This document shows, piece by piece, positions 1 to 47,430 of a DNA stretch of 47,430 bases. Positions within the stretch are counted from its first letter, which is position 1. Every line of letters begins with the position of its first letter. Position numbers and translations under genes: made by a program. The notes beneath the pieces were generated by a model. The model had not been told where the DNA came from. It saw nothing but the letters and a program-made list of their open reading frames with translations, and ran no database searches. The DNA is from a bacterium c-19 (GTDB lineage: Bacteria > Bacillota_I > Bacilli_A > Erysipelotrichales > Erysipelotrichaceae). Location of the stretch: contig QZED01000013.1 in the NCBI GenBank assembly GCA_009917405.1, forward strand, positions 1 through 47,430. Direction: 5' to 3'.

Positions 1-2105
1 ATATGATAACTGTTTACTCCTAAATTCGCTGTTGTTTTAATTACTCCTGTATTAGCATCTACACTGAAGAAACTTGCATTTCCCACTCCCGGCTTTAAAC
101 CATAGTGATAAGTAGTGGTAGATCCACCGATTGTATCAGGTGTACCCAGTGTTCCATGAATTGTACCGATGATACCCCCTGTTCTGATATTAGAATCAGA
201 AGCAGTAAAGGTTGGAGTTGTAGTATCCGATGAATTAGAATGAGGTGTTACACTTCCGTCTACTTCACGATAGATTACAATCTCTTTTTCTACAAAGGCA
301 GAATTATAATTATCATCTCCGGTAGTTGGATCATCATCCACTGTTGCTTTAATCTTTACTTTACCAAATGCATTGCTTCCCGTATAAGTAATCGCCCCTG
401 TATCGGGATTGATACTGATGAGAGACACATCTCCACCACTCACACTATAGGTAATCTTCGTTCCGGTATTCGGTGTCGCTGTCGCTGTTTCATTCCAAGA
501 AGTCGCCGCACCACTGATTGATTTCTTTGTCTGCGATGGATCATTGAAGGCGATCGATAAATCCGTCTTTTCTACAGTGAACGATGTACAAACTTTAGTA
601 TCGGATGTAGCTGTTGTAGGATAGCCGTTCGCATCCTTGGTGCTTACACAGAATTTATAAGTCCCTGCCTTTAATCCCCCGTTCACTAAATCAGGAGCAC
701 CGCTCTTGATTTTCACATTCAACGAAGTACTGCTTGAAGCACCGCTGCTGCTCAATCCGTCTACTTCAAAGTTTTGATACGTATTATCACCATTAGTTTC
801 AACTGTATAAGTAAGCGGCATTACCCCTTGTGGATTGACTGTAATCTTCCCTATTGTCTGACCCGCATTCACATTCTTACTGAACTCATAATCACCGACA
901 GTGGCTCCGCTTTGCGGTGTCTTTGTATAAGTGAGTTTATGAGGTTCTACGATTTCAATATCCTTCATACTCGATATAGGCGATGATTTTGCTGGTCTTC
1001 CGGTACTGTCATTAAATTCTTCATTCGCAACTGCTATTTTATACTTGCCAACCGGAATACCTGTTAAATCGAAGTTGTTATTATTTAAAGCTTTATAATA
1101 AAGCAAATCACTGCCTGTATTATTATAAACAAACACTGTTAAGGTATCACTCGCAACCGCATCAAGCTGGAGCGTTGTATCTTTGACAACCTTTTTCCCT
1201 ACTATTGAAACATTATTAGCCTTAATATCGTTAAATGATATTGTATAACCGGGATCTGTGTAACGAATTTTAAATATATTATCTTGTTGTGCTATTTCAT
1301 ATAAAGTGTCCTTATGATAATCATGATTTAGCACCGATACAATTTTAGCTTTTTTCGTTTGTAAAAAGGGACGCACATCCACCATTTGCCAACCATCGGT
1401 AGTTGGATTATTCCCATAATTACGAGCCCATTCAAATTCTACCCATTGTGAGTAAGCTTGACCTCCGGGACCGCTGTAACCATATCGGAAGAAAGAACGT
1501 GAAACTCCTACTCCGTAATCTTTTGCGGCTGTGGCGTCATAAACTCGATCAGATAATGCAAATTTAGTCAATTCCTTTCCCAACAATTGCGTTCTATCGG
1601 TAATTCCGAGAATCCCGCCACTGGTCAATTGTGCTGGAGAAGGAATAATGGCACGCATTAAGTTCCCATTAGATGTGCTCGATTGATCAATAATTTCGCT
1701 TTGCTCAAATGAATTTGCTTGATTACTTATATAAAATGCATCATCGAAGGCCTTTGCCGAAGTATAAACAGGAGAATTATCTTTACCGGAAGCCGTACTG
1801 ATAAAATCACAATAAGCTACAGGAGTTGTTGTAGGAGAGCTAGTACTAACAAAATTATTTGTTGAATCAGTACAGTATTGAACATGATCAATTTTTGTAG
1901 AAAGCGTATAATTATCATTGTTCTCTACATGCACATCCCAAACAACTTCTTGACCGCTTGGATCAGTTCCTAAAATAACATTATATCCTGATTTCAATTT
2001 TGTGATATCCGTCGCGGCAACTGCACTCAATTGATGAGCATAAGTATACCCAATTGATACCGTTCCCACTAAGATAACACATGCTATGAACAACTTTCTC
2101 CACAT
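1..2105 (-). CDS. Secreted Ig-like/cadherin-like repeat surface protein, C-terminus beyond left edge
   Basis: The minus-strand frame beginning at 2105 stays open to the window edge, giving 701 residues without a stop codon. The start has a good ribosome site (AAAGGAGAG at about 2112-2120). Residues 1-30 form a signal peptide (MWRKLFIACVILVG, then an Ala-rich cleavage region). Residues of roughly 150-270 form a domain I do not recognise, rich in Tyr/Trp/Arg. The rest looks like tandem beta-sandwich repeats: phrases such as SINPDTGAITYTG and VDANTGVIKTT are typical of cadherin-like/He_PIG-type Ig repeats in bacterial wall proteins. Any wall anchor would lie outside the window. It is transcribed downstream of, and in the same direction as, the membrane-anchored sigma factor gene. 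Function is unknown; an adhesin or wall structural role is inference. Confidence 0.8.
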   Translation of the reverse strand, partial: MWRKLFIACVILVGTVSIGYTYAHQLSAVAATDITKLKSGYNVILGTDPSGQEVVWDVHVENNDNYTLSTKIDHVQYCTDSTNNFVSTSSPTTTPVAYCDFISTASGKDNSPVYTSAKAFDDAFYISNQANSFEQSEIIDQSSTSNGNLMRAIIPSPAQLTSGGILGITDRTQLLGKELTKFALSDRVYDATAAKDYGVGVSRSFFRYGYSGPGGQAYSQWVEFEWARNYGNNPTTDGWQMVDVRPFLQTKKAKIVSVLNHDYHKDTLYEIAQQDNIFKIRYTDPGYTISFNDIKANNVSIVGKKVVKDTTLQLDAVASDTLTVFVYNNTGSDLLYYKALNNNNFDLTGIPVGKYKIAVANEEFNDSTGRPAKSSPISSMKDIEIVEPHKLTYTKTPQSGATVGDYEFSKNVNAGQTIGKITVNPQGVMPLTYTVETNGDNTYQNFEVDGLSSSGASSSTSLNVKIKSGAPDLVNGGLKAGTYKFCVSTKDANGYPTTATSDTKVCTSFTVEKTDLSIAFNDPSQTKKSISGAATSWNETATATPNTGTKITYSVSGGDVSLISINPDTGAITYTGSNAFGKVKIKATVDDDPTTGDDNYNSAFVEKEIVIYREVDGSVTPHSNSSDTTTPTFTASDSNIRTGGIIGTIHGTLGTPDTIGGSTTTYHYGLKPGVGNASFFSVDANTGVIKTTANLGVNSYH

Positions 2106-2520
2106 ATCCCTCTCTCCTTTCTTCAACATCTACAAATTAAAGTAACTCTGACTTTATCCTATATCAGTTGAAATCAATTTTATCTAGTTTTTTTATTAAA
2201 ATATATCTTTATGATATAGCTATAATACTAAAAGCCTACAAGCAAGTAATAAAGTACTTGCAGTCATCTTTACATCGATCACCTAAATATTCCGGTTATC
2301 TTTGTAAATACAAAAAGTATGTATCGTTTTAAATTCAGCATATTTTCGCTTACAATTATGAAAAAACACAATTGTATACAATACACACACATACCCCGGC
2401 ACAAACCAGTCGTAGCAGAAGGATATAAAGTTCATTTTTTATGAAAAAAATTTTTTATTTTAAAATAATAAAGATTCACAGAGAAAAATCAATTCCCAAA
2501 ACAATTAATTAACAGCACTT
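2106..2520. other. AT-rich intergenic region between sigma factor and surface protein genes
   Basis: There is no convincing gene in these 415 bases. Visible items are an inverted repeat GCAAGTA-ATAAAG-TACTTGC (2242-2261), which could be a hairpin or an operator ahead of the surface protein gene, and a weak palindrome TTATTTTAAAATAA (2455-2468) beside a poly-A/T run that may end the sigma factor transcript. I could not fix a clear -35/-10 pair for the surface protein. If that gene is driven by the neighbouring sigma factor, its promoter need not resemble the housekeeping one. Confidence 0.5.
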
Positions 2521-3546
2521 CTATTTTAATAAAGATTCAAAATCATGCGTCCATCCGTCATTAACCAACACTTCATAATAAGCATCATTATTCGCTTTTA
2601 AAAATTCATATAATTTCTTTGCTTCGGCAATTTCTTCACTGTCACGACTACGCAACTGCCGCTCATCAACCGCCCAGTTTCTTAACAAAAAGTACGCTTC
2701 CTTTGAAGTATTCACGATGCGATTGCGATAAATCACCGATTCATTCTTCACTACTTCGTCGGTACTATGACTGCGGTTAGAATAATAGAAAAATCCTGCA
2801 TAACTGACCGCTACACAACAGGCAGTACTCAATAGAATCTGCATGAAAGTATGAGAATCACCATGATGATAAGATTTAGCCGTTGATAAAGACACAGGCA
2901 TCGTCTTTTGAAAATCAGACAACAACACCGCGGACAAAGCTGCCGATAAAGAGGCGCTCTTAAAATTCAACGGTGCTTCCGCATGTTGCTCATTATATAA
3001 CAAAATCATTTCCTTTAAAGTTTTCTTAGCCGTATATAGACGTGATTTTACCGTTCCTTCCGGAATATCGAGAACAGCCGCACAATCCTGCATACTCATC
3101 TGTTCAAAATAAACGAGCAGTATTACTTGTCTTTGTTGAAGCGGAAGTTGTGCAATCATCGCGGATAAAACTTCGCGGTCACTCTGAAAATGGAAATTGC
3201 TTTGCGGTAAAAAATCACTGCGTTCTTCTACCATTACATTAGTAACAGCACTGCTTTCCATATCAAGCACTACATCCTTGTTTTTACGAAATATATCAGT
3301 ACATTTTCCGTGAATGATCTTACAGCACCAATGATAAAAACGATTTGCTTCGCGCAAAGAAGCCAATGAAGTATGCACTTGTAAAAACGTTTGCTGAACC
3401 GCATCCTTAGCATCTTCACTGTTTTTACAAAGCTTTACGGCAATGTATTCCAATCGCTTATGATAACGTTCGTACAGTTCATTAAATGCCGTTTCATTTC
3501 CTTGCTGTGCCTGTAAAACAAGTTCTTCATCACTGTATGCTTTCAT
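2521..3546 (-). CDS. ECF-type sigma-70 factor with C-terminal transmembrane anchor
   Basis: This 341-residue protein begins with a sigma-70 region 2 (residues about 10-90; the stretch EDAKDAVQQTFLQVH is typical). Region 4 follows (about 123-180) with the helix-turn-helix signature MSMQDCAAVLDIPEGTVKSR. An ordinary ECF factor ends near residue 180. Here a linker leads to one hydrophobic segment (about 233-254) and then about 85 polar, probably extracytoplasmic residues ending in YEVLVNDGW. The sigma domain is therefore probably tethered to the membrane and either released by proteolysis or controlled through the outer domain; this is inference. It has its own promoter and an AAGGAG ribosome site. 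No separate anti-sigma gene lies next to it. Confidence 0.85.
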   Translation of the reverse strand: MKAYSDEELVLQAQQGNETAFNELYERYHKRLEYIAVKLCKNSEDAKDAVQQTFLQVHTSLASLREANRFYHWCCKIIHGKCTDIFRKNKDVVLDMESSAVTNVMVEERSDFLPQSNFHFQSDREVLSAMIAQLPLQQRQVILLVYFEQMSMQDCAAVLDIPEGTVKSRLYTAKKTLKEMILLYNEQHAEAPLNFKSASLSAALSAVLLSDFQKTMPVSLSTAKSYHHGDSHTFMQILLSTACCVAVSYAGFFYYSNRSHSTDEVVKNESVIYRNRIVNTSKEAYFLLRNWAVDERQLRSRDSEEIAEAKKLYEFLKANNDAYYEVLVNDGWTHDFESLLK

Positions 3547-3566
3547 AAAAACACTCCTTTATTTTC

Positions 3567-3596
3567 ATATTAAACTACAATGCAAAACTTTGTCAA
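3567..3596 (-). promoter_or_regulatory. Housekeeping-type promoter of the sigma factor gene
   Basis: On the minus strand a perfect -35 TTGACA (3591-3596) is followed after 18 bases by TAATAT (3567-3572), about 20 bases before the start codon. The sigma gene therefore seems to be expressed by the vegetative polymerase rather than only by itself. Confidence 0.7.
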
Positions 3597-3780
3597 GTAA
3601 AAAATCAAGATAATTGTTGTTAAAGGTATGAAATTTACAATTTTCAACAATTAAAAAACAGCAAATTAAAAAAAGAAGATCATTCCTTCAATAAACAAGA
3701 TGTACTTATACATACTGCTTCTATTCTTATAATAAGTAAAAAAAATAAAGAAAAACATTTAACAAAAACTCTTCCGTAAT

Positions 3781-3806
3781 AAAAAAAATACAGATGAAAA
3801 TCTGTA
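3781..3806 (-). terminator. Intrinsic terminator of the pyrophosphatase gene
   Basis: The 7-bp stem TACAGAT/ATCTGTA has a 4-base loop and is followed in the minus-strand transcript by eight U residues. It lies about 40 bases past the stop codon at 3845. Confidence 0.85.
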
Positions 3807-3844
3807 CTTTTCTTCACATGAAATCAATGATCTGCGTCCTTATA

Positions 3845-5485
3845 TTACAGACGATTATTCAACGCTCTTGTCAACAGCGGAACAATTTGATTTTTGCGCG
3901 ATAATATATCTTCTTGGAAGCTGTGTTCCTCGTCCTTTTGATTCGGGAAAGCAATCGTCACCGCATCTGCCAAGCTTCCGGCACCGAAAAATACCGATCC
4001 GTTTTCTAAAATACTCGTAAATGCAACGACAAGCAAATCTAAACGATGTCTTTTTACATAGTTTTCCATTTCCTTCTGCATATCCGCAGCGATTTCTTCC
4101 ACCTCATCCAATTCCAATGCGATGATTTGAGCAATCATAACAGGATGATCATCAATCACAAAACGCTTAATATCCTTACTGATCAATTCATGCATTGTTT
4201 TTCCGCGGATATTTGAGGAAACCGTGAACAGTTCCTTCGCAAATGTCTCGATGTTTAAATCAGCGATTTTAGCCAATGCGGATGCAATGCCTTGATCCTT
4301 TAAGGTTGATGTCGGAGAACGGAAACGCAGTGTATCCGATAAAATAGCTCCAAGCAAAAGACCTGCCAATTCTTTGGAAATACTTAGTTGATTTTCCATA
4401 TACATCGAAGCGATGATCGTTGCGGTGCTACCGATAATCTCATTGCGAAAAGAAATCGGACGGTTTGTAAAAATATCACCGATGCGATGATGATCAATGA
4501 CTTCTAACAATTCGGCATCTTCAATCCCCTGTACCGATTGTGAGTATTCATTATGATCCACAAGAATCACTTTTTTATTATGACTATTTAAAATATGATA
4601 GCGAGAAACATAACCGCATAAATGGTTCTCATCATCTACAACCGGATAGCTGCGGAATCTTGTTTTCATCATCTTTTTCTCAGTATCTGCGACAAGATCA
4701 TTAATATTAAACGTAATCAAATCTTTTTGCATAATCAGCTTCACGGGCGGCGCAAAAAACAAGAAACGTGAGGTATTCATTGTACCGTGACCCGATATGA
4801 TAATCGGACAATGCGCACGCTTTGCCTCTTCAATGACTTCTTCCTCGACATGATTATCCCAGACGACAATTAACAATCCGGCACCCTTACGAATAGCCGC
4901 AAGCTGTGCATCGGTATCGTTGCCGACGATTACCAAGCGATCCTTTAATTCATAGTTTTTCAATCGTGTTTCCGCTATCGCAATAATACTTACTTTACCG
5001 TTAAAATGAATCTTATCATCATCATAAACAAGTTCACCTTTAATCGTTTTAGCGATATTTTCAGCCGGTGTTTCCTTTAACAGCTGAATGGATAAAGCGG
5101 TATCACCTAAACCGATAGTAGCGAGATCGGACTTTGTCACCATACCTAACAGCTGCTTCTTTTCATTCACGACACCGAGGGAACGCTTGCCGCTCTGATC
5201 CATCACCTGCAATGTTTCATACATCGTACTTTCAGGTGTAATCGTCAGCGGTTCATCCATATCGATTTCTGCCAAAACAGCACGTGCATCTTCAAACAAC
5301 ATCGGTTCTTCAAAGCCAAAACGATTTAACAGCCATTTCGTTTCATCATTTAATGCGCCTAAGCGACATGCCGTTGCCTGCTCACCTTGACGTACCTTAA
5401 GCAGAGCATAAGCAATGGCGGAAACAACCGAATCACTGTCCGGATGCTTATGTCCTGTTACATATATCATATCGCTTGCTTTCAT
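3845..5485 (-). CDS. ppaC: Manganese-dependent inorganic pyrophosphatase with CBS-DRTGG-CBS regulatory insert
   Basis: This is a family II (DHH) pyrophosphatase that hydrolyses PPi to phosphate and drives biosynthetic reactions in the cytoplasm. The N-terminal metal motif GHKHPDSDS is at residues 11-19, DHNE at about 310 and DHH at 331-333. The C-terminal DHHA2 domain carries RFRSPTSTLKD and ends with SRKNQIVPLL, matching the substrate-binding SRKxQ motif. Between the first and later catalytic motifs lie a CBS domain (about 75-125), a DRTGG domain (about 140-250) and a second CBS (about 253-300), which explains the length of 546 residues against about 310 in the simple form. In this subfamily CBS domains bind adenine nucleotides and tune activity. 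The start follows a GGAGG site. The gene appears monocistronic. Confidence 0.95.
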   Translation of the reverse strand: MKASDMIYVTGHKHPDSDSVVSAIAYALLKVRQGEQATACRLGALNDETKWLLNRFGFEEPMLFEDARAVLAEIDMDEPLTITPESTMYETLQVMDQSGKRSLGVVNEKKQLLGMVTKSDLATIGLGDTALSIQLLKETPAENIAKTIKGELVYDDDKIHFNGKVSIIAIAETRLKNYELKDRLVIVGNDTDAQLAAIRKGAGLLIVVWDNHVEEEVIEEAKRAHCPIIISGHGTMNTSRFLFFAPPVKLIMQKDLITFNINDLVADTEKKMMKTRFRSYPVVDDENHLCGYVSRYHILNSHNKKVILVDHNEYSQSVQGIEDAELLEVIDHHRIGDIFTNRPISFRNEIIGSTATIIASMYMENQLSISKELAGLLLGAILSDTLRFRSPTSTLKDQGIASALAKIADLNIETFAKELFTVSSNIRGKTMHELISKDIKRFVIDDHPVMIAQIIALELDEVEEIAADMQKEMENYVKRHRLDLLVVAFTSILENGSVFFGAGSLADAVTIAFPNQKDEEHSFQEDILSRKNQIVPLLTRALNNRL

Positions 5486-5781
5486 AGGACCTCCGATCTA
5501 ATCACTAACGGATCAATTCTTATTTATTATAACATGAATCTGTCTTGTTTTCATTAAAACACCGCGAATTCACGTTTCTTTTCCGTTAACGCACTCAGAC
5601 ATGTTCAGCTAAACATCACGCTCTGTTCAGTTCCCTTTCAGCTTTCTTGTATTTCTTAGTTTTATCACATAATTATGGCAATATTCGATAATATTTTTTT
5701 ATCATTTCACATAAAATAAGTATTTTTTTGCCGTAAAATATGCTTATAATAATAGCGTAAACAAAACAGGAGGATTTTTTT

Positions 5782-7218
5782 ATGGAAAACTCAAATGAAC
5801 CTAAGCAAAACGGCTATGAAGATATGAATGAAGAAATGAACTTTGAAAACGCAGAGATTATCGAAGAAGCATCCCTGCTTGATGAAGGAACAAGCGAAGA
5901 AGTAAGCTTTGAGCAGGCGGATACAGGTGATGATTTAATCATAGACGCTGAGTACAGTGAAAGTGTTTATGATGAAATTCCGCATTCCCGTATCGCGCAT
6001 GATGCAGCTCATGAAACGCAGAGTGTGCCGAATTTCATTTTATATGAGCAGTCACAGGAACATCCGAAAACACCGAAAAAAGCACGCAAACAAAAACGTG
6101 AACATAAAACTGCCGCATTGGCACTGTCATGCTTGTTGTTGGGAACTGTCGGCGGTATCGGCGGATCTTATTTGATTGATCACATCAGCGGCAGACAGCG
6201 TACTACCGTTGTTTATCAAAGCGTTGAACAGGTGGATAAGGACGGTAACAATATCACTAATTTATCTATCAAGGATATTGTCGCAAATACCGAACAGAGC
6301 GTCGTTGAAATTACGACTGAATCGGCAGCTACCGACAGCTTCTTTCAACAAATGGTAACTACCGGTGCCGGCAGCGGAGTCATTATCTCAAAGGACGGCT
6401 ATATTGTCACAAACAACCATGTGGTAGAGGGCGCAAACAAAATTACCGTTCGTGATAAAAGCGGTAAAGAATATGCGGCAGAACTCATCGGTACCGACGC
6501 AAAAACCGATTTAGCCGTTATTAAGGTCAATGCAAATAATTTGTCGGCAGCGATCTTAGGAACCTCTTCATCACTCAGCGTCGGAGATGAAGCGATTGCG
6601 ATAGGAAATCCGCTCGGTGAATTGGGCGGTACGGTCACGAGAGGAATTATCTCCGCATTAGATCGTGAAATCAACATTGACGGACAAGCTATGACACTGC
6701 TTCAAACAGATACTGCCATCAATAAAGGCAACAGCGGCGGCGGACTGTTTAACGGCAGCGGGCAGCTGATTGGAATTGTCAATGCGAAATCATCGGGTAC
6801 CTCAGTAGAGGGTCTAGGCTTCGCCATTCCGATCGATACGGCAAAACCGGTCATTGAATCACTGATTACGAGCGGCTATGTAACCGGCAGACCGCAGCTC
6901 GGTGTTTCAATGGTAAATATCGAAGATGAAATGAGTGCTTTCCAATCCGGTGTGGATGAATTCGGTGTCTATATTGCAAAGATAAATCGTGATTCAGCCG
7001 CAGAAGAAGCAGGACTGAAAATTAAAGACCGTGTAATTTCCGTTGACGGAAAAGAAATCACATCTTCTGATGAAATTGCTAAGATCATTGACAGTAAAAA
7101 AGTCGGTGATTCCATTAAAATCGTTGTTGAGCGTGATCATAAGGAAGTAAGCTTGTCAGCCACATTAAAAGAGGCTGTTAATGAAGAACAAGAAGCACAA
7201 ATCAATACAAGGAGATAA
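5782..7218 (+). CDS. htrA: Membrane-anchored HtrA/DegP-like serine protease with PDZ domain
   Basis: This 478-residue protein has a long acidic cytoplasmic N-tail (1-100), a Lys/Arg-rich stretch, one transmembrane helix (about 110-132) and an extracellular trypsin-like domain. The catalytic triad is visible: His213 in VTNNHVVEG, Asp243 in TDLAVIKV and Ser318 in GNSGGGLF. A PDZ domain follows (about 360-460). HtrA proteins degrade or refold misfolded exported proteins at the membrane-wall interface. The ribosome site AGGAGG (5770-5775) lies a few bases before the ATG. A good -10 (TATAAT, 5745-5750) is present, but the -35 is only a T-run. No heat-shock or CssR operator was recognised. The acidic N-tail is longer than usual for the family. 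Confidence 0.93.
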   Translation: MENSNEPKQNGYEDMNEEMNFENAEIIEEASLLDEGTSEEVSFEQADTGDDLIIDAEYSESVYDEIPHSRIAHDAAHETQSVPNFILYEQSQEHPKTPKKARKQKREHKTAALALSCLLLGTVGGIGGSYLIDHISGRQRTTVVYQSVEQVDKDGNNITNLSIKDIVANTEQSVVEITTESAATDSFFQQMVTTGAGSGVIISKDGYIVTNNHVVEGANKITVRDKSGKEYAAELIGTDAKTDLAVIKVNANNLSAAILGTSSSLSVGDEAIAIGNPLGELGGTVTRGIISALDREINIDGQAMTLLQTDTAINKGNSGGGLFNGSGQLIGIVNAKSSGTSVEGLGFAIPIDTAKPVIESLITSGYVTGRPQLGVSMVNIEDEMSAFQSGVDEFGVYIAKINRDSAAEEAGLKIKDRVISVDGKEITSSDEIAKIIDSKKVGDSIKIVVERDHKEVSLSATLKEAVNEEQEAQINTRR

Positions 7219-7241
7219 AACAATTAAACCGTTTACACCAG

Positions 7242-7266
7242 GTACAGCTTTAAGCTGTACTTTTTC
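7242..7266 (+). terminator. Intrinsic terminator after htrA
   Basis: The stem GTACAGC/GCTGTAC with a 5-base loop is followed by TTTTT. The perfect complementarity extends to 9 bp if the loop closes. Confidence 0.88.
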
Positions 7267-7387
7267 ATTGTTAGGGTTAAATTTTATGGATAGAAAATTT
7301 GGTAAATTCTTGCATTTTTTTCGCTTTGACATGTATTTCATCAGTACATTGTGTTATACTAAAAGAAAGGATAAAGGAGGTATGATT

Positions 7388-8347
7388 ATGAACCAAACAT
7401 TAGAAAAGCGTAAGCTTGTTTTAGTCGGTACAGGCTTTGTAGGAATGAGCTTCGCTTATACTTTATTGACTACACCGGGAATTGATGAATTGGTGCTGGT
7501 TGATATTGATTATGAAAAAACTGTCGGAGAGGAAATGGACTTATCACACGGTTTGCCTTATGCCCCAAGCAAAATGAAAATCAAGGCAGGCAACTATGAG
7601 GACTGTAAGGATGCAGACATTGTTGTAGTAACTGCAGGAGCGGCACAGAAGCCGAATCAGACTCGTTTAGAGTTAACCGTAGTAAATGCAAAAATAATGA
7701 AAAGCATTTGCGAACAAATTAAAGCAAGCGGTTTTAACGGCGTTTTGATTATTGCCAGCAATCCGGTAGACATTATGAGCTATGTTGCTTGGAAAGTAAC
7801 CGGCTTACCTAAGGAAAAAGTAATCGGCAGCGGTACGTTGTTGGATACAGCGCGTTTACGTTATTTAATGAGCGAATATCTGAACATTTCTTCCAAAAAT
7901 ATTCATGCATATATCATGGGCGAACATGGTGATTCCAGCTTTGTTCCTTGGACAAACTGCTATATCGGATGTAAGCATCTGCTTGAATTCTTAGATGAAA
8001 AAGACAAAGACCTCAGCGATTTATTAGAAATATACAAACAGGTACAGCAGGCAGCTTATGAAATTATCAATCGTAAAAAAGCTACTTATTATGGTATCGG
8101 ACTTTCATTAAATCATCTTGTACACTCCATCTTAAAAGATGAAAATTTAATTATGACGGTATCTGCACATCAAAACGGTGAATACGGCCAGGAAGACTTA
8201 TACATCGGTGTTCCGGCAATCGTCGGATCTCAGGGTATTAAGGAAATCATTCAGTTGCCGTTGAATGAAGTTGATCAAAATAAGTTTGATACAAGCTGTA
8301 CAACCCTAAAACAAATCATAAAGGACAGCATCAACGAGCTATTATAA
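7388..8347 (+). CDS. ldh: L-lactate dehydrogenase
   Basis: The enzyme reduces pyruvate to L-lactate with NADH, regenerating NAD+ in fermentation. The 319-residue protein has the Rossmann motif GTGFVG (14-19), Gln87 in AAQKPNQTR (the position that favours lactate over malate), Arg93, SNPVDI (124-129), and the active-site GEHGDS with His180. An in-frame opening reaches back to 7181, overlapping htrA. The ATG at 7388 is chosen because the strong site AAAGGAGG (7373-7380) sits 7 bases upstream of it; the ATG at 7382 would be only 1 base away. A -10 like TATACT (7355-7360) precedes it. TTGACA at 7326-7331 is too far for normal spacing, so the exact promoter is uncertain. Confidence 0.95.
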   Translation: MNQTLEKRKLVLVGTGFVGMSFAYTLLTTPGIDELVLVDIDYEKTVGEEMDLSHGLPYAPSKMKIKAGNYEDCKDADIVVVTAGAAQKPNQTRLELTVVNAKIMKSICEQIKASGFNGVLIIASNPVDIMSYVAWKVTGLPKEKVIGSGTLLDTARLRYLMSEYLNISSKNIHAYIMGEHGDSSFVPWTNCYIGCKHLLEFLDEKDKDLSDLLEIYKQVQQAAYEIINRKKATYYGIGLSLNHLVHSILKDENLIMTVSAHQNGEYGQEDLYIGVPAIVGSQGIKEIIQLPLNEVDQNKFDTSCTTLKQIIKDSINELL

Positions 8348-8357
8348 TCATAAATAA

Positions 8358-8380
8358 AACTGCAGACATGCAGTTTTTTT
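8358..8380 (+). terminator. Terminator after ldh, usable in both directions
   Basis: The stem AACTGCA/TGCAGTT with a GACA loop is followed by a T-run on the plus strand. It also lies immediately past the stop of the converging DUF368 gene, where the minus-strand reading gives a shorter U-tract. Confidence 0.88.
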
Positions 8381-8396
8381 GTATCTTATCAAGATG

Positions 8397-9236
8397 CTAA
8401 GCCAGCTTATTCAATAACGCAACCAATACTCCGCCTAAGATGACTGCAAAGGCACTTGTTAATATCGTAAATACATCGTAAGAGGCATGAAATGGAATCA
8501 AGACAATACTGGATGCAATTATTAAACCGAGGATAAAGCTTAATGTCGCAATACGACTTTTCTTTAACGCAAAACCAGTTAAAGCCGCCGAAGCTACAAT
8601 TCCCAATACGACACCAATTCCGATAAACACCAATGAAATCAACACATCAGGCGCAAATGTTGTTACTGCGGCTACATAGGACTTAAACAAATAATACTGA
8701 TTAAAAATCAACAAGACCATGGATCCGCTGACACCCGGCAACAGCATCGCAAAACCACTGATAAAGCCGGCAGCGATCATCGTTAAACAGTGAAGTAATG
8801 AAATATCTGGCAATGTCGGATTGACTGCGACCTGATCGGAATCAGGTGCTAAAAAGTTAATGATAAATATAAGTGCCATTCCCCCGATAACCCAAACCCA
8901 GTTTACCTTATCCTGCTTTACTTCTGATTTTAAGAATAACGGGATACTGAAAACAACGAGTCCGATAAACCAGTAAATGGTCTGTGTCGGATAGTATTCA
9001 AATAAAACATTTAATATTTTCGCAAATCCGACCAATCCGATCGCCGCTCCCGCCAATACTTCAATCAGGAAGATCAGCTGTTCCTTTCGCTTAGGATTAT
9101 GCACCTTAAACATGCCGGCAATAGCATCCATCGCCTGTTGAAAAATACCTAAAATAACCATCATCGTACCGCCGCTGACACCGGGGATAATATTCGCAAT
9201 GCCAACCGCAATTCCACCGATTAGATTTCTTAACAT
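8397..9236 (-). CDS. DUF368 polytopic membrane protein, putative undecaprenyl-phosphate translocase
   Basis: This 279-residue, very hydrophobic protein has the DUF368 hallmark given twice: NIIPGVSGGTMM near the N-terminus and LLPGVSGSMV around residue 165. The two copies reflect the inverted internal repeat of the family. Members of this family (PopT type) recycle the carrier lipid undecaprenyl phosphate across the membrane for peptidoglycan and wall polymer synthesis; that assignment is family knowledge, not shown here. The CAGGAGG ribosome site is well placed. The gene sits downstream of malQ on the same strand with a 72-base gap. Confidence 0.9.
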   Translation of the reverse strand: MLRNLIGGIAVGIANIIPGVSGGTMMVILGIFQQAMDAIAGMFKVHNPKRKEQLIFLIEVLAGAAIGLVGFAKILNVLFEYYPTQTIYWFIGLVVFSIPLFLKSEVKQDKVNWVWVIGGMALIFIINFLAPDSDQVAVNPTLPDISLLHCLTMIAAGFISGFAMLLPGVSGSMVLLIFNQYYLFKSYVAAVTTFAPDVLISLVFIGIGVVLGIVASAALTGFALKKSRIATLSFILGLIIASSIVLIPFHASYDVFTILTSAFAVILGGVLVALLNKLA

Positions 9237-9308
9237 GAAAAATACCTCCTGTCGGTATTGTTAAGTATAACGACAAAAGGTATAAAATTCAAGTATTTCT
9301 TTTAATAA

Positions 9309-10775
9309 TCAGCGATTGCTTTCCTTCACCCATACACCGATCTTCTTAATTTCATTCTGCACAATCTTAAAATTTTTCAATTTCCATTCCCAATTCGGTG
9401 AGCCGATGGTAGAAGGAGTATTCATTCTTCCTTGCTCTTTAATTCCCAATACATCCTGCATCGGAATCACACAGATGTCTGCCTCACTGTTTAAAGCAAA
9501 GTGATTTAACAAGTCATGAAAATTGCGTTCTTTATAATTACGGTTATGAAAGAAACGACGCAATGCGATTTTTAAATTCGGATGTTGCTGCTCATACCAT
9601 TGTTCAGAGGTCATATTATCATGCGTACCGGTATAAACAATGACATGTTCACGGAAGCCCTTGCGAAGTCGCTTCGGTTCCATTTCAAACTGAAGAACCC
9701 TCATTCCGTATAAATCATAATGATCACGTAGTGTATGCACCTCTTGTCTCAGATCGCCTAAATCCTCAACTACAATTTCAATATCCGGCATTACGCGATA
9801 AATTCGATCGAATAAATCATAGGCAGGACCTTCCATCCACTCTCCTTCAATCGCAGTATCACAGGAAGCCGGTATTTTCCAATACGTATCAAACGCACGG
9901 AAATGATCGATTCGTATTACATCAAACTGTTCTTTTGCCCAAGCCAAACGTTTAATCCAAAAGCTGTAGCGATTCTTTTTCATGCGGCTCCAATGATAGA
10001 TTGGATTCCCCCAGCGCTGTCCAGTCCAGCTGAAATAATCAGGCGGTACTCCTGCCACAAAAGACGGACTGCCGTCTTTTTCCAACAGAAAATCTTTACG
10101 GTTTTCCCATACATCGGCAGAATCCAGTCCTACATAAATCGGCATATCGCCCATAATTTTTATCGCTTTCTCATTCGCATATGCCTTCACACTCTGCCAC
10201 TGCAAATAAAACATAAACTGCAAGAATTTCTCATAAGCCAATGCCTCTGTCAAATCTTTACGCAATGGTTTTTCTTTAATCCATTCTTTATCTTCTTCAT
10301 CCCATTCCAGCCAACATTTATTATCATTTTTATGCTTTAATGCCGCAAACATCGCATAGCTTTCCAACCATTCGCATTTCGTACAGAATTCCTCATACTC
10401 AGCTTTAAAACGGTTAAACTCTTTTTTAAAGGTGCGGAAAGCCTTTTTAAAATATGGTTCCTTAAATGCTCTCACACCCTCATAATCAACTGTTTCTTGG
10501 AATTTATTAAAATTACGGATTGAACTCATTTTAATTAAACCTAATTCCGATAAACGATCAATATTAATATAGATCGAATCCCCGGCATACGTAGAATAAG
10601 GCTGATATGGGGAATTTCCGTATCCTAAAGGATGCAGTGGCAAAATCTGCCATATTTTAATTCCCTGTTCTGCGATCAGATCGATAAAGGTATAAGCCGG
10701 TTTGCCAAAATCACCGATTCCCTGATTTCCCGGTAATGAAGATACTGCCAATAAAATTCCGCTTGAACGCTCCAT
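9309..10775 (-). CDS. malQ: 4-alpha-glucanotransferase (amylomaltase, GH77)
   Basis: The enzyme disproportionates malto-oligosaccharides by transferring glucan chains, feeding maltodextrin and glycogen use. At 488 residues it has the normal bacterial short-form length. The N-terminus reads GILLAVSSLPGNQGIGDFG, followed by NSPYQPYS. The catalytic nucleophile Asp290 is in VIRIDHFRAF, the acid/base Glu337 in VVEDLGD, and the third carboxylate in TGTHDN. The C-terminal motif NTPSTIGSPNW is typical. It starts after an AGGAGG site. No glycogen phosphorylase or maltose transporter genes lie beside it. Confidence 0.95.
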   Translation of the reverse strand: MERSSGILLAVSSLPGNQGIGDFGKPAYTFIDLIAEQGIKIWQILPLHPLGYGNSPYQPYSTYAGDSIYINIDRLSELGLIKMSSIRNFNKFQETVDYEGVRAFKEPYFKKAFRTFKKEFNRFKAEYEEFCTKCEWLESYAMFAALKHKNDNKCWLEWDEEDKEWIKEKPLRKDLTEALAYEKFLQFMFYLQWQSVKAYANEKAIKIMGDMPIYVGLDSADVWENRKDFLLEKDGSPSFVAGVPPDYFSWTGQRWGNPIYHWSRMKKNRYSFWIKRLAWAKEQFDVIRIDHFRAFDTYWKIPASCDTAIEGEWMEGPAYDLFDRIYRVMPDIEIVVEDLGDLRQEVHTLRDHYDLYGMRVLQFEMEPKRLRKGFREHVIVYTGTHDNMTSEQWYEQQHPNLKIALRRFFHNRNYKERNFHDLLNHFALNSEADICVIPMQDVLGIKEQGRMNTPSTIGSPNWEWKLKNFKIVQNEIKKIGVWVKESNR

Positions 10776-10924
10776 GTTTCTTCCTCCTGTTATTATTCAT
10801 GAAAGCTGTTTTAACATGTTATGCCACACTTTTTTCGCTGCTTTAACGAAATAAGATAACGGTTACATTTATTGTATCACATTTTATTTCATATCCATAG
10901 TAAATTTTGCTTTTTATTGCAATT

Positions 10925-10954
10925 TTAAAAAGATAGCCGATGAATCGGCTATCT
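10925..10954 (-). terminator. Intrinsic terminator of the 830-residue surface protein gene
   Basis: The strong stem AGATAGCCGA/TCGGCTATCT with a TGAA loop lies 22 bases past the stop. The minus-strand transcript continues UUUUAAAAUU. Confidence 0.8.
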
Positions 10955-10975
10955 GATGACTATTTAAACATTTCT

Positions 10976-13468
10976 TTATTTAACATTTTTCTTTAACGGA
11001 AAGAAAACAGTAATGAGGAAAACTGTCAAAAAACACATCGATAAATACAAGCCAAGCATTTGCATATCCCCTGTGTTTACACTATTCTTATCTTCTGTTA
11101 CAGACTCATTGGTCTGATACATATCATCGACATCATTGCGATTATCCGGTTGTTCTGTCGGATTAGGCTTGATCGGTTGAATCGGTTCCTGTGGTTTATT
11201 GGGATCCTTTGGATTCGTTGGAACAATTGGTTTCTCCGGTTTGATCGGTTTTTCAGGAGGCTGCGGCTGTTCCGGTTCCTCGGGCAATACCGGACCTATC
11301 GGCTGATCAGGTTCTTCAGGTTGTTCCGGTTGATCAGGAGTATCAGGATCTACCGGTTTTGGATTATCATCGGGAATTAACTCCCATATCATATAAATCA
11401 GCTTGTTCTCATCAAAATGATCACCAAGCTGTAAAGGATGCATACCTTCTTTATCTGAGAAGAAACCTTTACAACGATATCCTCGGAATGTATCCGCGGT
11501 ATTTAATTCATTTAAGAGATCATTCAATTCTTTTAAAAACTCTATGTCCATTTCAGAGCCTTTTACAACCTGTTTCTGAAACACGCTCATTTCTGTATAC
11601 GCATCAAGAATTGCTTGAATTTCAACAGTCACGGTTTCCGGTTCCTTTACCGTTACCGTAATCGTTTTCTCTACAGTTGCTCCGGCACTGTCAGTCACTC
11701 TGTAAACAACTTTATAAATACCTGCCGCAGTATTGTCCACTTCATTTTTCACAACCTCAAGAGCTGCGGTAATATCACCGTCCTCTTGATCTGTGGCGGT
11801 GACATCCTCTAATGCCTCAAACAACTCTCCGATGATCAGCGTTTTATCTTCTGCATAAATAATCGGCTCGGTATTTACAAACGGTTCCTTTACCGTTACT
11901 GTAGCAGAGGTCTGATAATAGATCGTACCAAAGCTTTTCACGGTTACTTCGATCTTTGTTGTTCCTTCCTTACCGGTACTGCTCACCAAACCGTTTTCAT
12001 CTACTGTTGCGACGGTTTCATCGGAAGATGTCCATTCTATTTTATAATAGCTCGGAAATGTTTCCGCATTCGGTAAGACCTGATAGGCCATCTGTACGGT
12101 TTGATCCGGAGCTATTTCCTGATCCTTCATTTCAATCGCCTTGACCAAAAAGCTTCCTTCAATTTGATATTCTTCATTTGAAGCAGGATCAATGAGAATC
12201 GCAGTTATTTTCGCTTCTCCGGCTTGATCAGCAACGGCGTAAACACCGTCATCACGAATATCCAATGTGATCGTATCTTCGCTGTCATTGATAAATACAA
12301 CTTCCGGCTTCACTGCGGTTTTATCAAGCATCATTACATTCGCAGACAGTTTCCTTTCCGCATATTTACCGCCAAGATAAAGATCACTTGTTGTAAAAGT
12401 GAAATTGGATACCGCTTGCGGCTTCACAGTCATTGTTTCATCACAAACCGATAAAAGTGTTACATTCGCATAGTTAAGTCCCGAAATCACTTGATACGGA
12501 AATTTGGTATCCCAAAAATTTTCACTAAGATCAATTTTCCCTTGATTTAATGAACAGCGAGTCGCATACCCTTTATTTCCTTCCAGTGTTTCCGCCCTTG
12601 TGAATACATTATGATGAATTTCAATCGGTACCGTGTTGGCTGTTTTGGTTTTTGTGATATAAATTCCGTCACCTTGACTTCCGCCGGCACCGCTTCCGGC
12701 AATTCCGTCACGATTCCAATTCATAAACACATTGTCGGTAATCTCAACTCCGTTTTTGATTGTCGCTGATGAAAAATTGATACATGAATGATTCACATCG
12801 CGAATCACATTATTTTTAATTTTCATCGTATTGGCAGTAATTGTAAAATAGATACCGTTTACCGCAAAATCTGCCTGACCGATTTGCGCTATGTAATTAT
12901 CAGAAGCTTCAAATGCGCCGATAAACTCCGTTGTAGCATTCGTATTCACATGAATCGCAGATAGACTGCCGTTTTCTATATCAGTAATTACATTATTCAT
13001 TATTTTCAGTTCACCGGTGGTATCAATCAGATTCCCCCAGCCTTGAATATTAATGCCTTTGTTATGAAGCGTGAAGCCGTCAATCGTAAGAGAAGCACTC
13101 TCATGCAGACCGTTGACTTCAATCCCGCCGGTCAGAATCGTTTCCGAATCATTTCGTTGATTTCCGTTCACAACGGCGGAATTACCTGCCTGCGCTCCCT
13201 TTAAAACGATTGTCCGATTCAGTGTTCCTTTAGTATTTGTAATCGTTACCGCCTCATTATAAGTACCTGTAGGAACTTGAATTTCCGCGCTTTCACCGTC
13301 ATTGACACTGTCAACGGCTTCTTGGATCGAATCGAATTCATTAACTGCGCTGCCGATAACGACCGTAATTTTATTTTCTGCGGCTGATGCTGTTGTTATT
13401 GCGGTAAAATCCAACATATTGATAACAAGCATTCCTGCCATCATCAGTAAAAAATATGCCTTTTTCAT
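10976..13468 (-). CDS. Cell-wall surface protein: beta-helix, Ig-like domains, proline-rich stalk, sortase-type tail
   Basis: The ATG at 13468 is preferred over the upstream one at 13537 because GGAGGT sits 7 bases before it and a signal peptide (MKKAYFLLMMAGML, ending ASAAE) starts there. The 830-residue product has a right-handed parallel beta-helix (about 30-350, with repeated N-V-I/ITDN turns). A BIG2-type Ig domain follows (core WTSSDETVATVDENGLV), then a DUF5011-like Ig domain (TDQEDGDITAAL, VVYRVTDSAGATVEKTI) and a short helical region. Next comes a proline-rich stalk of P-x-x-P and PE/PK repeats (about 670-765). The C-terminus is NTGD (798-801), a hydrophobic helix (about 804-824) and KKNVK, a sortase signal lacking canonical LPxTG. 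The beta-helix fold is shared with pectate lyases and adhesins; the ligand is unknown. Confidence 0.88.
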   Translation of the reverse strand: MKKAYFLLMMAGMLVINMLDFTAITTASAAENKITVVIGSAVNEFDSIQEAVDSVNDGESAEIQVPTGTYNEAVTITNTKGTLNRTIVLKGAQAGNSAVVNGNQRNDSETILTGGIEVNGLHESASLTIDGFTLHNKGINIQGWGNLIDTTGELKIMNNVITDIENGSLSAIHVNTNATTEFIGAFEASDNYIAQIGQADFAVNGIYFTITANTMKIKNNVIRDVNHSCINFSSATIKNGVEITDNVFMNWNRDGIAGSGAGGSQGDGIYITKTKTANTVPIEIHHNVFTRAETLEGNKGYATRCSLNQGKIDLSENFWDTKFPYQVISGLNYANVTLLSVCDETMTVKPQAVSNFTFTTSDLYLGGKYAERKLSANVMMLDKTAVKPEVVFINDSEDTITLDIRDDGVYAVADQAGEAKITAILIDPASNEEYQIEGSFLVKAIEMKDQEIAPDQTVQMAYQVLPNAETFPSYYKIEWTSSDETVATVDENGLVSSTGKEGTTKIEVTVKSFGTIYYQTSATVTVKEPFVNTEPIIYAEDKTLIIGELFEALEDVTATDQEDGDITAALEVVKNEVDNTAAGIYKVVYRVTDSAGATVEKTITVTVKEPETVTVEIQAILDAYTEMSVFQKQVVKGSEMDIEFLKELNDLLNELNTADTFRGYRCKGFFSDKEGMHPLQLGDHFDENKLIYMIWELIPDDNPKPVDPDTPDQPEQPEEPDQPIGPVLPEEPEQPQPPEKPIKPEKPIVPTNPKDPNKPQEPIQPIKPNPTEQPDNRNDVDDMYQTNESVTEDKNSVNTGDMQMLGLYLSMCFLTVFLITVFFPLKKNVK

Positions 13469-13707
13469 TTCTACTACCTCCGCTTTAACTACTGTTTTTC
13501 TCATATTGCTGAAAACATTGTTTATTCTTAAAAGCACAAAAGCATAAACATTGACTTAGCCATAAATGATTCTTGAATCTTAAAATTTTCTATATTTTAC
13601 CTTATTTTAAAAAGCTTGTCTATACTTAACATACACTGTTTTTACATATATAAGTGAAATCAAACAAAATTTTTGATAATAAAATTCAATCAGTTATATT
13701 TCAAAGA

Positions 13708-13744
13708 TAAAAAAACAGCTGCACACAGACTGTACAAACTGTTT
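13708..13744 (-). terminator. Possible terminator of the GGDEF-like gene
   Basis: AAACAG (13713-13718) pairs with CTGTTT (13739-13744) around an imperfect inner stem. The minus-strand transcript ends in seven U residues. The hairpin is imperfect, so this is tentative. Confidence 0.5.
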
Positions 13745-13755
13745 GTTACATAAAA

Positions 13756-14943
13756 TTACTGAATCGAAATAATTTGATCAATACGCTGATACATATCCAT
13801 AGCACTTTCATTCGGCATTTGAATAATGGAATAGATTTTGAATGAAATTGTCAATCCGAGCGTTGCCAATGCCTTATCCAAAGCATTGCATTCCTCAGAC
13901 ATCTTACGATAATCATCGGATATAATAGTGATTACGATACGGTTTTCTCGTACACGGGCAATGATACATTCCTGAAGTACACAGCGCTCTAAACATTCCT
14001 TAATTTGAGAGAGCGTCTCTTGTTCAAAGTCAAGACCGTATGCATCGATATAAGGATGAAGACTATTCAACTCAATCACAATCATACCGATAGATTTTAA
14101 GTTTTGACGCTTCATATTCAATAATAAAGTATAGAAATATTCTCGATTATAAAATAATCCTAACGGATCCATCAGCTGCTCATCCTTTGCCTGACGCCTG
14201 CGCTCTTTTAATTCTTGATTCAAGCGTGTCAGTTCGGCACGATATGTGTGCTGAATCTCTTCCTTATACATCTTCATGCGCTGATATTTCTTCAGCATAT
14301 GAACCAGCATAACCGCAAAAGCGATAATGAGTGCGGCCAGTATGCCGCCGGCAATCATCAGTAATAAGCGTACATTTTGATACCCGACATTGCGCAACAC
14401 AGAAGCTGTTGTAGCAGAACTGCCGATAATATAGAGTGTTCCGTTGATCTGCATGGTGGTTGTGCTGATACTTTCCAATGCTCCGCCTGCTTCCTTGGTA
14501 ATATAACCATGTGCCTGTTCACTGCCGAACAATGTATTTGCCTGCTGAAGATTACCACCCTTATTGCGCCATTCTTCAATCAATCGATTTAAATCCTTAC
14601 CGTCCTGCATGGCGGTCTGCATCGCATCACGCTCAAATAGAATCTTATCCTTGCGATATAAAAACCAATAAGTATCGGCACTGCTTTTCTGTTCTTGAAT
14701 ATATGCGACAAAAACAGCATCTGCATTTTTATCAGCTGCTTTATTTTGTTCAAATGCTTCCCGCATATGATGAGAAAGACGCTGAGCCGCTTCATCCTGT
14801 AAAGCTGCATAAGTATCGATAATACGCTGCTGCATCATTTGATCGATTTGATATACACCAAACCCATCTAATCCTAATAAGCCGATACTGGTGCATAATA
14901 AAAGCAGGATTTTCACATGAATACTTAGCTTTCGTTTTTTCAT
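13756..14943 (-). CDS. Membrane sensor protein with degenerate GGDEF domain
   Basis: This 395-residue protein has TM1 (about 10-29), an extracytoplasmic sensor region (30-190, Cache-like in position but not recognised by motif), TM2 (about 191-214), a coiled linker and a C-terminal GGDEF-fold region (258-395). The opening DPLGLFYNREYFYTLL matches the DPLTGLYNRRYF start of diguanylate cyclases. The later IGMIVIELNSLHPYIDAYG matches the D-x-D-F-K-x-I-N-D-x-Y-G block. The active loop RxGGDEF is replaced by ARVRENRIVI (329-338), and metal-binding acidic residues are altered. Cyclic-di-GMP synthesis is therefore very unlikely, and a binding or signalling-scaffold role is more plausible. It appears monocistronic. 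Confidence 0.8.
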   Translation of the reverse strand: MKKRKLSIHVKILLLLCTSIGLLGLDGFGVYQIDQMMQQRIIDTYAALQDEAAQRLSHHMREAFEQNKAADKNADAVFVAYIQEQKSSADTYWFLYRKDKILFERDAMQTAMQDGKDLNRLIEEWRNKGGNLQQANTLFGSEQAHGYITKEAGGALESISTTTMQINGTLYIIGSSATTASVLRNVGYQNVRLLLMIAGGILAALIIAFAVMLVHMLKKYQRMKMYKEEIQHTYRAELTRLNQELKERRRQAKDEQLMDPLGLFYNREYFYTLLLNMKRQNLKSIGMIVIELNSLHPYIDAYGLDFEQETLSQIKECLERCVLQECIIARVRENRIVITIISDDYRKMSEECNALDKALATLGLTISFKIYSIIQMPNESAMDMYQRIDQIISIQ

Positions 14944-15035
14944 CGGGATAGATCTTCCTTTCTGAATGTCCCTTATATTCTATCATATCCGTTAGAAAAA
15001 ACAATTTATACCGATACATATTGTCCTAAAAAAAG

Positions 15036-15093
15036 AAAAAAAAGCTTCAATTTGACTGAAAATACTGAATCTCAGTCAGAATAAGCTTTTTCT
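15036..15093 (-). terminator. Long intrinsic terminator overlapping the end of the ketopantoate reductase-like gene
   Basis: AAAGCTT and TGACTGA on one arm pair with TCAGTCA and AAGCTTT on the other, with an internal bulge and a loop of about 12 bases. Eight U residues follow on the minus strand. The stem includes the last codons of the gene. Confidence 0.82.
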
Positions 15094-15995
15094 ATTGCGT
15101 TCAGACGTTCTGAAAGCCAAGTGTTCATCGGAGCTGGCAGATTATATTTTGCACATCGTTTACAGACTTCCCCTGCAAATAGTGAAACCTCGGTTTTACG
15201 CTTTGCCTTCACATCTTGTGCCATGCTCGGCATTCCGTCTGGTGAAAGTGTATCACACATCGCTGCCCATTCGGAAATTTCCGCCTCACTTAAATGAATG
15301 CCTTCATATATTGAAAGCTGCTGCACTTCTTTCATCGCTTCCAGCATTTGATTTCGCATCATCCCTTCCTGTTGGATAGAGGCATAGGTTCCATCATAGA
15401 TCGCAACAACTTGATTCAAGCCGCAGTTCAGCATAAACTTGCCCCATTGATGATGAAGAATATCTGCTTTGACATGATGCGGAAAATCAACAGTCGAAAA
15501 AAACTCATGAATGCGATGTACAGCTTCCGCTTGATACTCATTGACGGCACCGAAGCATAATTCACCGATATTATGACATATCACATGATTGTCTGTTTTA
15601 GTCGCATCCATTCCTTGTGCAACAGTATAGATGATGTTTTGCTTAGGGAAATAATTTGCCATCACCTCTTCACTGCTGATTCCGTTGACCGCACTCATGA
15701 ACAGCGTATGATGATTCGTATGGGATTTCAAGGCTTCACAGGCAGCTTCTAAACCGTTTGCCTTGGTACAAATAATTGCCAAATCAACCGGCTTTGTTTC
15801 TGCTTGCGCATCATTATACACAAAATCACAGCGCTTTTGATTATAATAAACACCTTCCTTTTGATAACGGGCAATACGCTCCTTATCCGCAACGATTTGA
15901 ACGGCACCTTTGGGAAGACGCTGATGAAAAAAATAAGCAAAATTAGTTCCTACGGCACCCAAACCGATAAAAGCAACTGTTTTAATTGACTTCAT
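15072..15995 (-). CDS. Ketopantoate reductase family protein (2-dehydropantoate 2-reductase-like)
   Basis: This is a 307-residue NAD(P)-binding protein. The N-terminal Rossmann motif GLGAVG lies at 11-16. The middle carries LAIICTKANGLE, matching the cofactor-side K of the family. The block WGKFMLNCGLNQ matches the conserved K-x-x-x-N-x-x-x-N catalytic region, and the C-terminal helical domain is of normal length. In pantothenate synthesis this enzyme reduces ketopantoate to pantoate. No other pan genes are in the window and the family contains relatives of other specificity, so the gene symbol is withheld. An Ala/Val-rich start follows a modest AGGAGC ribosome site. Confidence 0.85.
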   Translation of the reverse strand: MKSIKTVAFIGLGAVGTNFAYFFHQRLPKGAVQIVADKERIARYQKEGVYYNQKRCDFVYNDAQAETKPVDLAIICTKANGLEAACEALKSHTNHHTLFMSAVNGISSEEVMANYFPKQNIIYTVAQGMDATKTDNHVICHNIGELCFGAVNEYQAEAVHRIHEFFSTVDFPHHVKADILHHQWGKFMLNCGLNQVVAIYDGTYASIQQEGMMRNQMLEAMKEVQQLSIYEGIHLSEAEISEWAAMCDTLSPDGMPSMAQDVKAKRKTEVSLFAGEVCKRCAKYNLPAPMNTWLSERLNAIEKAYSD

Positions 15996-16115
15996 ATATT
16001 TTCGCTCCTATCTTTATTATTTATTATAAACACTTTTTACAGATGTGCAAGCATCAATAAGGATTCACAAGCCGCTTATAAAGTGTTATACTATTGCCGT
16101 AGGAGGAAACCGAAG

Positions 16116-16559
16116 ATGCAAATTTATAACTCGCATTTCATGAATAATAAACAGCGCATGATAAAAGCTACTCTCTATGGGCTTCTGTGTGCAATCGGAT
16201 GTGCCGTGGTAAATACATACCTTACTCAGCTAACCGCACGCATGCTTCATATCACCTTTCCCATTCTATATGTTGTCAGCGGATATATAATCGCACGGGC
16301 AATTCATAAGGCTGGCGGAGGTATCGGCATTAAATATTCTTATTTGGGTGCCGGTCTGACTGTTTTCAGTATTTTGCTATCGGAATTGTTCGCCTTCGGC
16401 GGCTATGATATTCTTGTTCATCCGCAAATGTGGAGCATTACAATACAAATTATGTTTCGCTCTTGGTTTGCTTTTTCCGGAAACAGTATTTTGACCTTGT
16501 TCTTTATGGCTTGGGGAATCTATACCGGCTATCATGAATCAGATATATCCAATCATTAA
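16116..16559 (+). CDS. Small polytopic membrane protein of unknown function
   Basis: The ATG at 16116 is chosen over the one at 16083 because AGGAGG (about 16101-16106) lies 9 bases upstream of it. The 147-residue product has a basic N-terminus and about four hydrophobic helices, with a polar AIHKAGGGIGIKYSYLG loop between helices 2 and 3. I do not recognise a catalytic motif. A similar module, GYIIA(K/R)AI-K-x-G-x-G, occurs in small Bacillota membrane proteins sometimes fused to zinc ribbons, but this is a recollection of pattern, not an assignment. It converges on the peroxiredoxin-like gene. Confidence 0.75.
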   Translation: MQIYNSHFMNNKQRMIKATLYGLLCAIGCAVVNTYLTQLTARMLHITFPILYVVSGYIIARAIHKAGGGIGIKYSYLGAGLTVFSILLSELFAFGGYDILVHPQMWSITIQIMFRSWFAFSGNSILTLFFMAWGIYTGYHESDISNH

Positions 16560-16580
16560 AAGCGGTTAAACCGTTTTTTA
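16556..16580 (+). terminator. Bidirectional terminator between converging genes
   Basis: AAAAGCGGT pairs with ACCGTTTT with one bulged base. T-runs follow on both strands, and the site lies between the stops of the genes ending at 16559 and 16578. Confidence 0.75.
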
Positions 16581-17192
16581 TTTTGTTTTCTCATAATCTT
16601 CGATAAAAAATATTAAATCTTCCAGTCCTGGTCTTTGCTCACTATCCTCTACGATCATATTTTGACGAAACTGTTCTCGCTTCTTTTTCTCTTTCGCTCG
16701 CCTGGAAAGTTTTCGCCATGCGGCTTTTTCATTATTACGTTGAATGAATCCCAACACATCTGCAGCATTTGTTTCAATATTAGCTCGTTTATAAGTTTTA
16801 TAAATTCTGCCTGTCTCATCAATCAAAAGTGATGATCTTGAAGTAATCCACCGTATTTCTCCGAAAGTAATCTTTTGATTCCATACATCATAGTGCTGTC
16901 TTATTTTATGATCTGTATCTGCCAATATCGAAAAAGGAATATGAAGGCGATTACAAGTTGCCTTTAATTCAGCGGAAGTATCGCCGCAAATTGCGATCAC
17001 GTTGATCTTAAAGTGATTAAAATCATTGATCAGTTTTGCATAATTAATGATAAAAGCTTGATTATCTAAACTTGCAATCGATGAAAAAAAGATAATACAA
17101 ACCTTTTCTCCGCGATAATCTGTCAGCTTTATCCATTGTTCATATTGATCCTGTAAATAAAAATCAGGTGCCTGTAAATCCTTATCTATCAT
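16578..17192 (-). CDS. BCP/PrxQ-type peroxiredoxin homologue lacking the peroxidatic cysteine
   Basis: The thioredoxin-fold protein follows the BCP pattern closely: LQAPDFYLQDQYEQWIKLTD at the start, INVIAICGD, LHIPFSILADTD, the family stretch YDVWNQKITFG and RSSLLIDETGRIYK. At the place where BCP enzymes have T-P-x-C-T the sequence is FFSSIASLDNQAF, with no cysteine. The remaining cysteines (in VCIIFF, AICGD and ATCNRL) are elsewhere. A basic coiled extension (KLSRRAKEKKKREQF) of about 45 residues follows the fold. Peroxidase activity by the usual mechanism is therefore unlikely. The ATG at 17192 is preferred because the ATG at 17201 nearly touches the GGGAGG site; the difference is three residues. 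Confidence 0.8.
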   Translation of the reverse strand: MIDKDLQAPDFYLQDQYEQWIKLTDYRGEKVCIIFFSSIASLDNQAFIINYAKLINDFNHFKINVIAICGDTSAELKATCNRLHIPFSILADTDHKIRQHYDVWNQKITFGEIRWITSRSSLLIDETGRIYKTYKRANIETNAADVLGFIQRNNEKAAWRKLSRRAKEKKKREQFRQNMIVEDSEQRPGLEDLIFFIEDYEKTK

Positions 17193-17284
17193 TCTGTTCA
17201 TTCCTCCCGTAACGCACAGATTGATTCCTAATAATGAAATACCTATCCACCTATCACAGTATCCGTCTGTGCTATCCCATGTAT

Positions 17285-17321
17285 TAAAAAACAGGCTGTA
17301 TATAGATCATAGTATACAGCC
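17285..17321 (-). terminator. Intrinsic terminator of the mgtE-lipoprotein operon
   Basis: The 9-bp stem GGCTGTATA/TATACAGCC with a 10-base loop lies about 40 bases past the lipoprotein stop. The minus-strand transcript continues UGUUUUUUAA. Confidence 0.82.
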
Positions 17322-17359
17322 CCGAAGTTATAATTATATTATCATAGGTTCCCATCAGT

Positions 17360-18271
17360 TTAAGAATGATTGCTAAAAAAGCTGTTAATAATTTCATTTA
17401 ATGTAGCCTTTTCTGTATTATTTAAAATATGAAGATTATCACCAAAGAAAACTGCTTCCTCGGCATTTAAATAAGTTGTAAGGATCCGTCCCTCTTGATC
17501 GGGTACCGGATCATCCCAAGTTATATCGATATGGCGCCAGCCATTATCACCTTTTACATAATTCCAACCGTGATTCATCGCTTCCGCTGATACATAAATC
17601 GCTTCAACACCGGCTTCCTTTGCCATTAACAGAAATGCTCGAGAATAGCCGCTGCACACGCCGACACCATCCAATAATACCCCCGATGCCTGAAACTGAG
17701 CCGAGTTTGTTTCGGCGTTTTCTTCCTCATAGCGAGTCGTTAAAATAATATTGTCGTGAATCGCGGCAATTCTTTCATCGAGACTCATATTATCACTGAT
17801 GATTTCAGCGACCCGCCGCTGTGCCTCTTGCTTTGCCTGTGCATAGCGCTCATCGGGGTTAGATATTGTGATACGATGGGAAACATATAACGTATCACCG
17901 GCATGATTACTGTATGAAGTATCATTTTGCAACAACGAAATATCAAAAGGATTCAAAATGCTTAATTGCTTGGAAACTAAGTCAAGATCCATTGTATGTT
18001 TACTTTGATAACTGATTGATTCTAAATCATGATCGATCGCATACTGAATCAGTTTGGCAAGCTCCGTTTCACTTTCTACATAAAAAATTTGCCCGTTTTC
18101 CTCAAACTCATTATTCTCAAGCACCATAAAGCGCTGTCCAGCTAAATGATAAGCATCATCGGAAATTGAAAATTCGCTGCGCTGGGCTTTGTCTACATCA
18201 TAAGGTTGCTTAAAAATACAGCCGCCTAACAGACATGCGAAAAGTATCAAACAATAAATTCTTTGTCTCAT
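17360..18271 (-). CDS. Lipoprotein with transglutaminase-like cysteine-protease fold
   Basis: The start at ATG 18271 follows AGAGAGGAA by a proper distance; an in-frame GTG at 18292 lies before that site. The 303-residue protein has a lipobox LLGGC (Cys18) and a transglutaminase-like core. Cys206 is in GVGVCSGYSRAF, His234 in MNHGWNYV and Asp249 in RHIDITWDD, so the Cys-His-Asp triad is complete. Such bacterial proteins act outside the membrane, often as proteases or peptide cross-linkers, and substrates are rarely known. It is the last gene of a five-gene operon, beginning 13 bases after deoD. Confidence 0.88.
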   Translation of the reverse strand: MRQRIYCLILFACLLGGCIFKQPYDVDKAQRSEFSISDDAYHLAGQRFMVLENNEFEENGQIFYVESETELAKLIQYAIDHDLESISYQSKHTMDLDLVSKQLSILNPFDISLLQNDTSYSNHAGDTLYVSHRITISNPDERYAQAKQEAQRRVAEIISDNMSLDERIAAIHDNIILTTRYEEENAETNSAQFQASGVLLDGVGVCSGYSRAFLLMAKEAGVEAIYVSAEAMNHGWNYVKGDNGWRHIDITWDDPVPDQEGRILTTYLNAEEAVFFGDNLHILNNTEKATLNEIINSFFSNHS

Positions 18272-18284
18272 GTCATGTTCCTCT

Positions 18285-19001
18285 CTAATCACATGTAATC
18301 GCTGCTTCCAGTGCTAATCGAATCATATCATCAAAGGCAGTCTGACGTTCCTTGGCACTGGCTGCTTCACTGTTTACAAAAGAATCGGAAATCGTTAAGA
18401 TACAAGCTGCCTGTTTATTTAAAATATTCGCATTATGGAACAGCGCAAAGCTTTCCATTTCCACACAGTCACAATCATATTGATCACGAAAAGTTTGATA
18501 TCCGTTCACATTTTCTTCATGATAAAAAACATCGCTGGAATGTACTCTTCCCTTATGAAGCGGCACAGACAAACGCTGTGCGGTAGCTTCGATAATTTGA
18601 TTCAATGCGGCGTGCGGATATAAAATTGCTTCTTTACAGCCGCTTTGAACAGCCGCATAGGTAGATTCACTCCATGCGCTTTCCGCTAAAAATAAATCAA
18701 ATATATTTAAAAGCTCGCTGTACGCACCGGCACTTCCGACTCTTATAATGCGATCGACATCATAGAAGCGAAACAGCTCATAAGAATAAATACCGATGCT
18801 CGGCATGCCCATTCCGGAACCCATCACAGAGATTGCTTTGCCTTGATAGTTTCCGGTATAACCAAACATATTTCGGACTACATTGAACAGCTTACAATCC
18901 TTTAAATAATGCTCAGCTATATATTTAGCACGCAGCGGATCGCCGGGCATCAACACGGTTTTCGCAATTTCGTGTTTTTTCGCTTCATTATGCGGCGTCA
19001 T
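18285..19001 (-). CDS. deoD: Purine-nucleoside phosphorylase (DeoD type)
   Basis: The 238-residue protein has the trimer/hexamer PNP signature: VLMPGDPLRAKYIAE at the N-terminus (phosphate-binding GDPLR), GSGMGMPSIGIYSYEL, RVGSAGAY, the substrate motif CVEMESFALF and the late ISDSFV. It splits purine nucleosides to base and (deoxy)ribose-1-phosphate for salvage. Its start overlaps the end of the SDR gene by 14 bases, indicating translational coupling in the mgtE operon. Confidence 0.95.
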   Translation of the reverse strand: MTPHNEAKKHEIAKTVLMPGDPLRAKYIAEHYLKDCKLFNVVRNMFGYTGNYQGKAISVMGSGMGMPSIGIYSYELFRFYDVDRIIRVGSAGAYSELLNIFDLFLAESAWSESTYAAVQSGCKEAILYPHAALNQIIEATAQRLSVPLHKGRVHSSDVFYHEENVNGYQTFRDQYDCDCVEMESFALFHNANILNKQAACILTISDSFVNSEAASAKERQTAFDDMIRLALEAAITCD

Positions 19002-19764
19002 CAGTTTTCTCCTGTTTGCTTTTCTGAATATGATAAGCTGCTTCCAACAGTACCGCCAAAGGCATCAGCTTACAGCACAGATATGCCGTTTTCATCAATC
19101 TGCCAGGTATGATATTTGCTTTTTGTGCAAACATTTCATCGATTGCGATTTTAGCAACCTCGTAACTGGATTTTCCTTTTACCCGAAACTTCACATTAGC
19201 GATTTCATTAAATTCCGTATGTACGGGACCGGGACATAACGTGCTGATAAACACATGAGCATGACGTTTTTGCATCTCCTTGCGCAAAGCCAGTGTGAAA
19301 TGGCGAACATAAGCCTTTGTCGCATAGTATGTTGCCATCATCGGACCCGGTAAAAAGGCGGCCGCTGATGCTACATTTAAGACATAGCCGAAATCGCGTT
19401 TCACAAAATCACGCAAAAACAACTTTGTTAAAATATGGCATGCTTTAATATTCGTATCAATCATCGTTAATTCACGCTGTAAATCACTTTCGGTAAAGGG
19501 ACCTGCCATACCAAATCCGGCATTGTTAATTAAAATATCAATATCCTCTTTTTGCAGACGCTCATATAATAAGCGGCAGCTTGATTCCTCAGCCAAATCC
19601 AATGTAATTGCCGTAACCTTTACCTTCTGTGATAATTCATCTTGCAGCTGTTTTAAACGCTCACTTCTTCGTGCCACGATAAACAGATCAATGCCGTAAT
19701 CGGCAAGCACTCTTGCCATATCCCTGCCGATTCCGGAACTGGCTCCTGTAATACATGCTTTCAT
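18988..19764 (-). CDS. Short-chain dehydrogenase/reductase (SDR family)
   Basis: The ATG at 19764 is used because AAGGAG lies six bases upstream; the longer opening from 19800 reaches into the DUF1287 gene. The 258-residue protein shows the classical SDR marks: TGASSGIG (6-13), NNAGFGMAG, the active-site Ser region NVASAAAFLPG and YYATK with the catalytic Tyr-x-x-x-Lys. The C-terminal 30 residues are hydrophobic/basic, as in membrane-associated members of the 3-oxoacyl-reductase-like group. Substrate cannot be told. The start lies one base after the previous stop (TGA-A-ATG). Confidence 0.9.
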   Translation of the reverse strand: MKACITGASSGIGRDMARVLADYGIDLFIVARRSERLKQLQDELSQKVKVTAITLDLAEESSCRLLYERLQKEDIDILINNAGFGMAGPFTESDLQRELTMIDTNIKACHILTKLFLRDFVKRDFGYVLNVASAAAFLPGPMMATYYATKAYVRHFTLALRKEMQKRHAHVFISTLCPGPVHTEFNEIANVKFRVKGKSSYEVAKIAIDEMFAQKANIIPGRLMKTAYLCCKLMPLAVLLEAAYHIQKSKQEKTDDAA

Positions 19765-19765
19765 T

Positions 19766-20485
19766 TCATGCTCCTTCCCGCTGACTGAGCAGCTTTTCAA
19801 TCTTTTCCGTATATTGAAAGCGGTAATGTCCGCTGATTCCTTTTAATAACTGTTCCCTTCTTAAGCAGTCCTCTTTGGTTTTCGGCAAGCCTCCGTTATG
19901 AAGTAAAAACGGAATGCCTTCATGATTTCGCACATCGGATAAGATGCCGATATGACTGTCGGCAAAAACGACGATATCTCCTGCCTGCCATTCATCAATC
20001 TTTGATAAATCACAGGTCAACACTTCACCATAGCGTTCTAAAAACACTCGAATATTCGCCACTCTGCGAAAATCAATATTGGGATCGCTTTGTCCGTGAA
20101 TCCGAGGATAACAGTTTGGACATGCGGCAATATCCGTATCGATCATCGCCTTAAAATCATAACCGGCATCGCGAAACGCACGCCAAATTAAGTCACTGCA
20201 TACACCCTGTGTTGACGGAGGATAACCGCCTTCATAATAAGCGCTCACATAAAACGGCGCTCGCTGTGCTTCCCGCTCCGCTCCCAGCCAAAGATCGATA
20301 AAATCATCAATGCCGTTTTTATTTTGATCATGACTCGACAATGTATAGGCAACGTTAAAGCTTTGATCGCTGAATTGTCGATGCGGTATCACATTATAGA
20401 GATACAAAATCCATAAAACAATTGCCGTTGCGGCAATGCATAAGCATATCAGAAACTTATTCAGCCGCTTTGATCGCTGCTTCAT
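19766..20485 (-). CDS. DUF1287 family exported protein (NlpC/P60-like fold)
   Basis: The 239-residue protein has an N-terminal membrane helix (about 12-30), so it is anchored or exported. The body has the DUF1287 pattern: GGYPPSTQGVCSDLIWRAF with the likely catalytic Cys, DFRRVANIRVFLERYG, and AGDIVVFADSHIGILSD with the likely catalytic His. Relatives are thought to be cysteine amidases or peptidases acting on cell-wall material; no substrate is proven by sequence. Start and stop are separated by one base from mgtE and the SDR gene, so it is co-translated in the operon. Confidence 0.85.
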   Translation of the reverse strand: MKQRSKRLNKFLICLCIAATAIVLWILYLYNVIPHRQFSDQSFNVAYTLSSHDQNKNGIDDFIDLWLGAEREAQRAPFYVSAYYEGGYPPSTQGVCSDLIWRAFRDAGYDFKAMIDTDIAACPNCYPRIHGQSDPNIDFRRVANIRVFLERYGEVLTCDLSKIDEWQAGDIVVFADSHIGILSDVRNHEGIPFLLHNGGLPKTKEDCLRREQLLKGISGHYRFQYTEKIEKLLSQREGA

Positions 20486-20486
20486 A

Positions 20487-21827
20487 CTATAGCATATACG
20501 GCAGTGCTATAGTAGCTAAGCCGAGGAAAAACAAGAAGCCGAGTACATCGGTAACAGTTGTGACAAATACACCTGATGCGAGTGCCGGATCAACATGACA
20601 TTTCTCGAGAATGACCGGAATAAAATAACCGGCAATCGTGGCTAAAATCATATTCAAAAACATCGCTACACCGGTTACTAATCCAAAGATCGGATTTTGT
20701 TCAAACAACATCGCACCGATCGCAATAAATAAACCGATCACAACACCGCTGAATAAGCCGACACCGATTTCCTTTGCCAATATTTTCATCGCATTTTCCT
20801 TTGTCAGTTCACCCAGTGATAAACCGCGCACTACAATCGTTAAGGACTGAGTTCCGGCATTGCCGCCCATACCGGTCACAATCGGCATAATCGTAGCTAA
20901 AGATACAACTTGTGAAATCGTTCCTTCAAAACAGGAAATGACCGCCGCAGCCAACACGGCAGTAAACAGGTTGATCACCAACCACGGCAATCGTGATTTC
21001 AGTGATTCAAACAACTGTGAATCAATGCGTTCTTCCTTACCAACCTGCCCCAATCGGTTAATATCTTCCGTCGTTTCTTCCTGAATGACGTCCATAATAT
21101 CATCCACAGTAATTACACCGAGCATATGATGTTCCTCATCGACAACCGGCATCATCACAAAGCCGTATTTTTCAAACTGTTTCCATACCGCTTCCTGATC
21201 CTCATCATATTGAACACTGATCACATTGGGATTAGTTATTTCCAGCATATTTGTATCAAAATTACTGCTTACAATATCACGCAGTGATACTACCCCCTTC
21301 AGTACATTCTGACGATCCGTAACATACAGATAATACGCCATTTCGGCATCAGTATTGCGTTGCAAATACTCCAGTGTCTGATACACCGTATTCTTGGCTC
21401 GTATGGATATAAACTCAGTCGTCATCAAGCCGCCCGCACATTCCTTTGGGTAGCTCATCAGTTCTTTTACATCTTGACGATCCTCATTATCTAATTTCGC
21501 GAGTAACTCCTGTTGTTCCTCATCCTCAAGCTCACCAAGCAAATCCGTGACCTCATCCTTCGACATTACCTCTAAGATATGCTTCTGTTTGACATCAGAG
21601 AACAGCTTTAACAGTTCATATTTATCCTCGTCATCCTCTTCCTCTACAACCTCGGCAATCACCTCATCGGATAAATGGGCCAATAATGCATAAGCCGATT
21701 CCTCATTTTCATGAATCAGATCCAAGATAACAACAGGATGAATATCCGTGATCACAGCTTTTATTTCCGCTTCATTTCCCCGAAGCAACAGCTGCTTCAA
21801 TTCTTCATTTGTAATTTTACGCTTCAT
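20487..21827 (-). CDS. mgtE: Magnesium transporter MgtE
   Basis: This is a 446-residue Mg2+ channel/transporter. It has an N-terminal MgtE_N helical superdomain (about 10-125, many acidic residues), two CBS domains (about 130-255, with ECAGGLMTTEFI and GVITVDDIMDVIQE) and five membrane helices. The pore motif VTGMGGNAGTQSLTIVVRG is present. In the family, Mg2+ binding to the CBS/N domains closes the pore. It is the first gene of a five-gene operon with 1-14 base junctions. It has its own promoter and a 125-base leader whose last hairpin covers the GGGAGG ribosome site. Confidence 0.96.
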   Translation of the reverse strand: MKRKITNEELKQLLLRGNEAEIKAVITDIHPVVILDLIHENEESAYALLAHLSDEVIAEVVEEEDDEDKYELLKLFSDVKQKHILEVMSKDEVTDLLGELEDEEQQELLAKLDNEDRQDVKELMSYPKECAGGLMTTEFISIRAKNTVYQTLEYLQRNTDAEMAYYLYVTDRQNVLKGVVSLRDIVSSNFDTNMLEITNPNVISVQYDEDQEAVWKQFEKYGFVMMPVVDEEHHMLGVITVDDIMDVIQEETTEDINRLGQVGKEERIDSQLFESLKSRLPWLVINLFTAVLAAAVISCFEGTISQVVSLATIMPIVTGMGGNAGTQSLTIVVRGLSLGELTKENAMKILAKEIGVGLFSGVVIGLFIAIGAMLFEQNPIFGLVTGVAMFLNMILATIAGYFIPVILEKCHVDPALASGVFVTTVTDVLGFLFFLGLATIALPYML

Positions 21828-21955
21828 TGTATTCCTCCCTTTGGAAGGATCCTACCGCTTTCGTTCAAGTGGCACGTGATCCTCATCAGTATTTCTGTCT
21901 GTCGTCATCGAAATACTTTGTTCTTTCACAGCTACCACCTGCCTCTCTTTCTTTA
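21828..21955 (-). promoter_or_regulatory. Structured mgtE leader, candidate metal-sensing RNA
   Basis: Read on the minus strand, the leader can form a long-range stem CAGGTGG (21935-21941) with CCACTTG (21866-21872). This encloses a perfect 8-bp hairpin AGTATTTC/GAAATACT (21910-21917 and 21888-21895). A final hairpin CCTTCC-AAA-GGGAGG (21843-21848 and 21834-21839) sequesters the ribosome site. GAGGAT (21879-21884) can instead pair with ATCCTT (21845-21850), which would free the site. It does not match the M-box consensus as I know it. The role in Mg2+ control is inference from mutually exclusive pairings and the gene downstream. Confidence 0.5.
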
Positions 21956-21959
21956 TTTT

Positions 21960-21988
21960 ATCATATTTTTCATCAGCTTCCCATGCAA
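21960..21988 (-). promoter_or_regulatory. Promoter of the mgtE operon
   Basis: TTGCAT (21983-21988) and TATGAT (21960-21965) are separated by exactly 17 bases on the minus strand. They lie just after the terminator of the upstream Clp-like gene. Confidence 0.72.
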
Positions 21989-21993
21989 TAAGC

Positions 21994-22027
21994 AAAAAAA
22001 GAAAGAGTGTTGTTACTTTTCTCTTTC
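21994..22027 (-). terminator. Intrinsic terminator of the Clp-like gene
   Basis: GAAAGAG pairs with CTCTTTC (22021-22027 and 22001-22007) and is followed by seven U residues on the minus strand. The 5' arm overlaps the stop codon. Confidence 0.82.
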
Positions 22028-23963
22028 AATTTGAATGAATGATTCCTAAACGTAGCTTTTTCAGCGCATGTGTTAAAGTGTCACTGCCTGTTAATGCACT
22101 TTTCAACATCGTCACATCAGGGATACTGCGCCAGTTTTCTGTTTCTTGTTTCAGCACGGAAAGCTTGGCTGCTTCATCTAAAGCTTCAAAACAGAAGATT
22201 TCATCAAAGATCTCTAAGAACTCTTTTCCCAACCGTTTTTCCAGTACACTGTCATACGTCTGATTTTCCGCAAAACGCAAGGAATCAGACGATGCAAGCT
22301 GAAAATCACCACTCATAATAATAATCGCATGACGAAGATCAATTTTTTGATTCTGTGTTTCAATAAAGCCTTTACTGATCGACTGCCTTAAAAACTGTAG
22401 CGTAGATACAGAAGCCGCATGCAGATTTGCGACATGAATTGTCGTATAAGGATTATGCTTAATCTTAGTCAATATATGAGGCAATGAGCTTTCTGGTGTG
22501 CTGACATCGAATTCCAACAAGTCCTCTTGATTAAAATAAGCACGGTTGAATTCCTTCATCACGGTCTTTTTCCCGCAACAGTGATCTCCGCAAAACAGCC
22601 AAACTCCTAACGGACGATCTAAGATCACGCCTTGTTCAATCCACGCTAACTGATGCATCAAACGATCAATCATTGTCCGCTGTCCGACAATACGCTCTTC
22701 TAATCGATGCCTTACCGCATATAAGCGATCATTTGACTCCAGCGGAATCGCCGTCAGCTGTTCAATAACTTTACGCACGATGCCTTCATTTACAGTTTTA
22801 TTCTTTAAACGCTTCGCATGTACACAAGACAGGTCAAGCACATCGATCGCTTTATCGGGAAACTTACGCTGCGGCATATAGTAATCACAATATTCAATCA
22901 TCTTATGAATTAATTTTGCCGGTATCGATACTTGATGAAACTGCTCGTATTCCTTGATTTTACTGATAATCATCTTTTCACAGGTTGCTTTGTCCGGCTC
23001 CTTTACGTGAATGATCTGAAAACGTCTTTCTAAAGCACGATCTTTTTCAATATATTTCTCGTATTCATCTAATGTGGTCGCGCCAATGCATTTGATTGTC
23101 CCGCGTGCCAAATAGGGCTTTAATACACTGGATACATCGATACTGCCTTCGCTTTTTCCAGCACCGATCATCTGATGAATTTCATCGATAAACAAAATTA
23201 CATTCGGATGCTTTTCCAACACTTGAATCAGATTTTGTATCTTTTCCTCAAAATCACCGCGATATTTTGTACCAGCCACCAAGGAATTCAGATGCAGTTC
23301 ATAAATAACGGCATTTTGAAGCACCCCGCTGACCTGATGCTCGGAAATCATACCTGCCAGCTTTTCGACGAGAGCAGTTTTGCCAACTCCCGGCTCGCCG
23401 ATCAACAGCGGATTGGCTTTATCCTTGCGTGATAAAATCGATATCATCAATTCCAATTCATGATCTCTGCCGACAATATCACGATTATTTTTACATGTAT
23501 TCAAATTTCGCAGCTCTGCGATTTTATCAAGTTCACTTGTTTTACTGCCCCCTAATTCCTGACGCAGTGCTTCGCTGTCCACATCATAGCGCAATAAAAT
23601 TTCATTGGCAACACAACTTTCTGTTTGTAATAGCGCCAGTGCCAGCATGTCTGCATTCACTGCATCTTGATTCTGTTCCTGCATCTGCTTATGGCTGCGT
23701 TCCAATATATCATCAACAACCTGTGTGACTTGAATCTCTTTGATTGTTTTTTCTCTCAGTCCGAATAAAACCATCAGATCCTCTTTCAACTGATAATAAT
23801 AAATCCCCTGTTTAGCCAAAATTTTGGCAAAGTTTGTCGTTGTATCCTTCAGAAGTGCCAGCAGTACATGCTCACTCCCCACATAATTATTCCCCATATC
23901 CTTTGCCTCATTGGCAGCGTCCTTCATTATCATTGATACTTGTTTGTGAAAGCGATATTTCAT
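22026..23963 (-). CDS. Clp/Hsp100-like AAA+ ATPase with intact first and degenerate second ATPase domain
   Basis: The 645-residue protein begins with a double Clp N-domain (about 1-145; GSEHVLLALLKD). The first ATPase domain is complete: Walker A GEPGVGKT (189-196), Walker B VILFIDEIH (255-263) and arginine finger region RALERRF. The second domain keeps the order but not the catalytic residues. Walker A has become GDHCCGKKT (459-467), and the Walker B region reads TTIHVANLH (507-515), with no Asp-Glu pair. The usual C-terminal small domain is shortened; ClpC/ClpE are 700-820 residues. A middle coiled domain is not evident. It may be an unfoldase using one ring only, or a regulatory subunit. 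It lies downstream of patatin and a divergent GroEL on the same strand. Confidence 0.85.
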   Translation of the reverse strand: MKYRFHKQVSMIMKDAANEAKDMGNNYVGSEHVLLALLKDTTTNFAKILAKQGIYYYQLKEDLMVLFGLREKTIKEIQVTQVVDDILERSHKQMQEQNQDAVNADMLALALLQTESCVANEILLRYDVDSEALRQELGGSKTSELDKIAELRNLNTCKNNRDIVGRDHELELMISILSRKDKANPLLIGEPGVGKTALVEKLAGMISEHQVSGVLQNAVIYELHLNSLVAGTKYRGDFEEKIQNLIQVLEKHPNVILFIDEIHQMIGAGKSEGSIDVSSVLKPYLARGTIKCIGATTLDEYEKYIEKDRALERRFQIIHVKEPDKATCEKMIISKIKEYEQFHQVSIPAKLIHKMIEYCDYYMPQRKFPDKAIDVLDLSCVHAKRLKNKTVNEGIVRKVIEQLTAIPLESNDRLYAVRHRLEERIVGQRTMIDRLMHQLAWIEQGVILDRPLGVWLFCGDHCCGKKTVMKEFNRAYFNQEDLLEFDVSTPESSLPHILTKIKHNPYTTIHVANLHAASVSTLQFLRQSISKGFIETQNQKIDLRHAIIIMSGDFQLASSDSLRFAENQTYDSVLEKRLGKEFLEIFDEIFCFEALDEAAKLSVLKQETENWRSIPDVTMLKSALTGSDTLTHALKKLRLGIIHSN

Positions 23964-23980
23964 CTAACCACACTCCTTTC

Positions 23981-23996
23981 ATGCTACTACTAGCAT
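23981..23996 (-). promoter_or_regulatory. Inverted repeat just upstream of the Clp-like gene ribosome site
   Basis: ATGCTA-CTAC-TAGCAT forms a 6-bp-arm palindrome directly before the AAAGGAG ribosome site. It may act as an operator or a small 5' hairpin. It does not match CIRCE or the CtsR heptad repeat. Confidence 0.35.
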
Positions 23997-24140
23997 ATGA
24001 AAAAAAGCGCTGTGATATCCGATTTTTCTTTTTCTTTTTAAGGGTTTTCTGTTTCATCGAGTATTTTAAAGCTTTTTTTGCTGATTCACTTCCGTTTATT
24101 TCCTATTTTGTATCATCATGGCGAATTTTCATACAATGAT

Positions 24141-24165
24141 AAAAAAAGATGCAGATTTTTGCACC
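24141..24165 (-). terminator. Intrinsic terminator after the patatin gene
   Basis: GGTGCA pairs with TGCATC (24160-24165 and 24148-24153; one G-U pair) and is followed by seven U residues on the minus strand, four bases past the stop. Confidence 0.75.
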
Positions 24166-24168
24166 TTT

Positions 24169-25134
24169 TCAGCTATTCCGATATTTTCTTTTCCATTTAT
24201 CAAAATTCCAATGCTTTAAGAAATGCTGAGCAGCCTGTATGCCGTTTTGATACAATGCTTCACTTTCAGTCTCTGTAATATCAAAATCTGTTGTGCTGAT
24301 ATTTTTTTTATCACCGTTTATTGTAATCGCAGATGATATTCGTATGGAGCGGTCACGATTTCCCTTTGCCTTTTCGATTTGATCATTATCATAAGCATCC
24401 AGCAATGTAGAGATTATCAGCTTCACATAATCAATAATTGTATTACACGGTTTCGCAGTAATCGAGCAATCACTGTCTTTACAAAACTGAAAGCCGATAG
24501 TCGGTATCTTTAACGGCTTCGTGCCGTCATCTAACAGATTGATCGGATAATTACTCAATAAGCCGCCGTCAACTAGATAATGCACATTGCCGTTTTGACC
24601 CTTCAGTAAATAAGGCTCATAAAAAATCGGAATGCTCATGCTCATTCTGACTGCCGCGGCAATTGGAAAAGAATCAATATCGATATGAAATTTACGCAGA
24701 TCCTGCGGCAAGACCAACAGCTCCTGTGTCGTTAAATCTACACTCGTTACCTGCAAGCGATAAGTACCGTCCGCTGCCTTCACATCACGAAAACAGGCAA
24801 CATGCTTTTTCATTAACAGCTCATTCAGCCATGCTTCCAAATAAGCGGCGCTGTAGATTCCGTAATGAAATAAAATACTTAAGGCTTTCCCTGCGGCACC
24901 GAGACGATCTAAGAAATCGGTCTGCTTAAATTTCATATAGTCGAGTGTTTTCATCAGCTCGGCCATTTCATCCCCGTGATAGCCTGCCGCTACTAATGCG
25001 GCAACGATGGCACCGGCACTGGAGCCGGCAACACGATGAAATTGATAGCCTGCCTGTTCCAGCGCCTGTATCGCACCGACATGTCCGATGCCTTTGACGC
25101 CTCCCCCTTCTAAAACGCCGTTACATCGTGGCAT
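24169..25134 (-). CDS. Patatin-like phospholipase
   Basis: The 321-residue protein starts directly with the oxyanion motif LEGGGVKG (8-15). The nucleophile elbow GSSAG follows with Ser39, and the second catalytic residue Asp189 lies in LVDGGLLSNYP, so the Ser-Asp dyad is complete. Patatin enzymes are acyl hydrolases acting on membrane phospholipids. The ATG at 25134 is preferred, with GGGTGAGG just before it; in-frame ATG at 25161 and an opening from 25191 run back into a terminator hairpin. The first two codons (ATG CCA) belong to the 287-bp repeat, and copies of them stand at 30454-30459 in front of unrelated sequence. Its natural upstream neighbour appears to have been groEL before the 5-kb insertion. 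Confidence 0.88.
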   Translation of the reverse strand: MPRCNGVLEGGGVKGIGHVGAIQALEQAGYQFHRVAGSSAGAIVAALVAAGYHGDEMAELMKTLDYMKFKQTDFLDRLGAAGKALSILFHYGIYSAAYLEAWLNELLMKKHVACFRDVKAADGTYRLQVTSVDLTTQELLVLPQDLRKFHIDIDSFPIAAAVRMSMSIPIFYEPYLLKGQNGNVHYLVDGGLLSNYPINLLDDGTKPLKIPTIGFQFCKDSDCSITAKPCNTIIDYVKLIISTLLDAYDNDQIEKAKGNRDRSIRISSAITINGDKKNISTTDFDITETESEALYQNGIQAAQHFLKHWNFDKWKRKYRNS

Positions 25135-25179
25135 TTGCCTCACCCGTTTTATCCTATGCATTGTTCCTGTTTGCGCTAC

Positions 25180-25203
25180 AAAAAAAGTCACATTTCTGTG
25201 ACT
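25180..25203 (-). terminator. Duplicated groEL terminator in repeat copy A
   Basis: AGTCACA-GAAA-TGTGACT on the minus strand is followed by a seven-base U-run. It is identical to the terminator at 30505-30528. Here it follows the groEL fragment and precedes patatin. Confidence 0.85.
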
Positions 25204-25204
25204 T

Positions 25205-25415
25205 TTACTTTTGTGTAAGGGTAATCGCTACATCACAGCGAATCAATAATCCGGCTACCGAAACTGCATTATGCAGCGCCTGTATAACAACCTTTGCCGG
25301 ATCAACCACCCCTTGTGCATGTAAATCGCACCATTCTTGTTTCCATACATCATAACCGATGTGCATATCCATACTCAACTGTTTTTCCAACATTTCAATC
25401 GCATTTTCATCATTA
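25205..25415 (-). pseudogene. 3' fragment of groEL left by the duplication
   Basis: These bases encode the last 69 residues of the divergent GroEL (from NDENAIEMLEK to the end TLTQK) with the natural stop, but no start or upstream part. The frame runs a few codons into unrelated insert sequence at 25416-25423. It is a remnant, not a gene of its own. Confidence 0.93.
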
Positions 25416-25444
25416 AAAGTCATAGCACATTTTTGACATTTCTC

Positions 25445-25757
25445 TTACGGTCTTTCCTTTTCAGTATTCCTCTTTTTCTTTTTTTCATACGTCTTTGACA
25501 AAACAAAACGTAGCGCTGATGATCTAGTTACGTTTTTTCTATTTGCATATTTGCATAAAGGATTTCTAAGTTTCTTTTTATTTTCTAAAGATGATGCTCC
25601 GTATTTATTATATTTAATAATCAAATTTCTTAGCATCCTACCAGATAGTTCATATTTTTTGGCAACTTGTACCGACGATTCACCATTGAAAACATCTTTT
25701 ATCGATTTTAATTTTTCTTCTTTTGTCCGATACCTATTTGGTTCTTTTCCTTGCCAT
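25445..25757 (-). pseudogene. IS3-family OrfA transposase relic (frameshifted)
   Basis: On the minus strand GGAGG (25767-25771) precedes ATG at 25757, which codes MARKRTK and then a stop. In the next frame the sequence continues with an OrfA-type helix-turn-helix: SSVQVAKKYELSGRMLRNLI, then KYGASSLENKKKLRNPLCKY, as in IS150-like OrfA proteins. After NRKNV the match decays into a Lys-rich tail and a stop at 25445. No OrfB (DDE) part follows. So it has a one-base frameshift near the start and has lost the 3' half. Confidence 0.7.
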
Positions 25758-25783
25758 ATTGTGATACCTCCAAGTTTATTATA

Positions 25784-25818
25784 AAAAATGTAGACATGTT
25801 TTTTTTGTCTACATTTTT
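25784..25818 (-). terminator. Terminator after the MMPL partner gene
   Basis: A perfect 13-bp stem AAAAATGTAGACA/TGTCTACATTTTT has a 9-base loop. U-runs flank it in both reading directions. It lies 40 bases past the stop at 25859. Confidence 0.83.
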
Positions 25819-25858
25819 ATCTTACAACTTCACATATGATTGTCTGCGTTTTGAATGC

Positions 25859-27490
25859 TTATTGTTTTCTGGATTCTACAATCATAATAAATTTTGTAGA
25901 TCCTTTGACGCCCTCTTTCAAACCTGTAAACGTCTGATAATCTTCACTAATTGTTTTCAAATCTTTCATATGTTCCATATCTGTTTTTAAACTGCCTTGA
26001 ATCAAATGATGCAATTTCTGAATGCCTTCTTGATCGAATGCGACCATGCCTTCATACAATTCTTTAGAACCTTGCGATAACTGTGCTGTTGCGCCTTGTA
26101 TGCGTGATGATTGGATCGTGAGTTCTTTGATCCCTGCCAAAAGTTTTAAACAGCCTTGTTTCAATTTTTCACTGCCTTTGAATAATTCTTTCGCACCATG
26201 TGAAAGTTTGTTGCTATTTTCACTGATCTGCTTGACACCGTCTGTATAGCGCATCACGCCTTGCTCATATTGATGAAGTGAATCAATCGTTGCCTGTGCC
26301 TGCTTGATTTGATTTACAAACGGCGCTACTTGCGGCATTGCGGCATAATCATTCAAGATAGTCCCAAATACCTGTTGATAATTGTCCACTGTGATTTCCA
26401 TAGGAACATGCGCATCTATTTGATGAAGCTGTGTCAATAAAGGTGACAACTGCCCGTTACAGCTTTGAATCGATGTGTTCAAGATTTGTGTTGCGCCAAG
26501 ACGCAGTGCTTCTGAATTCGCATTGACATCTTGAATGCCGCGATCAAGTTCCTCCAAATGCGTGGACAATGACTGTGTGCCATCATTCAATGTATTGACT
26601 CCTTGCATCAAATCTTGTGATTTCGTATCCATTTGTGATATACCATTGTGAAACAGCTGATATTTTCCATTCAATTCATTGGTACCCTCTCGCAGTGCTG
26701 CACCACCTTTTTTGATTTGATCATAGGAAGAAACAAATACATCCATCATGGAGAAACCATCGTCCATTTGATCAAATATGTTCAGATCGCCTTCTGCCAA
26801 TAAAGATGGGGTCGCAACCGCATAGATTGAATAAAGTTCAAAGGAATCTGTTTCATAGGAAATCGTAATTTCATTGAGATTTATATCCGTTGATGAGAAT
26901 ACTTGATCCAAACCAGGCGCCGCTATGGCTGCCGCAATATAATTGGATCCGTTGGAAACAACTTTTCCATTGGTCACGTTGACGGCGCTGTTTTTGCTTG
27001 TTGGAAGCATCGTTATCGCAGTGACCACAAACGGTACCGGCATTTGGTTGCCATTGATCGTTTTTGTTTCATGGTTTTCATAGCGTATGCGAATATCCAC
27101 TTTACCTTTTTGATGCATCATCTGATCAATTGTTTTTTCTTTTCCGTTTAATTGATAGGTGATCTGCATGGAAATTGGCAGCTGTTGATTCGTTTTGCCT
27201 TGATAGTAAATATCTTTTCCTTTATTGTCCCATACGAGTGATTCTCCTTTTTGGGTAAATGTTTCTTCGCCGTTCACATTAAAGATATCCGTTAAACTGG
27301 ATTTATCTTCTATTTTCATTTCTTGATCACTTTTGAGGTGTTCCGATGCAATCGTGGTAATTTCATTACCTTCCGCATCCAGTTTTGCATAAATTGTTTC
27401 TTCTTTTTCATATGCGGATACAGATAGTACATTGCTCATCATGAGCGCGCTGATGATGCATACAGCGCCCATTTTCTTTGTGTGTTTCAT
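25859..27490 (-). CDS. Secreted heptad-repeat partner protein of the MMPL exporter (YhgE/Pip-like repeats)
   Basis: The 543-residue protein has a signal peptide (MKHTKKMGAVCIISALMM, cleavage near VSAYE) and a beta-rich N-half (about 30-240). Its C-half has repeated x-x-x-L-x-x-G heptads such as LREGTNEL, LMQGVNTL, LSHGAKEL, LKQGCLKL and LSQGSKEL, which predict a long helical hairpin. No transmembrane helix is clear at the C-terminus. Proteins with these repeats commonly sit beside MMPL/RND exporters in Bacillota. Here the gene starts one base after the exporter stop, so the two form one operon. Function beyond partnership is unknown. Confidence 0.8.
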   Translation of the reverse strand: MKHTKKMGAVCIISALMMSNVLSVSAYEKEETIYAKLDAEGNEITTIASEHLKSDQEMKIEDKSSLTDIFNVNGEETFTQKGESLVWDNKGKDIYYQGKTNQQLPISMQITYQLNGKEKTIDQMMHQKGKVDIRIRYENHETKTINGNQMPVPFVVTAITMLPTSKNSAVNVTNGKVVSNGSNYIAAAIAAPGLDQVFSSTDINLNEITISYETDSFELYSIYAVATPSLLAEGDLNIFDQMDDGFSMMDVFVSSYDQIKKGGAALREGTNELNGKYQLFHNGISQMDTKSQDLMQGVNTLNDGTQSLSTHLEELDRGIQDVNANSEALRLGATQILNTSIQSCNGQLSPLLTQLHQIDAHVPMEITVDNYQQVFGTILNDYAAMPQVAPFVNQIKQAQATIDSLHQYEQGVMRYTDGVKQISENSNKLSHGAKELFKGSEKLKQGCLKLLAGIKELTIQSSRIQGATAQLSQGSKELYEGMVAFDQEGIQKLHHLIQGSLKTDMEHMKDLKTISEDYQTFTGLKEGVKGSTKFIMIVESRKQ

Positions 27491-27491
27491 C

Positions 27492-29570
27492 TTAATTACT
27501 TCCTTTCTTTTTTTTCAATCCCAATGATGTTTTATAAATCAATGTGTCAAATGTCAGTAATAATGACGGCACAAGCGAAATCACCACAATCATAGAAATG
27601 ACAGCGCCTCTAGCCATCAAGGTACATAAGGATGCGATCATATTCAATTTGGAAATCATGCCGACGCCAAAGGTGGCTGCGAAAAACGATGCGCCGGATA
27701 CGAAGATTGAATGCATGGACTGATCCATTGCCTGTTTCATCGCTTCTTTTTTATCATATCCTAAGGATCGTTGTTCTAAGTACTTGGTCGTCATCAATAT
27801 TGCATAATCGATCGTTGCGCCCAACTGTATCGTACCAATCACAATGGATGCGACAAACGGAAGTACATCGCCCAAATAAAACGCAAACGACATATTCACC
27901 ATAATTGCCAATTCGATTCCTATGACCAATAATACCGGCAGCGACAATGATTTCAGCACCAGCATCATAATCAAAAAGATAATGCCAATGGATGCGATAT
28001 TGACGCTTTGAAAGTCTTCGTCGGCAATACTGACCATATCTTTCATACATGGACCTTCACCTGCCAGAATCGCATGTTCATCATATTGGCGCACGATTGT
28101 TTCAATTTGCTCAAGCTGATGATTCAATTCTGATGTCGCTGTTTCATATTTTGAATTGATGAAGATCATTTCATATTGATCATTTTCAAACATGGATTTG
28201 AGTTCATCAGATATCATTTCCTTTGGTATGGCTAAATTGGATAACGCAGTTGGTGACAAAACAAGCTCCACTCCGTCCAAAGCTTCTATCTTTTCCATCA
28301 TTTCATTCACTTGATTGTTTTTTACACTTCGATCAATCAAAATGATCTGCGCAGAAACGATATCAAACTTTTCTTTCAGCTCTTTATTCGCTATACTGCT
28401 TTGTAAATCCTGCGGAAGATCTTTGGTCAAATTGTAATACTGTTCGATATGATTGTTTCCATAAACAGCCGGTATCGCACATAATACTGCAATCACCAAG
28501 ATTGCTTGATGATAACGAATAATGAAATCCCGCACATGATGGAAGGATGGAAGCCACGCCGCATGTTTCGTCTTTTCTATCCAGCGATCACTTACAAGCA
28601 GCATTGCCGGAAACAAGACGACTGTGGAACATACGCCAATCACAACACCTTTTGCCATTACGATACCAATATCATTTCCCAGTGTAAGCTGCATCATGCA
28701 CAGCGCCAAAAACCCTGCCACCGTCGTAAGCGCACTGCCGCAAACTGATACAAGCGTATCGCCGACAGCCTGCACCATCGCTTCTTCTTTTGTGCCCTTT
28801 ATCGTTTTTGCATACTGATATTTATGATACAGGAAAATGGAAAAATCGGTCGTGACACCTAGCTGTAATACCGCAGCGATCGCCTTTGTGATATAAGAGA
28901 TCTCATTAAACATCAGATTGGTTCCCATATTGTAAAGAATCGCAATACCAATGTTGCCCAAAAGCAAAAGCGGCACCAAATACGAATCCAACGCAATGAT
29001 CAAAATCAAAAGCACCAAACATACGGCCACAGCGATATACGTTATGATCTCTTGATCCGCCACAATACTGGTATCCAATGTAGAAGCGCTCATACCTCCT
29101 ATTTTCACAGAATCATCCGCAATTTCACGCATTTCTCTGATTGCGTCAATCGCTGTTGTAGAATCCTCAAATGTGACCAACATCAACTGACTGTCACCTT
29201 TTTGAAAAGAGGAAGAGATATCATCCGGCAATATTTCCAGCGGAATCGTCGTTCCAACAAAGTCGATAGGTGATATTACCTGATGCACACCTTCGATTTC
29301 CTTAATTTTCTGTTCCAACGTTCGTATGTCCTTGGACGCCATATGCTCTAAGGAACATATCGCAAACGACCCCATTTTAAAATCTTCCTCTAATATTTTC
29401 TGCCCTTTCATCGTTTCAATGTCTTTCGGCAGATACACAAGGATATCATAATTGATATTTGTATGGATATATCCATACATCGATGGAACCATCAAAATCA
29501 CAGATGCGATCACAATCAGCCATTTGTGTTTTACCACTTGTTTTCCCAGCCATTCACCAAACCTTCTCAT
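27492..29570 (-). CDS. MMPL/RND-superfamily transporter
   Basis: The 692-residue integral membrane protein has the RND layout in two halves: TM1, a large external loop (about 40-185), TM2-6, TM7, a second loop (about 370-520) and TM8-12. Marks of the family are LQLGVTTDFSIFLYHKYQ in the first half and the equivalent IQLGATIDYAILMTTKYLE in the second. Such proteins use proton flow to export lipids, peptides or drugs. The substrate is not predictable. It is co-transcribed with the heptad-repeat protein and divergent from tetR, with a strong promoter covered by TetR-like operators. Confidence 0.92.
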   Translation of the reverse strand: MRRFGEWLGKQVVKHKWLIVIASVILMVPSMYGYIHTNINYDILVYLPKDIETMKGQKILEEDFKMGSFAICSLEHMASKDIRTLEQKIKEIEGVHQVISPIDFVGTTIPLEILPDDISSSFQKGDSQLMLVTFEDSTTAIDAIREMREIADDSVKIGGMSASTLDTSIVADQEIITYIAVAVCLVLLILIIALDSYLVPLLLLGNIGIAILYNMGTNLMFNEISYITKAIAAVLQLGVTTDFSIFLYHKYQYAKTIKGTKEEAMVQAVGDTLVSVCGSALTTVAGFLALCMMQLTLGNDIGIVMAKGVVIGVCSTVVLFPAMLLVSDRWIEKTKHAAWLPSFHHVRDFIIRYHQAILVIAVLCAIPAVYGNNHIEQYYNLTKDLPQDLQSSIANKELKEKFDIVSAQIILIDRSVKNNQVNEMMEKIEALDGVELVLSPTALSNLAIPKEMISDELKSMFENDQYEMIFINSKYETATSELNHQLEQIETIVRQYDEHAILAGEGPCMKDMVSIADEDFQSVNIASIGIIFLIMMLVLKSLSLPVLLVIGIELAIMVNMSFAFYLGDVLPFVASIVIGTIQLGATIDYAILMTTKYLEQRSLGYDKKEAMKQAMDQSMHSIFVSGASFFAATFGVGMISKLNMIASLCTLMARGAVISMIVVISLVPSLLLTFDTLIYKTSLGLKKKKGSN

Positions 29571-29588
29571 CTTTTCGCCTCCTAAAAC

Positions 29589-29668
29589 TGACCATCGGTC
29601 ATAAATGACGGTGGTGACAGTATAGCACTAAAATGACCGTTAGTCAATAATTAAATGACCAAAAGTCA
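29589..29668. promoter_or_regulatory. TetR-type operator array TGAC-N5-GTCA
   Basis: Three palindromes of 13 bases occur at 29589-29601 (TGACCATCGGTCA), 29634-29646 (TGACCGTTAGTCA) and 29656-29668 (TGACCAAAAGTCA). A half-matching site (TGACGGTGGTGAC) is at 29606-29618. Site 3 covers the mmpL -35, the half-site abuts its -10, site 1 lies in its leader, and site 4 is upstream of the tetR -35. Binding by the adjacent TetR is inference from position and symmetry. Confidence 0.75.
29619..29647 (-). promoter_or_regulatory. Promoter of the MMPL operon
   Basis: On the minus strand TTGACT (29642-29647) and TATACT (29619-29624) are exactly 17 bases apart. The -35 is inside one operator palindrome and the -10 touches the next. 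Confidence 0.85.
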
Positions 29669-29684
29669 ATTTTTTCTGTTTTCA

Positions 29685-29713
29685 TTGACTTTTACCATTT
29701 TCATCGTTACAAT
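29685..29713 (+). promoter_or_regulatory. Promoter of the tetR gene
   Basis: TTGACT (29685-29690) and TACAAT (29708-29713) are 17 bases apart. An AAGAGGTGAT ribosome site follows before the ATG at 29739. Confidence 0.8.
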
Positions 29714-29738
29714 TAGAAGTAATCAAGAGGTGATCCGG

Positions 29739-30365
29739 ATGAAGACCTATCGTGTATCAAAAAAGCCTGTGTTTTCTAAAATTGAAAGCAACAAAAGCGA
29801 AAAGCTGAACAAACTATTAGATACGGCATTTCAACTATTCACCTATAAAGGTATCTTACATACGTCGATACAGGATATCGTGGATAAGGCAGGTGTAGCG
29901 AAAGGTACGTTCTACCTATATTTCAAGGATAAATATGAAATACAAGATCATTTGCTTGTCCGAACAACCTATCGTCTGTTTAAAGATGCCCACCAGGCTT
30001 GTGAGCAATCCAATATCCAGCGTTTGGACGATAAGATCATTTTCGTGATTGATTATATTATTGATTATTTGATCCAACATCCAACCGTTTTGAATTTCAT
30101 TAAAAAAAATCTGTCCTTGGGTCTTTACAGTGAAAAATTATCCGAACTTATCGAAGATGATCATTTGGGATTAAAAGAAATATTTTTGGAAGAAGTCAAG
30201 CAAAGAAATCTTGCGCTCTCCCATCCGGAAGTAACGCTGTATATGATCATAGAACTGTCTGGATCCACGCTGTTTAGTTCCATCGTAAAAAGTGAACCTG
30301 TCGGCATAGAAGAATATAAGCCAATCTTATACGATACCATTCGTAAGATGATCAACGAAAAATAA
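29739..30365 (+). CDS. TetR/AcrR family transcriptional regulator
   Basis: The 208-residue protein has an N-terminal helix-turn-helix (about 25-70: LLDTAFQLFTYKGILHTSI, then DIVDKAGVAKGTFYLYFKDK), the classic TetR signature, and an all-helical ligand domain. The ATG at 29739 is chosen because GAGGTG lies six bases upstream and translation from 29655 would begin inside an operator. It probably represses the divergent MMPL operon and itself through the TGAC-N5-GTCA sites. The inducer is unknown. Confidence 0.92.
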   Translation: MKTYRVSKKPVFSKIESNKSEKLNKLLDTAFQLFTYKGILHTSIQDIVDKAGVAKGTFYLYFKDKYEIQDHLLVRTTYRLFKDAHQACEQSNIQRLDDKIIFVIDYIIDYLIQHPTVLNFIKKNLSLGLYSEKLSELIEDDHLGLKEIFLEEVKQRNLALSHPEVTLYMIIELSGSTLFSSIVKSEPVGIEEYKPILYDTIRKMINEK

Positions 30366-30401
30366 TCAGCAGCTTTAAGAAAAGCAGGTGCTGATTTTTT
30401 T
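30364..30401 (+). terminator. Intrinsic terminator after tetR
   Basis: AATCAGCA pairs with TGCTGATT (30389-30396) across a 17-base loop that can pair further, followed by a T-run. The hairpin begins at the stop codon. Confidence 0.85.
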
Positions 30402-30453
30402 CAATAAGAAAAGAGCCGTTTTTTCATACTCTATTCTTTATTTAATAATGTGA

Positions 30454-30740
30454 TGGCATTTGCCTCACCCGTTTTATCCTATGCATTGTTCCTGTTTGCG
30501 CTACAAAAAAAGTCACATTTCTGTGACTTTTACTTTTGTGTAAGGGTAATCGCTACATCACAGCGAATCAATAATCCGGCTACCGAAACTGCATTATGCA
30601 GCGCCTGTATAACAACCTTTGCCGGATCAACCACCCCTTGTGCATGTAAATCGCACCATTCTTGTTTCCATACATCATAACCGATGTGCATATCCATACT
30701 CAACTGTTTTTCCAGCATTTCAATCGCATTTTCATCATTA
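30454..30740. repeat. 287-bp direct repeat, copy B (inside the intact groEL 3' region)
   Basis: This is the partner of 25129-25415 with one mismatch. Here the groEL part is continuous with the full gene, while the patatin part stops after ATG CCA and runs into insert sequence that meets a stop codon within six codons. Confidence 0.97.
30505..30528 (-). terminator. groEL terminator
   Basis: The stem AGTCACA/TGTGACT with a 4-base loop is followed by seven U residues on the minus strand, directly after the groEL stop. Confidence 0.87.
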
Positions 30741-32098
30741 TTCTCCATCAGCTGCAAAAACGGTCTTAATACCGCTGCGAACACACAGTGAATACCTGCC
30801 AGCTGATCCTTAGACTTTTCCTTGACCATCGGCAATAAATTGCGATAGCACTGCAAAAATGCCAAACCGCCGCCGGCTACTACACCGTCTTCCATTGCCG
30901 CAAATCCAGCCTGCAAAGCATCTTCACAGCGCATTCGCTTTTCCTCTATTTCACCTTTAGTATAGCCGCCGATTTCAAGCACTGCAATCTTGCCTTCTAA
31001 GCGAGCGATCCGCTTGTGAATATGAGCAATATCATATTGCTTGGAAACAGTCGGAAGCTGTTTTTTCAGTGTTTCGATCTTTTGTTGCACCGCATCATTT
31101 GCGACCGTAAAGAGCTGTAAAGAATGCTTGCGAATAATAACTTCCTTAGCGTTGCCTAACTCATGAACACTAACATCGGGAAAATCTCTGCCTAATTCCT
31201 TAATCAGGGCACTTCCTTGACAAACCAGTGCTAAATCCTCTAACAAGTCCTGCTGATAAGAGCCGAAGGAAGGTGCCTTCATGATCGCAATCTGACATTT
31301 CTTTTGAAGATGAAGCAAAATCAGCTGGGTCAGCACCTCATTATCGATGTCTTCACAAATAATAATTAATGCCTTTCGCTCATTTATCGCGTATGCCAAA
31401 AAATGCTCGATCTGTTGCAGGGAATCAATCGTATCATTGCTGATTAACAATAACGGACTTTTAAAACTGCAGCTTGTTTCATCCTGCGGCAAAAAGTATG
31501 GAGATAACAGAGATGCGGAAAATTCCATTCCCTCTTGAATACGCAGTTTGCTTTCATAGGAACGTCCCTGTTCACAAACGATACAGCGTGGATCGCTCAC
31601 TTCCTTCAACGCCTCTGCGATCAATGCGCCGATTTCCTCTGATTTCGCACTGATAGAGGCAATTTGTGCCAATCGTTCATACGTATCGATTTTTTGCGCA
31701 TGTGCTATGATAAAGGTTTCTATCATCGCTGCTGCTTCTTCCATGCCGCTCACAAAGGCTTTTGCAACACCGCCGTTTTCCATATATTGAAAACCGTGCT
31801 TCAACAACTCATAAGCAAGCAGAATACTTGTAGTAGTTCCGTCACCACTTGTTTCATTGGTTTTAACGGCACTGTCTAAAAGAATCTGCATCCCCATTTG
31901 TTCATACGGATCTCGCACTCTTAAAGATTTGGCAATGCTGACTCCGTCATTCGTAATACAAGGCAATCCCTTTTCTTTTTGGATTACAACATGATGACCA
32001 CAGGGGCCTAAAGTTCCTTTTACACTTTCCATTAACAATTCTGCCCCGCGTAAGAGACGATCACGAGCTTCTTTTTGAAACAGGATACCGTTTTCCAT
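30530..32098 (-). CDS. Divergent GroEL/Hsp60 chaperonin paralogue
   Basis: This 522-residue group I chaperonin homologue starts at ATG 32098 behind GGGAGGC. ATPase residues persist: Asp51 in ITNDGVSIAK, the GDGTTT loop (85-90) and the Asp of RCEDALQAG. The late DGVVAGGGLA and the end LHNAVSVAGLL also align with GroEL. Elsewhere the sequence is much changed (for example GPCGHHVVIQ for GPKGRNVVL), the apical domain is poorly conserved, and the C-terminal Gly-Gly-Met tail is missing. No groES and no CIRCE operator (TTAGCACTC/GAGTGCTAA) is near. It is therefore more likely a second, specialised chaperonin than the housekeeping one. It sits in a train with cardiolipin synthase, patatin and a Clp-like ATPase. 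Confidence 0.88.
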   Translation of the reverse strand: MENGILFQKEARDRLLRGAELLMESVKGTLGPCGHHVVIQKEKGLPCITNDGVSIAKSLRVRDPYEQMGMQILLDSAVKTNETSGDGTTTSILLAYELLKHGFQYMENGGVAKAFVSGMEEAAAMIETFIIAHAQKIDTYERLAQIASISAKSEEIGALIAEALKEVSDPRCIVCEQGRSYESKLRIQEGMEFSASLLSPYFLPQDETSCSFKSPLLLISNDTIDSLQQIEHFLAYAINERKALIIICEDIDNEVLTQLILLHLQKKCQIAIMKAPSFGSYQQDLLEDLALVCQGSALIKELGRDFPDVSVHELGNAKEVIIRKHSLQLFTVANDAVQQKIETLKKQLPTVSKQYDIAHIHKRIARLEGKIAVLEIGGYTKGEIEEKRMRCEDALQAGFAAMEDGVVAGGGLAFLQCYRNLLPMVKEKSKDQLAGIHCVFAAVLRPFLQLMENNDENAIEMLEKQLSMDMHIGYDVWKQEWCDLHAQGVVDPAKVVIQALHNAVSVAGLLIRCDVAITLTQK

Positions 32099-32113
32099 AG
32101 CTTTGCCTCCCAT

Positions 32114-32149
32114 AAAAAATATCTGCCATACAGTGTATGACAGATATTT
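32114..32149 (-). terminator. Hairpin with U-run between cls and groEL (terminator or attenuator)
   Basis: AAATATCTG, then CATA, pair with TATG and CAGATATTT with one mismatch. The minus-strand transcript continues UUUUUU. The groEL ribosome site begins only about eight bases further on, leaving no room for a promoter after the hairpin. So groEL must rely on read-through or on a start inside or before the hairpin. Confidence 0.7.
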
Positions 32150-32161
32150 GTTATTTATGTA

Positions 32162-33703
32162 TTACAGCATCGGCGCAAACAGATTCAGGACAGCTCTTAT
32201 CATTCTCACTATTAATCTTGTTTGACGGCATTCCTCTATCGTTACTTGATGGCTGATATTCAGCGTTTCCAAATAGTCTTTTTTCAATTCATCGACGACA
32301 CGGCTGCGATAAAACCATACACCACACTCATAATGCAGATAATAAGAGCGATAGTCCATATTGATCGTACCGACAACTGCCATCTTATCGTCAACTACAA
32401 AGGTTTTCGCATGGACAAAGCCGGGTGTATATTCATAAATCTTGACCCCTGCACTTAATAAATCACGATAATTTCCGCGTGTCAACTCAAACACATAGCG
32501 TTTGTCAGGAATATGCGGAACCAAGATACGAACGTCGATGCCGTTTTTGGCTGCCAATGTCAATGCCGTCTTTGTTTCACTGTCAATAATCAAATATGGT
32601 GTAGTCGCATAAACATAATGATTGGCACCGTTGATCATATTGATGTGCGTATTCTCACCGACATTTTCATCATCGGTAGGACTGTCAGAGTATGGCTGAA
32701 CATAACCATCGTCTTTGATCTCTTCAAAACATTTGGGATCTGCCTTAAACTGATAAAAGTCATCTTTGATCTTTTCATCATAATTCCAAAATTGCAAAAA
32801 CATCAAGGTCAAACTCCATACCGCTTCCCCCTTAATCATCACGGCACAATCCTTCCAATGTCCGAATCGCTGTTTTGCGTTGATGTATTCATCTGCCAAG
32901 TTGACACCGCCGGTCATACCGACAACACCGTCAACCACAAGGATCTTGCGATGATCGCGATTGTTCATCTGCATTGCCAAACGCGGTCGAAACGGATTAA
33001 ACACTTTGCATTTAATTCCTAATCGTCGCATTTTTTCATCATAATGATTACTCAGCTTACCGATACAGCCTGCATCATCATACATTACTCTGACATCTAC
33101 TCCCTGTTGTACCTTATCGCACAAAATATCTAAAACAGTATTCCACATTAAGCCTTCTTCAATTATAAAGTATTCTAAAAAGATGAATTTTTCAGCTTTT
33201 TTTAATTCTTGAATCATCGCTCGAAATTTGTCTTCGCCTAACGGAAAAAAAGTTGTTTCGGTTTTTTGATACAGCGGAAAATCCACATTTTCCCATAAGT
33301 ATTTCGCTTGCTTATGCGCAATCGGATCACATTCCTCTAAATAATTTAACAGTTCTTTATCCTGATGAATAATCCCCTGTCTGCTTTCCTGTGATTCATG
33401 ATCGCGTTTTCTGAGTGCTTTGGGAACCTTTTGTCCGCCGAACAGTGCATAAATTAATCCACCGAAGATCGGAAGTGCCATCAATAATAAAACCCATGCC
33501 AGTTTATAAGAAGGATTTTCATTTTTATCAATAATATAAATACTCATAATAATGCTCAGTGCCGTTAAGCAAAAATTAATCGCTACAAAATATTCACTTA
33601 AGCTGATAACCAAACCAAGTAAAAAGCCAAGCTGTATTAATATCAATACAGCCACAATAAATATTTTACTTGTAAAAAAACGTATCAGCTTTTTCATATT
33701 CAT
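32162..33703 (-). CDS. cls: Cardiolipin synthase (phospholipase D family)
   Basis: The 513-residue protein has two N-terminal membrane helices (about 8-60) and a PLDc_N-type region, then two PLD catalytic repeats. The first HKD motif reads NNRDHRKILVVDG (H-x-K variant) and the second FVHAKTFVVDD, each followed by the Gly-Gly/Thr-Asn-Met-Asp block. The enzyme joins two phosphatidylglycerols to cardiolipin plus glycerol at the membrane. No strong ribosome site precedes the ATG at 33703; an ATG two codons on is equally possible. It lies 22 bases after the M28-like gene. Confidence 0.93.
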   Translation of the reverse strand: MNMKKLIRFFTSKIFIVAVLILIQLGFLLGLVISLSEYFVAINFCLTALSIIMSIYIIDKNENPSYKLAWVLLLMALPIFGGLIYALFGGQKVPKALRKRDHESQESRQGIIHQDKELLNYLEECDPIAHKQAKYLWENVDFPLYQKTETTFFPLGEDKFRAMIQELKKAEKFIFLEYFIIEEGLMWNTVLDILCDKVQQGVDVRVMYDDAGCIGKLSNHYDEKMRRLGIKCKVFNPFRPRLAMQMNNRDHRKILVVDGVVGMTGGVNLADEYINAKQRFGHWKDCAVMIKGEAVWSLTLMFLQFWNYDEKIKDDFYQFKADPKCFEEIKDDGYVQPYSDSPTDDENVGENTHINMINGANHYVYATTPYLIIDSETKTALTLAAKNGIDVRILVPHIPDKRYVFELTRGNYRDLLSAGVKIYEYTPGFVHAKTFVVDDKMAVVGTINMDYRSYYLHYECGVWFYRSRVVDELKKDYLETLNISHQVTIEECRQTRLIVRMIRAVLNLFAPML

Positions 33704-33725
33704 AATTACAAAACACGCTCTCTAA

Positions 33726-34670
33726 CTATTTCTTCAGATAGCCGCTTACCATTCGAATGACACAATCAATGTTCGCTTCCTCTATTACGCAATCCCTACC
33801 AGTCGCAGTATTGTTCACATACAAGCGTCCCTTATCATCTATTTCTCCACCGGCAATTTCCACTGCCTTGGCAAAATGTTCCATCGCCGTAGAGGTACGC
33901 ATAGAGTCGCTTAACGCAATCGTTTTCAGCTTTTCCTTACCTGAGTGTTTGCTCAACTCTAAAGCTGCCTTTTTATTTTGTGCAGTATAGCCAATTTGAA
34001 GCTGTGAGCCTAGCGCAAAACAGTTCAGTAGGATGACATTCGGATTGCGGCTCTGTTTCAAAAAATCTTCTGCCGCAATATGCGCACCTAGGTGGCGTGT
34101 CTTATTGCGATCAATAAACAGAAAAGCAGTCGTGCGCTGTTCATCTTTATTCAAACTTTTCGCAATTTCATACGCTGCCACAATTGATGCAGAATTTCTA
34201 ACATAATTTTTGCGGTTTGCAGCTCCGTGAAGCATCAAATAAAATAATAAAATAATCAATGCGGAAACTAGCATAAACAACAGATTCGCACCGAGCGCAT
34301 CTTTGATGAAGCCTTCACTGCCATAGATCAATGCCAGTAAAAGCATATACAGTAATACAATCGGCGCAAACTGCGGAATCAAATTCTTATTTGATGTGGT
34401 CATGCCGTCTAAAGGATAGTATTCACTTTTCCACCAAAAGATATGCTGAGGGGTATCATAAGGTACACAGACTACATTTTTCGCATGCTTCATATTGCCG
34501 AACTGCAGGTTCACGGCACGGCTGAGATTTTTTTTGCCGGTTATGATAGTATGAGAATAGCCGATCGCTTTGAAATCCTCAATCAAGGCTTTACGAAATG
34601 CCGCCTTTTGTTTATTGGTAAATCGAGTACCATAGGTCTCACTGTATTTTTTAAATATATTCTGATCCAT
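33726..34670 (-). CDS. Membrane protein with an M28-peptidase-like fold that has lost metal ligands
   Basis: The 314-residue protein has two adjacent membrane helices (about 103-122 and 130-150) inserted in a soluble domain. The soluble part follows the order of M28 aminopeptidases. VVCVPYDTPQ stands where H-Y-D-T-P is expected, RNSASIVAAYEIAKSL where D-N-A-S-G-V-A is expected, and FIDRNKTRHLGAHIAAEDFLK where E-E-x-G-L-x-G-S is expected. His, Asp and Glu metal ligands are replaced, so peptidase activity is unlikely. The relation is by eye and moderate. A good AGGAGG site precedes it. It lies 9 bases after the PHP gene and before cls. Confidence 0.6.
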   Translation of the reverse strand: MDQNIFKKYSETYGTRFTNKQKAAFRKALIEDFKAIGYSHTIITGKKNLSRAVNLQFGNMKHAKNVVCVPYDTPQHIFWWKSEYYPLDGMTTSNKNLIPQFAPIVLLYMLLLALIYGSEGFIKDALGANLLFMLVSALIILLFYLMLHGAANRKNYVRNSASIVAAYEIAKSLNKDEQRTTAFLFIDRNKTRHLGAHIAAEDFLKQSRNPNVILLNCFALGSQLQIGYTAQNKKAALELSKHSGKEKLKTIALSDSMRTSTAMEHFAKAVEIAGGEIDDKGRLYVNNTATGRDCVIEEANIDCVIRMVSGYLKK

Positions 34671-34679
34671 ATGTTCCTC

Positions 34680-35456
34680 CTATTTTATCGATAATGTATC
34701 TATCATGGTAAGCGGTAAGCCTGCCAAAACCTCTTGAACGCATGAAATACGCTTAGTTTCCAGCAGTGTTGTCGGTTGATGGGCATCATAACCGTAAATG
34801 TATTTGATCGGATATTGTGCCGCAATTTCCCAAAAGGCACGATATGGATAAGCGTATGCATCCTCAGGCTCATACATCAGTTTGCCATATCTTAAACCGT
34901 TCAAATTGATTTCCAACGGGATATTACATTCTACGGCACAAGCACAAATTTCATGAGCAGCCTGTATACACGACGCAGAAAAATTTCTTCTGCCGAGCAT
35001 AAAATAATCAGGATGAGCAACTAGTGAAATCAGACCGCTGTGCATACAATCACATAACTGCTTCGCATACAATCGTACACCGTCATCATCACAATATTCA
35101 TCATATCCGTCACCGTATACGTTTCGGCAATGCTGACCGACAATCATATAATCACAATCTTTACGCAAGGTATGTAAAAAATCAATTTGATCCTCATAGT
35201 ATTCAATTTCAAACCCGACATAAACGGTGATTTCATTTTTGTATTTTTCCTTTAATGCACTGATGGAAGCTAAATAATCATTCGTATCCCGATACAGCAT
35301 ACGCTCACCAGGCTTATCAACACACGGATATCCGACATGCTCACTAAACCCAAGTTCGCTCATTCCCGCCGCTATCGCCGCTTTTACATAATGCTCGTCC
35401 TCTCCGATCGCATGTCCGCATCTTTTAGTATGTGTATGAAAATTTCCGTTCTGCAT
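34680..35456 (-). CDS. PHP-domain phosphatase (histidinol-phosphatase-like)
   Basis: The 258-residue PHP protein carries NFHTHTKRCGHA near the N-terminus (metal-binding H-x-H), GFSEHVGYP, MIVGQHCRN, ISLVAHPDYF and the late IYGYDAHQP with further metal ligands. This pattern is that of HisK/HisJ histidinol-phosphatases, but no histidine biosynthesis genes are nearby and related PHP enzymes hydrolyse other phosphate esters. The ATG at 35456 lies five bases after AGGTGA; a GTG three codons upstream overlaps that site. It is the first gene of the train leading to cls and groEL. Confidence 0.85.
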   Translation of the reverse strand: MQNGNFHTHTKRCGHAIGEDEHYVKAAIAAGMSELGFSEHVGYPCVDKPGERMLYRDTNDYLASISALKEKYKNEITVYVGFEIEYYEDQIDFLHTLRKDCDYMIVGQHCRNVYGDGYDEYCDDDGVRLYAKQLCDCMHSGLISLVAHPDYFMLGRRNFSASCIQAAHEICACAVECNIPLEINLNGLRYGKLMYEPEDAYAYPYRAFWEIAAQYPIKYIYGYDAHQPTTLLETKRISCVQEVLAGLPLTMIDTLSIK

Positions 35457-35465
35457 ATGCTTCAC

Positions 35466-35827
35466 CTACATTTCATAGGGTATTATACCGCAAATTCGGC
35501 TATTTTCACAGTGCTTCGCGGATTTTTTTGTTTGATTTCTTTCGTTATTTGTACGATTACTAAATGGTCATAGATAAAATATGAAAATAATTCATTTGCG
35601 GCTGTCCTCATTGATTGATTATTCTTTTGGCGGATTTTGTCTGATGAACTCTGTCAGAGTGTTTATGAACGTATACGATAAGAAATGAAACGGAAAGGGA
35701 TGCATCGAAACATAATCGCGTTAGAACTAAAAGTTACATGAAATGTGAAATTTGGGACTGTGCTGTGTTTCTTAATAAGATGTATGGTATTTTATACAAG
35801 AATTTATACAAGAAAAGGAGAGAAATC
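35466..35827. other. Intergenic region between divergent PHP gene and small lipoprotein gene
   Basis: The 360 bases hold no convincing gene. On the minus strand TATAAT (35482-35487) is a likely -10 for the PHP gene, with only a weak -35. On the plus side AT-rich sequence at 35780-35805 (TATGGT, TTATAC) may hold the lipoprotein promoter. I see nothing else definite. Confidence 0.5.
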
Positions 35828-36370
35828 ATGAAAAACGAAAGCTTAAAAATAATGTTATCGGTTTTAGCAGTCGGAATATTGTTGACAGGATGCAGAAGTA
35901 AAAATGAAGGAAATGATACTGACAACAGTTCGGATCAAACCACAGAAACAGATCAAAACAAAGAAAAAAACGTAACATTAACTTGCGAAAGTATAAACGC
36001 CGAAATAATGTCACCGGAAGAAACAAATGCTTTAACAGAAGGGCAAATTATTAAAGCTGAAGATTGTATAAAAATACCGAATGAAGAAGCACTGGAAGCA
36101 AGAGATTTAGCTTTTATTTATGTTTATTCGTGTTCTGGAAACGGATCTTCAGATGAATATGCTTTAACGGAAACAATTGAAAAAAATATATCCAGTTGTG
36201 AATTTAAAAGAATAGAAATATTAAAAGTTGATAATTATTTCCTCACCTTTGAAAAAACATGGGTGAAAACCGTTCTTTTTAAAAAAGATGCCGTATTTGC
36301 CGGCAATGTAATTTCAAAAGAAAAAATTCAAAAATTAGAAAACGAACATAAGCAGAAAGCTTTGAAATAG
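35828..36370 (+). CDS. Small lipoprotein of unknown function
   Basis: The ATG at 35828 follows AAGGAGAG with proper spacing; an in-frame ATG at 35738 has no ribosome site. The 180-residue product has a lipoprotein signal peptide ending LLTGC (Cys22), a Asn/Asp/Thr/Gln-rich linker of about 30 residues and a mixed alpha/beta domain. I recognise no family. The gene is flanked by AT-rich non-coding DNA and is monocistronic. Confidence 0.72.
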   Translation: MKNESLKIMLSVLAVGILLTGCRSKNEGNDTDNSSDQTTETDQNKEKNVTLTCESINAEIMSPEETNALTEGQIIKAEDCIKIPNEEALEARDLAFIYVYSCSGNGSSDEYALTETIEKNISSCEFKRIEILKVDNYFLTFEKTWVKTVLFKKDAVFAGNVISKEKIQKLENEHKQKALK

Positions 36371-36453
36371 TATAAGAAAAGCGCATATCCTGCTTATGCG
36401 CGGGATTTGAACGCATGGTCGGAATCGTCAAGTGCTTATATAAAAGCATATAA

Positions 36454-36507
36454 AAAACGATATTTGCATATGAATGGTTTATTCTAAAACAAATATCGTT
36501 TTATTTT
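36454..36507 (+). terminator. Long bidirectional terminator
   Basis: A perfect 13-bp stem AAAACGATATTTG/CAAATATCGTTTT has a 23-base loop and T-runs on both strands. It separates the lipoprotein gene (plus) from the FMN-binding gene (minus). Confidence 0.8.
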
Positions 36508-36550
36508 TTAAGTTCAGTTTTGCAAAATACTCGTTTATTTAAAAGAGACA

Positions 36551-37015
36551 TTATGCCTTTTCATCATAATAAACAACTTCAACGCTTTGTTTATCAAAAT
36601 CAAGAAATGTCTGAAAACCGCGTTTGTTACTGTCTTGATCCCAGATTTCCACGAATTTCGGCGTAATCTCAATTATAATTTCACTGTCCTCATGGGAATA
36701 GGCATTATAGCTGCCCCATAGATATTTACGGTAAGCCTGCTCAAAACGACGGCCTTCTTCCTCTACTACAAGTCCTTTATTCACTGCAATTCCTTCTACT
36801 TGAATACCGTCCCAGCATATCGCAACCTGAGGATTTTCCAACAACTGTTTTGTTTTGCGGAAATTTTTATCGGTTTTAAAGTAAATTTTATTATCATAGA
36901 ATACACAGCTGACATTACGGACAAATACATGATCGTTTTTTGATGTCGCAAGTGCCATAATTTTACTGTTTCCAAGCATTTCAAACATCTTTTGTACAGC
37001 AGCTTCAAAATTCAT
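36551..37015 (-). CDS. Pyridoxamine 5'-phosphate oxidase-like FMN-binding protein
   Basis: The 154-residue protein has the split beta-barrel pattern of the PNPOx-like group: NSKIMALATSKNDHVFVRNVS, then YDNKIYFKTDKNFRKTKQLLENPQVAICWDG. Members bind FMN (or F420/heme) and are usually small reductases. It starts 9 bases after ribU with a weak ribosome site and so shares its FMN riboswitch. That linkage supports a flavin cofactor. The reaction is unknown. Confidence 0.85.
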   Translation of the reverse strand: MNFEAAVQKMFEMLGNSKIMALATSKNDHVFVRNVSCVFYDNKIYFKTDKNFRKTKQLLENPQVAICWDGIQVEGIAVNKGLVVEEEGRRFEQAYRKYLWGSYNAYSHEDSEIIIEITPKFVEIWDQDSNKRGFQTFLDFDKQSVEVVYYDEKA

Positions 37016-37024
37016 ATTCTATAC

Positions 37025-37627
37025 CTAGCCTTTCATAAAATTTTTCATCAGCGGACTGATCTTCTTATACAGCAGCAATGTGATTACGGAAGCAGCCGCA
37101 CATTTGATTAAATTGAACGGAACAATGCCGAGTATTGTCAGCATCAGCATATCGGTCACATAGGGATTCACAGCCTGACACATCATAATGATGTCAGCGG
37201 TTGTCATACCGTATAAATTCACATAGAACGGAATAATGATAAATACATTCGTTAGTACGGCTGCCAACGCGCAGATCAGTGAACCGCTCAGCATACCGTA
37301 CAACGCGGAGCGTTTACTCTTATGACGATTATAGATAAATACTGCCGGCAGCACATAGGCAAGACTTAAAATAATATTGCAGATTTCTCCGGTAAACATG
37401 GAATTGGTACCGACAAGTGCCAGCTTTACTAAGATTTTAACCAATACGATGAATACAGCAGCGATCGGTCCGAGCGCAAAGCCACCGATCATTTCCGGCA
37501 ACGAAGCTAAATCGAAATCCATAAACGGCGGCATAAACGGAATCGGAGTACGAAACAGCATTAAGACTCCCGCCATTCCTCCTAAAATTCCGATCAATGC
37601 GATCTCTTTGACATTCAGCTTTTTCAT
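37025..37627 (-). CDS. ribU: Riboflavin ECF transporter S component RibU
   Basis: This is a 200-residue membrane protein of about six helices, beginning MKKLNVKEIALIGILGG. The stretch FMDFDLASLPEMIGGFALGP is the RibU/ECF S-component signature, followed by GEICNIILSLAYVLPAV. It captures riboflavin for the shared EcfAA'T energising module, whose genes are not in the window. ATG 37627 follows AAAGGAGG; an opening from 37666 starts inside the riboswitch terminator and is rejected. The FMN riboswitch directly upstream confirms the substrate class. Confidence 0.94.
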   Translation of the reverse strand: MKKLNVKEIALIGILGGMAGVLMLFRTPIPFMPPFMDFDLASLPEMIGGFALGPIAAVFIVLVKILVKLALVGTNSMFTGEICNIILSLAYVLPAVFIYNRHKSKRSALYGMLSGSLICALAAVLTNVFIIIPFYVNLYGMTTADIIMMCQAVNPYVTDMLMLTILGIVPFNLIKCAAASVITLLLYKKISPLMKNFMKG

Positions 37628-37645
37628 AAGCAAATGCCTCCTTTC

Positions 37646-37683
37646 AAAAAAAATACTCAAAAACATAAAAATATGTCTTTGAG
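37646..37683 (-). terminator. Riboswitch-controlled terminator ahead of ribU
   Basis: CTCAAAGACATA pairs with TATGTTTTTGAG (one mismatch) and is followed by UAUUUUUUUU in the minus-strand transcript. It lies between the FMN aptamer and the ribU ribosome site, so control is probably by premature termination when FMN is bound. Confidence 0.82.
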
Positions 37684-37698
37684 CTTACCCACAGATAA

Positions 37699-37815
37699 TG
37701 TCTTTTCTCATCCGGACTATACCGTCGGTACCGGAATTTCACCGGTTCAGCCGCTCACTCCGCGGGTCATGGACTATCACCATCGGTAGGGACTTGCACC
37801 CTGCCACAAAGACTT
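37699..37815 (-). ncRNA. FMN riboswitch (RFN element)
   Basis: The minus strand contains the conserved RFN blocks in order: GCAGGGTGCAAGTCCC, ACCGATGGTGATAGTCC, TGAACCGGTGAAATTCCGG and ACCGACGGTATAGTCCGGAT. A closing stem GTCTTT/AAAAGAC bounds it. In the known class, FMN binding turns off riboflavin synthesis or uptake genes. It precedes ribU and a PNPOx-like FMN protein. Confidence 0.96.
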
Positions 37816-38065
37816 CATATTCACTTTTTTTGAAATGAAACAATGCCACAACATTGTCTGCATTACTATGATATACCAAATCATAAAAAATGTAAATGAG
37901 AATTATAAAATTATTATGATTCTTGAGAATTGATTGCTTTATGTAATCCATTTTATCGATACACCCGAATAAAACGATATTTAGAATAGAATGACATAAT
38001 ATTAAAATAACAAATATATCAAAACGAATGATATTAGAATTGAATGACAAAAACAGTAAAAAGCC

Positions 38066-38094
38066 TTGTCAATATAAAATGATTATGGTAAAAT
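38066..38094 (+). promoter_or_regulatory. Promoter of secG
   Basis: TTGTCA (38066-38071) and TAAAAT (38089-38094) are separated by 17 bases, about 30 bases before the secG start. Confidence 0.75.
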
Positions 38095-38125
38095 AACTAA
38101 GCATATAGCAGAAAGGAGGACTATC

Positions 38126-38356
38126 ATGGGTTTCTTAGATATATTATTAATAATATTTGCGGTCGTTCTGATCCTGCTCTCCTTACTGCAAAGTGGTAAA
38201 TCAGATGGTCTCAGCAGTGCATTCAGCGGCGGAGAAGGCTTGAATTTATTTGCGAATGTGAAAGAACGCGGAGCCGAAAAAGTTATGTCTAACTTAACAT
38301 TGGCTGTGGGTACAATCTTTTTCATTCTTGTATTAATTGCCAGAGTCATTCAGTAA
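38126..38356 (+). CDS. secG: Preprotein translocase subunit SecG
   Basis: The 76-residue protein has two membrane helices (about 3-20 and 55-75) separated by the SecG loop with LLQSGKSDGLSSAFSGG. It is the small stimulatory subunit of the SecYEG channel. An AAAGGAGG ribosome site precedes it. The gene order secG-rnr-smpB-ssrA is conserved in many Bacillota. Confidence 0.96.
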   Translation: MGFLDILLIIFAVVLILLSLLQSGKSDGLSSAFSGGEGLNLFANVKERGAEKVMSNLTLAVGTIFFILVLIARVIQ

Positions 38357-38377
38357 AGACCGTACAGGTCTTTTTTT
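38355..38377 (+). terminator. Terminator or attenuator between secG and rnr
   Basis: AAAGACC-GTACA-GGTCTTT is followed by a T-run right at the secG stop. Since rnr follows with no obvious strong promoter, partial read-through is likely. Confidence 0.8.
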
Positions 38378-38437
38378 ATGTTTGTTGCTTTTTTACGAAA
38401 ATAAAAGTGACACATACTAAATAAGAAAGGAGGATTT

Positions 38438-40663
38438 ATGGACTTAGAATATGAAATTACAGAACTATTAAAGCGTTATCGAAAAGGCTTGGATTATCAT
38501 CAGATCATTGAGCAGTTAAAACTTGAGGATCATGATTTTACTTCCTTTTGTAATACACTGAATAAACTGGTAAATGAATATCAAATATTTACCGATGAAA
38601 ATAATCGCTATGGCTGTAAAGAAGCATTTGGATATGAAAAAGGGATTTTAAAGATCAATCCGAAAGGTTTCGGCTTTGTAGAGTGGGATGAAGGCAGTGT
38701 ATATATTGCTCCAGACATGTTAAAAAACGCATTACCTGAGGATGAAGTACTTGTCAAGGTACATGAAAAATATGACGGTGCTAAGGAAGGAGAAATTCTT
38801 CAAATTATCGCTCATCATATTCAACACGTAGTAGGAACTATTAAGGTTAAGGAAAACAAGAAATTCTTTTTGCCTGACGGCTTTTTAAATAATCGACGTT
38901 TTAAAATTACGAATATTGATGATTTTAAACTTGTGGATAATACAAAGGTCTTACTCAAAATTGATCGCTATGATAAGCTGATTGCCGCTCACATTGAAAA
39001 GATAATCGGTTTTAAATATGATCCCGGCGTTGATATTTTATCGCTGTTATATGAATACGGAATTGATCCGCAATTCCCAAAGGATGTCATGCGTGAAGTT
39101 ACTAAAATCAGTGATTATGTGCGTGCAGAGGATAAGGATAATCGCCGTGATTTAACCGATATGACCATTATTACGATTGACGGAGCAGATTCAAGGGATT
39201 TAGACGATGCGGTAAGCGTTGTTAAAATAGCTGACGGATATCGCTTAGGTGTTCATATTGCCGATGTATCCTATTATGTAAAGGAAGGCTCCCCTATTAA
39301 TGCGGAGGCTTATGCGCGAGGAACCTCGGTGTATGTGGTTGACCGTGTGGTTCCGATGCTGCCGCAGGCACTGAGTAACGGCATCTGTTCCTTGAATCCG
39401 CATGTAGAGCGACTAACGATCAGCTGCGTGATGGATATTAATGAGCATGGTGAAATGATTAAATATGAAATCTTCCCGTCCTTCATTAAAACGACTGAGC
39501 GCATGACCTATACAAAGGTAAACGAAATCTTGGCGCATGATGCAAAGGCTTGTAAAGAATATGCTCATATTACACAATTATGTGAGGATATGAAGCAGCT
39601 TGCACGAATCTTAAGACAAAGAAGGAAAGCACTGGGAGCGATTGATTTTGATACTAAGGAAGCAAAAATCATTGTCGATGAAAAGGGCAATCCGATTGAT
39701 ATCAAACTCAGAGAGCGCCATGAAGCCGAACGAATTATTGAAGACTTTATGATTGCGGCAAATGAGTGTGTTGCCGCACACTTAAAATGGATGGAACTGC
39801 CCGGCATGTATCGAATCCATGAAACTCCGGAGCCGAAGAAAATGCGTGAATTTGCCCGTATCTCAATGATGTTAGGGTATCCGCTGAAGGCTGATGTCAA
39901 TCATGTGTATCCTAAGCAGCTGCAACAGCATTTATTAAGCATCAAAGATGAAGAAATTTATCCGATTCTCTCTACGATGTTACTGCGCAGTATGCAGAAG
40001 GCGCGCTATGATCGCCAATGCCTCGGTCACTTTGGCTTAGGGCTTACGGAATATCTGCATTTTACTTCACCGATTCGCCGTTATCCCGATTTGGTTGTGC
40101 ATCGCATGTTAAGAAAGTATTATTTCACTACCTGTGAAGAACCGCATAAAATGCAGGCGGATGATCATTGGATGGAGCAGGCGGCAAAACAATGCTCCGC
40201 ACAAGAGCGAAATGCCGTTGACGCAGAACGCGCTGTTGACGATATGAAGAAGGCACAGTATATGGAAGCCTTTGTCGGTGATATTTTTGAAGGGGTAATT
40301 TCCACAATTACAAAATTCGGCTTTTTCGTCGAATTGGAAAATACGGTCGAAGGCCTAGTACATATCAGCACTTTAAAGGATGATTTTTATCATTTTGATG
40401 AACGTGCGTATGCTTTGATCGGCGAGCATGGCCGTAAAGCCTATCGCATGGGACAAAAGGTAAGGGTACGCTGTACCGATGCAAGCCGCTATAAAAAACA
40501 GGTGGATTTTGAAGTAATTCCGACCAAACAAAAGCTACAAAAACGCGCCTTGCCGAAGTACGCAAAAGAACAATCTGCTAAAGGTACGCGTTCAAGAGCT
40601 CAGCGCAACAAATCACAGCGTTATAAAGGAAAATGTACTTTTGGAAAAAGTAAACGAGGATAA
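38438..40663 (+). CDS. rnr: Ribonuclease R
   Basis: The 741-residue 3'-5' exoribonuclease has an N-terminal winged-helix region (1-65), cold-shock domains (about 65-210; NPKGFGFVEWDEG), the RNB catalytic domain (about 235-560, with GADSRDLDDAVSV carrying the Mg-binding aspartates) and an S1 domain (about 612-695; GVISTITKFGFFVELE). The tail is rich in Lys/Arg. RNase R digests structured RNA and, with tmRNA-SmpB, degrades non-stop mRNA, matching its place upstream of smpB and ssrA. An AAAGGAGG site precedes it. Confidence 0.96.
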   Translation: MDLEYEITELLKRYRKGLDYHQIIEQLKLEDHDFTSFCNTLNKLVNEYQIFTDENNRYGCKEAFGYEKGILKINPKGFGFVEWDEGSVYIAPDMLKNALPEDEVLVKVHEKYDGAKEGEILQIIAHHIQHVVGTIKVKENKKFFLPDGFLNNRRFKITNIDDFKLVDNTKVLLKIDRYDKLIAAHIEKIIGFKYDPGVDILSLLYEYGIDPQFPKDVMREVTKISDYVRAEDKDNRRDLTDMTIITIDGADSRDLDDAVSVVKIADGYRLGVHIADVSYYVKEGSPINAEAYARGTSVYVVDRVVPMLPQALSNGICSLNPHVERLTISCVMDINEHGEMIKYEIFPSFIKTTERMTYTKVNEILAHDAKACKEYAHITQLCEDMKQLARILRQRRKALGAIDFDTKEAKIIVDEKGNPIDIKLRERHEAERIIEDFMIAANECVAAHLKWMELPGMYRIHETPEPKKMREFARISMMLGYPLKADVNHVYPKQLQQHLLSIKDEEIYPILSTMLLRSMQKARYDRQCLGHFGLGLTEYLHFTSPIRRYPDLVVHRMLRKYYFTTCEEPHKMQADDHWMEQAAKQCSAQERNAVDAERAVDDMKKAQYMEAFVGDIFEGVISTITKFGFFVELENTVEGLVHISTLKDDFYHFDERAYALIGEHGRKAYRMGQKVRVRCTDASRYKKQVDFEVIPTKQKLQKRALPKYAKEQSAKGTRSRAQRNKSQRYKGKCTFGKSKRG

Positions 40664-40666
40664 ACA

Positions 40667-41848
40667 ATGAAAAGAATTGATTTTTATAAAACAGTGAGAA
40701 CCGGCATCCTGCTTCCTCTTTTACTTGTAAGTATCGTAAGCGGTTGTCAAGATAAGCAGGCGGAAAAGCCGAAGGTTGATAAACCGAAAGTAAGTGAATC
40801 AACCCCTGAAGAGGATATACGTGTCTCCTTTTTGGCAGTCGGTGATAATCTAATTCACGGCGCTATCTACCTTGACCCCTATCATAAAAGCGCAAAGGGT
40901 TATGATTTTTGTTCCGTATACGATCCAATCAAGCCGTATTTAAAAGACATTGATATAAAAAACATCAATCAGGAAACCGTATTGGGCGGTGTGGAATTGG
41001 GTCTTTCTCATTATCCGATGTTCAACGGACCGCAGGAAATCGGCGATGCGGTTGCGAATTGCGGCTTTAATTGGATCTCACAAGCAAGCAATCATGCGAT
41101 GGATGCCGGAGAAGCGGCAATCCAAAATCAGTTGAAGCTATGGGATCGTTATCCTAAAATCACGACAACAGGCATGAATCGTGATCAAGCGGAAGCGGAT
41201 AAGCTGCGTATCATTGAAGTAAAAGGATTAAAATTCGGCTTATTAAATTATACCTATGGATTGAACGGCTTATCTGCTCCTGTCGGAAAAGAGTACATGG
41301 TGAATTTAATCGATGACGATAAAATAAAAAGTGACATTGCGAAGCTGAAACCGCATTGTGATGTAATTCTCGCAAGCATGCATTGGGGTGTTGAGTATGC
41401 ATACGAAGAAAACGATGAACAGCGTCGGCTTGCACAGCTTTTGGCTGATGAAGGAGTATCCGTTATTATCGGCTCTCACCCGCATGTCTTAGAACCTGCA
41501 ACCTATATCACTGCGAAGGATCAGCGCAAGGTGCTTGTTTATTATTCGTTAGGTAATTTCCTTTCTGCTCAAGACAGCGGAGATACTATGCTCGGCGGTA
41601 TGGCAAAATGGGAAATTGTTAAAGATGGCAAAACAAAGGAAATTCGCGTTGAACATGCCGAGCTTTATCCGACTGTTACCCATTATAATAAATCAATTCA
41701 GGATTTTAAGGTATATACTTTAAAAGATTACAATGATGAGCTTGCATCGAAGCATTATTTATCCCATGAAATCTCACGTCAGTTCTTTATTGATTTGACA
41801 AAGCAAATAATGAAAGAACCGCAAGATATTAAAATCATATATGAATAA
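40667..41848 (+). CDS. CapA-family (PGA_cap) lipoprotein
   Basis: The 393-residue protein has a lipobox VSGC (Cys27) and then a metallophosphatase-like PGA_cap domain: FLAVGDNLIHGAIY, INQETVLGG, ISQASNHAMDAGE, ILASMHWGVEYAYEEN, VIIGSHPHVLEP and YYSLGNFLSAQ. Asp, Asn and His metal ligands are all kept. The family includes CapA/PgsA, linked to poly-gamma-glutamate capsule, but most stand-alone copies have unknown roles and no capB or capC is here. Its ATG lies 3 bases after the rnr stop, with AACGAGGATAA as the ribosome region. So it is an extra cistron inside the conserved secG-rnr-smpB order. Confidence 0.92.
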   Translation: MKRIDFYKTVRTGILLPLLLVSIVSGCQDKQAEKPKVDKPKVSESTPEEDIRVSFLAVGDNLIHGAIYLDPYHKSAKGYDFCSVYDPIKPYLKDIDIKNINQETVLGGVELGLSHYPMFNGPQEIGDAVANCGFNWISQASNHAMDAGEAAIQNQLKLWDRYPKITTTGMNRDQAEADKLRIIEVKGLKFGLLNYTYGLNGLSAPVGKEYMVNLIDDDKIKSDIAKLKPHCDVILASMHWGVEYAYEENDEQRRLAQLLADEGVSVIIGSHPHVLEPATYITAKDQRKVLVYYSLGNFLSAQDSGDTMLGGMAKWEIVKDGKTKEIRVEHAELYPTVTHYNKSIQDFKVYTLKDYNDELASKHYLSHEISRQFFIDLTKQIMKEPQDIKIIYE

Positions 41849-41886
41849 ACAAGCATGGTAAACGTATATTAAAAGGAGGTGTTATT

Positions 41887-42336
41887 ATGCACAAGATAAT
41901 CGCTCATAATCGCAAGGCTTCTCATGATTATTTTTTAACCGATCGCTTTGAAGCCGGATTAGTGCTGCAGGGTACGGAAATTAAATCAATACGTAAAGGC
42001 AGTGTTCAGCTTAAGGATTCTTATATCAGCTTTGTGAACCATGAGGCTTTTATAAAGGAAATGCACATTTCACCTTATGAGTTCGGTAATCGCTTTAATC
42101 ATGATGAAACAAGAATCCGTAAGCTTCTGCTGCATAAAGATGAAATCAAGAAGCTACAGGAAAAGGTGAAACTGAAGGGTTTTACGGTCGTACCTGTCTC
42201 GCTGTATCTCGATAAAGGCAGAGCGAAGCTGGAAATTGCTTTAGCCAAGGGTAAGAATTTGCATGATAAGCGTGAAAGTGAAAAAGCTAAGGATGCAAAA
42301 CGTGAAATAGAGAAAGCATTAAAGCATCAATATTAA
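41887..42336 (+). CDS. smpB: SsrA-binding protein SmpB
   Basis: The 149-residue protein has the full SmpB pattern: IIAHNRKASHDYF at the start, GLVLQGTEIKSIRKGSVQL, DSYISFVNHEAF, HISPYEFGNRFNHD and the basic tail GKNLHDKRESEKAKDAKRE. It carries tmRNA to stalled ribosomes. AAAAGGAGGT precedes the ATG, and the tmRNA gene lies directly downstream. Confidence 0.97.
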   Translation: MHKIIAHNRKASHDYFLTDRFEAGLVLQGTEIKSIRKGSVQLKDSYISFVNHEAFIKEMHISPYEFGNRFNHDETRIRKLLLHKDEIKKLQEKVKLKGFTVVPVSLYLDKGRAKLEIALAKGKNLHDKRESEKAKDAKREIEKALKHQY

Positions 42337-42344
42337 TTTCAGTA

Positions 42345-42374
42345 TTGAATTAAACGCATGATTTGTGGTAAACT
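42345..42374 (+). promoter_or_regulatory. Likely ssrA promoter
   Basis: TTGAAT (42345-42350) and TAAACT (42369-42374) are 18 bases apart, about 16 bases before the mature tmRNA 5' end. Confidence 0.6.
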
Positions 42375-42390
42375 ATCAGCGTTATCCTAT

Positions 42391-42775
42391 GGGGGTGTCC
42401 TTGGTTTCGACAAGGGTATGCTTGATAGGGATTGCAGCCGAGTGGCTCACGTAACAGCCAATTAATTTAAACGCAAAAACTAAATTAGCAAACGTGTTCG
42501 GTGGTAACCGTGCCGTTGCTTTCGCTGCCTAATTAACCAATAGCGGTTTGCAGCCTCCTTCTTGTACTCTCATTCTGCGGTACTTGAAGCGAGTCTAACC
42601 TTAGTAGAATGTATGGGAAATGATAGTCTGGATCATTTTCAAGAATCCTAACAGACAGCCTCAATAGGTGTTTGTCCGTTCACTACCTATTGAGTTATCA
42701 GTAACGGACTAAGCTGTAGACGTTCCTATGGGGAGCTGCTTTTGGACAGGAGTTCGACTCTCCTCACCTCCACCA
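42391..42775 (+). ncRNA. ssrA: Transfer-messenger RNA (tmRNA)
   Basis: The 5' GGGGGTG (42391-42397) pairs with CACCTCC (42765-42771), followed by discriminator A and an encoded CCA (42773-42775). The T-arm GGACAGGAGTTCGACTCTCC is clear. The tag frame most likely begins at GCA 42473 (after TTAATTTAAAC) and ends at TAA 42530-42532, giving AKTKLANVFGGNRAVAFAA; a start at the later in-frame GCA 42488 would give a 14-residue tag. The C-terminal AFAA fits the degradation signal. With SmpB it frees stalled ribosomes and marks the broken protein. Length is 385 bases, one piece, normal for Bacillota. Confidence 0.97.
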
Positions 42776-42786
42776 TATAGTCGATT

Positions 42787-42809
42787 AAGCCTTTGAAATA
42801 AGGCTTTTC
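42787..42809 (+). terminator. ssrA terminator
   Basis: AAGCCTT-TGAAAT-AAGGCTT is followed by TTCTTTT, 11 bases past the CCA end. Confidence 0.83.
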
Positions 42810-42897
42810 TTTTGTTTAAACATTGATATTCCACCTGTTGTACCACTTTTTTATTTATACTTTAAATATGATAATATTAAAGAAAAGGAGTGGTAAA

Positions 42898-43023
42898 ATG
42901 GCGATAACAAAGTGAAATGGAAAATGGTATATGAAAGGAAAAATCAAAAAGGAATTTATATTTTCACAGATTATAAAATTTCGGTATAAAAAGAACCAAG
43001 TCACTAACTCATTTCTCCTTTGA
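42898..43023 (+). pseudogene. Relic of a tyrosine-recombinase N-terminus next to ssrA
   Basis: An AAAGGAG site precedes ATG 42898, which reads MAITK, then TGA, then NGKWYMKGKIKKE. This strongly resembles the MAI-x-K-R-x-NGKWY-x-KGKI start of phage/ICE-type integrases (Arm DNA-binding domain), with the stop in place of an Arg codon. Further on, another frame gives YFHRL and FGIKRTK, again like integrase N-domains, so a frameshift is also likely. No catalytic domain remains. Integration beside ssrA is common for such elements. The identification rests on a short match. Confidence 0.5.
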
Positions 43024-43241
43024 CCTTGATAGGCTATTGTTATTTAGTACAGAATAAAATGTGGCATCAAATCTGATTTTAAGCAAGTGTAAAAAAACAG
43101 CCTACCTCTGCATAAAAGTGATTATAAGTATTAGTGCATTCTAGAATTTTTATTCTAAACCTCTGCCGCAGTCTTGATATTTATTTTATGATAGCATATA
43201 ATATAGACAGGCAAAAAGGTTGTAAGTGCCACTACAGAGCA
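43024..43241. other. Non-coding remnant DNA downstream of ssrA
   Basis: I see no supported gene, RNA or terminator here. The sequence is AT-rich with stops in all frames and is likely part of the decayed element behind ssrA. Confidence 0.4.
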
Positions 43242-43308
43242 AAAAAGCAATCATGGCAGTGGTTGCTTTTTATTTACAAATAAGCCGACGCTGGCAGGCA
43301 TCGGCTTA
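43242..43308. repeat. Tandem strong hairpins facing the small membrane peptide relic
   Basis: Hairpin 1 is AAAAAGCAA (43242-43250) with TTGCTTTTT (43263-43271), terminator-like with U-runs both ways. Hairpin 2 is TAAGCCGA (43281-43288) with TCGGCTTA (43301-43308), with further pairing inside. The pair lies immediately 3' of the relic peptide gene at 43321-43404. The arrangement recalls convergent antisense RNA genes of type I toxin loci. Confidence 0.6.
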
Positions 43309-43320
43309 AGGCTGATCATA

Positions 43321-43404
43321 CTATTCGTTTCCATCCAGTCATTTGCAAATGAGATGGCAAATCACACCTGCTATGATGGAAATAAAAATAGGAGAGTGTT
43401 TCAT
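43321..43404 (-). pseudogene. Relic of a small single-TM peptide gene (possible type I toxin-like)
   Basis: On the minus strand ATG 43404 reads MKHSPIFISIIAGVICHLICK, then TGA (43339-43341), then LDGNE and TAG. Small Bacillota membrane peptides end in ICKWLDG-x-E, so the TGA stands where TGG (Trp) is expected, a single-base change. The ribosome site is weak. The peptide is 27 codons plus the final stop. Function of the family is not established; association with hairpin RNAs suggests a toxin or small regulatory membrane peptide. Confidence 0.45.
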
Positions 43405-43599
43405 TTTTTGTGTAAATCGTAGATATCGGGAAAAAGCGAAAGCAATGCCCCCTTTTTCTTATACTCAAAGCGATTAGCTCATATTGACAATCTTATACAA
43501 AAATATGAAACGAAGCTTTGAGATGATAAATAAGGCGAGAATTTTTATTTGTCGCGGTGTATATATGATATAATTATAAAAAATGACGAGGTGCTTCAA

Positions 43600-44229
43600 A
43601 TGAAAAATATACTGATCCATGGATTGGGACAGAATGCCCAAAGCTGGAATCAAATATCTGAATATCTGAACAAAAACGCAATAACTCCCCTATGTCCTGA
43701 TTTACTTTCGCTCCTGCAAAATAACGAGAAGGATTTTACTGCTCTTTATCATTCTTTTTGTACCTATTGTTTAAACCAAAACGAAAAGCTGAATCTTTGC
43801 GGTTTATCATTAGGCGGTGTTTTATCATTAGAATTTGTAAAGCAGTATCCCGAAAAAGTAAACTCATTGATTTTAATCGGTACACCGTATAAGATACCAA
43901 AAGCATTATTCAAACTACAGGGAATCATCTTTCATCTGATGCCGAAATCCGTATTTTACGAAATGGGCTGTGACAAGAAATCATTTATCAGCTTGGTTAA
44001 TTCAATGGGTGCGCTTAAAATTCATGAAGAATTGGATAAAATCACTTGTGATACCTTAGTTTTATGCGGAATTAAAGATAAAGGAAACAAAAAGGGAGCC
44101 ATTGCCCTAAATGAGCATATAAAGAGCAGTCAACTTGAATTCATCGAGAAAGCTTCACACGAGGTCAATATTGAGAATCCGGATAAACTCGCCGAGATCA
44201 TTTTAGCTTTTTGGAAAACCAAGCAATAA
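43600..44229 (+). CDS. Alpha/beta hydrolase
   Basis: ATG 43600 is chosen since GAGGTG lies six bases upstream; the opening from 43549 lacks a ribosome site. The 209-residue protein has the oxyanion motif IHGLGQN (6-12), the nucleophile elbow GLSLGG with Ser70, and the late His in KASHEVNIE, so the Ser-Asp-His machinery seems complete. It is shorter than most members and lacks a large lid. Esterase-like activity is likely; the substrate is unknown. It lies at the edge of the ssrA-adjacent relic region. Confidence 0.88.
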   Translation: MKNILIHGLGQNAQSWNQISEYLNKNAITPLCPDLLSLLQNNEKDFTALYHSFCTYCLNQNEKLNLCGLSLGGVLSLEFVKQYPEKVNSLILIGTPYKIPKALFKLQGIIFHLMPKSVFYEMGCDKKSFISLVNSMGALKIHEELDKITCDTLVLCGIKDKGNKKGAIALNEHIKSSQLEFIEKASHEVNIENPDKLAEIILAFWKTKQ

Positions 44230-44497
44230 AATACAGTCTCCTATTTCTTATAACAGCCAATACTCTCATTGTGTAAAAATAATGAGTATGATAAAAAAGC
44301 TTGTAAACAGTGAGGAAAATAGTGGAATTCCTATCACTTAATCGCAGAGGGAATCAAGTAACAGGCAGAAACATATGTTAAATAATTGCGTTATAAATAA
44401 GATCGAAATAAGTATAAATAGTGAATATTATTTTGCCTCATGACGACTCTGATAAATCATGCTATAATAAAAGCACTCATATTCAACAGGTGAACAC

Positions 44498-45403
44498 ATG
44501 AAAAATAATCGATTATTCGCAATTATCTATCTACTTTTAACAAACGAAACGATGACTGCCGCAGAACTTGCAGCTTACTTTGAAGTATCTACACGCACCA
44601 TATACCGAGATATCGATGCATTGAGCGAATGCCATATCCCGGTTTATATGAGCAAGGGTAAAAACGGTGGTATTCGTCTGTTAGACAATTATAAATTGGA
44701 TAAGGCACTGTTGAGTGATGAAGAACAAAAACAAATATTGTTTTCGCTCCAAAGCATAAACAAGCTGGAAATCGATAACACTTCTATCTATGAAAAGCTA
44801 AAGCAAGTCTTTTCCAAACAAGACATTGATTGGTTTGAAGTTGATTTTTCTGTGTGGAGTAAGTCTGAACGACATAAAAAAAACTTTGAGTTGTTAAAAA
44901 AAGTCGTTATCGCACAACAGCGCATTACCTTTAACTATCACAGCACTTATGGCGAATATACAAAACGATATGTGAATCCTTATAAGCTTTGCTTCAAGCA
45001 TAACGCATGGTATTTATACGCCTATGATAACGATAAGCAGGCAGAGCGTTTCTTTAAAATACTGCGTATGAAGGATATTGAAATCAGTGATGAAGTATTT
45101 GAGCGAAAAGCGGCAGTTATGACATTTCATCAAAGCGATCTGCCGAAATATGCCCCCAATCTTGTTCATTTACAGTTGTTAATTAATAAGCAACAGGCAT
45201 ATCGTATCTATGATGAATTTGATGAAGCTTTCGTCAAAATAAATGAACACGGTGATTTTATAATCGATGTTGAATTTCCCGAAAGTGAATGGATTTACGG
45301 CTTTATTCTTTCTTTCGGAAATGATGTAACCGTATTATCCCCCGAATATGTCAAAGCGGAAGTCATCGCAAGGCTGAAAAAAAGTCTAAATAATTATTTA
45401 TAA
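44498..45403 (+). CDS. WYL-domain transcriptional regulator (DeoR-like HTH)
   Basis: The 301-residue protein has an N-terminal helix-turn-helix (about 15-55; MTAAELAAYFEVSTRTIYRDI), then a WYL ligand domain (about 130-220; RITFNYHSTYGEYTKRYVNPY and HNAWYLYAYD) and a C-terminal extension domain. Such regulators sense small molecules or nucleic acids. A TATAAT (44463-44468) with a weak -35 (ATGACG, 17 bases upstream) precedes it. It is followed within 60 bases by the GyrI-like gene, whose promoter carries a 13-bp-arm palindrome that this regulator could bind (inference). Confidence 0.9.
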   Translation: MKNNRLFAIIYLLLTNETMTAAELAAYFEVSTRTIYRDIDALSECHIPVYMSKGKNGGIRLLDNYKLDKALLSDEEQKQILFSLQSINKLEIDNTSIYEKLKQVFSKQDIDWFEVDFSVWSKSERHKKNFELLKKVVIAQQRITFNYHSTYGEYTKRYVNPYKLCFKHNAWYLYAYDNDKQAERFFKILRMKDIEISDEVFERKAAVMTFHQSDLPKYAPNLVHLQLLINKQQAYRIYDEFDEAFVKINEHGDFIIDVEFPESEWIYGFILSFGNDVTVLSPEYVKAEVIARLKKSLNNYL

Positions 45404-45439
45404 TATGACAATACGTTGTCATATTATATTTGTTATAAT
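45399..45439 (+). promoter_or_regulatory. Perfect palindromic operator and extended -10 promoter of the GyrI/radical SAM operon
   Basis: TATAATATGACAA-TACG-TTGTCATATTATA (arms 45399-45411 and 45416-45428) is a perfect inverted repeat overlapping the stop of the WYL gene. Five bases later comes TGTTATAAT (-10 at 45434-45439 with the extended TG). The operator occupies the -35 position, which suits repression or activation by a dimeric regulator. Confidence 0.7.
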
Positions 45440-45463
45440 AAAATCATCGAGAGGAGTGGAAAT

Positions 45464-46102
45464 ATGAGCTTTGATTTTAAAAAAGAGTATAAAGAATTCT
45501 ATCTGCCGAAACAACAACCGCAGACAGTATGTATTCCGAAGATGAATTTTATCGCTGTGAAAGGAAAAGGTGATCCGAACCAAGAAAACGGAGAATACAA
45601 GCAAGCACTGGAAGCCTTGTATACGATTGCTTATACAATCAAGATGAGCTATAAGGGAGAACATAAAATCGATGGTTTTTATCAGTATGTGGTACCGCCG
45701 CTTGAAGGATTGTGGTGGCAGGAAGGTATTTGCGGAATGGATTATTCACGAAAAGATAAATTGTGCTTTATTTCAATGATCCGACTTCCTGATTTTGTCA
45801 CAGAGAATGATGTCACATGGGCAAAGAAAACTGCTGAAAAAAAGAAACAAAAGGATTTTTCAAAGGTAGCGTTTTTCACTTACGAGGAAGGGGAATGTGT
45901 GCAATGCATGCATATCGGCAGCTATGATGATGAACCTGCCACACTCGCATTAATGGAAAATTTCATGGAAGCAAACGGTTATGAATGCGCCATTAGTGAT
46001 ACGCTGTTTCATCATGAAATTTATTTGAGCGACCCGCGCAAATGTAACAGTGCAAATCTGAAAACAGTAATTCGTCATCCGATCAGGAAAAAGACTGCCT
46101 GA
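45464..46102 (+). CDS. GyrI-like small-molecule-binding domain protein
   Basis: ATG 45464 follows GAGGAG by seven bases and is preferred over 45416, which lies inside the operator. The 212-residue protein has a stand-alone GyrI/AraC-effector-binding fold: PKMNFIAVKGKGDPNQENGEY, then ALYTIAYTIKM, and PPLEGLWWQEG. Stand-alone relatives sequester or bind small amphipathic compounds, and some hydrolyse epoxides. Its stop TGA overlaps the ATG of the radical SAM gene (TGATG), so the two are translationally coupled. Confidence 0.85.
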   Translation: MSFDFKKEYKEFYLPKQQPQTVCIPKMNFIAVKGKGDPNQENGEYKQALEALYTIAYTIKMSYKGEHKIDGFYQYVVPPLEGLWWQEGICGMDYSRKDKLCFISMIRLPDFVTENDVTWAKKTAEKKKQKDFSKVAFFTYEEGECVQCMHIGSYDDEPATLALMENFMEANGYECAISDTLFHHEIYLSDPRKCNSANLKTVIRHPIRKKTA

Positions 46103-46983
46103 TGGAAACAATACAAGCAAAATCGCTTCTTCATAAGATTGCGCACGGCGAGATGTGGTTTGGCTCTGACTACAATATGAATTTATATCGAGGCTGTTGT
46201 CATCGATGTATCTATTGTGACTCCCGAAGCAGTTGTTATAAGATCACAGATTTTGATCGCGTAAAAGTGAAAAAGGATGCGCTTTTAATTCTCCGAAAAG
46301 AGCTGAAATCAAAACGGCATAAAGGAGTCATTCAACTCGGAGCGATGTCTGATTCCTATAATCCTTTTGAGCAAGAATACGAAATCACCCGAAACGCACT
46401 GGCTTTAATTGCTCATTACGGCTTCGGCTTATCACTGGAAACGAAAAGCAATCTGATTGTCAGAGACATTGATTACTTACAGAGAATTCATCAAAATGCC
46501 GATATGATCCTAAAGCTGACGATTACTGCATACGATGATGCACTGTCACAAAAAATCGAACCGGGTGTTTGTGTATCATCAGAGCGCTTTAAGGCATTAA
46601 AAGCACTTTCTGCACAAGGGTTCTTTACCGGTGTTGTACTCTCACCCATCTTGCCCTTTCTCACCGATACCGACGAAAATATCAAAGCGATTATTCATGC
46701 TGCATATGAAAACGGCGCAAGCTTTGTTTATACAATCGGCGGTGTTACACTAAGAGAAAATCAGCGTGATTATTACTATGAACAACTTGACCGATTGTTT
46801 CCCGGCTTAAGGAATAAGTATCAAAACAGCTACGGAAATCGCTATTTATGCATGTCAAAAAATCGTGAGCTGATTAAAGTGTTTCAGGCAGAGTGTGAGA
46901 AATACGGTTTGTTATACCGTATGAGGGATATTATTCGTGCCTATAAAAAAGAACAGCCGCAACAATTAACCTTAAATCTATAG
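46102..46983 (+). CDS. Radical SAM protein of the SplB-related family
   Basis: The 293-residue protein carries an early C-x3-C-x2-C cluster (Cys32, Cys36, Cys39 in RGCCHRCIYCDS) for a 4Fe-4S centre that cleaves S-adenosylmethionine. The context YNMNLYRGC and later GAMSDSYNPFE and SLETKSNLIVRD match the COG1533 (spore photoproduct lyase-related) group. True spore photoproduct lyase has extra C-terminal features not seen here, so DNA repair is only one option. Its start overlaps the GyrI-like gene by one base. Confidence 0.88.
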   Translation: METIQAKSLLHKIAHGEMWFGSDYNMNLYRGCCHRCIYCDSRSSCYKITDFDRVKVKKDALLILRKELKSKRHKGVIQLGAMSDSYNPFEQEYEITRNALALIAHYGFGLSLETKSNLIVRDIDYLQRIHQNADMILKLTITAYDDALSQKIEPGVCVSSERFKALKALSAQGFFTGVVLSPILPFLTDTDENIKAIIHAAYENGASFVYTIGGVTLRENQRDYYYEQLDRLFPGLRNKYQNSYGNRYLCMSKNRELIKVFQAECEKYGLLYRMRDIIRAYKKEQPQQLTLNL

Positions 46984-47032
46984 GTATCACCATGTACTTC
47001 CATATAGGCAAATAGATAGGAGCGTAATCTTT

Positions 47033-47299
47033 ATGTCAACAGAAAATATATTGAAAGCAGAGTTTTTAGCCAATATTCATAGGCTGCACACAACACCTAT
47101 GGGGATTTCAAGAATCAAACGCAATCTTGACTTAGAATGTGATGATGTTGTTGCCTATTGCCAAAGTACCATAGCGGATCCGCATTGTTTTATTTATCGC
47201 TGCGGTAAAAATTGGTATTGTGATTTAAACGGTGTTGAAATCACGGTAAATGCACATAGCTACACAATCATCACCGCTCATAAGAAAAGCATAAAATAA
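47033..47299 (+). CDS. DUF3781 domain protein
   Basis: The 88-residue protein matches the DUF3781 pattern: IHRLHTTPMGISRIKRNL, DDVVAYCQ and the C-terminal ITVNAHSYTIITAHK. Function is unknown. A GATAGGAG ribosome site precedes it. It is found near small regulatory genes in several Bacillota. Here it follows the radical SAM gene by 49 bases and could belong to that operon. Confidence 0.85.
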   Translation: MSTENILKAEFLANIHRLHTTPMGISRIKRNLDLECDDVVAYCQSTIADPHCFIYRCGKNWYCDLNGVEITVNAHSYTIITAHKKSIK

Positions 47300-47322
47300 A
47301 CAGGCATGTGCCTGTTTATTTT
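47294..47322 (+). terminator. Bidirectional terminator
   Basis: AAATAAACAGGC-ATGT-GCCTGTTTATTTT forms a long stem overlapping the end of the DUF3781 gene. It is also placed just past the stop of the minus-strand gene at the right edge. Confidence 0.82.
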
Positions 47323-47326
47323 CATA

Positions 47327-47430
47327 TTATACATTATATTGAAACTTCAAAGTATCCATCAACTTCTGTGTTTGTGGATACGCTACTTCAAATAGTGTGG
47401 AGTAAAAAGTCCACACCAGTTGATGGAATC
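47327..47430 (-). CDS. C-terminal end of an unidentified gene entering from the right edge
   Basis: The minus-strand frame from the edge is open for 34 codons and ends at TAA 47327-47329, reading FHQLVWTFYSTLFEVAYPQ and then TQKLMDTLKFQYNV. It is followed directly by a good terminator, which supports a real gene end. The fragment is too short to identify. Confidence 0.5.
   Translation of the reverse strand, partial: FHQLVWTFYSTLFEVAYPQTQKLMDTLKFQYNV

Follow-up and report, generated by a model that had tools for sequence, protein, structure and literature searches.

A probable upstream reading frame attenuator in the leader of an mgtE Mg2+ transporter gene of an Erysipelotrichaceae bacterium

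The mgtE leader of a gut bacterium, in the window, by which we mean the whole stretch of 47,430 nucleotides that was analysed, raises the question of how translation of a Mg2+ transporter gene can be regulated in a genome in which no M-box (RF00380) has been found. From the letters alone, an original prediction had proposed a Mg2+-responsive leader RNA with riboswitch logic that differs from the M-box, and the absence of an M-box has been borne out in the leader (E≤10), the window, the whole genome and the window genus; the leader has no match beyond chance to any Rfam family, even at E up to 10. The proposed promoter stands in part: an extended -10 element of the form TGRTAMAAT is common to the window genus and G012, a genome of another genus, as judged by inspection of the upstream sequences, but a strict consensus scan has returned no sigma-70 promoter pair in the leader. 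Further upstream, 3' of a Clp-type ATPase gene, an inverted repeat is followed by a T-run (Table 1). This repeat has not been called as a terminator by the scan and is likely, from its sequence, to terminate the ATPase gene, so that the mgtE leader is probably a separate transcription unit. Compared with dinucleotide shuffles, the leader folds with a z of -4.5, and none of 200 shuffles has been found to fold as well.

A feature missed by the original prediction is a reading frame of 25 codons, with a Shine-Dalgarno (SD) sequence of its own, that fills the leader and ends 24 nt before the mgtE ATG. This upstream open reading frame (uORF), which is presumably translated, is uninterrupted and has an SD in each of the 8 related leaders, and its frame is kept across indels of 6 nt and 3 nt. 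Between the fixed elements, the sequences of genus members differ considerably, and as far as the DH codons the indels come in multiples of three. The peptides of the genus relatives read MKSKHALTERNADEDHIPLEDKR, MKSKHVLTERNADEDHIPLGYKR, MKSDRISVPLDRNTDEDHLPPEYNVK, MNSESVPVAVDMNLDEDHLPPDLNIK and MKSESSGDAVAIPLDEDHLPPKQYAK; in G012 the peptide is MKPEPNSKTSKASSQDHLPPSHII, with ATG as start instead of GTG.

Three pairings have been observed to recur in the genus, namely stem 1:2 over the uORF ribosome site, hairpin 3:4 over the mgtE ribosome site (RBS), and the alternative helix 2:3. In stem 1:2, all 8 aligned leaders form the seven core pairs (100% of cells), three of which vary on one side, helix 2:3 consists of 6 invariant pairs with up to 4 further ones in three genus members, and hairpin 3:4 shows a C-G to U-A compensation in G012 (alignment and inspection). 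Both the hairpin over the mgtE ribosome site and the complementarity of GAGGAT with ATCCTT, as originally proposed, are thus maintained in these leaders, and so is the long stem; the 8-bp hairpin that this stem encloses does fold, but beyond the window species and its closest relative it is no longer perfect. The pairings are kept in all 8 leaders, but covariation has been found to be modest and mostly one-sided, because ribosome sites always make up one of the arms; the covariation score is attained by 44 of 500 shuffles, so that chance alone is not rejected.

Table 1. Positions of the mgtE leader, its elements, other features of the window, and M-box plus uORF loci in other genomes.
Feature	Position	Strand	Basis or remark
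mgtE leader	about 21948-21828	(-)	upstream of mgtE, ends at mgtE ATG 21827
mgtE, controlled gene	20487..21827	(-)	MgtE_N, CBS and MgtE domains (Pfam scan)
Extended -10 element TGATAAAAT	21955..21963	(-)	read by eye from upstream sequences
Inverted repeat GAAAGAG...CTCTTTC, then TTTTTTT	21994..22027	(-)	read from sequence, 3' of upstream Clp-type ATPase gene
uORF SD AGGTGG (region 1)	21935..21940	(-)	GGTGGTA invariant in 8 leaders
uORF	21852..21929	(-)	GTG start 21929, 25 codons, TAG ending 21852, peptide MKEQSISMTTDRNTDEDHVPLERKR
Stem 1:2, 5' arm	21926..21941	(-)	fold; covers uORF SD and start
Stem 1:2, 3' arm	21866..21879	(-)	fold and alignment; codons for D-H-V-P-L
Region 2, GAGGATC	21878..21884	(-)	5' arm of alternative helix 2:3; codes for E-D
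Region 3, GATCCTT	21845..21851	(-)	pairs with GAGGATC (2:3) or with mgtE SD (3:4)
Hairpin 3:4, TCCTTCC-AAA-GGGAGGA	21833..21849	(-)	fold; arms 21849-21843/21839-21833; sequesters mgtE SD 21839-21834
8-bp inner hairpin AGTATTTC/GAAATACT	21888..21917	(-)	fold; 21917-21910 with 21895-21888
FMN riboswitch	37696-37817	(-)	107.6 bits
tmRNA gene	42391-42775	(+)	142.2 bits
M-box and acidic uORF (L068/L167)	G060:C69:15628-15781
M-box and acidic uORF	G017:C3:256795-256957
M-box and acidic uORF	G027:C39:690939-691105
M-box and acidic uORF	G099:C60:16956-17122
M-box and acidic uORF	G261:C3:74363-74525

From these pairings a switch may be postulated. In the ground state, stem 1:2 would hold the uORF ribosome site against codons 18-21, and hairpin 3:4 would cover the mgtE SD, keeping mgtE off. 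Ribosomes that dwell on the first uORF codons, or repeatedly abort and reload there, would block region 1, upon which GAGGATC could pair with GATCCTT and free the mgtE SD. The likely signal would be low Mg2+, felt as inefficient translation or as drop-off at acidic and proline residues (intrinsic ribosome destabilisation). We favour this explanation with some confidence, namely translational attenuation operated by the uORF of the leader, with low Mg2+ probably sensed via ribosome destabilisation. Its parts differ in strength: the attenuator, which is likely in the window leader, is well supported computationally by predicted pairings and sequence comparison; a response to Mg2+, as originally proposed, is likely as well, and Mg2+ is the probable signal; destabilisation by the nascent chain we infer for the window leader, and it is least certain in the window genus.

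The proposed switch has been examined by computing the cost of opening the transporter SD, with the leader free or with a ribosome placed on uORF codons. For the window mgtE, opening costs 7.9 kcal/mol in the free leader, 2.4 kcal/mol with the ribosome at codon 1, 4.2 kcal/mol at codon 4, and about 6-8 kcal/mol with the ribosome on codons 12-23, which, together with the pairings, supports the two mutually exclusive states that had been proposed for mgtE translation. Across 46 leaders, a ribosome on the start lowers the cost by a mean of 1.86 kcal/mol, against -0.35 kcal/mol (sd 0.22) in shuffles, and the effect is gone once the ribosome has reached codon 7. For corA leaders, placing the ribosome at the first codon lowers the cost by 4-7 kcal/mol in 5 of 10, with no drop from codon 10 on. 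The codons computed as sensitive coincide with the acid/proline positions in the uORFs of relatives. Moreover, in 28 of the 46 leaders, pairing of the uORF ribosome site with sequence downstream of it exceeds that of shuffles (p≤0.05); a duplex test of mgtE RBS pairing reached p≤0.05 in 10 of 46, a weak result, as the split removed part of the hairpin, and has been replaced by the opening-cost calculation. The predicted RBS hairpin suggests translational control rather than Rho-dependent termination in the leader.

Evidence on the peptide comes from the upstream sequences of 130 usable mgtE genes of the class, in which uORFs have been called by a rule blind to the peptide (at least 6 contiguous anti-SD matches before ATG or GTG, 45-190 nt upstream). 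Such strong-SD uORFs precede 37 of the 130 mgtE genes, compared with 12 of 211 controls, genes whose upstream gaps are long. An acidic residue in positions 2-5 combined with proline in positions 2-6 has been found in 20/37 of these uORFs and in 6/258 control gene starts (Fisher 4.8e-16, a value to be read with the caveat that the genera are not fully independent). This count is a second version, based on the first ATG and on independent control genes; an earlier count of acidic enrichment against mgtE starts had shown no contrast, the second ATG in ATGGATG having been picked and the mgtE starts being acidic themselves. The uORF starts MDERP, MDGSP, MDKPGGS, MDNPGGS, MDDKPGGS, MPDPSQ, MDEIP, MDDLP, MDSGP and MCTDPDGN illustrate that the peptides before mgtE have acids and proline in common, and no single shared amino acid. 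Within codons 2-8 of related pairs, differences are distributed over the three codon positions as 14/19/35, mostly at the third (p 0.0015); between MDASVPER of G030 and MEASVPDR of G017, for instance, there are five differences, all at third positions. Among the control uORFs, just one has an acidic start, MDYLPIDY (L159), and the gene after it resembles, by eye, an RpiR-type regulator and not a transporter.

Several observations count against the attenuator reading. Under the strict rule, such a uORF is missing upstream of most of the surveyed mgtE and corA genes, and the window genus itself falls outside the strict set, its SD match being only 5 nt contiguous. The window uORF begins with GTG, and its peptide start, MKEQS, is devoid of the N-terminal acid/proline motif. 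At most one early acid is seen in the genus (E3, D4, E4 or none), E3 being the only one in the window, and in two members (MKSKH...) the first acid comes no earlier than codon 9. A later run, DEDHVP at codons 15-20, has been considered as a parking site that opens mgtE and rejected, since no opening is computed there. Because the acidic part of this run, DEDH, is encoded by codons 15-18, and a ribosome parked there is not computed to open mgtE, the case for destabilisation is weakest in the window genus; and as DEDHVP/DEDHLPP is encoded by bases of stems 1:2 and 2:3, its conservation may reflect RNA pairing.

For the window genus, one may consider an attenuator in which Mg2+ acts through the stability of stem 1:2, and thereby on initiation at the uORF, and not through destabilisation by the nascent chain. 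The missing N-terminal motif of the window peptide would agree with such sensing, as would the position of stem 1:2, the most stable element, over the uORF ribosome site, but the strong acid/proline signature in relatives with the same stem arrangement would be left unexplained, and we regard this alternative as unlikely. Lower still we rate a Mg2+-binding riboswitch, in which the RNA would sense its ligand directly and the reading frame would be incidental. The strong fold and the conserved bases of the genus could be taken in its favour, and here the original prediction has to be revised, as these bases are accounted for by the two ribosome sites, the uORF and the pairings between them. No conserved unpaired core has been found besides the ribosome sites and pairing arms, no Rfam class matches, the uORF frame survives indels, and many unrelated leader sequences have in common only the uORF and the pairing logic. 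Since the same three-part arrangement recurs in other genera in unrelated sequences, each time with a short frame before mgtE or corA, a uORF attenuator explains the leader better than a riboswitch, which we hold to be quite improbable.

The recurrence before other Mg2+ transporter genes has become apparent with a covariance model built from the window leader and searched in 145 genomes of the family. It matches the window genus, G012 and, at E 0.0015, a leader of G134 in which the uORF MAPEPEANYPLEQTRQKTQEAYAR immediately precedes a CorA gene; the window genus itself has no CorA at E≤1e-20. Inspected matches at E 0.01 to 1 include an mgtE leader in G161 and a corA leader in G070; three others in this range (L179-L181) proved to be coding or unrelated sequence and not leaders. 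In several genera, corA uORFs start with MSPEP..., MAPEPEANY..., MFPDPEY... or MKEDPYS.... In an unbiased search, 392 genomes of the phylum have been scanned with the pattern GGTGN{3,9}ATGKCNCCNGARCC (SD-like element and M[SA]PEP), which gave 8 matches, and 0 when reversed. Seven of the 8 lie directly before corA, some of which were to be expected, as the pattern had been designed after corA leaders had been seen. The eighth (L219) belongs to G372, of the distant family f5, and its uORF MAPEPSSYSSKLKK... precedes an MgtA-like P-type ATPase; only the first part of this gene is covered, and the best NCBIfam model of the partial protein, a Mg2+-translocating P-type ATPase, stays below the whole-protein cut-off. 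The acid/proline signature thus stands before Mg2+ transporter genes of three families, and the finding of nothing but Mg2+ transporters downstream of the pattern matches is the strongest evidence that the class concerns Mg2+. In other f5 genomes, mgtE carries in-frame TGA, as in code-4 mollicutes.

The same scan bears on an amino-acid attenuator (Asp, His or Pro), or one for general translation stress, that would lie before transporters by chance. uORF attenuators for amino acids are common, and the window peptide has D, H and P codons, but the pattern finds Mg2+ transporters only, from different families, and the peptides before mgtE share no single amino acid; we consider this very unlikely. 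With the ribosome at codons 24-25, the window opening cost drops to 0.1-2.8 kcal/mol and hairpin 3:4 is predicted to melt, which would allow ordinary translational coupling of opposite sign. Simple coupling of this kind, with a ribosome at the nearby uORF stop melting the hairpin and no Mg2+ switch, is the least probable reading, as it leaves unexplained both the conservation of the alternative helix 2:3 and the acid/proline N-termini of the uORFs in relatives.

The uORF attenuator that we favour would be of a kind known from enterobacteria (MgtL, MgtQ, CorL). In the Salmonella mgtQ-mgtB system, the choice between 1:2 plus 3:4 and 2:3 has been shown experimentally (PMC8092293). The window leader has the same pairings with the RBS in 3:4, though with limited covariation, and, as with mgtQ and MgtL, a Mg2+ transporter gene is preceded by a short ORF that has an SD. 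Common to mgtQ-mgtB (PMC8092293) and the leaders described here are a short uORF, the stems 1:2 and 3:4 opposed to 2:3, and, as predicted for the latter, translation controlled by freeing the RBS of a Mg2+ transporter; the early acidic codons of mgtQ have a strong counterpart in the relatives, and in the window E3 alone. However, mgtQ is intergenic in a PhoP-controlled operon of Enterobacterales, has 8 codons and precedes a P-type ATPase gene, whereas the present uORFs lie in 5' leaders of MgtE and CorA genes of Bacillota, have 20-30 codons, and show no sequence similarity that we have seen. In E. coli MgtL, low Mg2+ makes ribosomes drop off at the motif EPDP (PMC11282234, citing Chadani 2017). 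MgtL-mgtA of E. coli and Salmonella is likewise a uORF before a Mg2+ transporter gene with acid and proline near the start, comparable to MSPEP, MAPEPEA, MPDP and MDxxP in the relatives, but acts by Rho-dependent transcription termination instead of an RBS hairpin, and the window peptide has no EPDP-like start. corL-corA of E. coli and Salmonella (PMC11552253) also combines a uORF before corA with mutually exclusive, Mg2+-responsive leader structures; it is Rho-dependent, with few acid or proline residues in the uORF, and has been likened here by description. The mgtE motif SRC-65-1 (PMC11109978) is a structured leader covering the mgtE SD as well, set apart by its description, as it is reported only in Thioalkalivibrio, one genus of another phylum, and no uORF is described. 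The M-box shares Mg2+-responsive control of mgtE-type genes in Firmicutes, but is absent from the window genome and genus. In the literature covered, with subscription papers and preprints outside its scope, no description of uORFs before mgtE, or of such control in Bacillota, has been found.

More broadly, leader peptides that destabilise the ribosome might constitute a widespread and independently evolved Mg2+ control of mgtE, corA and mgtA-type genes in Bacillota, translational in nature and sometimes placed behind an M-box, a generalisation to which we give an even chance. If true, Mg2+ would be sensed by the ribosome itself in a large Gram-positive group whose searched genomes mostly have no M-box (present in 17/145 and 14/198), and the same acid/proline trick would have been reached for unrelated transporter families. 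Nascent-chain destabilisation as a general bacterial Mg2+ sensor would then become testable, and dozens of naturally occurring leaders, some of them behind an M-box, could serve to tell RNA sensing from peptide sensing. In G060, G017, G027, G099 and G261, an acidic uORF before mgtE closely follows an M-box (Table 1), so that two Mg2+-related devices stand in series; these tandems recall the M-box of M. tuberculosis that controls a uORF (PMC12810186).

Some further observations concern individual leaders. The second mgtE of the window genome (L055, G000:C124:3533-4023) has no such leader or uORF. The starts MDNPGGS, MDKPGGS, MDDKPGGS and MENAKPGG recur in several genera before type-2 mgtE (L050, L056, L064, L068, L069, L091), and these PGG-type starts are possibly a conserved peptide motif. 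Finally, a hairpin followed by T6-T7 has been seen between uORF and mgtE in L093 (G109), L096 (G067) and L099 (G095); this terminator-like sequence suggests a transcriptional version of the same attenuator.
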